From a virus: a stretch of 40,348 nt of DNA. Below, in pieces: positions 1-40,348 of the stretch. How positions within the stretch are numbered: position 1 is the first letter of the stretch; every line of letters begins with the position of its first letter. The stretch spans positions 1 to 40,348 of the IMG/VR virus record IMGVR_UViG_3300037235_000047, one strand, 5' to 3'. Below the pieces are notes generated by a model, which was not told the origin of the DNA, made no database searches, and worked only from the letters and a program-made list of their open reading frames with translations. The position numbers and the translations under genes were made by a program.

Positions 1-78
1 ATCTACACTCGCCTTCGGAAAAACTTCCGACCACCGTATGGCCTGCGCTACCGTGCACCGCGGGGTGGTGATCAGCAT
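1..78 (-). CDS. Partial CDS, unknown, runs off the left edge
   Basis: Only the first 26 codons are inside the window, beginning MLITTPRCTVAQ. The ATG overlaps the stop of the preceding 34-aa ORF, the coupling pattern used throughout this operon. The product cannot be identified from so little sequence. Because an HNH gene lies three genes upstream, and HNH genes often precede the small terminase, the missing DNA beyond this edge is a likely place for terminase genes. That is inference only. Confidence 0.45.
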   Translation of the reverse strand, partial: MLITTPRCTVAQAIRWSEVFPKASVD

Positions 79-176
79 CGCAGCACCCAGAACAGGTCGA
101 GCGGCCAGCCGGTGCTGATCGTGATGTGGTGGCGATCCATCGCGATGAACCACCATTGTGATAGTGCCAGCTTCAT
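72..176 (-). CDS. Small ORF, 34 aa, unknown
   Basis: A 34-codon ORF starting MKLALSQWWF. Its ATG overlaps the stop of the upstream membrane-protein gene (ATGA), and its own stop overlaps the ATG of the next gene. No domain is recognised, and the N-terminus is hydrophobic and tryptophan-rich. Support comes only from the double stop-start overlap in an operon where nearly every junction has this form. It could instead be a spacer that allows translational re-initiation of the gene running off the edge. Confidence 0.4.
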   Translation of the reverse strand: MKLALSQWWFIAMDRHHITISTGWPLDLFWVLRC

Positions 177-415
177 GGCATCGCACGATGCGGATAGAGC
201 AAGCACAGCATCAGATCGAACACCACAATGACAATCACAATCAATATAATACATGCGAGAATGATATTGATTGCCTTGATTAGTGTTGCACCAGCTTGAC
301 CTAATGACCTTGTGATATAAGGCACCAACAATAGATTGATCAGTGCAAACAAGCCCACAATGATGATCACTGTGATGATCACATTTTCTAATAGGCCGAC
401 TGAGATACACATCAT
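173..415 (-). CDS. Small hydrophobic membrane protein, two TM segments
   Basis: An 80-aa protein made almost entirely of Ile, Leu and Val. It shows two predicted transmembrane segments, at about residues 8-32 and 45-72, with a short loop containing an arginine between them and basic residues at the C-terminus (YPHRAMP). The ATG overlaps the HNH stop (ATGA). Its DNA is clearly more AT-rich than the rest of the window, partly because of the Ile codons. Size and topology resemble a holin or a small inner-membrane accessory protein, but no family signature was recognised and it is far from the endolysin gene at 16.4-16.8 kb. Function unknown. Confidence 0.65.
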   Translation of the reverse strand: MMCISVGLLENVIITVIIIVGLFALINLLLVPYITRSLGQAGATLIKAINIILACIILIVIVIVVFDLMLCLLYPHRAMP

Positions 416-747
416 CGGACGAACCTCACAGGATTGCCGAAGCCGCCGTCAACGCTGGCCGTCTTGCGATCGTGGCAAGCCTTAGTCATCGATCGCAGGT
501 TGTCCCAGTCATACATCAATCGATCGTTGCCATTGTGCGCCTCACGATGGTCGACCACAGTGGCGACACCGCCGCATTGATCGTCACACTCACAGATCGG
601 GTGCGTTGCCAGGTAAGCCGCGCGAACCTTCTGCCAGCGCCTGCCGTAGGTTCGCGATGGCGAAACGCGGCCCGCCACATAGGCGGCCTTCCGTTCCTGC
701 CAGGTCGGAATTCCTACCGGACGATGGATCGGGCGAGCTATGGCCAC
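412..747 (-). CDS. HNH endonuclease
   Basis: A 111-aa protein with a compact HNH fold. Cysteines (CECDDQC) lie near residue 52, followed by VVDHREAHNG at about 64-73, WDNLRSM at about 81-87 and a final CHDRKT. These give the metal-binding cysteines and the His-Asn-His triad of small phage HNH nucleases. Such nucleases are commonly encoded beside terminase genes and can assist DNA packaging or processing in HK97-type phages (established for the family). The gene overlaps its upstream neighbour by 10 bp and is coupled to the membrane protein downstream. The Shine-Dalgarno is weak, so translation probably depends on coupling. Confidence 0.88.
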   Translation of the reverse strand: MAIARPIHRPVGIPTWQERKAAYVAGRVSPSRTYGRRWQKVRAAYLATHPICECDDQCGGVATVVDHREAHNGNDRLMYDWDNLRSMTKACHDRKTASVDGGFGNPVRFVR

Positions 748-1055
748 GGCGGACCTGCCCAGGTGGCCTCATACGCCTCGGTTTCGGCGTTGCGGCGGAT
801 CGCGGTGGCGATGCGGTCGATTATGCGCGGCGGCAGCTCACCGACGCGTTCCGCACCGATGAGGTCGACCAGCGGCGCGCGGGTGTTGATCACCGAGGTA
901 ACCGCGGCCATGCCGAGCGCGGCACAGTCGGCGGCGGTGATCTGAACCTCGGCCCGGTGGCGTGGTCCGGTTTGCGCCTGGACGTGCAGCGCCAACACAC
1001 CGGACGTCCCGGTGTAGGCCCACGCGATCAGGTAATGACTATGCCGGCGAAAAAC
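738..1055 (-). CDS. Conserved-looking hypothetical protein, start unresolved
   Basis: The C-terminal 100 or so residues read as a folded protein (for example IDRIATAIRRNAETEAYEAT near the end). The frame stays open upstream to about 1433, but that part translates into unstructured Arg/Gly/Thr-rich sequence and is probably not coding. No ATG lies at a sensible place. Candidate starts are rare codons (CTG near 1031, others near 1055) downstream of a GCGAGG stretch. The stop overlaps the HNH start by 10 bp. No family recognised. Coordinates give the believable coding part; the true start could be a few codons either way. Confidence 0.5.
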   Translation of the reverse strand, partial: VFRRHSHYLIAWAYTGTSGVLALHVQAQTGPRHRAEVQITAADCAALGMAAVTSVINTRAPLVDLIGAERVGELPPRIIDRIATAIRRNAETEAYEATWAGPPWP

Positions 1056-1413
1056 CTCGCCGCGCCTCGCAGATTGGGACAGGGGGAACCTTCCGGTTTC
1101 GGAGGTCGAGCGACGGCCGAAGGTCCGCCGCCCGCCCCCTGCGTGGTCAGTGCCGGCGCGACCCAGCAGGGACGTTCCTGGCCACGGTAGTGGAAAACCT
1201 ACCCCCAGTGTCCAGTGGTTGCAACATTCTTGCGCTGTTCCCGAGGCGTTCCCCCGAGTCGTGCGAGTCGGCATCGAGTCAAGGATGGCGAAGGATGGCG
1301 AAGGATGGTTTGGCGGCCTTGGGTGCCGATTCCAGGTCAAGCCGGCTCTTGACGGCACTTGCCGGCAGAACGCCCCAGGAAGCCCGCACAGGCGGGTCGA
1401 CGCGTGGCGGGTG
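1056..1413. other. Region with no convincing gene; short tandem repeat
   Basis: About 358 bases between two leftward genes. One minus-strand frame is open throughout, but its translation does not look like a protein. The region contains a 10-bp tandem repeat (AAGGATGGCG, two full copies and one partial, 1281-1308) and, near 1171-1179, a GGACGTTCC element also found at 10289-10297. No confident promoter, terminator or tRNA was seen. It may hold a promoter or leader for the HNH and downstream genes, or a small RNA. Confidence 0.4.
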
Positions 1414-1866
1414 TTATCGGGCGTCCGGCGCACCCAGAGCCGCCAGAGCCCGCAGGGCAGTCACCGCGTAGCGTTTGGCCGTCTCCCGGTGGACCCCGAG
1501 CGCACGGCCCGCCTCGCGCCACGGCAGATCCCGCACCACCGACAGGTCGAGCACGCGGCATTGAAACGCACCGAGCGCATCGGCGATCCGGCGCAACCGG
1601 GCGAGCGCACCCAGGCGAGCACCCATGCCGCCGTCAGGGGAGGATTGCACGCGGACAGGTAAGGCGCCGCCACGCAAGCCGATCCCGGTTTCCCAGTCAT
1701 TGCGGAAGTTAAGGCCAGCCTGCCAGGTGGCGGCGTCAATCGCGCCCTCGACCCATAGCGCGTCGAGCCGAGTTTCAATCCGCCAGCCAGGCCGGAAGCA
1801 TGCGGCATCGATCCGCGGCGCGGCGACATCGTGGTGCTGGCGGTATGCGTCCGAGGGTCCGCTCAT
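1414..1866 (-). CDS. Sigma-70 region-4-like HTH protein, candidate late regulator
   Basis: A 150-aa protein. The last 45 residues carry a helix-turn-helix of the sigma-70 region 4 kind: LPWREAGRALGVHRETAKR, preceded by a short helix (FQCRVLDLSVVRD). The N-terminal part is not recognised. Short proteins ending in this type of HTH occur in alphaproteobacterial prophages, often near the end of the early operon (family knowledge). Its place just before HNH and the direction of the missing terminase and late genes makes it a candidate for switching on late transcription, like an antiterminator Q. That role is inference. The start is an ATGA overlap with the upstream gene. Confidence 0.65.
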   Translation of the reverse strand: MSGPSDAYRQHHDVAAPRIDAACFRPGWRIETRLDALWVEGAIDAATWQAGLNFRNDWETGIGLRGGALPVRVQSSPDGGMGARLGALARLRRIADALGAFQCRVLDLSVVRDLPWREAGRALGVHRETAKRYAVTALRALAALGAPDAR

Positions 1867-2159
1867 CGGCGTTTGGTCCCGTTCCAGGTGCGGCCAGCGT
1901 CCAGCTCATCAATCAGCCGGCGGAAGGCCAGGTTGGTCAATTCACCACGCCACCTGCAGAAGCGGCGCGTGCCGGTGTCAGGGTGCGTCCACTCGGACTC
2001 AGAGAATTGCCCGCGTGGCTGCGCCACAAAGCCAGCCTGTTGCATCGCATCGCGGAACGCGGCCACCGTCATGTCAGGGCGTCGAGCCTGCCGATCGCGC
2101 GCGGACATCATCGGCCAATCCCCTGCCACCAGGATCGGACGCGCCTGCATAAATTGCAT
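1863..2159 (-). CDS. Hypothetical protein, 98 aa
   Basis: A 98-aa basic protein with no recognised family. The mid-part (WTHPDTGTRRFCRWRGELTN) resembles a short DNA- or RNA-binding module rich in Arg and Trp, but this is only an impression. It begins 4 bp after the stop of the upstream gene and is coupled by ATGA to the sigma-like gene downstream. Several in-frame Met codons near the N-terminus (MQFMQ, then MMSAR) make the exact start uncertain. Confidence 0.65.
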   Translation of the reverse strand: MQFMQARPILVAGDWPMMSARDRQARRPDMTVAAFRDAMQQAGFVAQPRGQFSESEWTHPDTGTRRFCRWRGELTNLAFRRLIDELDAGRTWNGTKRR

Positions 2160-2162
2160 GGC

Positions 2163-2720
2163 TTATGCATAATCGGGGCCCGTTTCCGCAAAATCGGCGG
2201 CGTCGGGATCGATAGGCGCGGCGGGTGCGTCTGGCGCAGCGGCCGCGGGTCCATGGGGACCGGTGATTTTTGCATCGGCGTATGCCTTCCTCAGTTGGCC
2301 AGGTGACAGGTGCCGCGTCGCAGCCGGGCGTTGATACAGCGGCGGTGCAGCCCATTCACGCGCAAGCTCCTCGACCAGGGCGTGCATGCGGTCGAGCGCC
2401 TCGCGGGTCATCGGTTCGCGTTCCGGTTCCGGCGGCGGCGGCGGTGGTGCAATACCAGGCGGGCGCGGTCGGTTGTCCCGCCACCACTCGGACAGATACT
2501 CGCAAAGCTCGGCATAGGTCGGAAAGTATTTGCATCGGCGCGCAACGTAGCTCAGCGAGTCCGGTGTGAAAGCGGCGTCGGTGAATTCCCGCATCAGCAT
2601 CGGAACGAACGCAGCGAGCTTAATGTCGGCCTCGTGGCGCGAGATGCTAACCGCGGACAGCACGCCCAGCGATACTAACCACTCGCGCACCACCCGGACG
2701 TGGATCGTCTGCTGCGGCAT
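2163..2720 (-). CDS. Hypothetical replication-module protein, 185 aa
   Basis: A 185-aa protein following the initiator-like gene. The N-terminal half (about residues 8-80) looks helical and globular, with ADIKLAAFVPMLMREF and a YFPTYAELCEYL stretch. It is followed by a proline-rich linker (PPGIAPPPPPPEPE) and a helical segment, then an Ala/Pro-rich tail. The ATG has a good GGAGG upstream, although the first 74 bp overlap the end of the initiator gene in another frame. Position next to an initiator suggests a helicase loader or other replication partner, as for lambda P, but there is no motif to prove it. Confidence 0.68.
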   Translation of the reverse strand: MPQQTIHVRVVREWLVSLGVLSAVSISRHEADIKLAAFVPMLMREFTDAAFTPDSLSYVARRCKYFPTYAELCEYLSEWWRDNRPRPPGIAPPPPPPEPEREPMTREALDRMHALVEELAREWAAPPLYQRPAATRHLSPGQLRKAYADAKITGPHGPAAAAPDAPAAPIDPDAADFAETGPDYA

Positions 2721-3243
2721 CGTCGTGAACCTCCATCATGTCGGCGGCGGCATCGTTGAAACCGGAGCGAAAACCCCGCGCGCGCCCCCCTCTAGGGGGG
2801 TCAGGGGGGTGCCCCTCTGATCTGTTTGATTCCTCTTGCGATTCGACTCCCGGGTTGTCTGGGCCGTTCCCCCTATTAGGGGGCCTATTAGGTGGTTTGC
2901 CCCATCGCTTAGCGATATCCCGTTGACCTTGTTGGTGCATCTCAAAATCTCGTTGCATGCGACGGGAGATAATGACTCCCGCCGCGCTTGCATCGTATAC
3001 GCCGTTAATTCGCAACTCATCCAACAACTTAGGTATCACTCTAGTGTCGACGTTGAGCGCGCGGCCGATCTGCTTAATCGTTGGCGGTTTGCCATTGACC
3101 AGCAGTCGGCCAGGCGGTTCCGCGTGGGCCATCAGGCACAGCATGCGCAACCACAGACCTTGCGCGGCCAGCGAGCACTGGTTGAGACCGGGATCAGTCA
3201 GCCAATCGTCCCACCAGAACTTTGCCCAGCGCAGGCGGGTCAT
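2647..3243 (-). CDS. Replication initiator-like protein (winged helix N-terminus)
   Basis: A 198-aa protein. Residues 1-100 match the pattern of phage replication proteins of the O / YdaU / DUF1376 kind: RWAKFWWDDWLTDPGL, then a winged-helix segment (PPTIKQIGRALNVDTRVIPK) and a short wing. The rest is a Pro/Asn/Arg-rich linker and a charged tail, which is where such proteins often carry the phage origin in their DNA. The ATG overlaps the previous stop (ATGA). It should bind origin DNA and recruit helicase (family knowledge plus inference). The first 20 residues resemble those of the gene immediately upstream. Confidence 0.7.
   Translation of the reverse strand: MTRLRWAKFWWDDWLTDPGLNQCSLAAQGLWLRMLCLMAHAEPPGRLLVNGKPPTIKQIGRALNVDTRVIPKLLDELRINGVYDASAAGVIISRRMQRDFEMHQQGQRDIAKRWGKPPNRPPNRGNGPDNPGVESQEESNRSEGHPPDPPRGGRARGFRSGFNDAAADMMEVHDDAAADDPRPGGARVVSIAGRAVRG
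2785..2892. repeat. Palindrome cluster inside the initiator gene, possible origin
   Basis: Three perfect or near-perfect palindromes lie in the linker-coding part of the initiator gene: six C, TCTA, six G at 2785-2800; CCCCCTATTAGGGGG at 2869-2883; and CCTATTAGG at 2884-2892. The 9-mer CCTATTAGG is repeated directly with a 12-bp period. Lambdoid phages keep origin iterons inside gene O, so this is a candidate origin, but only two iteron copies are seen. Confidence 0.35.
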
Positions 3244-3449
3244 TGAAACGGCCCCAACCATAGTTCGGTGCAGGGATCACAAAAATAGACGCATTGGCCC
3301 GCTTGAATTATGTGAGGCGCGCGGCATTGGCGGTTGTATAGCGGCGCGTCGCAATAGCTGCACCGCAGAGGTTTGCCGTCATCGATCGGCCGCCAGCGCA
3401 ACGCTCGCCAGTCGTCCGACCAGACCCCCGTCCAGTGCAGGCGGGTCAT
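3240..3449 (-). CDS. Small zinc-ribbon protein
   Basis: A 69-aa protein with two CxxC-type pairs, CSYC at about residue 29 and CDPC at about 59, consistent with one zinc ribbon. The first 15 residues (MTRLHWTGVWSDDWR) closely resemble the start of the initiator-like gene directly downstream (MTRLRWAKFWWDDW). Both genes begin in the same TGATGACCCGCCTGC context, which points to a partial duplication. ATGA overlaps occur at both ends. Function unknown; zinc ribbons of this size usually bind nucleic acid or a protein partner. Confidence 0.68.
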   Translation of the reverse strand: MTRLHWTGVWSDDWRALRWRPIDDGKPLRCSYCDAPLYNRQCRAPHIIQAGQCVYFCDPCTELWLGPFQ

Positions 3450-4432
3450 CGGAAAGACTCTTTCCAGGCCGTTTCGATTTCGTCGAGCGATAGCTGTTTT
3501 TTCGATTTTATGCGGGTTTGAGCGGTATTGGTCGAAACTCTCGCCGGGTCCGGGCGTGGTTTCCACATAGCGCCATCGGTGTAACGCGGTGCACCGAATT
3601 GCAGGGGGCCGAACGGCAACGGCACTTGAGAATTGAGGAACAGCGCCAGCCGCCGCTGATATTCGTGGAATATCAACAGGAAGTCCTGTTCTGGGATTTT
3701 CGGCACAGCGGCATGCCGGTCCGCGTGACAGGACTCAGGTCCGGCGCACATGAGCATCCCATGTTCTATTCGCGCGGAGCCGACACGAATCACATGATGG
3801 ACATGCGATGCGAGCTTTTTTACCACCCCATTCTCGACCACAACCACAAAGCGGTCACGGCAGACCGGACACTTCCTGCCATCGTGCACGGCGAAAGCCA
3901 GGTATTGCTGCACCATGGGGAATGTGAAACGACGCCTAGAATTCTCTTGCTGTTCCTCTTGTCTGCGCTCGATCCGCACCACAGTGTCGAGGGTGATGTG
4001 TTGATTAGCGGCGATCTGATCAACCTTTACGCCTTGCGCCTTAACCTCGTCGCGTATGGCGCCGAGCAATTGATCAGTTGCCGCAGTGGCAGGCACCAAC
4101 GTGCCATGACGGTATGCAAGGAATACCGTGATTACCTCTTGTCGTGCATCGGCAGCGCGCGGCGTCTGGGCTTTCATGCAAAGCAAGAGTGCTTGCGCCT
4201 CATTGGCAAAAAAACAATGCCCGGGTCGGCCTCTGCCGAGAGGGTCAGTGTTTTTTATGGGTTCCATAATTAATGGTCCGTAACGTTCTAGCTCGTCGCG
4301 ATTGTCTCTAAAAAGAACACGAATGCTTACCGGGGTCACATAGCCGAGCACCTCGGCAAGCCGCAGGTCGAGCAAGCGCGGCTCACCGTCGCGTTCGATC
4401 AGGTCGGCCAACCGAAGCGATGTTCCGCTCAC
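3446..4432 (-). CDS. Regulator-like N-terminal domain fused to HNH-type zinc domain
   Basis: A 328-aa protein. Residues 1-110 look like the phage antirepressor / Bro-like DNA-binding family: LLDLRLAEVLGYVTP, then RDNRDELERYG, then FFANEAQALLLCMKAQTPRA and VITVFLAYRHG. A helical linker follows (about 115-165). Residues 188-240 hold CPVC, a His cluster (ASHVHH) and CAGPESCH, the layout of an HNH nuclease or treble-clef zinc finger. The start is a GTG overlapping the upstream stop (GTGA) with GGAG in front, which fits the operon. It could regulate early genes or cut DNA. Which activity survives is not decided by the sequence. Confidence 0.72.
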   Translation of the reverse strand: MSGTSLRLADLIERDGEPRLLDLRLAEVLGYVTPVSIRVLFRDNRDELERYGPLIMEPIKNTDPLGRGRPGHCFFANEAQALLLCMKAQTPRAADARQEVITVFLAYRHGTLVPATAATDQLLGAIRDEVKAQGVKVDQIAANQHITLDTVVRIERRQEEQQENSRRRFTFPMVQQYLAFAVHDGRKCPVCRDRFVVVVENGVVKKLASHVHHVIRVGSARIEHGMLMCAGPESCHADRHAAVPKIPEQDFLLIFHEYQRRLALFLNSQVPLPFGPLQFGAPRYTDGAMWKPRPDPARVSTNTAQTRIKSKKQLSLDEIETAWKESFR

Positions 4433-4641
4433 GTCTCCACCCTCCATCTCGGTCGAAACAGATCCCCCTGCCGAGGATCGGGCGCGCCGCGTTCGACCGC
4501 GCGATACGGGTCCAGCTCGGTGAGGCAGTCGACGCACAACATCGCCTCGTGCGGTCGGCGCCGGCCGGGTGGGAACGGCGTTTCCTCCGGGCGCGATCCG
4601 CACAGGGCGCAGTCCTCTGGGCGTTTGCGGAATTCTCTCAT
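4429..4641 (-). CDS. Small zinc-binding protein, 70 aa
   Basis: A 70-aa protein with CALC at about residue 11 and CVDC at about 38, a two-CxxC zinc ribbon, plus a basic middle (PPGRRRPHEA). The ATG overlaps the VRR-NUC stop (ATGA), and its own stop overlaps the GTG of the regulator-HNH gene. The same frame remains open upstream to a TTG at 5082, but that longer reading runs antisense-like through the VRR-NUC gene and is rejected. No family name; probably binds nucleic acid or assists the neighbouring nuclease. Confidence 0.65.
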   Translation of the reverse strand: MREFRKRPEDCALCGSRPEETPFPPGRRRPHEAMLCVDCLTELDPYRAVERGAPDPRQGDLFRPRWRVET

Positions 4642-5072
4642 GTCGCAGCCTTCCGCATCGGAATGCCCCAGTGGTGGAGCTGCCCCACGACCTCGACCAC
4701 GGATAGGCAAACGGCGATGGTCATCCCCGCGCCCTCGAGCAACGGGAAGCGATCGACCTGGCCCATGCGCTCGACCACGCGGCCCGAGCGCGGGCGCACG
4801 ATGTGCAGGGTCCGCGTCAGATAGCCCCCAGGGGCCTTCAGCTCGATCCCATACAGGCGGTGATACACCACCAGGATATCGGGCCAGCCCGGCTGGAGAC
4901 CCTTCCGGTAAAGCCGTGAGGCGGTTTGCGGCGGCAAGTCGCCGACACCGGCCGGAAAGGTGGTCCACTGCGCGGGCGGGCGGATCAGCACGCGCAGCGC
5001 GTCGGCAACGGCAACGTGCAGCTCGTCCTCTGAGGTCGGCGCCGGTGTCAGCCTGAACCGAGGCTGGCCCAT
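4638..5072 (-). CDS. VRR-NUC domain nuclease
   Basis: A 144-aa protein of the VRR-NUC (virus-type replication-repair nuclease) family within the PD-(D/E)XK superfamily. Visible motifs are an early helix with acidic residues (SEDELHVAVADAL, about 14-26), GWPDI at about 62-66 giving the catalytic Asp, and YGIELKAPGG at about 74-83 giving the E-x-K pair. Stand-alone VRR-NUC proteins of this size are common in phage replication modules and cut branched or unusual DNA (family knowledge). It starts 6 bp after the upstream stop and is coupled downstream by ATGA. Confidence 0.85.
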   Translation of the reverse strand: MGQPRFRLTPAPTSEDELHVAVADALRVLIRPPAQWTTFPAGVGDLPPQTASRLYRKGLQPGWPDILVVYHRLYGIELKAPGGYLTRTLHIVRPRSGRVVERMGQVDRFPLLEGAGMTIAVCLSVVEVVGQLHHWGIPMRKAAT

Positions 5073-5078
5073 CGGCGG

Positions 5079-5315
5079 TCAACCGGTCGCGCGTGTGGTC
5101 GAGGCGGTGTGGCGGCGTCCGGTCTCAGAAGTCAGCCAAGGCCAGCCGTCGAGCGCAGCATGTTCCGGCGAGCACCAGCCGCGCTCCATCGCGCCGTTGG
5201 TGGTCAAACCGAGTTGAACGATCCGCACCCCGAGATGGCCGCAACGATGGCAGCGGACGCGCGCGAGGCCAGGGAACGGGAAAGGAAAGCACGGCTGTGC
5301 TGAGGTCCGGCGCAT
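5079..5315 (-). CDS. Small Cys/His protein, second gene of the leftward operon
   Basis: A 78-aa protein with CHRCGH at about residue 22 and CSPEH at about 48, compatible with a single zinc site. A well-formed core (LGVRIVQLGLTTNG) sits between them. It begins 6 bp after the Cro-like gene and ends just before the VRR-NUC start. No family recognised. Its place as second gene under the leftward promoter fits a small early accessory protein. Confidence 0.6.
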   Translation of the reverse strand: MRRTSAQPCFPFPFPGLARVRCHRCGHLGVRIVQLGLTTNGAMERGWCSPEHAALDGWPWLTSETGRRHTASTTRATG

Positions 5316-5321
5316 GCCGGG

Positions 5322-5558
5322 TCAAGCCGCGCGGCGCCAATTGATCAGCGGCGAAGAGTCGGCGAGGTCTTGCCAGGTCAGACGGCGTTTATCGACGCGA
5401 ACCTTATCCTCGGCGCACAGCGCAACCATGCGGCGCCATAGGTGCGGCGGGATGCCGCGGGAGGCCCAGCGCGAGACAACGGACGAGTGCTCATACCCGA
5501 GCCGCCGCGCCAGTTCGGCAGGTCCCCCCAGCTCACGAATGATGCGGGCATGCAGCAT
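5322..5558 (-). CDS. Cro/YdaS-like helix-turn-helix regulator
   Basis: A 78-aa protein. Residues 4-50 form an HTH of the YdaS/Cro-like type: LGGPAELARRLGYEHSSVVS then WASRGIPPHLWRRM, the pattern of short Cro-like antirepressors that read a codon-like helix and then RGIPP. It faces the XRE gene across a 163-bp divergent region, the usual genetic-switch arrangement. It is the first gene of the leftward operon. A palindromic operator sits 12-27 bp upstream of its start codon, so it is likely repressed by the phage repressor or by itself. Confidence 0.8.
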   Translation of the reverse strand: MLHARIIRELGGPAELARRLGYEHSSVVSRWASRGIPPHLWRRMVALCAEDKVRVDKRRLTWQDLADSSPLINWRRAA

Positions 5559-5569
5559 GCGCCGAACCT

Positions 5570-5588
5570 ACGTGCCAGGCAGGCACGT
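5570..5588. promoter_or_regulatory. Operator palindrome O1
   Basis: ACGTGCC, 5-bp spacer, GGCACGT: a perfect 7-bp inverted repeat just upstream of the Cro-like start codon. The 13-bp core (5573-5585) has one mismatch to the consensus TGCCA-N3-TGGCA. The same 7+5+7 palindrome recurs at 10354-10372. Confidence 0.75.
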
Positions 5589-5678
5589 TTGCAAGCCGTG
5601 GAACCAATGGGCACCACAAGACGTTGTTTCAGGACGTTTCCGGTGGTGTCATAATTCGTTGCACTCAATGCAAGAGGG

Positions 5679-5691
5679 TGCCAAAATGGCA
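5679..5691. promoter_or_regulatory. Operator palindrome O2
   Basis: TGCCA-AAA-TGGCA, a perfect match to the shared consensus. It lies 31 bp before the XRE start codon and downstream of the candidate -10 at 5650, a good position to block transcription of that gene. Confidence 0.75.
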
Positions 5692-5721
5692 TCACTCACA
5701 GATTATTGATCGGGGTTAGCG

Positions 5722-6144
5722 ATGCCGGCGGCGCGACAGGTGAAACAGCACAAGAACTTCCTCCAGGCCGTGGGCCAGCGGTTGCGCGCAATCCGCACTT
5801 TTCGTGGCCTTACTCAGCCCGAGGTTGGCGCGGTGGTTCACGCCCGGCTCGGCCGCACAGCTTATGCCAAGTATGAAACCGGCACGCGCGAGATGAGGCA
5901 CGAGACCGCTGGCCGGCTCTGCCGTGGTTTCGGCATCACCTTGGATTTGTTGACGTTTGGCGACATCGGCGCGGATATGTGGGCGAGCGATCCGGCTCTG
6001 TGCGCGCATTTATTATTGCATTATTCAATGGAATTTCGGGACATTCGACCGCCTCCCACGGCGCCGCTAGACACCACCCCAGACGGCGCAGCCAATGGTC
6101 CGGCGTGTCCGTCCCCGGGCGAAACCCCAACGCGTGAGAATTAA
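5722..6144 (+). CDS. XRE-family transcriptional regulator, candidate repressor
   Basis: A 140-aa protein. Residues about 14-75 form an HTH_XRE domain: VGQRLRAIRTFRGLTQPEVG, then a turn, then YAKYETGTREMRHETAGRLC. The C-terminus is short, Pro/Thr-rich and probably disordered. There is no LexA-like autocleavage domain, so induction by RecA-stimulated self-cleavage is not expected. It is divergent from the Cro-like gene and has an operator palindrome directly upstream. The Shine-Dalgarno (GGGG) is modest. It is the best candidate for the protein that binds the seven TGCCA-N3-TGGCA sites, though the Cro-like protein is an alternative. Confidence 0.82.
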   Translation: MPAARQVKQHKNFLQAVGQRLRAIRTFRGLTQPEVGAVVHARLGRTAYAKYETGTREMRHETAGRLCRGFGITLDLLTFGDIGADMWASDPALCAHLLLHYSMEFRDIRPPPTAPLDTTPDGAANGPACPSPGETPTREN

Positions 6145-6376
6145 GAATGTGAACCGGCCATGGCGGGCCGTATTGTGTCGGAATGACCATCTTACATCCT
6201 CCGTGCCGCAACAGTTCCATAACGTCGCCTTAACGCTATTGTCACGGCGGTTTAACTTACCGTGATTGCAGTGTGAGACGTTGCGTTAATGGCCGCAAGT
6301 TACTTCGTGATTTTTGCCTCTTGCCGTAGCTTATGCATCGTGCCAGCGTGGCACTATCGAGCACGGAGGCAGCATC
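6145..6376. promoter_or_regulatory. Leader region before the rightward early operon
   Basis: A 232-bp gap after the XRE gene, more AT-rich than its surroundings near 6230-6340. It contains operator O3 and should hold the promoter for Gp157-RecT, but no -35/-10 pair with good spacing could be picked with confidence. TATGCA at 6332-6337 is one possible -10. No terminator after the XRE gene was recognised. Confidence 0.45.
6341..6353. promoter_or_regulatory. Operator palindrome O3
   Basis: TGCCA-GCG-TGGCA, a perfect consensus match, preceded by CG as in most copies. It lies 24 bp before the Gp157 start codon, where it would overlap the transcription start or early leader of the recombination operon. 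Confidence 0.75.
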
Positions 6377-6970
6377 ATGAGCGACGAACCGCGAGGTCCC
6401 TCGCCGTTCACCATTGAACAATGCGTCGGAGCATGGCAGCGGGCGCGGGCGCAGCTCGCCGGCGATCCGGACCTGGCCGATGATGAGAACGCGATCAGCG
6501 CCGCCCTCGGGGCCGATCCGGGCGCGATGCACCCGGATGACCTGATCCGGCGCATCGTTCGGGCGATTGCCTTTGCCACCATGCGAACCGCCGAGGCCAA
6601 GGCGCTCGCCGGCACGTATCGGGCGCGGCAAGCCCGCTATGACAAGCGCCTCCTGGTCCTACGTTCCGAGCTGTTGGACCTCATGCAGATCCTTAGATAC
6701 CCGCGGTTTATGGCGCTTGAGGGCACCGTGTCGGTTGCACGCGGTGTCCCGTCCGGGGTGATCACCGACGAAGAAAAAATCCCCATGAAATACGTCAAGA
6801 TGATCAGGGAGATTAACAAGCGGGCGCTCAACGAGGACCTAAAACAGGGCGTGGTGGTCGAGGGCGCCTATCTGTCGAACGGCGCCCCATCGCTCAGGAT
6901 CGCGGGGATTACCCCGATAGACGAGCCGGACGGCGAAGCCCCCGCAGCAACCGAGGAAAGGTCCGAGTGA
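6377..6970 (+). CDS. Siphovirus Gp157-like protein
   Basis: A 197-aa protein of the Gp157 family (named from Streptococcus thermophilus phage Sfi work). Residues about 45-110 are a long helical region, typical of the family. The diagnostic C-terminal part reads ALEGTVSVARGVPSGVITDE, then IPMKYVKMIREINKRAL and GAYLSNGAPSLRI. It is usually found next to single-strand annealing genes, as here, and its biochemical role is not settled. The ATG at 6377 has GGAGG upstream; the frame extends 21 codons further, but that part overlaps operator O3 and is not believed. Its TGA overlaps the start of the next gene. Confidence 0.85.
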   Translation: MSDEPRGPSPFTIEQCVGAWQRARAQLAGDPDLADDENAISAALGADPGAMHPDDLIRRIVRAIAFATMRTAEAKALAGTYRARQARYDKRLLVLRSELLDLMQILRYPRFMALEGTVSVARGVPSGVITDEEKIPMKYVKMIREINKRALNEDLKQGVVVEGAYLSNGAPSLRIAGITPIDEPDGEAPAATEERSE

Positions 6971-7959
6971 TGGCACGCGAACCGCTGGCAATCGCCACCC
7001 GCATCAACAAACCGGCCATGTTCAACGGCACCGACACGGCGTGGCGTGTCATGTGCGATCTATACCCGGCGGCGGAAACGCCCGACATCATTCTGGCGGT
7101 GCTCGACTATTGTTCCGTTCGCAAACTAGATCCGATGAAACGCCCGGTCCATATCGTTGCGATGTATAACAGCAAACTGCGCCGCAAGGTGCAGGTGGTC
7201 ATGTCCGGTATCAACGAGGTCGAGATTACCGCGGCGCGATCGCAACGCTGGGCCGGCATGGATGCACCGGTCTGGGGCCGTGATGTTGAGCGGACATTCC
7301 GCGGCAGCTTCGAAAAAGATGACGGCACCACGCAGAACGTCGAAGTGACGATGACCTATCCGTTATCGTGCACGCTCACAGTCTACCGCATGGTCGGCGA
7401 TCAGCGCCGCGCCTTCACCGAGCAACTGTTTTGGGACGAGTGCTACGGCCGCGCGGGGTTCCGCAGTGAGGTCCCCAACGCAAGATGGCAGCAGTCGCCA
7501 CGGCAAATGCTGCACAAGTGCACCAAGGCGGCGGTGCTACGCGCGGCGTTCCCCGAGGATATCACCGACTACACCGATGCCGAGATGGAAGGGCGCGAGA
7601 TTGACGCGGGCGGCATCGTCCTCGATGGCAAGGTCGAGCCGCCAGCGGAGCCGGCGGCCAAGCGGGAGATAACCCAGCGCCAGGTCGAGGCGATGGACGG
7701 CGCGAGCACGGACCCGGGCGCGGGCGATTGGCGGATTGCCACCGATACCGGTGGTTTCGCGTTCCGCAACAGCATCGACTGGCTGGCGCAGTGGGACAAG
7801 ATCATTGCCCAATTCCGCGACAAACCGAACGACCTGCGGGCGCTCCGGGCGATGAATAACGGCTGCTTCACCGAGGCCGGAATGATGGACATGGGCGCGG
7901 TGATGGATGTCGAGCAACGGTTGTCCGATATCCTCGACAAGCCGAGGCAGGGACGATGA
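6970..7959 (+). CDS. bet: RecT/Bet-type single-strand annealing protein
   Basis: A 329-aa protein. Residues about 1-200 match the phage recombination protein Bet/RecT family: LDYCSVRKLDPMKRPVHIVA, then VVMSGINEVEITAARSQRWA, then FWDECYGRAGFRSEVPNARW and a PRQMLHKCTKAAVLRAAFPE helix. It should coat and anneal complementary single strands during recombination-dependent replication. No RecE- or Exo-type exonuclease is adjacent, which is unusual for a Bet pair. The VRR-NUC gene on the other arm might supply nuclease activity (speculative). The C-terminus is a variable tail. ATG overlaps the Gp157 stop; a GTG one codon earlier is possible. Confidence 0.9.
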   Translation: MAREPLAIATRINKPAMFNGTDTAWRVMCDLYPAAETPDIILAVLDYCSVRKLDPMKRPVHIVAMYNSKLRRKVQVVMSGINEVEITAARSQRWAGMDAPVWGRDVERTFRGSFEKDDGTTQNVEVTMTYPLSCTLTVYRMVGDQRRAFTEQLFWDECYGRAGFRSEVPNARWQQSPRQMLHKCTKAAVLRAAFPEDITDYTDAEMEGREIDAGGIVLDGKVEPPAEPAAKREITQRQVEAMDGASTDPGAGDWRIATDTGGFAFRNSIDWLAQWDKIIAQFRDKPNDLRALRAMNNGCFTEAGMMDMGAVMDVEQRLSDILDKPRQGR

Positions 7960-8195
7960 CCGCGCGCAAGCCCGAGGCCAAGCGGATCATCGTGGTGAAG
8001 GTGCAACTCCAGCAGGTGCCGCCGGATGGGCCTGCGCTGATCTATGACGAAGCGCGCGCGCATATGCAGGCACGCAAACTCGATGATGCGGAGGAACAGC
8101 AGATGCGCGGACGGCAAAAGGTATTTTTCAATGCGTGGTGGTCCGATGCCACAGGCTGGGTGCTGTTGTCGGTCGCCAATGCAAGGCGGTGGTGA
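7956..8195 (+). CDS. Hypothetical early protein, 79 aa
   Basis: A 79-aa protein with no recognised family. It has an N-terminal strand (KRIIVVKVQLQQ), a helix with acidic residues in the middle and a final beta-like segment (GWVLLSVANARRW). It overlaps the annealase stop by 4 bp (ATGA), so it is probably co-translated and may act in the same recombination module. Confidence 0.65.
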   Translation: MTARKPEAKRIIVVKVQLQQVPPDGPALIYDEARAHMQARKLDDAEEQQMRGRQKVFFNAWWSDATGWVLLSVANARRW

Positions 8196-8196
8196 C

Positions 8197-8385
8197 ATGG
8201 CACGCGACAACGAAGTGGCCGCAATCGAGCGCGTCCTCGCAATTCTGACGGCCCTCGCCCCGTCCGCGCGCAAGCGCGTAGTCGGTTTTATACTGCAACG
8301 ATTGGATGCGCTGGACCCGGACAAGACGCCGCCGCCCATGGTGCTGTTTCCCCGGTCGCAAGGGGGCAGCGATGACGCCGCGTGA
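8197..8385 (+). CDS. Hypothetical early protein, 62 aa
   Basis: A 62-aa protein beginning 1 bp after the previous stop. Residues 5-40 form an amphipathic helical pair (VAAIERVLAILTALAPSARK) reminiscent of small oligomerising or DNA-binding proteins. The C-terminus is Pro/Gly-rich. The frame extends further upstream but that part is a shadow of the preceding gene. Function unknown. Confidence 0.6.
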   Translation: MARDNEVAAIERVLAILTALAPSARKRVVGFILQRLDALDPDKTPPPMVLFPRSQGGSDDAA

Positions 8386-9052
8386 GGATGTCCCTATGCC
8401 GCCGAAGATCGCGACGCTGCCACGCGATCACCGGGGCTTCCCCGTCCCTTGGTTTGTCGCGTGGCGCGATGGTGCGCCCTACTTCCCGGCGCTCGACACG
8501 CCGAAGTGGTCGCGCGCGATCAAGCATCGCCTGTGCTGGATTTGCGGCCAGCCGCTCGGGCGCGTGGCGGTGTTCCCGATCGGCCCTATGTGCATCGTCA
8601 ACAGGATCACCAGCGAGCCAGGCAGTCATCGCGACTGCGCAGAATATGCGGTCAAGGTGTGCCCCTTCCTGATCACGCCCGGCATGCGACGGGTCCCGGT
8701 CGAGCGACACGGCCCGCTCGCCGTGGCCCCACCGGGCATCCACAGCACCGGCAATCCGGGCGCGGTGGCGCTATGGGCCACGCGTGAGTGGTCCATCCTG
8801 CAAACGTTCAACGGCCCGCTGATCGAGCTAGGCGAACCGGCCCTAGTCACCTGGTGGGCGCGTGGTGAGCTGGCCAGCCCAGAGGACGCGGCGGCGGCGT
8901 TCACCCAGGGCGCGGCCAGGTTGATCAGCGTCGCCGAGATAGAAGGCGAAAAGGCCGTCGTGGCTTGCGTGTTGCAGGTCATCGCGGCGCGCAAGCTGCT
9001 GCCCGATCCGAACCTCGTCAGGGAGATAAACGGATGCCCTACCGGGACGTGA
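8372..9052 (+). CDS. Conserved phage protein with Cys/His cluster
   Basis: A 226-aa protein. The N-terminal half has a zinc-like cluster: LCWICGQPLG at about residues 50-60, GPMC at about 71-74, and HRDCAEYAVKVCPF at about 87-100. Proteins with this cysteine layout occur in many phage early regions without a known function. The C-terminal half is mixed alpha/beta with several Trp. The ATG at 8372 follows AGGGGG closely and overlaps the previous gene by 14 bp. It may modify or bind a host protein, but nothing in the sequence proves it. Confidence 0.68.
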   Translation: MTPREDVPMPPKIATLPRDHRGFPVPWFVAWRDGAPYFPALDTPKWSRAIKHRLCWICGQPLGRVAVFPIGPMCIVNRITSEPGSHRDCAEYAVKVCPFLITPGMRRVPVERHGPLAVAPPGIHSTGNPGAVALWATREWSILQTFNGPLIELGEPALVTWWARGELASPEDAAAAFTQGAARLISVAEIEGEKAVVACVLQVIAARKLLPDPNLVREINGCPTGT

Positions 9053-9348
9053 CAGACGAGGACGAGGGCGAGCGATTGCTACGGCGGAAAGAGGTCGAGG
9101 AACGACTAGGGGTCAGCCGCACCACGCTGTGGCGCATGATCCATGCGGGCATTGTTCCGCCGCCGTTGGCAGTCGGCCGCAGGCTGACCCGGTGGCGGTT
9201 GGCGGACGTGAACAGGGTCATTGAACGCCTGGACAGCGAGCGGCCCCAGCAGCCCGAGCAACCGCCTTCCCCGGCGGTGGTGCGGTTGGTGCGGCCGGTC
9301 GCGGCGAAGCTGCGCAGAGGCCCCAAGGCGGGCGGGCGGCATGCGTGA
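9034..9348 (+). CDS. AlpA/MerR-like DNA-binding protein, candidate excisionase
   Basis: A 104-aa protein. Residues about 13-62 are a winged HTH of the AlpA / HTH_17 class: LLRRKEVEERLGVSRTTLWR, then a loop, then RLTRWRLADVNRVIERL. Phage members of this family act as excisionases or as activators of integrase genes. The P4-type integrase lies 1.9 kb downstream on the same strand, which fits. The C-terminus is Pro-rich then basic (KLRRGPKAGGRHA). It overlaps its neighbours by 19 and 8 bp. Excisionase is the preferred role, a regulator the alternative. Confidence 0.75.
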   Translation: MPYRDVTDEDEGERLLRRKEVEERLGVSRTTLWRMIHAGIVPPPLAVGRRLTRWRLADVNRVIERLDSERPQQPEQPPSPAVVRLVRPVAAKLRRGPKAGGRHA

Positions 9349-9601
9349 CGTTGTTCCGCACTATTGGATGTTCGAATCTTCCGGCGTGTTGCGTCCGGTG
9401 GTCCTGGCGTATTTGAACGGCCAGGAATTGACGCCAGCGCAATGCGCCACGATGCGCGCGTATCTTCGCCAGTGGATGACCGCGCCATGGCAGGGACCGA
9501 ACGTCGATTGGCTGCGCGCCAGCGTCGGCAGTCTGACCAGCCGGGCCAACATCGCGCGGTGGCTGGACATCGCGGTGGGCGATAACATCGACCCGCTTTG
9601 A
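9341..9601 (+). CDS. Hypothetical protein, 86 aa
   Basis: An 86-aa, mostly helical protein. ELTPAQCATMRAYLRQWM and SLTSRANIARWLDIA look like two helical segments, each with an aromatic end. No family recognised. It overlaps the AlpA-like gene by 8 bp, and its TGA shares a base with the next ATG, so these are one transcription and translation unit. Confidence 0.62.
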   Translation: MRDVVPHYWMFESSGVLRPVVLAYLNGQELTPAQCATMRAYLRQWMTAPWQGPNVDWLRASVGSLTSRANIARWLDIAVGDNIDPL

Positions 9602-9690
9602 TGCGCGACCCTCAGTTGTGGGCGGTCGGCGCCATCGTCGCCGGCCTCGTCCTCGTCGGTGTGATCCTCTGGCTCGAGCGGCCACGGTAG
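9601..9690 (+). CDS. Tiny membrane protein, 29 aa
   Basis: A 29-aa ORF (begins MRDPQLWAVG, ends WLERPR) with a single hydrophobic segment of about 19 residues and a basic C-terminal end. The ATG overlaps the previous TGA. Its topology matches tiny phage membrane peptides. It is too short for family assignment, but the clean TM profile and stop-start overlap support translation. Confidence 0.5.
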   Translation: MRDPQLWAVGAIVAGLVLVGVILWLERPR

Positions 9691-9715
9691 GACGTGGGAC
9701 GACTCGCGCCCGGCG

Positions 9716-9728
9716 TGCCAAGGTGGCA
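9716..9728. promoter_or_regulatory. Operator palindrome O4, overlapping a ribosome binding site
   Basis: TGCCA-AGG-TGGCA, perfect, 2 bp before an ATG. The central AAGGTGG would also be the only Shine-Dalgarno for that gene, so a bound repressor, or the same palindrome folded in mRNA, could control expression of the downstream membrane protein. Confidence 0.65.
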
Positions 9729-9730
9729 TC

Positions 9731-9925
9731 ATGAGCGACACGGAAAGCCAATGGAGGGTCGAGCTAATGAAGGCCCAGATTGAGAACCTGCAAACCGACA
9801 CGCGATACAAGCGGCGCCTCGCCGATTGGGAACCGTGGAAGGCGGTCGCGGTCGCGGCCGGGGCGGGCGCGGCGTTGATGGGCGCGGTCATCGGCATCCT
9901 GACGTTGATCCTGCGGCACGGATGA
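9731..9925 (+). CDS. Small membrane protein with N-terminal coil and one TM
   Basis: A 64-aa protein. Residues 8-35 are a charged helix (VELMKAQIENLQTDTRYKRR), followed by one transmembrane segment at about 38-60 (VAVAAGAGAALMGAVIGILT) and a short basic end. This layout (soluble helix, one TM, short tail) is seen in small phage hemolysin-XhlA-like or membrane-anchoring proteins. It is preceded immediately by operator O4 and coupled downstream by ATGA. Function unknown; superinfection exclusion or a lysis accessory are options. Confidence 0.65.
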   Translation: MSDTESQWRVELMKAQIENLQTDTRYKRRLADWEPWKAVAVAAGAGAALMGAVIGILTLILRHG

Positions 9926-10110
9926 GCGGGTCACGCCAGCGCAGGCCGGTAACTGGCGGCCTCATGCTTTTCGTGGTGCGACCATTGGTCAATCTGATCC
10001 GCACGGGGTTGCCGGAGGAACAGGAGGCGCTTGCCCGCCTGATCAATGAGGAACTCGCGGGCAGCGGATGGCAGATGATGCGCGTCGCAACGGTCCCGAC
10101 GCGCGAATGA
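9922..10110 (+). CDS. Hypothetical protein, 62 aa
   Basis: A 62-aa protein starting in an ATGA overlap with the membrane-protein gene. It has a basic N-terminus (SRQRRP), a hydrophobic stretch (GGLMLFVVRPLVNLI) that may touch the membrane, then an acidic helix (EEQEALARLINEELAG). No family recognised. It is the last gene before a 318-bp control region, and operator O5 begins 4 bp after its stop. Confidence 0.58.
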   Translation: MSGSRQRRPVTGGLMLFVVRPLVNLIRTGLPEEQEALARLINEELAGSGWQMMRVATVPTRE

Positions 10111-10113
10111 TCG

Positions 10114-10126
10114 TGCCAGGTTGGCA
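10114..10126. promoter_or_regulatory. Operator palindrome O5
   Basis: TGCCA-GGT-TGGCA, a perfect consensus match preceded by CG. It sits 4 bp after a stop codon, at the upstream edge of the control region. Confidence 0.7.
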
Positions 10127-10353
10127 GGGTCACGCCAGCGCATGGCAGCGCAGCGATTTGTGTATATAGCGGTGTATTCCGTTGAGCCTGTTTCGCAACC
10201 GACCTGAATTATATCAACATCTTACGGCCCCGATGCGGGTTTCAGGGCAGAACATGCCAGGCAAAATTTTAGGTTTCACGGCGTTTCAGGACGTTCCATA
10301 GCGCACGAAAAGTCTTGCATTCCCGCCCTGCCGGGCGTTCCTGCGGTTTCAGG

Positions 10354-10372
10354 ACGTGCCACAGCGGCACGT
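10354..10372. promoter_or_regulatory. Operator palindrome O6
   Basis: ACGTGCC, 5-bp spacer, GGCACGT, the same 7+5+7 palindrome as O1. Its 13-bp core (10357-10369) has one mismatch to TGCCA-N3-TGGCA. Its left arm overlaps a GTTTCAGGACGTGCC element, so two site types are fused here. Confidence 0.72.
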
Positions 10373-10428
10373 TCCAGGGCAACAAAATGTGCATAGCCCT
10401 GTGTATAGCAACCGAAGGAACCAAGCCC

Positions 10429-10614
10429 ATGAGCGACAACAACCCAGCGGAATTCGAGGCAGTGTTTAGCGCCCTCTGCGACCTGTCCAGCCCCACCCTG
10501 AAAATGCTCAGCAAGGATTACAGCGCGGCGCCGGATCAGACGGTGTGGACTCAGTTCATCGCGTCCGCGGCGCGGAACATCTTGGCGGCGCGCGACGCTA
10601 AGGCGGCAAGCTAA
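10429..10614 (+). CDS. Small acidic protein A (paralogue of 11088-11273)
   Basis: A 61-aa acidic, helical protein. The second half contains VWTQFIASAARNILA, which aligns with DWTRFIADAATSMAF in the gene at 11088. Both proteins have the same length and similar helix spacing, so they look like paralogues. The ATG follows AACCGAAGGA, a leader sequence shared with the next two genes. It is followed 6 bp later by a strong terminator. No family recognised; small acidic proteins in this position can be anti-host factors, but that is speculation. Confidence 0.68.
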   Translation: MSDNNPAEFEAVFSALCDLSSPTLKMLSKDYSAAPDQTVWTQFIASAARNILAARDAKAAS

Positions 10615-10680
10615 CGCAACGGGGCGCCCTCGCGACGGGGCGCCCCTTCTTTTCCCCAAACCGAAGGACTCCAACAATGG
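10614..10680 (+). repeat. Terminator-leader repeat unit, copy 1
   Basis: A unit of about 65 bp made of ACGCAAC, terminator T1 and the leader AACCGAAGGACTCCAACA ending at an ATGG. A second copy is at 11031-11091, with the leader part identical over more than 20 bp. The unit separates gene A from gene B. Confidence 0.8.
10621..10654 (+). terminator. Rho-independent terminator T1
   Basis: GGGGCGCCC, 8-nt loop, GGGCGCCCC: a 9-bp perfect GC stem followed by TTCTTTT. It ends transcription after small gene A, and its sequence is nearly the same as T2. Confidence 0.88.
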
Positions 10681-11000
10681 CCCAGGTATACGACCCCCAC
10701 TCGCATTCGTTCGTGATGATCAAGGGCAAGGGCTCGCTCAGTGATAGCCCGCGCGAGATTGTCCTGGCATATCTCGGCGCGCATGACGCCCCCCGCGTCT
10801 GGATCATGGCGCACGCTACCGACGATCTGCCCGAGGGCACGCTCCCGGTTAGCGACGGACTTTCCGTCTACGACGCCGAAGGTTACCGGATCGTCAGTAT
10901 CCCGGCCGACTGGTGCTCGTTCTACACCGACGAGGAAGCGGCATCGATCAGCGCGTGTATAGACGCCGATGACCGCCTGCTGTCCTACGCGCGGGGCTAA
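10677..11000 (+). CDS. Small hypothetical protein B, 107 aa
   Basis: A 107-aa mixed alpha/beta protein. Short strands (HSFVMIKGKG, RVWIMAHATD, YRIVSIPADW) and an acidic C-terminal helix suggest a compact fold. No family recognised. It lies between terminators T1 and T2 and starts with the shared leader and GAAGGA ribosome binding site. Because a terminator lies directly upstream, it needs read-through or its own promoter in the 30-bp space. No promoter is evident there. Confidence 0.65.
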   Translation: MAQVYDPHSHSFVMIKGKGSLSDSPREIVLAYLGAHDAPRVWIMAHATDDLPEGTLPVSDGLSVYDAEGYRIVSIPADWCSFYTDEEAASISACIDADDRLLSYARG

Positions 11001-11030
11001 TCACAAGGGCCTCCCCCTGGCGATCTGACA

Positions 11031-11091
11031 ACACAACGGGCGCCCCCGCGACGGGGCGCCCTTTTTCCCAACCGAAGGACTCCAACAATGG
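11031..11091 (+). repeat. Terminator-leader repeat unit, copy 2
   Basis: The second copy of the unit at 10614-10680: ACACAAC, terminator T2, leader AACCGAAGGACTCCAACA, ATGG. It separates gene B from gene C. Confidence 0.8.
11038..11066 (+). terminator. Rho-independent terminator T2
   Basis: GGGCGCCCC, 6-nt loop CGCGAC, GGGGCGCCC: a 9-bp perfect stem followed by TTTTT. It lies after gene B and before gene C and the integrase. Confidence 0.88.
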
Positions 11092-11273
11092 CACACGAAG
11101 CCGCCTCCACCATCATCGATAAATTCCTCGCACTCCGGGCGACAATGCAAACCCTGTCCACCGATGATCTTTTGGACATCGCGGCGGACGCGGGCGACGC
11201 GGACGAGCCGAACGACTGGACGAGGTTCATCGCCGACGCGGCGACCTCCATGGCATTCGACAGGGGGGCGTGA
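11088..11273 (+). CDS. Small acidic protein C (paralogue of 10429-10614)
   Basis: A 61-aa acidic protein with DWTRFIADAATSMAF near the C-terminus, matching the paralogous gene at 10429 in position and pattern. A run of acidic residues (DAGDADEPND) precedes it. It starts in the second copy of the terminator-leader unit. Its stop lies 2 bp before the integrase ATG, so any transcript reaching gene C also covers the integrase. Function unknown. Confidence 0.68.
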   Translation: MAHEAASTIIDKFLALRATMQTLSTDDLLDIAADAGDADEPNDWTRFIADAATSMAFDRGA

Positions 11274-11275
11274 AC

Positions 11276-12541
11276 ATGGCACGCAATCTCCCCCTCACGG
11301 ACCTGGCCTGCAAAAACCTGAAGCCGGGGGCGAAAGCCCTCGGCGACGGCGGGTCCCTCTCCCTCGTCATCAGCCCGACCGGCGTCAAGTCTTGGCAGTA
11401 TCGTTACCGGATCGCGGGGCGGCCCGGTATCTTTACGATCGGCCAGTATCCCGCGGTGAGCCTGGCAGAGGCGCGCGAGGCCCGCGACCTGGCACGCGCG
11501 GCGGTTGTCAGCGGCACGCACCCCAAGCTGGCACGCCAGCGCCAGGTCGCCGAGCGGATCGAAGCGGACGGCAACACAGTGGCGCATTTCGTCGCGCAAT
11601 GGTTGGCGGAACAGCGGGCGATCCCGCCAGGCGAGCCGGGCAGGTGGACTCCGGAGTATGGGCATCGTCTCGGCCTCCGGGTCCAGCGGTGGATTGTCGG
11701 GCCGATCGGCGAGTGGCCGGTTGCGGACGTGTCGCCAGCCATGTGCCTGGACGCATTGAAGCAAGCGCCAGCGTCCATGCGGCGCAGCCTGTTGGGCGTC
11801 CTCGACTCCGCGTTCACGGTGGCGATTGAAGCGCGGGCATGCAGGGACAATCCGGCGGCACAGATCGCCAAGCGGGTGCATGCGCCACGCGTCACCCATC
11901 TGCCGGCGGCGGCGTCATTGGTCGAGGCGCGCGCGGTGTTGGCAGCGGTCGAGGCCGATCACCGGTGCCACGCGGCAACCATCCTCGCCCATCGTCTGAT
12001 CGCGTTGACAGGTCTCCGCATCAATGAGGCCACGCGGTTGCGGTGGGATTACGTGCAAGACCTGACCGGGGATAGCCCCACGCTGGTTATTCCGGCCGAG
12101 GCGATGAAGGGCAGGCATCGCGGGCACAGCGTCCCCCTGGCCCCCCAGGCGGTCGCGGTGATCCTGCAAGCGCGGCGGGTGGGGTTGGGCCCCTACGTGT
12201 TTGCAGCGGAAGGCGGCCACGGCCAGGCGGTGGCGGCCAAGACGGTGCAAGGCATGTTGAAGCGGACGGCGTTGCCCGTGCGGCACGTTGCGCACGGTTG
12301 GCGCGCGGCGTTTTCCACGATTATGAACGAAGCCTACCCAGGCGATCGGGCGGTGATCGATCTCATGTTGCACCATGTCCCCAACGGGATGAGCGCGGTC
12401 GAGGGCGCATACAATCGCAGCCAGCACAATGATCGGCGGCGGGTGTTGGCGGGGTTGTGGGCGGATATGTTGCTAGAGGGCGCGCGGCCGATCGGCGAAG
12501 TTATCGGCGGCGTGGTCGAGGTCGAGCGGCGGGCCGCATGA
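11276..12541 (+). CDS. int: P4-type tyrosine integrase
   Basis: A 421-aa tyrosine recombinase with the P4/prophage layout. Residues 1-85 are the arm-type DNA-binding domain (DUF4102-like: LTDLACKNLKPG, then GSLSLVISPTGVKSWQYRYR). About 95-190 is the core-binding domain. The catalytic domain follows, with R248 (TGLRINEATRLRW), K278, H340-x-x-R343 (HGWRAAF), H366/H367 (LMLHHV) and Y379 (GAYNRSQ). All catalytic residues are present, so it should be active in site-specific integration. The ATG follows AGGGGGG. It lies mid-operon on the early strand rather than at an end, and operator O7 follows its stop. Confidence 0.93.
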   Translation: MARNLPLTDLACKNLKPGAKALGDGGSLSLVISPTGVKSWQYRYRIAGRPGIFTIGQYPAVSLAEAREARDLARAAVVSGTHPKLARQRQVAERIEADGNTVAHFVAQWLAEQRAIPPGEPGRWTPEYGHRLGLRVQRWIVGPIGEWPVADVSPAMCLDALKQAPASMRRSLLGVLDSAFTVAIEARACRDNPAAQIAKRVHAPRVTHLPAAASLVEARAVLAAVEADHRCHAATILAHRLIALTGLRINEATRLRWDYVQDLTGDSPTLVIPAEAMKGRHRGHSVPLAPQAVAVILQARRVGLGPYVFAAEGGHGQAVAAKTVQGMLKRTALPVRHVAHGWRAAFSTIMNEAYPGDRAVIDLMLHHVPNGMSAVEGAYNRSQHNDRRRVLAGLWADMLLEGARPIGEVIGGVVEVERRAA

Positions 12542-12557
12542 CACCGCGGCCGGGGCG

Positions 12558-12570
12558 TGCCATTGTGGCA
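12558..12570. promoter_or_regulatory. Operator palindrome O7
   Basis: TGCCA-TTG-TGGCA, perfect, in the 76-bp gap between the integrase stop and the next gene. The outer bases (CG left, TGT right) also fit. It may control a promoter for the genes 12618-14614, though no clear -10 was identified. Confidence 0.7.
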
Positions 12571-12617
12571 TGTCCCGGCGCCGTCTGAGCCGGCAACGGC
12601 TTAACGGAGCAACAGTC

Positions 12618-12932
12618 ATGCGGCTTAGGAATTCACTCATCGCGGATGTGCAACGGCGCGTCCGCGTTTTTAATTTGCCCAGGCCGATCGCGACGTATTG
12701 GAACGCGCGGCGCGACAAGGGCGAGCCGGTGGTGTTCACCGGGTGGTATTGGACGATTGGCGCGAGCCGCGAGGCGGGGCCGTTCAAGTCGAGGTCGGCG
12801 GCGTATCGCGACGCGTGGTTTCGCGTGGTGCAAGAGGTCGAGCCGCCGACGTTGCACAACACAGCGGACGCCTACGCGGCGCGTGAACAGCGCAAGGCAA
12901 TCAGCGCGGCGCGTCGCCGCAAGGTGGCGTGA
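12618..12932 (+). CDS. Hypothetical basic protein, 104 aa
   Basis: A 104-aa strongly basic protein, with Arg/Lys-rich ends. The middle (GWYWTIGASREAGPFKSRSA) reads as a small beta-alpha unit with a polar turn. No family recognised. The start at 12618 follows CGGAGC; the frame continues further upstream into the operator region and is not believed. It is first in the group downstream of O7. Confidence 0.6.
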   Translation: MRLRNSLIADVQRRVRVFNLPRPIATYWNARRDKGEPVVFTGWYWTIGASREAGPFKSRSAAYRDAWFRVVQEVEPPTLHNTADAYAAREQRKAISAARRRKVA

Positions 12933-13426
12933 TGGGCAAGGGCGTCCCCCAGAGCGGTCGCAGGATGAGGCCACCAAGCGCGCACGAGCTGGCGCGGTAT
13001 GGCCACGTCGCCGCGGCGATCAGCGGCGCGATGCAGGCCAAGGGCCTGACCGCCGCCAGCCTCGGGCGGTTGATCAATCCAACGTCGACAAACCCCGCCG
13101 CCATTCCTCATCCGTGGATTAACGGCAAGGGTGCGCCAAGTCGCAACGCGCGGGCGAAGGTGGCCAAGGTGCTGGGCCTGGCAGCGGACGCCATTACCCC
13201 GTTGCCACCCGATGCGACGCCAGCGGAGGCGGCGGCGGTGCATGCGGGGGTGCCCGCCCTGGCCATGGCCGCGGTAAAGGCCAGGACGCCCGACGTGCTG
13301 ACATTCACGGTCGAGGCGGGCGGCATGGCGCGGTTGCGCCTCGACGTAACGCTGCCAGTGGCGGCGGCGGTCCCGCTGCTAAGGATGATCCTGGACGCGG
13401 GCCTCGTCCTGAGCGTCGAGGGGTGA
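12932..13426 (+). CDS. XRE-like HTH protein
   Basis: A 164-aa protein. Residues about 20-85 look like a lambda-repressor-type HTH: AAAISGAMQAKGLTAASLGR, then INGKGAPSRNARAKVAKVLG, with PHPWINGK in the recognition region. The C-terminal half is Ala/Pro-rich then beta-like (LTFTVEAGGMARLRLDVTL). It could be a second regulator or a repressor-like protein. The start is a TGATG junction with the previous gene; a GTG one codon earlier is possible. Confidence 0.65.
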   Translation: MGKGVPQSGRRMRPPSAHELARYGHVAAAISGAMQAKGLTAASLGRLINPTSTNPAAIPHPWINGKGAPSRNARAKVAKVLGLAADAITPLPPDATPAEAAAVHAGVPALAMAAVKARTPDVLTFTVEAGGMARLRLDVTLPVAAAVPLLRMILDAGLVLSVEG

Positions 13427-13429
13427 CAC

Positions 13430-13690
13430 ATGGCAGAATGGAAAGCGGGCGCGGGCCTGCGGATCGAAAGACTCTACGGGTGGATTGCGGAGGAACCGGA
13501 CGGTGGGGAGGGCGTGTGCTCGGTGCAGCTCGGCGACATGCACTTCCCGATGATCGGCGCGGATCGCGCGAGGATCGAAAGTTTCCGGCGGCACGCCCAA
13601 GACATCGCCAAGGTGACCGGCTGCCAGGTCCGGCTGGTCGAGTTCTCCACCCGCGCGGTGTTGGAGGACTCGCCTGATGTCAAGCACTGA
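13430..13690 (+). CDS. Hypothetical protein, 86 aa
   Basis: An 86-aa protein beginning 3 bp after the previous stop and overlapping the next gene by 14 bp. It has a beta-rich first half (LRIERLYGWIAEEPDGG) and a helix (ARIESFRRHAQDIAKVTGCQ) before a final strand. No family recognised. Confidence 0.62.
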   Translation: MAEWKAGAGLRIERLYGWIAEEPDGGEGVCSVQLGDMHFPMIGADRARIESFRRHAQDIAKVTGCQVRLVEFSTRAVLEDSPDVKH

Positions 13691-14240
13691 GCGTCCGGCC
13701 AGGACCCATCGCAAGTGCGGCGATTGTCAGTTGTGTTGCAAGTTGGTTCCGGTGGCCAGTCTCGGGAAACAGGCGGGCCAGCGGTGCAAGTATCAGCGCG
13801 TCGGCCTCGGGTGCACGGTCTACAAGGATTTGCCCAGCATCGCGCCAGAGTGTCGGTTGTGGTCGTGTCAATGGTTGGTCGACCCCGACCCCGAGGCGGC
13901 CAAGATGCACCGCCCCGATCGGGTGCATTATGTCATCGATCTGCTGCCAGACTTCATCAACGCGGTCCCCGAGGGGGGCGAGCCGATACAGTATTCGGTG
14001 ATGCAGGTATGGGTTGACCCGGCCTTCCCGCAGGCCGCTGACGCCCCGGAACTGCTGGCATGGGTTGAGCATATCGCCGAGACCCGCGGCCAGGCCACGC
14101 TGATCCGCTTCGGCGCTGGCGATGGTTATACGTTGTGGGCACCATGCCTCAGTTCCGATGGTCAATGGCACAAGGCGGGCGGCACGTTCCGCAAGGATGT
14201 CGGGTTGTATTCCCTGCTACGGCCCGAACATCAAATTTGA
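13677..14240 (+). CDS. YkgJ-type cysteine-cluster protein
   Basis: A 187-aa protein. The N-terminal third shows the YkgJ / zinc-or-iron-chelating cysteine cluster: CGDCQLCC at about residues 14-21, C at about 38, GLGCTVY at about 43-49, and CRLWSC at about 59-64. Known members bind metal; their cellular role is poorly defined. The rest is alpha/beta (VHYVIDLLPDFINAVPEGGE, then IRFGAGDGYTLW). Members occur in prophages of high-GC bacteria. It overlaps the preceding gene and is the penultimate gene of the rightward block. Confidence 0.82.
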   Translation: MSSTERPARTHRKCGDCQLCCKLVPVASLGKQAGQRCKYQRVGLGCTVYKDLPSIAPECRLWSCQWLVDPDPEAAKMHRPDRVHYVIDLLPDFINAVPEGGEPIQYSVMQVWVDPAFPQAADAPELLAWVEHIAETRGQATLIRFGAGDGYTLWAPCLSSDGQWHKAGGTFRKDVGLYSLLRPEHQI

Positions 14241-14299
14241 CGCGTGTCCTTTTTCGCCGCCTCATTCGTGGTCGGAAAAATGAACGCGTCGAGGTCGAC

Positions 14300-14614
14300 A
14301 TGCCCAACGATGTTTCCACCCTGCCGGAACCGCAGCCCGAAAAGGTCACGTTGACGCCAAAGCCGCAGCGCCAGCCGGTGCCGGTCTGCACGCTTTTTGA
14401 TAACGGTTATATGAAGGTCGAGCCGACCGGGGTCGGTCTGACCGAGCTGCATCGGTTGTTGCTGGGCGCGGCGGCCCAGATCACCGAGCGGACGTTGCAA
14501 CGCGCGGTGACGATGGAACGCGTCCTCGTCGCGGTGCAACGGGGGTTTGACGGGTTCGATCAGGAGACCGGCCAGGCCATCGCCGCGGCGCTGGGGCAGT
14601 CTGCACAGCCCTAA
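14300..14614 (+). CDS. Hypothetical protein, last rightward gene
   Basis: A 104-aa protein. The first 30 residues are Pro/Lys/Thr-rich and probably flexible (TLTPKPQRQPVPV). The rest is helical (LTELHRLLLGAAAQITERTL, then AVTMERVLVAVQRGFDGFDQ). The ATG at 14300 has GAGG upstream. Its TAA overlaps, by 4 bp and on the opposite strand, the stop of the S74 tail fibre gene, so there is no room for an intergenic terminator. Confidence 0.65.
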   Translation: MPNDVSTLPEPQPEKVTLTPKPQRQPVPVCTLFDNGYMKVEPTGVGLTELHRLLLGAAAQITERTLQRAVTMERVLVAVQRGFDGFDQETGQAIAAALGQSAQP

Positions 14615-16131
14615 GCGCGGGCGCCCTCCAGCGCGGCCAGGCGGCCCGCCAGGGCCTGCACGGCGTTGACCAGGGCATAAATCACCGCGGTGCCGTTGAA
14701 CTCTAGCAGGTCATCGATTGTGATGGTGCCGAGGCGGGGCGCGACGGTGACACGTTGGCGCACGGTTTCCGGCATGATCGGTTGCACGTCCTGGGATATC
14801 AAACCGATATAGCGCACGTCCGGGTCGCGGCCGGTCTCGGGAACGAAGCTGTAAACCTTGGGGCGCAATTGCAGCACCTCGTCGAGGCCAGCCGCATACG
14901 GAACGATATCGTGCTTAATGCGCGCGTCGGAATAATCCCCCCACGCGCCGCCGCCAGGTTGCAGGCTGACCTGGTGCTCAACAATGATGCGGCCAGTATT
15001 GACCCATACGTCGCCGACTTGGATCGCAAAGCCAATCGGGGCCAACGTGACGCTATTGCCGCCCGCGTTGAAAAAGACTGCATCCCAGGACCCGCCAACG
15101 GTCGAGCCGCCATTGCCGAGCACGATGGTGCCGGTCCCGGTGGACGGATAGTTGATATAGCAATTCCCGAGGACCGACAGATTGCCGGCCTGTATCGTGT
15201 TGCCCACGCTGTCGCAGCTCCACGCGCCACCGCCCCCGGGAAATTGCGGCGTGTTGTAGGACAACAGACCAGCGCCAGCGGAATAACCGAGCTGATGGTA
15301 GTTCGGATAAAGCCCGGAGAACCGAATATACCCGCCATCGGCGTCGGCGAAGAAAACCGCATTGTTGGCGCCATATGCGAGGCCAGGTGCAAACCCGCCG
15401 TTCGCGCCGATTTGAGCGGCCGAAGCATACGCCCACATCTGTATGGCGTTGCCACTGCCATCAGTCTGGCCGAAATAAAGCCGATCGGCGGGGTCAACCC
15501 AGATGCCGGCCGCAAGGGCGCCCACCAGGTGCAACGCGAAAGACGGGCTAGTGTAATTCTCTGAAACGATCCGCCCGCCCGAACTCCTAATGGTTTCGCC
15601 CACGGCCAGGGAGGCATCGATCTGAGCATAGGCGGTGCTGTGCAGATAGGCGCCAGTGACACTGCCGGCGGCGGTGACATCGGTAGAGCCGTAAATGATA
15701 GGAGCGGAAACGGTGCCGGCGGCGTAAACATTGGCGCCGGAAACATTGCCGACTGCGGTTACATTGGCGCCTGCGCTTATGTTGCCGGCGTTGCTGCCGA
15801 TGTCGCCGACGGTATAGATGGCGGTTTCAACATACAGATTCCCCGTCAACGTGCCGCCAGCGATCGGCAAATAGCCGCTCAGATCCTGGCCCGTCATGTA
15901 GGCAATCGCCTGCCGCAATTGCGTCCGGTCGGCCTTGTTCAAGGCCATCCCGTTCGCGGTGATCACGTAACAGATTTCCTCTTGCACCATGTTCAACCAT
16001 TCGGCGTCGACAATGGTGGCTTGCACGCCGGCAATCTCGTCCCCGGCGGTGAAGAACAGATCAGGCGTGATTGACGGCGCGGTGGGCGCCGGCAGCACGG
16101 TGGCCCCTAGCTGGTTATCAATCCGATACAT
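14611..16131 (-). CDS. Tail fibre with S74 self-cleaving C-terminal chaperone
   Basis: A 506-aa fibre protein. The N-terminus (IDNQLGATVLPAPTAP, then EWLNMVQEEICYVITANG) matches the attachment part of phage tail fibres. Residues 110-400 are Gly/Asn/Ser-rich repeats of beta type. The C-terminal 106 residues form an intramolecular chaperone of the peptidase S74 family: SDARIKHDIVPY with Ser401 and Lys406 as the expected dyad, then VRYIGLISQDVQPIMPETV and FNGTAVIYALVNAVQAL. Such domains trimerise the fibre and cut themselves off. The ATG has AAGGAG upstream. Confidence 0.9.
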   Translation of the reverse strand: MYRIDNQLGATVLPAPTAPSITPDLFFTAGDEIAGVQATIVDAEWLNMVQEEICYVITANGMALNKADRTQLRQAIAYMTGQDLSGYLPIAGGTLTGNLYVETAIYTVGDIGSNAGNISAGANVTAVGNVSGANVYAAGTVSAPIIYGSTDVTAAGSVTGAYLHSTAYAQIDASLAVGETIRSSGGRIVSENYTSPSFALHLVGALAAGIWVDPADRLYFGQTDGSGNAIQMWAYASAAQIGANGGFAPGLAYGANNAVFFADADGGYIRFSGLYPNYHQLGYSAGAGLLSYNTPQFPGGGGAWSCDSVGNTIQAGNLSVLGNCYINYPSTGTGTIVLGNGGSTVGGSWDAVFFNAGGNSVTLAPIGFAIQVGDVWVNTGRIIVEHQVSLQPGGGAWGDYSDARIKHDIVPYAAGLDEVLQLRPKVYSFVPETGRDPDVRYIGLISQDVQPIMPETVRQRVTVAPRLGTITIDDLLEFNGTAVIYALVNAVQALAGRLAALEGARA

Positions 16132-16146
16132 GACCAGGCTCCTTGG

Positions 16147-16425
16147 TTATTCGCGCGGCGGCGGCATGCGATAGGCCATGATGACGGCCACCAGAACCGG
16201 GATCGTCTCACTCAGCCAATCGCGGAACATCTGAGGCCAGGGCCGATCGTTGCACTCCGGGATATACCACACCGTGCAGCGCAGCGTGGTGAGCAACGCC
16301 AGCAACGCCGGGGTGCAGATCAGGACGGCCAGGATCAGCACGCACGCACGCACAACATCGAAGGGCGGCTTAGGCGGCCGCGGGTCCGGCATCGGATTCG
16401 ATGACGCGATACTGATCACCGTCAT
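16147..16425 (-). CDS. Small membrane protein after the endolysin, candidate holin
   Basis: A 92-aa protein (81 aa if it starts at the internal Met at 16392). A proline-rich N-terminus (PDPRPPKPP) is followed by a first TM (VVRACVLILAVLICTPALLA), a loop with two Cys, and a second hydrophobic segment (IPVLVAVIMAYRM). Position directly after the lysis enzyme and two TM segments fit a holin. The start lies inside the endolysin gene, and neither possible start has a good Shine-Dalgarno. The topology is also compatible with an unrelated membrane protein. Confidence 0.62.
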   Translation of the reverse strand: MTVISIASSNPMPDPRPPKPPFDVVRACVLILAVLICTPALLALLTTLRCTVWYIPECNDRPWPQMFRDWLSETIPVLVAVIMAYRMPPPRE

Positions 16426-16753
16426 CGCATGCCAGGCCCTGGCCGCGTTTGGAGCGGATCACGCGCGTTGCGACCTTGCGGCCCACCCATTGATCCATGA
16501 CGTGCAAGCCTTCCGGCCGGACGCTCAACAGCACCGCGGTATGCGAGCGGCCATCGGTGTGGTTACCGTAGCGCCCTTCCGGGTTGAATGTCGCAATCGC
16601 GGTGCCGGTGGGCGTGGCGATCGTCGGCACCGCCCCGGCCCGCCAGGTCGAGGTGTGCGGCGCGCCGCAGGTGGCGCGGACATAGGCGACGCATTGCCCG
16701 TCGCCGACCGTCATCCCTTGGAACCGCCAGGGGTCGGCGGCAATCCATGCCAT
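16370..16753 (-). CDS. BPSL0067-like cysteine peptidase/amidase, candidate endolysin
   Basis: A 127-aa protein resembling the BPSL0067 family, small NlpC/P60- or CHAP-like enzymes. TVGDGQCVAYVRATCG places the likely nucleophile at Cys21; GTAIATFNPEGRYGNHTDG and RSHTAVLLS give His71; and VMDQWVGRKVATRVIR is the third conserved block. It should hydrolyse peptide bonds in peptidoglycan during lysis (family inference). The frame extends 70 codons upstream through the gp48-like gene, but the start at 16753 in a TGATG overlap is preferred. There is no signal peptide, so a holin is needed for export. Confidence 0.8.
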   Translation of the reverse strand: MAWIAADPWRFQGMTVGDGQCVAYVRATCGAPHTSTWRAGAVPTIATPTGTAIATFNPEGRYGNHTDGRSHTAVLLSVRPEGLHVMDQWVGRKVATRVIRSKRGQGLACDDGDQYRVIESDAGPAAA

Positions 16754-17391
16754 CAGGCGGCGTCCTTCATCGTGGCGGGCACCCAGCCACCGGCGGAACC
16801 ATAGGCGAAGATTGGCACGGTGTGCGCCGGTCGATACGCTTCCAGCATACATTCCAGCACGTGATTGCCCCAGCTCGCCAACGGTTCGCCCGCGGCGCTG
16901 ACGGACGTGCGGAACCATATCACCGCGGTGTCGGACGCATGGACGCGCCACACATGCGCCCAATGGGGACCATACAGCGGATCACCGGCGCGGCCGATCC
17001 CGGCATAGAACGGCTTAAATGTTTCGATTGTGATGACGAAGCCGAGGCGTTCGGCCAGCGCGATGAAATACGCTTCCGACTGGCCACCGCGCGCGGCGAA
17101 CTTGGCGCACACCGCGGCCATGCGTTGCTGCACGGTGTCAAGCGGGCCGGTGCACGGATCGGGCAAGCCAAGGGTCGCTTCCCATTCCGGCAAGCCTTCC
17201 GTTGTCGAGCACGGAAACGTCTCGGTGATCAGATCGTTGCCGCGTTGGTGCAGCCGCGACCAGGTGGGCATCAGCGTCAGCAGGTCGGCGGATTGCACCG
17301 AGCCGAGGCCGCGTTGCCACACCAGGCCGCGCGGCAACAGGCGGACGAATTGTTGCAGATAGTCATAAGCGGTATAAACCGGCGCGAGCAT
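16753..17391 (-). CDS. Mu gp48 / YmfQ-like baseplate protein
   Basis: A 212-aa protein of the DUF2313 / YmfQ family (Mu gp48 relatives). The typical start is YLQQFVRLLPRGLVWQRG, then LPEWEATLGLPDPC and RLGFVITIETFKPFYAG, with a beta-rich C-terminus. These proteins complete the baseplate wedge next to the J-like protein. Here it follows fibre 2 and a small zinc protein instead of directly following J, so two genes have been placed between J and gp48. Confidence 0.87.
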   Translation of the reverse strand: MLAPVYTAYDYLQQFVRLLPRGLVWQRGLGSVQSADLLTLMPTWSRLHQRGNDLITETFPCSTTEGLPEWEATLGLPDPCTGPLDTVQQRMAAVCAKFAARGGQSEAYFIALAERLGFVITIETFKPFYAGIGRAGDPLYGPHWAHVWRVHASDTAVIWFRTSVSAAGEPLASWGNHVLECMLEAYRPAHTVPIFAYGSAGGWVPATMKDAA

Positions 17392-17395
17392 CGGA

Positions 17396-17659
17396 TCAGG
17401 CCGGCAACGTTACGCCAGTCTTGTCCGCGGTGCGGCTCTCACCGTGTTCGGTGATCACCTGCCACACCCGACCGCAGGTGATGCATGTCATTTCGTTAAT
17501 GAACCTGTTGGGGTCGCTGTTGAGCATGACGCCAGCGCCATCATAAACCGGAGTCCAGTCGACCAGGCTGTCAATCCAGTGCTTGCGGGTCACCCGGCAC
17601 TCGGTCGCCTGGTGGTCGCAATGGGGATGTCGATGAAATGGGTTGATTGTTTCGGACAT
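17396..17659 (-). CDS. Small Cys/His protein inside the tail module
   Basis: An 87-aa protein rich in His and Cys at both ends: HRHPHCDH near residue 9 and CITCGRVW near residue 59, enough for one or two metal sites. It has a good AGGAG Shine-Dalgarno. It lies between the fibre gene and the gp48-like gene, where no zinc protein is expected. No family recognised; it may be a fibre-assembly or host-takeover protein. Confidence 0.65.
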   Translation of the reverse strand: MSETINPFHRHPHCDHQATECRVTRKHWIDSLVDWTPVYDGAGVMLNSDPNRFINEMTCITCGRVWQVITEHGESRTADKTGVTLPA

Positions 17660-17684
17660 GGCAAACTCCTATGTGGTCAGTGGT

Positions 17685-20600
17685 TCACGCCGAGGTGCCG
17701 TCGGTGATCAGTCCATAGCTCACCAGAGCGGCGAGCAAAGAGGCCAGCGCCGTATTGCCGCCTTTCGCGCCGGACACGACCGGTTTTGTGGCAGGTGGCG
17801 CCGCGTTGAAAGCACTGATCGAGCCGACAAATCGTGCGGCGCTCGTCGCGCGCATGATCCGCAGCGCCGGCCCCGGAATGCCGACGCCGGCATCGTCATA
17901 GTTGTAAATATCTAAGTCCGAACCAGCATTGCCACCACTTTCCGATGTCGAATTGGCCGCGATAATCCAACGTCTCACGGCACCGGAGTTGAAGGACAGC
18001 GACCGAAGATTACCAGCGGCACCCTGCACCGCTATCCCGGCGACCGTTCCGCCGATGGTGCCAGAGGTTAACGTGGTCTGTGCTTGGATCGAACTCGTTG
18101 CAACAAGCGACGACGCCACCAGAACGGGACTGGTGAGGGCAATTGAGCCGGTGCCCGACGCCCCAATACTGACGTTGTTCGCAGCCGCCGCGCCCGGCGT
18201 GATGACAAGCCTGTTTTGTGCAGCGGTGCCGATCGTGGCCACACCAGCAGGCGAGACCGACAAAACGTCAAGGCCGCCGCTGACAAAATTAGTGGTGCCG
18301 CTGGCCGGTGTGACGAGGTTCAACCGGTTGCCGGTGACGTTTATTCCATACTGCAAGCCAAAGAGGGCAATGTGTCGCGTGATATCAGTTACGCTAGAAG
18401 CGACAACAGCGCCGAAGCCCAAGCCACCGGATAATGCGCCGCCAGTGAGAGGCAGGCTGAGCGCATCGTTAGCGTCGACATATTGCTTTGTCGCAGCGTG
18501 CATCGGCGCCGTTGGATCACCGGAGAGTATGACCGATCTGCCGCCCATCATCGTCAGTCCGGGGCCGCTGAATATAGCAATGTCGGTCGCGGCAACGCAC
18601 ATTGCGACGGTGCCGTTGGTGACAAGGTTCAGCCGTCCGCCGGTAACCGTCAGACCGAGTATGCTGCCGTAAAGGTCCAAGTGTCTGGAAAAATCGTTCA
18701 CCGCAGGCGCGAGGATACTTCTGAACTCGAGCCCGTTCCTCAACATTCCGCCATCTTGGGACAGATAGAGCGTGTCGGCGTCGGCCTTCGTCAGGCCACC
18801 GGACGCGATCAGGGCGAATTGCCTGACCTGTGCATCCCACAGGATAAAGTCACCATCTGAGATGCTCTTGCCGGTGAGGCCGTCGATATCAACAGGTGGT
18901 GTCTCGGATATCGCCGGGTCCGCGGTCACACAAAGCCAGCGGAACCCGCCTTGCATGGCGATCGTGGTCAGGTCCGGGTCATTCGCCGCAACCGACCAGG
19001 TGCCTTGATAGGGCAGCCCGGTGGCCAGCGAATTGTCGACATATTGTTTCGTCGCCGCGTGGAAATTCTCAGTCGGGTCACCGGCCAACATCAGCGGCCC
19101 CGACATCGTTCCGCCAGCGCGCGGCAGGGCGAGCAGGTCGCCAGCGTCGACGTATTGCTTGGTCGTGACTTGCAGCGGCTGGTTAGGATTGCCCGGCAGG
19201 GTGATCGCCGACGTAGTGCTGATGCCGGTAGGGTTGACCGTAAGGTAATCCGCGCCGCCTACCGTAATGACAAAATTGCCTCCGGGTGGGACCACCGTAT
19301 TAAGTCGCCCATTCATCACGTTGAAGCCATAGCCGACGGTATGCATCATCAGGTGCTGCGTCAGGTCGCCCACCGTGGGCACAGTCCTGGTGCCCATGCT
19401 GAGACCGCCCGTCATCGTTCCGCCAATGAGCGGCAGGGCGAGCGCGTCGGCGGCGTCAACGTATGTCTTGTTAGTCAAATGCGTCCCGGCCGTTGGCGCG
19501 GGCGGACTGTTGACTTGGCCAACGGCGCTGACCCCGGCGGTGGTTTCGATGCCACCGCGGACGGTGAGCGCGCCGGTGGTGAGCGCGCCCGTGATGACGC
19601 CGCCCGCGTCGGTGATGACCTTGCACCAACGATTCCAACCCGAGCCGCCGGTTGACGTGCGAAACCACAGCGGCGCGGGGTCGTAGTCATAGCCGGGACC
19701 CATCCAGAGCTGGTCCCGCCATTGGGTGTTCGCATTGTGACCGTTAATGAAAAAACCGGTGTTGATCCCCGGCGGGAGGTTCGCATGGCCGGTCTGATTG
19801 GTGAGCGAATAAAACCCGACCGTGCCGACAGGAACGTTGTCCGCATCAAAGCCGACATTGCCCAGAATGGTAATCGATGGCACCCGCTCCCACGCGAGAT
19901 TCCGCCGGCCATACGGGAACGTATCGCTTGGCGCTTCCTTCCACGCGGCGGCGTCGACGTATTGCTTCGTTGCGGCTTGCAGCGGGACAGTAGGATCAGC
20001 GGCGAGTGTGATCGCTCTGCCCGCCATCATCGCCAGACCGGCGGTGGTGAATGAGGCGATGTCAACGCCACCGATAACGTGAACAGTCGAGCCGGCACCG
20101 GTGACGATATTCAGCCGGCTACTGGTCACCGAGATGCCGTAACTTCCGCCCCAGAGGTTCAACTGTCTGGAAAAATCGCCCGGCGCTGTCGCGAGGTTGC
20201 TACCGAACCCGATCCCGCCGCTCAGCATTCCGCCGATGAGGGGCAAGAAGCCGTCGACGTATCCCTTAGTCGCGGCGTGCAAGGCGAACATCGGCGCGTC
20301 GGGCAGCGTTAGCGGCCCGGTGATCGTGCCGCCACCCAGCGACAGGTAAAGCGAGTCAGCATCGGCCTTCGTCAGCCCGCCGGCAGCGATCAGGGCGAAT
20401 TGCCGGACCTGTGCATCCCACAGGATGAAATCGCCATCGGATATGCTCTTGCCGGTGAGGCCGTCGATATCAACAGGTGGTGTCTCGGATATTGCCGGGT
20501 CCGCGGTCACACAAAGCCAGCGGAACCCACCTTGGACGGCTATCGTGGTCAGGTCCGGGTCATTCGCCGCAACCGACCAGGTGCCTTGATAGGCAAGCCC

Positions 20601-21197
20601 GGTGGCCAGCGCATTGTCGACGTATTGTTTCGTTGCCGCGTGGGAATTCTCAGTCGGGTCGCCCGCCAATATCAGCGGCCCCGTAAGCGTTCCGCCAATG
20701 AGCGGCAGCGCCGCGGCCCAGTCCTTGTTCTGGCGGCCATAGGTGGCGCCATCAGCGGGCGCCTCGGGCACCAGGTTGGCAATGGATGTCCCGACGTAAC
20801 CGCGCGTTGCCGCTTCCATCGGGTCGAGCGGATCAGCGGCCAGCATCAGCGGCCCGCGCATCGTTCCGCCACTGAGCCGCAACACCGCGGCCCAGGAATT
20901 GTAGCGCCGGCCATAGGCGTCATCGTCAAAGGGCGCCTCGGGCACCAGGTCGGCAATGGACGCCTCGACGTAGCTGCGCGGCGTCGCCTCCATCGGGTCG
21001 AGCGGATAGGCGGCCAGGATCAGCGGTCCGGTCATCGTCCCGCCAATGAACGGCAACCGGTCGAGGACCTCGCCTTCTAGCCGGAGGATCGCGGCCTCGA
21101 CCGCCTCCATCTCGTCATGCGCGATCTGGAAATTTTCGCGCACGCTCGCGGTTGTCGGCATGCCGAATACCGGGACGGTCGGATCAATCGCGCTCAT
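17685..21197 (-). CDS. Large repetitive tail fibre protein (fibre 2)
   Basis: A 1170-aa fibre. The N-terminus begins SAIDPTVPVFGMPT and continues into a coil (IAHDEMEAVEAAILRLEGEV). After that it is built of modules with the repeated pattern GGTMTGPL, then DPxxxxxAATKQYVD, typical of phage tail-fibre shaft repeats. A block of about 115 residues (GTWSVAANDPDLTTI, then RWLCVTADPAISETPP) occurs twice, almost identical. The C-terminus ends in an AlaGly-rich stretch without an S74 domain. The ATG at 21197 has GGGAG and overlaps the J gene stop. Likely contacts the host receptor. Confidence 0.88.
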   Translation of the reverse strand: MSAIDPTVPVFGMPTTASVRENFQIAHDEMEAVEAAILRLEGEVLDRLPFIGGTMTGPLILAAYPLDPMEATPRSYVEASIADLVPEAPFDDDAYGRRYNSWAAVLRLSGGTMRGPLMLAADPLDPMEAATRGYVGTSIANLVPEAPADGATYGRQNKDWAAALPLIGGTLTGPLILAGDPTENSHAATKQYVDNALATGLAYQGTWSVAANDPDLTTIAVQGGFRWLCVTADPAISETPPVDIDGLTGKSISDGDFILWDAQVRQFALIAAGGLTKADADSLYLSLGGGTITGPLTLPDAPMFALHAATKGYVDGFLPLIGGMLSGGIGFGSNLATAPGDFSRQLNLWGGSYGISVTSSRLNIVTGAGSTVHVIGGVDIASFTTAGLAMMAGRAITLAADPTVPLQAATKQYVDAAAWKEAPSDTFPYGRRNLAWERVPSITILGNVGFDADNVPVGTVGFYSLTNQTGHANLPPGINTGFFINGHNANTQWRDQLWMGPGYDYDPAPLWFRTSTGGSGWNRWCKVITDAGGVITGALTTGALTVRGGIETTAGVSAVGQVNSPPAPTAGTHLTNKTYVDAADALALPLIGGTMTGGLSMGTRTVPTVGDLTQHLMMHTVGYGFNVMNGRLNTVVPPGGNFVITVGGADYLTVNPTGISTTSAITLPGNPNQPLQVTTKQYVDAGDLLALPRAGGTMSGPLMLAGDPTENFHAATKQYVDNSLATGLPYQGTWSVAANDPDLTTIAMQGGFRWLCVTADPAISETPPVDIDGLTGKSISDGDFILWDAQVRQFALIASGGLTKADADTLYLSQDGGMLRNGLEFRSILAPAVNDFSRHLDLYGSILGLTVTGGRLNLVTNGTVAMCVAATDIAIFSGPGLTMMGGRSVILSGDPTAPMHAATKQYVDANDALSLPLTGGALSGGLGFGAVVASSVTDITRHIALFGLQYGINVTGNRLNLVTPASGTTNFVSGGLDVLSVSPAGVATIGTAAQNRLVITPGAAAANNVSIGASGTGSIALTSPVLVASSLVATSSIQAQTTLTSGTIGGTVAGIAVQGAAGNLRSLSFNSGAVRRWIIAANSTSESGGNAGSDLDIYNYDDAGVGIPGPALRIMRATSAARFVGSISAFNAAPPATKPVVSGAKGGNTALASLLAALVSYGLITDGTSA
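18761..19103. repeat. Direct repeat of 343 bp in fibre 2, copy A
   Basis: Nearly identical to 20342-20684, with an offset of 1581 bp and no visible insertion or deletion between the copies. It encodes the duplicated block of about 115 residues in the fibre shaft. Confidence 0.85.
20342..20684. repeat. Direct repeat of 343 bp in fibre 2, copy B
   Basis: Partner of 18761-19103. High identity at the DNA level suggests a recent duplication or ongoing gene conversion. The two copies could also recombine to shorten the fibre by 527 codons in frame. Confidence 0.85.
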
Positions 21198-22309
21198 GAC
21201 AACACTCCCATGATCGGCAGGTGGCCGGGCGGGGCATGCACCGCGGCGACCGGTGAGGCGACGGCGCAAGAGATGATCCCCGGCGCGGCCAAGATCGCGC
21301 CATAGATATCGGACGGATAGATCACGCCACCCGGTGCGGCGACCGACAGCATCAGGTCATCGAGCGCGGCGGTGATCGCGGCGCGCATGGCCTCGTTGTC
21401 GGGATTGAGCGTTGCCAAGGCGACATTGATCGGGAACGGCACCGGCGCGGCCACGGTGACAAGCGCGGTGACCGGTTGCACCGGGAACAGATAGTTGGCG
21501 ATGGTGAGCTGATCGCCGGTCGCGGTGGTCCCGCGTGGTTCCCCGGTGGCGACGCCATTGGAACCGACAGGGAAACCACCGGTCGGCGCGTTGGCATCGT
21601 CCAGCATCGGGAACACCACCACGCTGCCAGGTCCGGGATATGGCGCACCGACCCAGGCCCGCGTCACCCCAGGGACCTCGAGCGCCCAGCGCACATAATC
21701 GCCGGACGCGCCGCCCTGCGGTGGGTTGCGGTAACCGAACAGCATGCGCGAGCGGAACTCGTCGGCGGTTTCCTGGTCGGTGCCACCGGTGGCGGGTCCG
21801 GCCATGACGCCGCCGGAATTGATGCCAGGTATCGGGTCATCGATGTTGATCGGCGTGCCGCCGTCATCATTGGTCAGGGCACCGAGCACAGCCGCCACGA
21901 TAGGCACCGTCACGGTCCCGTTGACGTCGGATGCGCCGTCCGCGGTGGTCGTGTAGGGGGTGCCATCCTGTCGGGTCAGGGCCGCCCCGGAGGGCAGCAC
22001 AAAGGCGGTTGAACCAGGTGCCCCGTAGAACGTGGCCGAGCCGGTCGCCGCCTTGGGTCCCTTCTGATAAACGCCAATGAGGCCAGCCCAGCCGGCGCGG
22101 TATTCATCGGTTGCAGTGAACGGGATTGACTGGCGAAAGCACCAGTCGATGTAGCCATAGACGGAATAAGCCAGCCCGCCCATGGCCCAGGCGAGCACGC
22201 GCAGCACCGCGTTGCGCAACAGGCCCTCGAGGCCAGGAACCCCCGAGGTGGTAATGTCCTGGATCGCGCTGCCGCGGAGCTGTGTCAGGGTTGGCCGGCC
22301 GAACGGCAT
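21194..22309 (-). CDS. Baseplate J-like protein (Mu gp47 family)
   Basis: A 371-aa protein of the Baseplate_J family. Recognised blocks are LRNAVLRVLAWAMGGLAYSV and FTATDEYRAGWAGLIGVYQK, a beta domain with GPATGGTDQETADEFRSRML, and SGDYVRWALEVPGVTRAWVG, followed by a C-terminal alpha/beta region (DNEAMRAAITAALDDLML). It forms the baseplate wedge ring with gp46 and gp48. It sits directly after the gp46-like gene and is coupled to fibre 2 by ATGA. Confidence 0.9.
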   Translation of the reverse strand: MPFGRPTLTQLRGSAIQDITTSGVPGLEGLLRNAVLRVLAWAMGGLAYSVYGYIDWCFRQSIPFTATDEYRAGWAGLIGVYQKGPKAATGSATFYGAPGSTAFVLPSGAALTRQDGTPYTTTADGASDVNGTVTVPIVAAVLGALTNDDGGTPINIDDPIPGINSGGVMAGPATGGTDQETADEFRSRMLFGYRNPPQGGASGDYVRWALEVPGVTRAWVGAPYPGPGSVVVFPMLDDANAPTGGFPVGSNGVATGEPRGTTATGDQLTIANYLFPVQPVTALVTVAAPVPFPINVALATLNPDNEAMRAAITAALDDLMLSVAAPGGVIYPSDIYGAILAAPGIISCAVASPVAAVHAPPGHLPIMGVLS

Positions 22310-22313
22310 CGGA

Positions 22314-22895
22314 TCACCTCCTGAGCGCGACGCGTTGCGGCACCGGCGGAACCGCGATCGGCGATTGCAGCACGGCCAGGCCCTGCCAGGCCCAGGCGAA
22401 CATAAAGCGCGTTGTGGTCCCGTTCGGTTGGGTGATCAGCACCGCAATCCCGAGCACGGTCGAGCCTGCCCGGCCAAGCCAGGTTGTATCGCAGGCGACC
22501 GACGCGGCGATGCCATCGGTCACCAGCCATTGCAGCGCGTCGAGGGCATAGCGGCGCGCGGTGCCCAAAGTGTCGCGGGTCTTTTTCCCCCGCAGCAATT
22601 GCCAGAGGTTCGAACCGAGCGGCGTCGCGTTGTAAGGGTCGGCCCACCAGCCGCGGCGATCGGTGGTGCCATCGGTCGGCACAAAGTCGGGTGTGGCCAG
22701 GCGATCGGAAAACAGCGACACCAGGCAGGCGGTTTCCAGATCCTGCCCGGTGGCCAGGTCGCCGAGCGCCAGCGCCCAATCCCCCTCGCCCAGCACGTTG
22801 TCCCAGCGGATCAGGATGTCCCCGGCGCAGTCGGCCAGGTCGAGCGCGTCGCCGGACGCGTTCGGCAGGTGGTCGAGGTCGACCCAGCCCGTCAT
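22314..22895 (-). CDS. Mu gp46-like baseplate protein
   Basis: A 193-aa protein of the phage GP46 family (functional equivalent of the gp25/W wedge protein). Key blocks are GDWALALGDLATGQDLETAC, then LFSDRLA, then RRGWWADPY and GSNLWQLLRGKKTRDT, and ARRYALDALQWLVTDGIA. It binds the J-like protein in the baseplate wedge. It overlaps the upstream gp45-like gene by 4 bp (ATGA), and its order between gp45 and J is as in Mu. Confidence 0.9.
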   Translation of the reverse strand: MTGWVDLDHLPNASGDALDLADCAGDILIRWDNVLGEGDWALALGDLATGQDLETACLVSLFSDRLATPDFVPTDGTTDRRGWWADPYNATPLGSNLWQLLRGKKTRDTLGTARRYALDALQWLVTDGIAASVACDTTWLGRAGSTVLGIAVLITQPNGTTTRFMFAWAWQGLAVLQSPIAVPPVPQRVALRR

Positions 22896-23407
22896 GGCGT
22901 ATTTGCTCCGTTGATATCGCCGTCCGCGGTGATGTTGCCCGAGGTCGTGATGTTGCCTTCAACGTGCATCAATGGCGTGGTGATCGAAACCTTGTCGGGC
23001 GCGGTCACCGTCACGTCAGGACAGTTGACGGTCACCGTTCCTTTGCAGGTGATCGCGATATTGCCGGCGGCGTCGAGCGTCACCACGGTGCCGCTGTTGT
23101 CGTAAAGCGCCACCCCAGCGACGGGCAGGTTGCGCAAGCGGGACGCCTGGTGGCCGGTGCCGACGATGACGCCATTCGAGCGGTCACCGGACAGGAATAC
23201 CGCCATCGCGTCGCTGCCAGGCGGGGCATGCGAGGCGACGCCGTAAAGCTGCATCACCGGCATGGCGTCGATCGTTTCGGACGGGAACCCGCGCACCTGC
23301 GCACGGTGCACCGGACCGCTGTCATCGGTGGCGGTGATCTTTACCGGCATGATCGTCATGAGCACGCGGCGCCAGAGCCGATCGAGCTGGGCGCGATGTT
23401 CGCTCAT
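22892..23407 (-). CDS. Mu gp45-like baseplate assembly / spike protein
   Basis: A 171-aa protein of the Mu gp45 / baseplate assembly V family. N-terminal helix (EHRAQLDRLWRRVLMTIMPV), OB-fold block (VHRAQVRGFPSETIDAMPVM, then GSDAMAVFLSGDRSNGVIV), and a C-terminal beta-helix tail of short alternating strands (GNIAITCKGTVTVNC, then GNITTSGNITADGD) that should form the membrane-piercing tip. The start is at 23407, overlapping the hub gene stop by ATGA. The frame goes on upstream, but that part is a shadow. Confidence 0.9.
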   Translation of the reverse strand: MSEHRAQLDRLWRRVLMTIMPVKITATDDSGPVHRAQVRGFPSETIDAMPVMQLYGVASHAPPGSDAMAVFLSGDRSNGVIVGTGHQASRLRNLPVAGVALYDNSGTVVTLDAAGNIAITCKGTVTVNCPDVTVTAPDKVSITTPLMHVEGNITTSGNITADGDINGANTP

Positions 23408-24567
23408 CGTGGCGCATCCCCAGGCGGGATCGCGACGGGGTTGCTGGCGCCGGTAATGTCTTGCGCCAGCGGCATCAGCGGTTGCAGGACCACCGGTTCC
23501 GGTGTGAACGCCGCGGGGTCCATCATGGTCACCATGGCATGCTGGCCGTTTTCGTCGCGCAGATATTGCACCGAGGCGATCAACCACGTTGTGGTGTTGA
23601 GCTTGAGCACGGTCGCGGCGATCGGTGCCAGGTGGTTCGGCGCCCACAGCTTGCCCGCGGTATCGCGCCAGCCGTCACAGGTCACGGTGAACTGTTGCGA
23701 CAGGCCAGCGCGGCGGTTGCATTCCCAAAGCGCGCGGGCATAGGCGAGCGACACCCCGAGCTGGGTTTGTTCCGAGATAACGTAACGCTTGCGAAAGCGC
23801 GGCACGCCGTTGTCGTAAACGATCTGACCGACACCCGGCGAGTTAACCCCGGCATCGTCGCCCAGTGCCATGGTCGACAGGAAGTGCCCTTCATATTGCG
23901 AGTATCGGCCGTCCATGGAAAAGGCGACGGACCCCGCCTCGACGTTCTGACCGATCGTGAAGCCCGAGGCCATGGTCTCCTTGCCAGCTTGCGCCAGCAT
24001 CACCGAGCCGTCCGGCATGTCATAGGCGATCAATTTTGAATAACGCGTTACCCGATCGATAATCTCCCAGGCAGTCTCGCCCAGGTTGATGTTGAATTGT
24101 GGGATTTGTGCACCGGGACCGGCGACACTCTGAATGGTCACGTCGTAAGGTGCGGCGATCTTTTGCGCGATCGATAGCGCCGAGCCGCCGAGCACCTGTG
24201 TCCCTGCAGCGCGGACGGTGCCGACAAACGCGGCGCAGTCCACCAGGTCCTCGGATTTGCTGCGGCCTTGAATGCGGATGGTGTGATCCGAGCCGGACAC
24301 CGACGCGGTGTAGCGGTCGACGTAGCCGGTAATCACCAGGTCGGCGCCAATCTGCACGGTGCACGGCATGCCAGGCCGCAGGTCGACGGACGGAGTCAGC
24401 GGGAATTTTTCCGTCACCTGAATGTCGAATGAGGCGGGCACCACGCCGAGGCCACGCGTCACCGCGACACGTTGCCAGCCCCCGAGCACGGTGCCGCCCG
24501 CGGTGAGGGTGAGCGCGTCGGCGGCACCGGGCGGCGGGCCGGACACCATGCCATGCGCGTCGCTCAT
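23404..24567 (-). CDS. Mu gp44-like baseplate hub protein
   Basis: A 387-aa hub protein of the late-control-D / Mu gp44 (P) family. Typical parts are PGMPCTVQIGADLVITGYVD, then SDHTIRIQGRSKSEDLVDCA, then ETAWEIIDRVTRYSKLIAYD and GQNVEAGSVAFSMDGRYSQY, and the C-terminal block with WLIASVQYLRDENGQHA. It forms the trimeric hub under the tail tube and holds the spike. It lies in Mu-like order between the gpN-like pair and gp45, coupled on both sides by ATGA overlaps. Confidence 0.9.
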   Translation of the reverse strand: MSDAHGMVSGPPPGAADALTLTAGGTVLGGWQRVAVTRGLGVVPASFDIQVTEKFPLTPSVDLRPGMPCTVQIGADLVITGYVDRYTASVSGSDHTIRIQGRSKSEDLVDCAAFVGTVRAAGTQVLGGSALSIAQKIAAPYDVTIQSVAGPGAQIPQFNINLGETAWEIIDRVTRYSKLIAYDMPDGSVMLAQAGKETMASGFTIGQNVEAGSVAFSMDGRYSQYEGHFLSTMALGDDAGVNSPGVGQIVYDNGVPRFRKRYVISEQTQLGVSLAYARALWECNRRAGLSQQFTVTCDGWRDTAGKLWAPNHLAPIAATVLKLNTTTWLIASVQYLRDENGQHAMVTMMDPAAFTPEPVVLQPLMPLAQDITGASNPVAIPPGDAPR

Positions 24568-25424
24568 CGTTGCAGCGCCGGGAAGCTGCGGGGCAAAAAC
24601 ATCGGGTGCGGCGGATCAGCGGAGGCCACGAGCTGCGGCTCGCGCGTGGTGTCCGCGTAAAGCATCCACGCGGCCGCAAGCGACGGCATCGGCGCGCTGG
24701 TGGTCACCTCGACCAGGGCGGCCAGGTTGGCGCCGCGCACGGCCAGGTCGAGCGCGACCGCGGCGCGCGTTGCACGCAAAGCCGCAAACGTTGCATCCCG
24801 CACGCCAGAGTCCCCGGCGCGCGTGGCCTCAGCGTCGAGCGCGTTGCACACCAGGGCGCGGACGGATTGCGCGTCCTGGTAGCTGATCGGTTGATAGGTC
24901 GAGGCGGCCAGCGCGAGGGCGGCCAGGGCAGCACAGCGGCAGGTCGAGGCGATTGCAGCGCGGGCCAGGTTGGCGGTCTGGGCGAGCGGCCCACGGCCCG
25001 GAACGATGGGCTCGACCCAATTGGCCAGCGGCAGCAACAGGCGGATGGCGTCGGCAGGGTCCGCAGCAGCCCCCAGAACCGCGCCAGCGACCGCCTGCGC
25101 CGCCGTGGCGAACGCTGCGGACGTTGCGGCGGAACCGCCCCCACGCTCGGCGCTGCCCGTTGTGAGGCCCGTTGCCGCATTGGCCAGGTTGGCGACGGCG
25201 AGCTGCACGGCCTCGCGTTGCGCGATGCTGGCAGCGAGCGCGGTTGCGACGGTCGCGTGCGACGGTTGCAGGGTCGCGCGGCGGCCCATGGCATAGCGCC
25301 CGTAATACGCCCCTTGCAGCCCCGCCACGGCGGACAGTGCGCGGGTGGGATCGTCTACAGCGGCGGACGCCAGCGCGCCCCAGGCGGGCACCGCAGCGGC
25401 GGCAATGGTGCCTGCGCCGCGCAT
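24564..25424 (-). CDS. C-terminal part of DNA-circulation (Mu gpN-like) protein, separate gene
   Basis: A 286-aa, very Ala-rich helical protein in the place where Mu gpN continues (family members are usually one chain of 400-500 aa). Blocks such as PISYQDAQSVRALVCNALDA and FAALRATRAAVALDLAVRGA, then LVEVTTSAPMPSLAAAWMLY and a C-terminal FLPRSFPALQR resemble the C-terminal half of that family. It starts in a TGATG overlap with the preceding DNA_circ_N gene, so both parts may be made as two chains by re-initiation. A sequencing frameshift is a second explanation. Confidence 0.72.
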   Translation of the reverse strand: MRGAGTIAAAAVPAWGALASAAVDDPTRALSAVAGLQGAYYGRYAMGRRATLQPSHATVATALAASIAQREAVQLAVANLANAATGLTTGSAERGGGSAATSAAFATAAQAVAGAVLGAAADPADAIRLLLPLANWVEPIVPGRGPLAQTANLARAAIASTCRCAALAALALAASTYQPISYQDAQSVRALVCNALDAEATRAGDSGVRDATFAALRATRAAVALDLAVRGANLAALVEVTTSAPMPSLAAAWMLYADTTREPQLVASADPPHPMFLPRSFPALQR

Positions 25425-25978
25425 CAGTCCCAGGTCGCCGTGCTGGCCGCGAGGTCGGCGGACGAGGCGGCGTTGAGGCTGGCGGCGGCCGACGTGATGG
25501 CGTTGCCGGTGGCGATGGACGAGGCGGGAAACTGCACGTCGCCGGACACGATGAAGGCGAGCGCAATCTCCACCATGCGGCCGTGCTCGCGGCGATCGGT
25601 CACGGAAAAATCGAGTAGCACCACCTGCATGGTGCCCATCGTCGGGTGCACCAGCGCCCCAGGCCCGGCCGTTTCGCAAGCGGCAATCATGGCGTCGCGT
25701 TGCTGATACACGTCATCACCGGTGAGGTATGCCTGGACGGCGAAGCGACGGGGCAACAGGCCCAAGTCCTCGGCCCAGATCGTCGGGCGATACGGATATT
25801 CGTGCACCGCGACGCGGCGGCCAGCTTTGCATTGCGCAACATCCATGACGAAGCCGACGCCACGCCAGCTCCCCGGCTGCAATTGCAGGAACCATGCGCC
25901 GCTGCCCCAGGTAAGGCCCGAGATATCGGCCTCCAGGGCAGTCGGCAGGTTCGCGATTGCGCGCAGTAAATCGCTCAT
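25424..25978 (-). CDS. DNA-circulation protein N-terminal domain (Mu gpN-like)
   Basis: A 184-aa protein. Residues about 20-140 match the DNA_circ_N domain: GSWRGVGFVMDVAQCKAGRR, then VHEYPYRPTIWAEDLG and RRFAVQAYLTGDDVYQQRDA, then PGALVHPTMGTMQVVLLDFS. In Mu this protein (gp43/N) is a tail/baseplate protein, and the family name refers to an old proposal on DNA circularisation. The last 30 residues are Ala/Ser-rich. The gene ends by TGATG into the next one, which looks like the rest of the family protein. Confidence 0.85.
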   Translation of the reverse strand: MSDLLRAIANLPTALEADISGLTWGSGAWFLQLQPGSWRGVGFVMDVAQCKAGRRVAVHEYPYRPTIWAEDLGLLPRRFAVQAYLTGDDVYQQRDAMIAACETAGPGALVHPTMGTMQVVLLDFSVTDRREHGRMVEIALAFIVSGDVQFPASSIATGNAITSAAASLNAASSADLAASTATWD

Positions 25979-28002
25979 GCGGCGGCCAGTTGCTGGCGTT
26001 CGGTGCGCGGTGGCGCCACGTCAACGGCACCCGTTCCGACCGCGGTCACCGTGGTGTTCGGCGGCGGGTTTTGATGGGTGATCGTCACCGCGACCGAGCC
26101 GTTGACCGGCGACGGCGGCGGCGGCGCCGGCATCAGGTCGGCAGTCTGCACCGGTGCGGGCGGCGTCGCGGCGTATGTCGAGGCGTATTGCGTCGACAGT
26201 GCACCAGTCTTGGCCGCCTCGCCTTCCACGTCGCCGGGGCGGATGTAGTCGCGCGACACGATGTCGCCAGCCTGCGCGGGGGTCAGGTTGGGGTTTTTGA
26301 GTAGGTTCCCAGACCGCTTCTCGGTGTTGCGCAATTCCCAGTCTTGGAAAGCGAGCTGTTCCTCAAAGGTGGATCCCCGGATATCTTTCCCCATCACCTG
26401 GCGGAAATTCTCCTGCCGGTCAGGGTGCCATTGCATGGCGCCATACGCGGCCCCAGCGTCGCCGGTGCCTTGCGGATTGAAATTGCTTTCCCGTTGCATG
26501 CGCGCGACCAGGCCAGCCGATGCGGCGTCGGACCAACCGCGCGACTTGAAATAGTCGTAAGCCTGGCGCGCGCGTTGGTTCTGCACCTCAGCGGTCGGCA
26601 CGGCACCGGGCAATTGATACATATACCCAGGGGTCCGCATCGGTGCGGGAACGGGCGGCGGCGCCGGTTCCGCCGATACGCGTGGCCCGGTGGCCAGGCC
26701 AGCACCAGGCGCTGGCGTTGCGCCGGTATCGGGCGCACCGGCAGGGGTCGGCGCCAGAACGTTAACCATCCAATCGGGCATCCATGGCGCCCATTTTTTC
26801 AGATCCCGATTTGCGTCCGCGCCCAGCTTGGCGACGGCGCCCGACGTGCCCTTGCCCCACAGGAAGTCCTCGACCGCAGGTGTGGCGGCCTCAATGCCTT
26901 TCATCATGATGACGGCGGTGCCGAGGATCGCGGACAGGATGCCGAGCTGGCCGAGCAATCCGGACCCGCCCGCGCCAGCGACGCCAGTCCCCACGGCGCC
27001 GAACCCGAGCGCGACGCGGGCAATCGAGGCGAGCATGCCGGCGGCCCAGCGTCCGGTGAAAAAGGTCAGGACGGCGACGCCGGCCGCGGTCAAGTCGGGA
27101 TATTTGCCCACCAGGGTATCGATGCCTTGGACGATGGCAGGCGTATGCACCTTCACCCATTCGCCGGCCCATTGGACGAGGGGCGTTAGCGCCTTGGCGA
27201 TCGTGGCACCGATCTGTTGCGTGAGGTGGTCGAACCCGACACCGAGGGCGCCAAGGGCTTCGTTCCATTTTTGCGCCGCGGCGGTTTGTTCCGCGGTCAC
27301 CTGCATGTAGCCGGCGGCGTCCTTTTGGTATTGGTCCCACGTTTTGGTGCCATGGAGGAACGTCTCAAACACCTTGGCCTGTGCATCGCCCAGCGTTGCA
27401 GCGGCGACGCGGGCGCGGTCGGCGGGGTCCTTCAACTGGCCGATCTTTGTCAGCACCTCGGGCAACAGGTCGGCGGATGAGCGGAACTGCCCGTTGGCAT
27501 CGCGCAGCGCGATCCCCAGGCGGTTGAACGCGGCGCGCGCGTTCTGATCGATCCCGAGCGCGGCGTTGCGGCTGATCGTGGTCAGGGCTTGCAGCGTCGA
27601 GGTCATGTCCTCGGCACTGCCGCCGGCCAGGCGGGCCATGTCCTGCAATTCTTGCAGCTTCGTGGTGGTCAGGCCGATCCGGTCGGCGTTCTGCACCAGC
27701 GTCCGGTTCATCTCGGCAAAGGATTGCGCCAGGCGGACCATACCGGTGAGCGTGGCGGCGCTGGTGATGGTGCCGAGCACCGGGACGGATTTTGACATCT
27801 CGGTGAAAGCACCGAATGCCTGTTTGCTGATTTCGTTGAACCCGGTGGCGACGTTCTTGAGGCCCGACACGTCGACGAATTTTTGCAGGCTCTTGGCCTG
27901 ACGTTCCAGCGGCGCGCGCATTTGGACGATGCGGCGGTTGATCGCATCGATTTGCGCCGTTGCCTGGTCGACAACGGAATAAGTTACCGAATATCCGGCC
28001 AT
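25975..28002 (-). CDS. Tape measure protein with C-terminal tail lysozyme domain
   Basis: A 675-aa protein. The N-terminal 300 residues are helical with tape-measure character (AEMNRTLVQNADRIGLTTTK, LQELQDMARLAGGSAEDM). About 305-375 is hydrophobic (TFFTGRWAAGMLASIARVAL, LGILSAILGTAVIMM), as expected for a tape measure that inserts in the membrane. A Pro/Ala linker follows (415-475). Residues 478-600 form a phage tail lysozyme: AYDYFKSRGWSDAASAG, then RESNFNPQGTGDAGAAYGAM with Glu505 as likely catalytic acid. It sets tail length and opens peptidoglycan on entry. The start directly follows the chaperone frameshift stop (TAGATG). Confidence 0.9.
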   Translation of the reverse strand: MAGYSVTYSVVDQATAQIDAINRRIVQMRAPLERQAKSLQKFVDVSGLKNVATGFNEISKQAFGAFTEMSKSVPVLGTITSAATLTGMVRLAQSFAEMNRTLVQNADRIGLTTTKLQELQDMARLAGGSAEDMTSTLQALTTISRNAALGIDQNARAAFNRLGIALRDANGQFRSSADLLPEVLTKIGQLKDPADRARVAAATLGDAQAKVFETFLHGTKTWDQYQKDAAGYMQVTAEQTAAAQKWNEALGALGVGFDHLTQQIGATIAKALTPLVQWAGEWVKVHTPAIVQGIDTLVGKYPDLTAAGVAVLTFFTGRWAAGMLASIARVALGFGAVGTGVAGAGGSGLLGQLGILSAILGTAVIMMKGIEAATPAVEDFLWGKGTSGAVAKLGADANRDLKKWAPWMPDWMVNVLAPTPAGAPDTGATPAPGAGLATGPRVSAEPAPPPVPAPMRTPGYMYQLPGAVPTAEVQNQRARQAYDYFKSRGWSDAASAGLVARMQRESNFNPQGTGDAGAAYGAMQWHPDRQENFRQVMGKDIRGSTFEEQLAFQDWELRNTEKRSGNLLKNPNLTPAQAGDIVSRDYIRPGDVEGEAAKTGALSTQYASTYAATPPAPVQTADLMPAPPPPSPVNGSVAVTITHQNPPPNTTVTAVGTGAVDVAPPRTERQQLAAA

Positions 28003-28466
28003 CTATTCCGGTTTCCTTGCATCGCGCGCGGCGATACGCCTCGATTGCGCGGCCCACCACATGAGGTCAGAACCCGTCAGTCCCCAGGCATCGGTTGGTC
28101 CCCATCCCCACCATTTGGTGAGGTCGGCGACAAGTTCGGGCCAACCGGGCGGCCAAGCTCCAACAAGTTTGCCAAAAAATCGTAGGCTGCATTCACCTCG
28201 CTGTTTCGCATGCGTTCCACAATGGCGCGGTTGACGCGGGCGCCAGCGGCCACAACGGCGATTTTATACGCGGACATTTGCGCGACGGACGAGCTGCCAG
28301 GCGGCCCAGGGCCAAGCTCCTTTTCCGCGTCGCGCATGCCGCCCGAGGTCGGTTCGCGCAACAGCAGCTCCGCGTGCTCCGTGCCGCCGACCTTTACCGG
28401 CGGGTCGAGCGGCAACGTCATGGTCGCGTCGAGGCCAGGATCAGCGCCGTTGCCCTCAGTTTTCAT
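28003..28466 (-). CDS. Tail chaperone long form, made by -1 frameshift
   Basis: Reading 98 codons of the chaperone, then slipping -1 at TTTTTTG, gives a 154-aa protein. The 56-residue extension is open to a TAG at 28003-28005, which touches the tape-measure ATG. The extension is rich in Trp and has the look of known GT/E-prime C-terminal parts (WWGWGPTDAWGLTGSDLMWW, then AAQSRRIAARD). In lambda G/GT, P2 E/E-prime and Mu gp41/gp42 the long form recruits the tape measure and is made at a low ratio. The same design here is very likely, though not tested. Confidence 0.85.
28077..28466 (-). CDS. Tail assembly chaperone (Mu gp41-like), zero-frame product
   Basis: A 129-aa protein. TLPLDPPVKVGGTEHAELLL is the family signature of the Mu gp41 / P2 gpE-like tail chaperone (Phage_TAC). 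The middle is helical (SAYKIAVVAAGARVNRAIVE, then VNAAYDFLANLL), and the tail is short and Pro/Gly/Asp-rich. The ATG at 28466 overlaps the tube gene by 11 bp. It binds the tape measure during tail assembly together with the frameshifted longer form. The frame stops at 28077, whereas the -1 frame continues to 28003. Confidence 0.88.
   Translation of the reverse strand: MKTEGNGADPGLDATMTLPLDPPVKVGGTEHAELLLREPTSGGMRDAEKELGPGPPGSSSVAQMSAYKIAVVAAGARVNRAIVERMRNSEVNAAYDFLANLLELGRPVGPNLSPTSPNGGDGDQPMPGD
28173..28179 (-). other. Programmed -1 frameshift slippery heptamer
   Basis: On the coding strand TTTTTTG, read in zero frame as T-TTT-TTG after GAT (codons 96-98 of the chaperone). It fits X-XXY-YYZ with X = Y = T and Z = G. 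Downstream GGCC-rich sequence (GGCCGCCCGGTTGGCC, starting about 22 nt later) could form a stimulatory hairpin. Confidence 0.85.
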
Positions 28467-28821
28467 CGACCGAGGCCCCGTCAAATCGCACCTGGAACGT
28501 GCCTTCCGCGGCTTTCACCTCGAGCGCGGACACGCACCACATATTGGCGCCACCGATCACCTTGCCGTTGGCCAGGGCCACCAGCACTTCAACGCAGCGC
28601 ATCAGGTTGAAGTCCCCCACCAGGATGTCGCCGCTGTCGCGCAACATGCCTTCCACGAAGCCAGCGGCGGGCACCTCGGAAAAGCCGTGCACGCTGTCGA
28701 GGCCGAGCAAGGTCTCACGCTTCCATTTGACGGGCGACCAGGTGAGGTCGCTCACCAGCATATAGGCCGCGCCGTCGATTGTGATGCCGGTCACGCCGGC
28801 AAGCGGAACGCAATTCGCCAT
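28456..28821 (-). CDS. Tail tube protein
   Basis: A 121-aa protein of the contractile-tail tube family (Mu gp40 / Phage_tail_tube): GITIDGAAYMLVSDLTWSPV, then KRETLLGLDSVHGFSEVPAA, then GFVEGMLRDSGD and a C-terminal LEVKAAEGTFQVRFDGASV. It assembles into the inner tube through which DNA passes. It lies directly after the sheath gene, as in Mu and P2, and has a strong Shine-Dalgarno (AGGGAG). Confidence 0.9.
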   Translation of the reverse strand: MANCVPLAGVTGITIDGAAYMLVSDLTWSPVKWKRETLLGLDSVHGFSEVPAAGFVEGMLRDSGDILVGDFNLMRCVEVLVALANGKVIGGANMWCVSALEVKAAEGTFQVRFDGASVDEN

Positions 28822-28833
28822 TGCCTTACTCCC

Positions 28834-30312
28834 TCAGCTTTTCAGGAACTGCAACAGGATCGCCATCTGGCGGAGCTGGTTTACCAGGTCGACCGGCGCG
28901 AGGATTTTCACCAGTCCGTTTCCGGCGTTCTGCACGATGACATTTTTCGCGAACGTCGCGCTGTTCTGCACGTAGCCGGCGGCCTCAAGCGCGCGGTATT
29001 CGCTGATCACCGACGCGCGGATCAGCGGCGCACTGACGCAATTGGACCCGGCCAGGATCACCGTCGTGTCGGATACCAGCTTCTTGCGGGCATATTTGGA
29101 CAACAGATAAATGGCCAGGTCGCGCGCCACGAACATCAACCCATACATCGTTTCAACGTCGAGGTATGAATTGTCCGGCGCACCGGCGGCGTTTTCCTGA
29201 TAGGTGGTCGCCATGCGCTCGATGATCACCGAGTTATCGTCGCCAATGCGGAACGTCGACAGCCCGGAATACAACAGGGTATTGCGTTCGCCGAGCGACC
29301 AGCGGTCGGCAATCTGCGGCGCCTTCAGCGTGGTGGTGATGTATTGCAGCGGCAAGCCAGGGTCGACGCGCAGGGACGAGGCGCACCAGGCGGTGACTTC
29401 CGCGGCCCATATCCACACCGGATCGGGACTGCCCTGATACGCCATGCAGGCCATGTGCTGGTCATTGCGGGCCTCACCGAAGGCGGTCGCCTGGCCGAGC
29501 GTTCCGCGGTAGGCACAGAACCCGCCGCCATACAGCGCCTCGTTCCACGCCCAGCGGCCGGTGGCGTCGGAAAAGAATTCCTGCATGGCGTTGAGCGACG
29601 CCGTGTCGTTATACGGCAGGCCGATGAAATCGAAGGCGGTATCTAGCAGGTTGCCCAGCGCATCGGTCAGGAGCGGGTTGGCGGTGCCGTTGGCAAACTT
29701 CACCGCAACGATGGTGATCCCTGGCACCGAGTATTCGCCGCCAGCGGTGCCGAGATAGTTTAGCGTCAAGTCGATATCGTTGCCCGCCAGGCCCTTGTGC
29801 TTGGCGGTGAGGGTGACCACGCCCGCGGCGTTAGCGGCGGTGCACGGCAAGTCGAGATTCGCAGTGATCGCGTCGACCAACCCAGTCGCAACGATGGCGG
29901 CGGTATCGCCGACATAAACCGGGACCTGCACCAGGGTGCCGGCGATGTATTGGTTGACGGTGCCCGATTGCGTCGCAACGCCGGTGATCGTCAGGGTGCC
30001 GGTTGCGGCGACGCCCGCGGGGTTGTCGAGCAACGGCAGGATGTAAAGCGCGCCGAACTGGTCAATGGTCAGGTATCGCGCGGCCATTGCGGCGAGCATC
30101 GATCCCTGGCCGCAGGTTTGCAGCACCTGGACAAGCGATTGGACGAGTAGTGGCTCGCCCGGTATCGCGGTGCCAGCCGCCAGCTTTTGGCCAATCAACA
30201 GGCTGCGTTGCAGCACGGTCGCCGTGTTGGCCTGTGACGGGTCCATCTCCACGAAAACGCCGGGGACCCGGTTGGATGTCGGATAGTGGGTAAAGTTGAT
30301 TGATGCGGACAT
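28834..30312 (-). CDS. Contractile tail sheath protein
   Basis: A 492-aa sheath protein of the Mu gp39 type. INFTHYPTSNRVPGVFVEMD is the typical start, then QSLVQVLQTCGQGSMLAAMA and AKHKGLAGNDIDLTLNYLG. The subtilisin-like middle region follows (TAFDFIGLPYNDTASLNAMQ, then YGGGFCAYRGTLGQATAFGE), and a C-terminal domain with YLDVETMYGLMFVARDLAIY. Hexameric rings contract to drive the tube into the cell. It begins 3 bp after the gp38-like gene stop. This gene fixes the virion as a myovirus. Confidence 0.93.
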   Translation of the reverse strand: MSASINFTHYPTSNRVPGVFVEMDPSQANTATVLQRSLLIGQKLAAGTAIPGEPLLVQSLVQVLQTCGQGSMLAAMAARYLTIDQFGALYILPLLDNPAGVAATGTLTITGVATQSGTVNQYIAGTLVQVPVYVGDTAAIVATGLVDAITANLDLPCTAANAAGVVTLTAKHKGLAGNDIDLTLNYLGTAGGEYSVPGITIVAVKFANGTANPLLTDALGNLLDTAFDFIGLPYNDTASLNAMQEFFSDATGRWAWNEALYGGGFCAYRGTLGQATAFGEARNDQHMACMAYQGSPDPVWIWAAEVTAWCASSLRVDPGLPLQYITTTLKAPQIADRWSLGERNTLLYSGLSTFRIGDDNSVIIERMATTYQENAAGAPDNSYLDVETMYGLMFVARDLAIYLLSKYARKKLVSDTTVILAGSNCVSAPLIRASVISEYRALEAAGYVQNSATFAKNVIVQNAGNGLVKILAPVDLVNQLRQMAILLQFLKS

Positions 30313-30314
30313 GA

Positions 30315-30503
30315 TCAGACCCCCTTCTTGATCGGCAATTGCACGCCGCCAGGCGGTGCGGCCTCATCGATCAGCACCACGTCGCCATCGCGCAAGCGGC
30401 GGCGCCAGAACATATCGTTGGGCACGTTGCGCCCCGCGCGGGGCAACAGTTGCTTGGTGATCGGATCGCGCACCTCGCGACCATCGGCGGGCTTGACCAT
30501 CAT
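30315..30503 (-). CDS. Mu gp38-like protein (DUF2635)
   Basis: A 62-aa protein: MVKPADGREVRDPITKQLLP then VPNDMFWRRRLRDGDVVL, the full signature of the DUF2635 family (Mu gp38), found directly before the sheath gene in Mu-like phages. Its role is unknown, perhaps sheath or tube assembly. The first of two ATGs (30503) is chosen because GGAGG is 9 nt upstream. It is separated from its usual neighbour (tail terminator) by the inserted fibre gene. Confidence 0.87.
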   Translation of the reverse strand: MMVKPADGREVRDPITKQLLPRAGRNVPNDMFWRRRLRDGDVVLIDEAAPPGGVQLPIKKGV

Positions 30504-30529
30504 GGGTGCTTCCTCCGTAACGGTTTCAT

Positions 30530-33382
30530 TCAGGCGGGGCCTAAATCCTGGATCGAAACGAGTGTTCGCATGGTCGGCGCAACAGTGCCGCCAGCCCCGA
30601 CTTGCACCAGGGTGGCGGGTCCGGCGGTCACGCGAGCGTTGAGCAGCACTCGCACCGTGCCAGGCGACGCGTCGACCGCGGCGGTGAGTTTCGCCACCCC
30701 GCGAAACATGGCGGTTGTGGTGTTGGAAAATTTATAGGCGACCATGGGGGCTTCGATCAGGATGAGATTCGTTGCGTAGAGCAGCTCCCACACTGTGCCC
30801 GCAGCATCGCCGGACGCGAAAACCGGGTCGACTGTCAACAGAATGTTACGAATTCCGGTCGCAGGCATCGGGAAGTTAATATCGAGGAAAGTCACGCCAG
30901 TGTTGGTGAGTGTGACTTCGTTCGGCATGTAAACGATCGTGCGGAACGCGGACGGCGCGGCGACGGCGGCAACCGCATCGTCGACATATTGGCGGGGGAC
31001 CGCATCGGTGGCGAGCGTCGGCGCGCCCACGTTTTGAATGCGGTTGCCGACCATGGTCAACGGCGTGTTGGCCATCGCCAGCGTTGTGGTCCATTGCCAC
31101 ATGAGATTGCCCGAGATGGCAACGATCAGGGCGTTGCCAGCCGACATTAATCCGGTTGTCGGATTGCCAAGCGCCAGCGCGGGCGCGGCCAGCGAACCGG
31201 ACGGCAATTGCAGCGGGCCGAACAGTGACCCGCCGGTCAATTGCAGATAGCGGGCGTCGCCGCCGATTGGTTGCAGATAGCGGGCGTCTGCATCGGCTTG
31301 TGTCAGGGCGTCGCCGGTGACCAGGACACGGCGGCGCGTTGACGTAGTGCCGCTGTTGTCCTCGATCATCACGCCGGGATTGCCGACAGTCTGGCGCAGC
31401 ACCAGAGGCCCATCGGTGTAAAACGCGGCCATACTTTGTTGCCAGGTCAAACCTTGACTGAGGCCGGCAAAGCCGATCGCGCCATCCACGATGCCGCCGG
31501 ACAATTGCAGATAGCGCGCGTCGAGCGTCGGCAGGTCGGGGCCATGCGCGTCAACGTAACCCTTGCTCGCGGCATCGCCCGGAGCGGTCGGCGCGTCCAG
31601 ATTGGTGATCCGGTAGCCGGACATATTCAAAGTGGTCGCGAGAATCGATCCGGTGCGATTGAACAACATCACGCCGACACTTTCGTGCGCGGCAACGAGG
31701 CCCTGCGCCGGGATGCGATAAAATCCGGTGATCGCCTCCCCCACCCCCAGCGCGCAGCGGCTCGCCGTGCCATCAGGCACCTGCAGCGGGCCGGTCATCG
31801 TGTCGCCAGCGAGGGCAACGGCGCGTTCCCAGTCGCCCGTTTCAGTGCGGCCCCAGGTGCCACCGCCACCGGGGTTGAGTATGCCCCAATTCATATTCGC
31901 CCACGCACCGTTGAGGCGGCCATAAACGATCCCGTCCGAGGGTGCATCGGGCAAGCCGGGGTCGAGCGCGTCGGCATATGCCTTGTTGATCAGGTGCTCC
32001 GGTTGCGTGGCCGGCGTCGCGGCGGATATCAGACCGGTTGCGGTGATCGCGCCGCTCAGCGTCATGACGCCAGTGGCTTCATCGATCGTTAACCATTCGG
32101 CGTTGCCACGAACGCCAAAGCTGCCCAGCGCCGTTGTCCCGATCCGCCATAGCGGCGTAGCGCCGAGCTGCGGCGCGATGATGACCTCGCCGCGCGCAAC
32201 GCCGGTCGGCGCGAGGACGAAGCCAGCGCCGGCCCCCGAATTCATCACAGTGAGATTAGGTAGGGTCAGGAGTCCGGTCATCGTGTCGCCAGCGAGCGAC
32301 ACGGCGCGCGACCAGGCCCCGGTTGCCATGCGTCCCCAGGTGCCAGGTCCGATCGGCTCAATCAGCATGCCAGGCGGTATTTGCGCCCACGCGTAGTCTT
32401 GGCGGCCGTAAAGCATGCCATCGGCGGGCGCCTCGGGGATGCCGCCGCCGGTGCCAGGTGGCGGAACGGGTGCCCAGGCGGCATCGAGGCGGCCATACAG
32501 CACGCCATCGGCGGGCGCGTCCGGGATGCCGCCGCCACCGGTGCCAGGCGGCGGGACCGGTGCCCACGCGGCGTCTTGGCGGCCATACAGCACGCCATCA
32601 ACCGGCGCGTCGGGCAATCCACCGCCGCTGAATTGCGCGTCGACGTAGCGTTTCGTTGCTGCCTGCGAGGCGTCCAGAGGGTCGCTGGCGAGCATCAGAT
32701 CCCCGGCCATGCGTCCCCCAGCCAATCCGAGCACGCGCCCCCAGGCCCCGCTGGCGCGGCCATAGAAGGCACCGTCAGTCGGCGCCTCGGGGATCGCGGA
32801 CACGCGGTTGTCGACGTAGCGTTTCGTCACCGCCTCGTTGTCGGCGGCGGGGTCCGCGGCCAGCACAAGCGGACCGCCAAGGTTGCCGCCGGTGGTCGCA
32901 AGCACTTCGATCCAAAAGCCATCTTGGCGGCCATAGGCGCCGCCATCGATCGGCGCCTCTTGGATGTTTGACACGCGCGCGTCGACGTAGCGTTTCGTTG
33001 CCGCGTGCGCGGCGAGTGTCGGATCAGCGGCGAGCAACAGGGCGCCGGTCAACCGTCCGCCGCTGAGCGGCAGCACCGACGTCCAATCGGCATTGCAACG
33101 GCCATAGGCCAGGTCATCGGCGGGCGCGTCCGGCATGTAGGGGCCGCCCATCCCGATCAGCACGTCGACGTAACGCTTCGTCGCGGCCTCGCTGAGGTCG
33201 AGCGGGTCGGCATTGAGCAACAGCTTGCCGCGCATTTGAGCGCCGGCCAGGCGAACGAACGGGCCTTCGTCCAGCCGGGCTTGCAGCCGATCCATGCGCG
33301 CAATCGAGGCTTCCCAGTTGGCGCGTTGGTCCGCGGTGTAGGCGATCGGGCCGGCTGGGACGGTCGGATCAATATCGTTCAT
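30530..33382 (-). CDS. Repetitive tail fibre protein (fibre 1)
   Basis: A 950-aa fibre protein. The N-terminus (NDIDPTVPAGPIAYTAD, then ASIARMDRLQARLDE) resembles fibre 2. The body is made of the same shaft modules (GGRLTGALLLAADP, then AATKRYVDARV), plus a tandem of short units ending in AAWAPVPPPGTGGG. The last 170 residues form a separate domain (TLTNTGVTFLDINFPMPATG, then TVRVLLNARVTAGPATL), probably the receptor-binding or trimerisation tip. Its place between tail terminator and DUF2635/sheath is unusual for a fibre. ATG at 33382 in a TGATG overlap. Confidence 0.87.
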   Translation of the reverse strand: MNDIDPTVPAGPIAYTADQRANWEASIARMDRLQARLDEGPFVRLAGAQMRGKLLLNADPLDLSEAATKRYVDVLIGMGGPYMPDAPADDLAYGRCNADWTSVLPLSGGRLTGALLLAADPTLAAHAATKRYVDARVSNIQEAPIDGGAYGRQDGFWIEVLATTGGNLGGPLVLAADPAADNEAVTKRYVDNRVSAIPEAPTDGAFYGRASGAWGRVLGLAGGRMAGDLMLASDPLDASQAATKRYVDAQFSGGGLPDAPVDGVLYGRQDAAWAPVPPPGTGGGGIPDAPADGVLYGRLDAAWAPVPPPGTGGGIPEAPADGMLYGRQDYAWAQIPPGMLIEPIGPGTWGRMATGAWSRAVSLAGDTMTGLLTLPNLTVMNSGAGAGFVLAPTGVARGEVIIAPQLGATPLWRIGTTALGSFGVRGNAEWLTIDEATGVMTLSGAITATGLISAATPATQPEHLINKAYADALDPGLPDAPSDGIVYGRLNGAWANMNWGILNPGGGGTWGRTETGDWERAVALAGDTMTGPLQVPDGTASRCALGVGEAITGFYRIPAQGLVAAHESVGVMLFNRTGSILATTLNMSGYRITNLDAPTAPGDAASKGYVDAHGPDLPTLDARYLQLSGGIVDGAIGFAGLSQGLTWQQSMAAFYTDGPLVLRQTVGNPGVMIEDNSGTTSTRRRVLVTGDALTQADADARYLQPIGGDARYLQLTGGSLFGPLQLPSGSLAAPALALGNPTTGLMSAGNALIVAISGNLMWQWTTTLAMANTPLTMVGNRIQNVGAPTLATDAVPRQYVDDAVAAVAAPSAFRTIVYMPNEVTLTNTGVTFLDINFPMPATGIRNILLTVDPVFASGDAAGTVWELLYATNLILIEAPMVAYKFSNTTTAMFRGVAKLTAAVDASPGTVRVLLNARVTAGPATLVQVGAGGTVAPTMRTLVSIQDLGPA
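32404..32599. repeat. Tandem repeat in fibre 1, about 87-90 bp units
   Basis: GGCCATACAGCACGCCATC at 32491-32509 and 32581-32599, and a diverged copy at 32404-32422, mark units of 87 and 90 bp. They encode the repeated PDAPADGVLYGR, AAWAPVPPPGTGGG motif. Confidence 0.8.
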
Positions 33383-34032
33383 CAACACCACCGCGTGGTG
33401 TCATCGTCCCAGGGAACCAGCACCGCGTCCCACAGGGTCCGGTTATCGTCCCAGGTAGTGTCGCCATCGTCCCATTCGGCGAAGTCATACCAATCGGTCC
33501 GCTTGGTCAGGGTGCGGACGATTGGTTTCGGCAGGCTCACCACGATGTCGTGCAGCGGCGCCCAATCCGGATCGCGGATGTCGAGGCTGGCGCCGTCCTG
33601 GTCGCTCAGCGTCACGTCCAGCGCGAATTCCCATTGATAGAACAGGCGGGCGCGGTCGAGGTCGAGGTAATGCCCGCCAACGGTATACATGCCCCGCGGT
33701 CCGGCGCATGGGACCGGTTTCCAGTTCAACAGGCACGCATACAGCGCGGTTTGCACGTCATCGTAACCCATCGCCGGATCCTGGCCGCGGCGATCATTGG
33801 TCGCGTCGAATTCCACGATGACGGCCATGGTGGTTTGCAAGATTTGATACAGGCCCACCATGTTTTGGTTGCCAGAGCTGTCCTGGCCGATCGGCACCAC
33901 ATAGGCGGCGGGGCGCGGCATGGCGGCGTTGAAGTCCCGCAGTCCGCGGTTGAAGTCGGCGGCGCCAGCGACGCGGCCGGCGAACACCGGGCAATTCGAC
34001 CGCAGGTTGGCAATCATCAGGCCCATAAACAT
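33382..34032 (-). CDS. Tail terminator-like protein (Mu gp37 position)
   Basis: A 216-aa protein. LRSNCPVFAGRVAGAADFNR, then AAYVVPIGQDSSGNQNMVGL, then VIVEFDATNDRRGQDP and VGGHYLDLDRARLFYQWEFA match the Mu gp37-like tail terminator pattern. Such proteins cap the tail tube when it has reached its length. The C-terminal part is Trp/Asp-rich (WDDGDTTWDDNRTLWD) and seems an extra tail. Both ends overlap neighbours as TGATG, and the next gene is fibre 1, not gp38. Confidence 0.82.
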   Translation of the reverse strand: MFMGLMIANLRSNCPVFAGRVAGAADFNRGLRDFNAAMPRPAAYVVPIGQDSSGNQNMVGLYQILQTTMAVIVEFDATNDRRGQDPAMGYDDVQTALYACLLNWKPVPCAGPRGMYTVGGHYLDLDRARLFYQWEFALDVTLSDQDGASLDIRDPDWAPLHDIVVSLPKPIVRTLTKRTDWYDFAEWDDGDTTWDDNRTLWDAVLVPWDDDTTRWC

Positions 34033-34592
34033 CAGGGGGCCTTGGTTTGCTTCCAGGTCAGGCCGGATTGCAACGCGGCCATCACGCGGCGGTCGAGGTT
34101 GGCTTGTTCTTGCATCATCACGGCGTCGAGCGACGGGCGGGGCAGTAGGACCCGTTGTGTATAAACGCCCTTGGCGTGGTGGCGCCTTTCGCCCGCCCGC
34201 CAGGCGGCGGCGGCTTTCGGTCGGCCACCGAACGGGTTGCCACCGCCAGTCGCGCCGCTTTCCAACCAGATCGCGTAGAATTGCCGCATGCGCACGGCGA
34301 AGCCCTCGCCCGTCTTGTAGGGATAGACCTTCAATGAGCTTCGCAGGGAGCCGCTGACGGCCACTGGCGCCTGGCCGACCGCGGACGCGCGATAGGGTCC
34401 GGGTTTGTAGTCACCCCGGTTGGCGGCCCCCCCACCGCCCCGGTAAAGGCGTCCGCCGCCACCGCTCGCGCCGATCAGTTTCCGGGTTTTCGAGGCGATG
34501 TCCGATCCGGCCGCGCGCATAAGCGCCTTCAACGCCTTGGTGTCCTGTGTCAGTTCGCCCCAGCTCGACACGGTGAGCTTAAGCGAACTCAT
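34032..34592 (-). CDS. HK97 gp10-like neck/tail-completion protein
   Basis: A 186-aa protein. The layout (helix with ALKALMRAAGSDIASKTRKL, Gly-rich loop, VAVSGSLRSSLKVYPYKTGE, then FYAIWLESGATGG and a final RPSLDAVMMQEQANLDRRVM) is that of HK97 gp10-family neck proteins, which join head and tail. The Gly-rich loop is longer than usual. It comes between the head closure and tail terminator genes, the standard place. Confidence 0.78.
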   Translation of the reverse strand: MSSLKLTVSSWGELTQDTKALKALMRAAGSDIASKTRKLIGASGGGGRLYRGGGGAANRGDYKPGPYRASAVGQAPVAVSGSLRSSLKVYPYKTGEGFAVRMRQFYAIWLESGATGGGNPFGGRPKAAAAWRAGERRHHAKGVYTQRVLLPRPSLDAVMMQEQANLDRRVMAALQSGLTWKQTKAP

Positions 34593-35032
34593 GGCGTGGG
34601 ATTTTCCATGAAAAGCGCGATCCGCGAGGCTTCGCTATCGTCGGGCGTTGTCTTGGACGCCTCCAGCTCGCATTCGATCGCGGAAAACCGTTTCCGGCCG
34701 CCGACTTCCTTGACCCGGCGCACCCGAAACAACTCCGTGCGGAAAGTGTTGTCGGCGGGGCGCAAGGTCGAGCGGAAGATCACCGAGGTGTTTTCGATAT
34801 AGTCGACCCAGCGCGTGCAAATTATGTGGCTGATGGGTTGATCGATCGCCTTGGAGTCGTTGAACGTCGAGGCCCAGGACGGTTGCACGTCGCCATGCGT
34901 CGAGGCGATCAGCACAAGGGACTCACTGAGCCCACCGTTGGCCGCTGGCACCTGTGTCCGCATGTAAAGCTGCACAAGCCAGCGTAGCGAAGCGATGCCA
35001 TCAGGCAGGTCCCCAGGCAGGTTGCTGGCCAT
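34589..35032 (-). CDS. Phage head closure protein
   Basis: A 147-aa protein. The mid-part (SHIICTRWVDYIENTSVIFR, then TELFRVRRVKEVGGRKRFSA, then ECELEA) is typical of the SPP1 gp16 / head-tail adaptor family, which closes the portal channel after packaging. The N-terminus has a helical segment (GIASLRWLVQLYMRTQVPAA). It begins 1 bp after the connector gene stop and overlaps the gp10-like gene by 4 bp. Confidence 0.78.
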   Translation of the reverse strand: MASNLPGDLPDGIASLRWLVQLYMRTQVPAANGGLSESLVLIASTHGDVQPSWASTFNDSKAIDQPISHIICTRWVDYIENTSVIFRSTLRPADNTFRTELFRVRRVKEVGGRKRFSAIECELEASKTTPDDSEASRIALFMENPTP

Positions 35033-35033
35033 G

Positions 35034-35672
35034 TCAGCCGCTGAAGGTCCAAAGCCGGTGCATGCCCATGATCAGCGTCGCGGCGTCGGGCATTTCGGCG
35101 TTAGCGTCGCCGCGGTGTTCATACAGGTGCGCGGTCAGGATCAGGATGGCTTGCAGGATGCCGGCCGGTATCAGCTTCGGATCGTCACCGTAACCGGCGA
35201 CATACTCAATTTGCAGGTTCTGTTGGGGCAGGATCGGGATCAATTGCGGCCTGATCAGGATTTGCGCCGGTTCGACTGCCAGGTTCAACCGATAATCGTC
35301 CGGGTCGGCGGTCTGCATGTCATCGATCGGCCCCCATTTGACGGTGTTCACCTTGGTGACCGGCGCGCGCGGCAGCTCGATCGCGCGACGCACCAGCGGC
35401 GGAAAATTGAGCGGGAAAATGATCAGCGATTGCGGGACGAGGGGCGTTGCGGTCGGCGGCGGCGTCGAGGACCAGGAGTAAAGCAGGGTTTGCGTCATCA
35501 GCGCCCGGTTGAGGTATTGCTCAGCCCATTGGCGGGCAACGGTGAGCTGCATGCCCAACAGATCGTCATCGTAAGTCTGATCAATGCGGCAATGCCGCCG
35601 GACCACCGCGATGTCGAGCGGTTCGGCGTCCGGCGGCGTCACAGTGCGGAGCGACGTATAGGCCGCGGCCAC
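35034..35672 (-). CDS. Head-tail connector protein (HK97 gp6-like)
   Basis: A 212-aa protein. PLDIAVVRRHCRIDQTYDDD, then LLGMQLTVARQWAEQYLNRA, is the gp6-like connector signature (DUF of phi E125 gp8). The rest is a beta-rich insertion with a C-terminal helix (LIPAGILQAILILTAHLYEH). It forms the ring under the portal. The start is a GTG with GAAG upstream; no better ATG exists. It follows the small 73-aa gene and the capsid. Confidence 0.85.
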   Translation of the reverse strand: MAAAYTSLRTVTPPDAEPLDIAVVRRHCRIDQTYDDDLLGMQLTVARQWAEQYLNRALMTQTLLYSWSSTPPPTATPLVPQSLIIFPLNFPPLVRRAIELPRAPVTKVNTVKWGPIDDMQTADPDDYRLNLAVEPAQILIRPQLIPILPQQNLQIEYVAGYGDDPKLIPAGILQAILILTAHLYEHRGDANAEMPDAATLIMGMHRLWTFSG

Positions 35673-35675
35673 GGC

Positions 35676-35897
35676 TTACTTCGTCACCCGCGCGGGCACG
35701 GCGCGTTGATTGGTCGGCGCCTCCCCCGTCGGATTGGGCGGGGCAGGACCGATGCCGGCAATGGCGACAGCGTGGCGCTGCGCCACGATTTGCTGCGCCG
35801 CGCCGAGCGGGAACGCTGCCACGTCGCCGGTGCGGTAGGGCGGGTGACTGCGCGTGAAACGAAGCTGCACCATCGGGTGCATCGGTTCGTCTGACAT
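35676..35897 (-). CDS. Small hypothetical head-module protein, 73 aa
   Basis: A 73-aa protein between capsid and connector, with a perfect AAGGAGG Shine-Dalgarno that overlaps the capsid stop. VQLRFTRSHPPYRTGDVAAF looks like a small beta domain (entry of a membrane- or tail-binding strand pair). The C-terminus is Pro/Ala-rich. Many phages have a small gene of this sort here (head decoration or connector helper), but no family was recognised. Confidence 0.7.
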   Translation of the reverse strand: MSDEPMHPMVQLRFTRSHPPYRTGDVAAFPLGAAQQIVAQRHAVAIAGIGPAPPNPTGEAPTNQRAVPARVTK

Positions 35898-35906
35898 GGG
35901 GCCTCC

Positions 35907-37451
35907 TTATGCCGGGTTGGCGAGCGGCGGCGGGGCTTGCGCGCCGGTGAGGGTGGCGGGGCGGATCGCGGGCGCCTGCGACCAGGTTGGATTGAGCGCC
36001 TGCGTGGTCCACGGCCGGCCAGGCAGACCGGCAAGACCGGTAAAGGTCCAGTCCACCGTGATGAGGATCGCCAGCGATTGCAGGTGCCGCATATTGAAGT
36101 CGTGCTCGGCGATGACGCGGAACAGCGACTGATCGCGCTGGAAGGTGGATACGACCGCGGTCCCATCGTTGTATGCCGCCACGTCGGAAGCGTCGACAAT
36201 GACATTATACGTGTCCGCAATGACCACATCCTCAAACGCGGCCAGGTATATCTCGGAACCGAAACCCAGACCGAGATTGGTGGGAATCTGGGTGGTGAGT
36301 TTATACGGGATGCCCTCGAGCATGCCGCGCGCCATCTCGTCCTTGTAGTAGAAGCCGCCGACGTTATCGCGCTGCACGGCGATGAACCGCGCGGTGGTCG
36401 GCGCCATGATCCACACCGGTTTGATCATGCGCGAGAGGCCGTTTTGTAGCGTCAACATCGCGGCGGACAAGGCGGCCACCACGGCGTTGAGGCCAGCACC
36501 GGGTATCGTGATGTCATCGATCGCCAAAACGTTGATGATGTTGGGCGCAAGGCAGAGGGTGCGGAACCCAATCGGCCCCTTGTCGGTGCCATCACCACGC
36601 AGGAAGGCCAAGTCCTCGCGGCGTGCCACGGTCTGAATCAGATCGTCGCGGACAACTTCCTCGACGCCGATCGGCGCGCGGCGGATGAGGTCATTTGATA
36701 CCGGCACCATGGCGGTCAACTTTTTCGCAACGAAGTTGACATCATCGAACCGCTCTTGGCTAATCGCGATATCGTCCAGCTCGCCTTGATACGCGGCGGT
36801 CGAGCCGCCGGCCAGGCGGGGGATCGTCAAGTTGCCCATCGGCATGCCGATTGTCATCGGCATTGATCCGCGGACCACGGTGTTAGCGCGTAGCAGCTCG
36901 ATGAGGTCGGCGAGAAAATCCTGGGGGATCAGGGCGCCGCCTTCGCCGGTGACGATGGTGTTAAGCGCCTTGGCCACCGATACGTCGCCGAACCGTGTTT
37001 CCACGAATTCGGCGGCCTTTTCCAGCGACAGCTTGTGGAACCGGGCATACATCAGGCCAAAGGCGAACGTTGCGGCACGGATACCAGGCTTGTTGTTGAC
37101 AACAGCCCTTGCCGTCGCCGGTGTGGTGTCAGTGCGGAACCGAAACCCGCCGGTGTTGCGCGGGCGGATGCCGTTACCGGTCAGACCGGCCTCCCCGTCG
37201 CCGTCGCCGTCGCCATCCCCGTCGCCGTTGCCATTGGACGCGGCGGCGTCCGCGGCGAGCGCAGCCTCTAGGCGCTGAATGCGGCCGTCGAGCTTGGCCA
37301 GTTCGGTGCGGAGCTTTTCGAACTCGTTAGATTGGTCCTCGGACAAGCCCTCGCCGTCCGGGTCCTCCTCTTGCTTAATCAGCTTTTCCATTTCGGCCAG
37401 CATGAGGGCGCGGCGGCGGCGCAGTTCGTGCAACCTTTCACGATTTGGCAT
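35907..37451 (-). CDS. Major capsid protein, HK97 fold, with delta domain
   Basis: A 514-aa protein. Residues 1-70 are a coiled-coil delta (scaffold) domain (RLHELRRRRALMLAEMEKLI, then NEFEKLRTELAKLDGRIQRL). A Gly-Asp/Asn repeat follows at about 73-86, then the HK97 body, with TIVTGEGGALIPQDFLADLI and MVPVSNDLIRRAPIGVEEVV, then PIGFRTLC and KDEMARGMLEGIPYKLTTQI. The delta domain is probably removed by the prohead protease after the Gly-Asp linker. Good AGGAG before the ATG. The C-terminal extension (YNPTW-like, TLTGAQAPPPL) is Pro/Ala-rich. Confidence 0.93.
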   Translation of the reverse strand: MPNRERLHELRRRRALMLAEMEKLIKQEEDPDGEGLSEDQSNEFEKLRTELAKLDGRIQRLEAALAADAAASNGNGDGDGDGDGDGEAGLTGNGIRPRNTGGFRFRTDTTPATARAVVNNKPGIRAATFAFGLMYARFHKLSLEKAAEFVETRFGDVSVAKALNTIVTGEGGALIPQDFLADLIELLRANTVVRGSMPMTIGMPMGNLTIPRLAGGSTAAYQGELDDIAISQERFDDVNFVAKKLTAMVPVSNDLIRRAPIGVEEVVRDDLIQTVARREDLAFLRGDGTDKGPIGFRTLCLAPNIINVLAIDDITIPGAGLNAVVAALSAAMLTLQNGLSRMIKPVWIMAPTTARFIAVQRDNVGGFYYKDEMARGMLEGIPYKLTTQIPTNLGLGFGSEIYLAAFEDVVIADTYNVIVDASDVAAYNDGTAVVSTFQRDQSLFRVIAEHDFNMRHLQSLAILITVDWTFTGLAGLPGRPWTTQALNPTWSQAPAIRPATLTGAQAPPPLANPA

Positions 37452-37491
37452 GATGCTCTCCTGTTGTTTCCGGCACCTTGCCGGGTCGTTC

Positions 37492-38193
37492 TTAGCCGAG
37501 CCTTGCCAGGGCGAAGATGCGGCGGCGGCGTGCCCTCGAGGCGGCCAGGGCGGCCTCGTTGGCGGCGGCGGGGGTCAGATCGGGGTCGAGGGGCGCGGCA
37601 GGATCAGGACCGTCCCCAGCGGTCTCCGGTGGCGCCTCGATCAGGGCCTCGGGGTTGGCGGGCACGGTGACAATCGAGAATTCCACCAGCTCTTGCCGGT
37701 AAAAGTCGACGCCGGGAAACCAATCGTCCGCGCCGCGGTCCTTGTCCGAGGTATAGGCCCATTCCAGCGGTCGGAAGCCGACCGAGGTGGCGGCCAGCCA
37801 GCCGTCCTTGGCCATGCGATAGACCGCCTCGGCGACAGGTCCAGCGAGCGGCATATCCGAGGGCAGGAACCGCACGGTGGCCATCAGTTTGCCGTCCACC
37901 AGGTCGACATCGTTCGCCTTGCCGACAGGGAACGCCTCATAATTGTGCGCCCAGAGCACAACGGGATTGCGGCGGAACCATTCGAGGTCCCAGCCTTTCG
38001 GGTCGATAATGTCGCGCTCGCGGTCGACCATGCCGGACGAGATGACGAAGCGCAGCGCGCGGGCATCGTCGGGCACCGTCATGGCGGGGCTTTCCATGAT
38101 TTTGTAAACGCCAACCCCCGCGACAGCAGCGGCAGGCTTCTTGCTGCGGCGGTGCAGGAACTTGAATTGAGCGGCGCTGACAAACTTAGTCAT
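37492..38193 (-). CDS. HK97 family prohead protease
   Basis: A 233-aa protein of the S78/U35 prohead protease family. VISSGMVDRERDIIDPKGWD, then NPVVLWAHNYEAFPVGKAND with His83, then DGWLAATSVGFRPLEW with Ser137 and ELVEFSIVTVPANPEAL with Glu171 as the third residue. These give the expected catalytic triad. The C-terminal 40 residues are acidic then basic and probably removed. The start at 38193 has AAAGGA and overlaps the portal stop by 8 bp. It cuts the capsid delta domain. Confidence 0.92.
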   Translation of the reverse strand: MTKFVSAAQFKFLHRRSKKPAAAVAGVGVYKIMESPAMTVPDDARALRFVISSGMVDRERDIIDPKGWDLEWFRRNPVVLWAHNYEAFPVGKANDVDLVDGKLMATVRFLPSDMPLAGPVAEAVYRMAKDGWLAATSVGFRPLEWAYTSDKDRGADDWFPGVDFYRQELVEFSIVTVPANPEALIEAPPETAGDGPDPAAPLDPDLTPAAANEAALAASRARRRRIFALARLG

Positions 38194-39541
38194 CGTCCTT
38201 TGACCCGTCGCCATCGTCGCCATTGCCATCACCGTCGCCGTTGCCGCCGCCAGGTATCTGCTGCGGGATGTTGCCGGGCTTGGTCGGATCGGCGGTGTTG
38301 AGCGGCACGCGATATTCGTCGCCGCCCTCGACCGGGTTCATATTCTCGCGCTGGCGCACTTCGTTGCGGGAAAGAAAACCGTTCAACAGGCCGATCTGAT
38401 ACGACTCAAAACGGGTTTTTTGGTCGCCGCGCAGCATCGACTCGAAGCTGTGCGAAACCTGATACGTGTCGCGCTCATCATCAAACAGCAATTGCGCGTG
38501 CGCGGCGTCGCGGATGCGCTTGGCGATCGGTTGCAGCGCGTCATCGATGTATTGCTGTTGCTGCTGTTCAATGTTGGAGAATGTCGCGCGGGTCAGCTCG
38601 CCAATCTTGTGCGGCGGCACCTTGAACAGGCGGCAGATTTCGAGCGTTTGGAATTGTCGGGTGGCCAGGAATTGCGCGTCCTCATTGGTCATCCCGACCT
38701 TTTCGAACTTTGCGCCTTCCTCCAAGATCGCCACCTTGTGCGCGTTCTGCACGCCGCTGTGGGTATCTTTCCACGATGCGGCCATGCGGTCGCCGGCTTC
38801 CTTACTCAGTTTGCCAGGGTGATTGATGGTGCCACCGATCTGCCCGCCTTGGCGGAACAGCACGGCGCCATGCTGTTGCGTGGCCAGTGCCAGGCCGATG
38901 ACATCTTGCGCAATGGCGATCGGCGACACGCCGAGGTAGCTGTCCAGTGAGATATTTTTCAGGTGCAACATATCGTCCGGCGGCACCATGATGCCGTAGC
39001 CGATATGGCGCGAATTGCAACGATACCACAAGGTGCCGTCATCGGTCAGCCGCACGGTCACGCGATCGGGCGCGATCGGCACCAGCTCGACGGGGCGGCC
39101 GTCCATGTCGCGCTCGATCACCGCGAAGGAATTGCCGCGGAAGCACAGGGACGAAACGATATAGGACCAGAACTCGAACGGGGTTTGCCAGCGGTTGGGA
39201 TTGGCGAACAACTCGTTGAGCGGATGATCCGTGTCGATTTTCCAGCCGTTGCCGTTGGCCAGGCGCTTGCGCACGATGATGTCGAGGCCAGCAATATCGT
39301 CGCTGATGCACTTCACGCAGCCGTAGACGGCGGCGGCCTGCAAGGCGGTCAATGGCGTTACCGGAACGCCGGTATTGGACGCGTAGCCGCCGAGCGCGGC
39401 GTATAGCAGCGGTTGCGGGAACGCCAGCGCGTTGACCTGCGAGACAAGCGAGTCGGTTTTGGTCACCGCGGCACCGGCCGAGGTGGTCAAGTGTGGTTCG
39501 CGCGGCGTGCCCAGGAATTCGCCCCAGCTATGATGCGACAT
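38186..39541 (-). CDS. Portal protein, HK97 family
   Basis: A 451-aa portal protein. LQAAAVYGCVKCISDDIAGL, then NRWQTPFEFWSYIVSSLCFR, then MLHLKNISLDSYLGVSPIAI and RLFKVPPHKIGELTRATFSN, QQQYIDDALQPIAKRI match the HK97/phage_portal family end to end. Residues after about 428 form a Gly/Asn/Asp-rich tail (GGGNGDGDGNGDD). It forms the dodecameric DNA channel and starts capsid assembly. GGAGG before the ATG. The terminase should be upstream, beyond the right edge. Confidence 0.93.
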   Translation of the reverse strand: MSHHSWGEFLGTPREPHLTTSAGAAVTKTDSLVSQVNALAFPQPLLYAALGGYASNTGVPVTPLTALQAAAVYGCVKCISDDIAGLDIIVRKRLANGNGWKIDTDHPLNELFANPNRWQTPFEFWSYIVSSLCFRGNSFAVIERDMDGRPVELVPIAPDRVTVRLTDDGTLWYRCNSRHIGYGIMVPPDDMLHLKNISLDSYLGVSPIAIAQDVIGLALATQQHGAVLFRQGGQIGGTINHPGKLSKEAGDRMAASWKDTHSGVQNAHKVAILEEGAKFEKVGMTNEDAQFLATRQFQTLEICRLFKVPPHKIGELTRATFSNIEQQQQQYIDDALQPIAKRIRDAAHAQLLFDDERDTYQVSHSFESMLRGDQKTRFESYQIGLLNGFLSRNEVRQRENMNPVEGGDEYRVPLNTADPTKPGNIPQQIPGGGNGDGDGNGDDGDGSKDDD

Positions 39542-39554
39542 TGTTCCTCCAGGT

Positions 39555-39581
39555 GGCGCGCGAGCAACCTGCCCGCGCGCC
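39555..39581 (-). other. Stem-loop before the portal gene
   Basis: GGCGCGCG and CGCGCGCC (39555-39562 and 39574-39581) form an 8-bp stem with an 11-nt loop, in the 53-bp gap before the portal. No U-run follows, so it is not a classical terminator. It lies just before the portal Shine-Dalgarno and may affect portal translation or mRNA processing. Confidence 0.4.
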
Positions 39582-39594
39582 GTCCCTGATCAGG

Positions 39595-40245
39595 TTACCG
39601 TTTCGGCTCGGGCTTGCCGAAGTTCGCATCGACTTCGAATACAAACGCAAATGCAACGCTTGCATCGCTGTCGCGACATGCGTGGCTCATCGGGTCGGCG
39701 TCGACACAGACCCAATGACCGCCAACGGTGCCAGGCCGGCCAGGTGCGGGGATTGTCGGGTCAACCTCGGGCAGGTTCGACTCGCCCTGCAGCCACGCCA
39801 GCGCACGTTTACGGCTCTTGTTCGCCATTACGACGCACAGGCAGCCAGGCTCATGCGGCGCACCGGTCGGCAGTTCCATATCCTCCGGTAGCGGAACGGT
39901 GCCAACGACCGGGAGCCGCGGGATCGGCAACGGATGACCCGGACGGCCAGGCAGCACCGGGCCTTGGTCAGGAATACCGGGCAGTCCGGGCAATTCATCG
40001 ATGCCCCAGCCCGGATCGATCGGACGGCCAGGCCACGGCAGACCCTGCCCAGGACGGCCAGGAAGGCCAGGCCACGGCAGACCGTGGCCAGGTCGGCCAG
40101 GATATCCGGGCAGGCCCTGACCGGGTTCCTCCGGTTCGCCTGGCAGGCCCTGCCCTGGTCCTTCGCCTTCCTCGACACCGTAACCCGGATCGATCGGACG
40201 GCCCCTTCGGTCGACCAATCGCAGAAAGCCTCTAACAAATGGCAT
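39595..40245 (-). CDS. Pro/Gly-rich low-complexity protein upstream of portal
   Basis: A 216-aa protein. Residues about 15-115 are a low-complexity stretch of units like GLPGRPGQGLPWPG and RPIDPGYGVEE / RPIDPGWGIDE. The C-terminal 85 residues are normal: CLCVVMANKSRKRALAWLQG, then GTVGGHWVCVDADPMSH and a beta-like VAFAFVFEVDANFG. AGGAG lies before the ATG. The repeat is collagen-like in rhythm but not a strict G-x-y. Pro/Gly-rich proteins occur near capsid genes in several phages without a known role. It may be a head decoration or packaging-linked protein. Confidence 0.72.
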   Translation of the reverse strand: MPFVRGFLRLVDRRGRPIDPGYGVEEGEGPGQGLPGEPEEPGQGLPGYPGRPGHGLPWPGLPGRPGQGLPWPGRPIDPGWGIDELPGLPGIPDQGPVLPGRPGHPLPIPRLPVVGTVPLPEDMELPTGAPHEPGCLCVVMANKSRKRALAWLQGESNLPEVDPTIPAPGRPGTVGGHWVCVDADPMSHACRDSDASVAFAFVFEVDANFGKPEPKR

Positions 40246-40285
40246 ATTCGCTCCTGTTGGTTTGTGTTGCAGTCACGGCCACGCG

Positions 40286-40348
40286 TCATCCTGCGATCAG
40301 GAAGCCGCGCGTTTCATAGACCGACGATTCATCGGTCGAGGTCATGCA
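40286..40348 (-). CDS. Partial CDS at right edge, C-terminus only
   Basis: The last 20 codons of an ORF entering from the right edge (ends VYETRGFLIAG, TGA). Only this minus frame is open to the edge; the other two stop at once. It could be the end of a terminase or another head gene, or a tiny gene starting at the internal ATG. Too short to identify. Confidence 0.4.
   Translation of the reverse strand, partial: CMTSTDESSVYETRGFLIAG

Follow-up and report, generated by a model that had tools for sequence, protein, structure and literature searches.

The question raised by this locus is whether the gene between those of the tail tube and tape measure proteins yields one protein or two. The gene was studied in a virus record of 40,348 bases (IMGVR_UViG_3300037235_000047), the whole of which is referred to here as the window. 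It lies on the minus strand in a tail operon with the order sheath, tube, chaperone, and tape measure, and immediately precedes the tape measure gene (Table 1). Judging from its sequence, it is almost certainly a tail assembly chaperone gene of the P2 E/E+E' type, with two products made via a programmed −1 frameshift. Given current knowledge of tailed phages, a feature of this known kind comes as no surprise.

Table 1. Locations of the tail genes and frameshift elements in the window, and of the replaced slip sites in three related loci.
Feature	Location	Strand	Evidence or remark
Tail sheath protein	28834..30312	−	phrog_165, E 1.6e-163
Tail tube protein	28456..28821	−	PF10618, E 5.4e-24
129-aa zero-frame product, a tail assembly chaperone of P2 E / Mu gp41 type	28077..28466	−	PF10109 Phage_TAC_7 and AF2 fold match
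SD-like GAGGTG, possible stimulator	28194..28199	−	15–20 nt upstream of the heptamer; signal enriched across relatives
Candidate slippery heptamer T TTT TTG, in phase	28173..28179	−	kept as TTTTTTA/G in 67/70 loci; same as P2 site
−1 frame extension, 56 codons and TAG, Trp-rich	28003..28173	−	phrog_10636, E 3.1e-8; homology to P2 E' / PF06528
675-aa tape measure protein that includes a tail lysozyme domain	25975..28002	−	phrog_9570, E 7.6e-69; PF18013
T TTT CTN sites	L023 7138–7150; L025 7408–7420; L081 1390–1402		

The zero frame of the chaperone gene opens with ATG at 28466 and closes with TGA (28079–28077). The gene has one X XXY YYZ heptamer only, T TTT TTG (28179–28173), which lies near the 3' end and fits the codon phase. 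From 28173, the −1 frame stays open for 56 codons and ends with TAG (28005–28003), which abuts the tape measure ATG at 28002. A preliminary description of this DNA had given the zero-frame stop, the heptamer, the 56-codon frame, and the contact between TAG and ATG, and all were found on the minus strand as described. A −1 shift at the heptamer results in a fusion product of 154 aa with the 56-residue extension GKLVGAWPPGWPELVADLTKWWGWGPTDAWGLTGSDLMWWAAQSRRIAARDARKPE. The junction predicted for standard tandem slippage is D-F-L|G-K, and the DFF-G junction suggested earlier was corrected to DFL-G. The predicted tryptic junction peptide of the 154-aa product is NSEVNAAYDFLGK, and a further predicted tryptic peptide is LVGAWPPGWPELVADLTK. 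From the opening of the −1 frame, 30 codons before the slip site, to extension codon 20, the window has no ATG, GTG, or TTG; plain ORF calling therefore misses the extension, as had been anticipated.

Both parts of the product were compared with known proteins. The zero-frame protein passed the PF10109 (Phage_TAC_7) cut-off of 25 with 30.5 bits (P2 E itself, 47.8 bits), a family described in Pfam as 'E, or 41 or 14'. Its AF2 model (pLDDT 78.8) had 'tape measure chaperone' as the best fold match (E 2.2e-4) and matched Mu FS-gp41 weakly (E 0.042). The link to P2 E rests on Pfam, since hhalign of the zero-frame profile against P2 E gave a probability of 5% and no convincing alignment. For the extension, the family profile aligned to P2 E' with a probability of 93% (E 3.3e-7), PF06528 (Phage_P2_GpE) was matched by 17 of 42 extension members (best 2.9e-6), and phrog_10636 by 41 of the 42; a Pfam search with the window's extension sequence alone gave no match. 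These profile comparisons identify the extension as distantly homologous to Phage_P2_GpE. It was modelled as three helices (pLDDT 78.5), and a fold search with this model returned no significant match. The Trp-rich character noted earlier was seen both in the window and in its relatives, with W24 and W40 invariant.

Relatives were collected from IMG/VR with the sheath (74 loci) and the tape measure (eight loci) as queries; the sheath query returned no relatives from bacterial genomes. Stop codons in the −1 frame of relatives had been named as evidence against frameshifting. Every sheath-query locus covering the region carried the extension, shifted by −1 against the chaperone frame, and no relative with a complete region lacked an open extension. 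In 67 of the 70 related loci, T TTT TT(A/G) was followed by a homologous Trp-rich −1 extension of 53–64 codons; the 70 include the window and a few repeat contigs, and the in-phase heptamer was TTTTTTG in 34 and TTTTTTA in 33. A non-redundant set of 49 loci was picked among the heptamer carriers, and the conservation rate is therefore 67/70, not 49/49. On the coding strand of these 49 loci (432,350 bases), TTTTTT[AGT] occurred 53 times, 49 of them at the slip site and 4 elsewhere. The zero-frame tail past the slip site was usually 13 codons (37/49 loci), and 31 codons in the window and one relative (L002).

Past the zero-frame stop, differences at −1-frame codon positions 1, 2, and 3 were 0.28, 0.26, and 0.50, respectively, and dN was below dS in the −1 frame for most close pairs (dN 0.077 and dS 0.90 for L026/L024); the pair formed by the window and L003 was too close to be informative. 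Mean column identity was 60% in the extension vs 40% in the zero-frame protein, and P8, W24, W40, and R46 were the invariant extension columns. T TTT TT(N) was also found in all of the named phages BZS1, phiNP, SfV, ST64B, AH07, PG1, BgVeeders33, PBb001, DVM-2008, and phiAP1, in which the −1 frame reaches near or into the tape measure start and whose records annotate the short chaperone only. By name, BZS1 is a Serratia phage, phiNP a Citrobacter phage, phiAP1 an Acetobacter phage, and PBb001 a Bordetella phage.

Three loci (L023, L025, and L081) lack the canonical site because T TTT CTN replaces the heptamer: they have GAT TTT CTC/CTA in place of T TTT TTR, with the −1 extension intact. A different mode of frameshifting may operate there, since only the P-site tRNA can re-pair on T TTT CTN; no SD-like signal was found at the three sites. 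We tentatively consider that another mode may have replaced tandem slippage in this lineage and reaches the same extension, though the odds are somewhat against it. The window itself shows no such switch.

Other features of the tail region were noted as well. In the window, the Mu N-like DNA circularisation / baseplate hub gene (24564–25978, minus strand) is split into two ORFs with the start-stop overlap TGATG, the former of 184 aa with PF07157 and the latter of approximately 286 aa. It is also split in nearly all clade relatives, usually with a short NTGA-type overlap, and unsplit in L063, L064, phiAP1, and others. Varying junctions of the tail operon contain ORFs of approximately 180–230 aa with the HNH-like motif WE[IM]DHI...CFHY[TS]NLRPLW (L020 6331–7014, L026 5699–6304, and L033 5380–5931), and gaps of similar size occur in L030, L034, L038, L039, L047, and L084. 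A Pfam search with these ORFs gave no significant match; they are possibly mobile endonuclease genes. Between the head and sheath genes of the window, an unusual location for a fibre gene, lies a gene for a 953-aa tail-fibre-like protein (30530–33391, minus strand) that repeats the unit 'ATKRYVD' and gives fibritin/fibre matches.

Possible stimulators of frameshifting were sought on both sides of the slip site. Upstream, the mean anti-SD pairing energy among the relatives was −5.79 kcal/mol vs −4.11 kcal/mol under a synonymous-codon null, a value reached in 0 of 300 draws of a test that ignores shared descent. The window's own pairing (−6.9) was not significant by itself (0.18). Across the relatives, this pairing signal supports an SD-like element ahead of the slip site. 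Downstream, RNA structure in the window was not significant at +5 to +50 (z +1.5), and RNAalifold found no shared structure in the region. A hairpin taken from the relative L039 exceeded both shuffles and slid versions in covariation (31 vs 17.9 cells; score 0.123 vs at most 0.086). With only 48% of cells pairing, and with the region coding in two frames, this hairpin would belong to some lineages at most.

Could the extension be produced without a ribosomal frameshift? Pfam and PHROGs list it as a small family of its own (PF06528, phrog_10636), as would suit a separate small gene with its own start or one reached by reinitiation past the chaperone stop. Such a gene is hard to reconcile with the start-free stretch of the window's −1 frame, and ATG, GTG, or TTG was available in 14 of the 49 non-redundant loci only, with ATG or GTG behind a good SD in a single one. 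It also leaves the invariant in-phase heptamer unaccounted for, and we consider it very improbable. The conserved run of T, six in the window vs seven in phiAP1 and ST64B, would be compatible with a frame change made by RNA polymerase through transcriptional slippage on the run, but six T is short for efficient transcriptional slippage. The upstream SD-like signal and the hairpin covariation in some relatives fit ribosomal slippage instead, and the homologous P2 site has been described as translational (PMC3091744), so that slippage by the polymerase is highly unlikely.

Nothing was found in favour of a frameshift mutation, a sequencing error, or a frame open by chance in a gene undergoing decay. 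The arrangement recurs across the 49 non-redundant loci and among named isolates, and the −1 frame is under purifying selection; this reading is ruled out by conservation, its probability being negligible. The programmed −1 frameshift in the tail chaperone, as put forward in the preliminary description, is strongly backed by the conserved heptamer, its phase, the extension, and synteny.

On sequence comparison, P2 E/E+E' stands closest among known systems. In P2, E is 91 aa long, and a −1 frameshift at TTTTTTG gives E+E' of 142 aa; no hairpin is predicted for the site (PMC3091744). P2 and the window share the identical heptamer, the −1 direction, a location immediately before the tape measure gene, a homologous extension (57 codons in P2 vs 56 in the window), and no need for a downstream hairpin; TTTTTTG was read directly in 80/80 P2-like loci, many of them near-identical. 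They differ in the zero-frame tail past the slip site (6 codons in P2 vs 31 in the window) and in the surrounding tail genes, which are of Mu/SfV type in the window, and their similarity is seen with profiles only. In SfV, ST64B, phiNP, BZS1, and phiAP1, T TTT TT(N) is likewise present, and a −1 extension missing from the annotation runs up to the tape measure gene, but the last base of the heptamer is C or T in several of them, and the extensions of SfV and ST64B are divergent.

The design had earlier been likened to lambda G/GT and Mu gp41/gp42. The lambda part holds insofar as a chaperone with a −1 frameshift extension lies between the tail tube and tape measure genes, whereas the sequences are unrelated, lambda is a siphophage, and the lambda G/GT heptamer differs from TTTTTTG. 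Mu resembles the window in the operon order (sheath, tube, chaperone, tape measure) and in the weak fold match of FS-gp41. It is the poorer comparison because Mu is reported to frameshift by −2 (PMC5009743, PMC2628397) and Mup42 is the tape measure, not an extension. No heptamer of the T TTT TTG kind was found in Mu, and the conserved extension was in the −1 frame in all relatives of the window, not in the +1 frame of a Mu-type −2 shift. The exact parallel is P2 E/E+E'.

In the proposed mechanism, most ribosomes would stop at 28077 and release the 129-aa chaperone. A minority would slip by −1 at T TTT TTG, where tRNA-Phe and tRNA-Leu would re-pair with TTT TTT, and would make the 154-aa fusion, whose C-terminal domain of 56 aa is helical and Trp-rich. 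As in the lambda model of G and GT function (PMC5009743), the shared N-terminal part may coat the tape measure protein and the extension may recruit the tail tube protein, so that the tube would polymerise around the tape measure; neither chaperone product would remain in the virion.

PHROG 10636, annotated as "unknown function", corresponds to the C-terminal half of the second chaperone, and annotation is thereby mended for a product that escapes ORF callers. The relatives form a natural set of one −1 site in which the seventh base, the upstream SD-like element, and the downstream hairpin differ between lineages, and this set is useful for learning what a bacterial −1 site needs.
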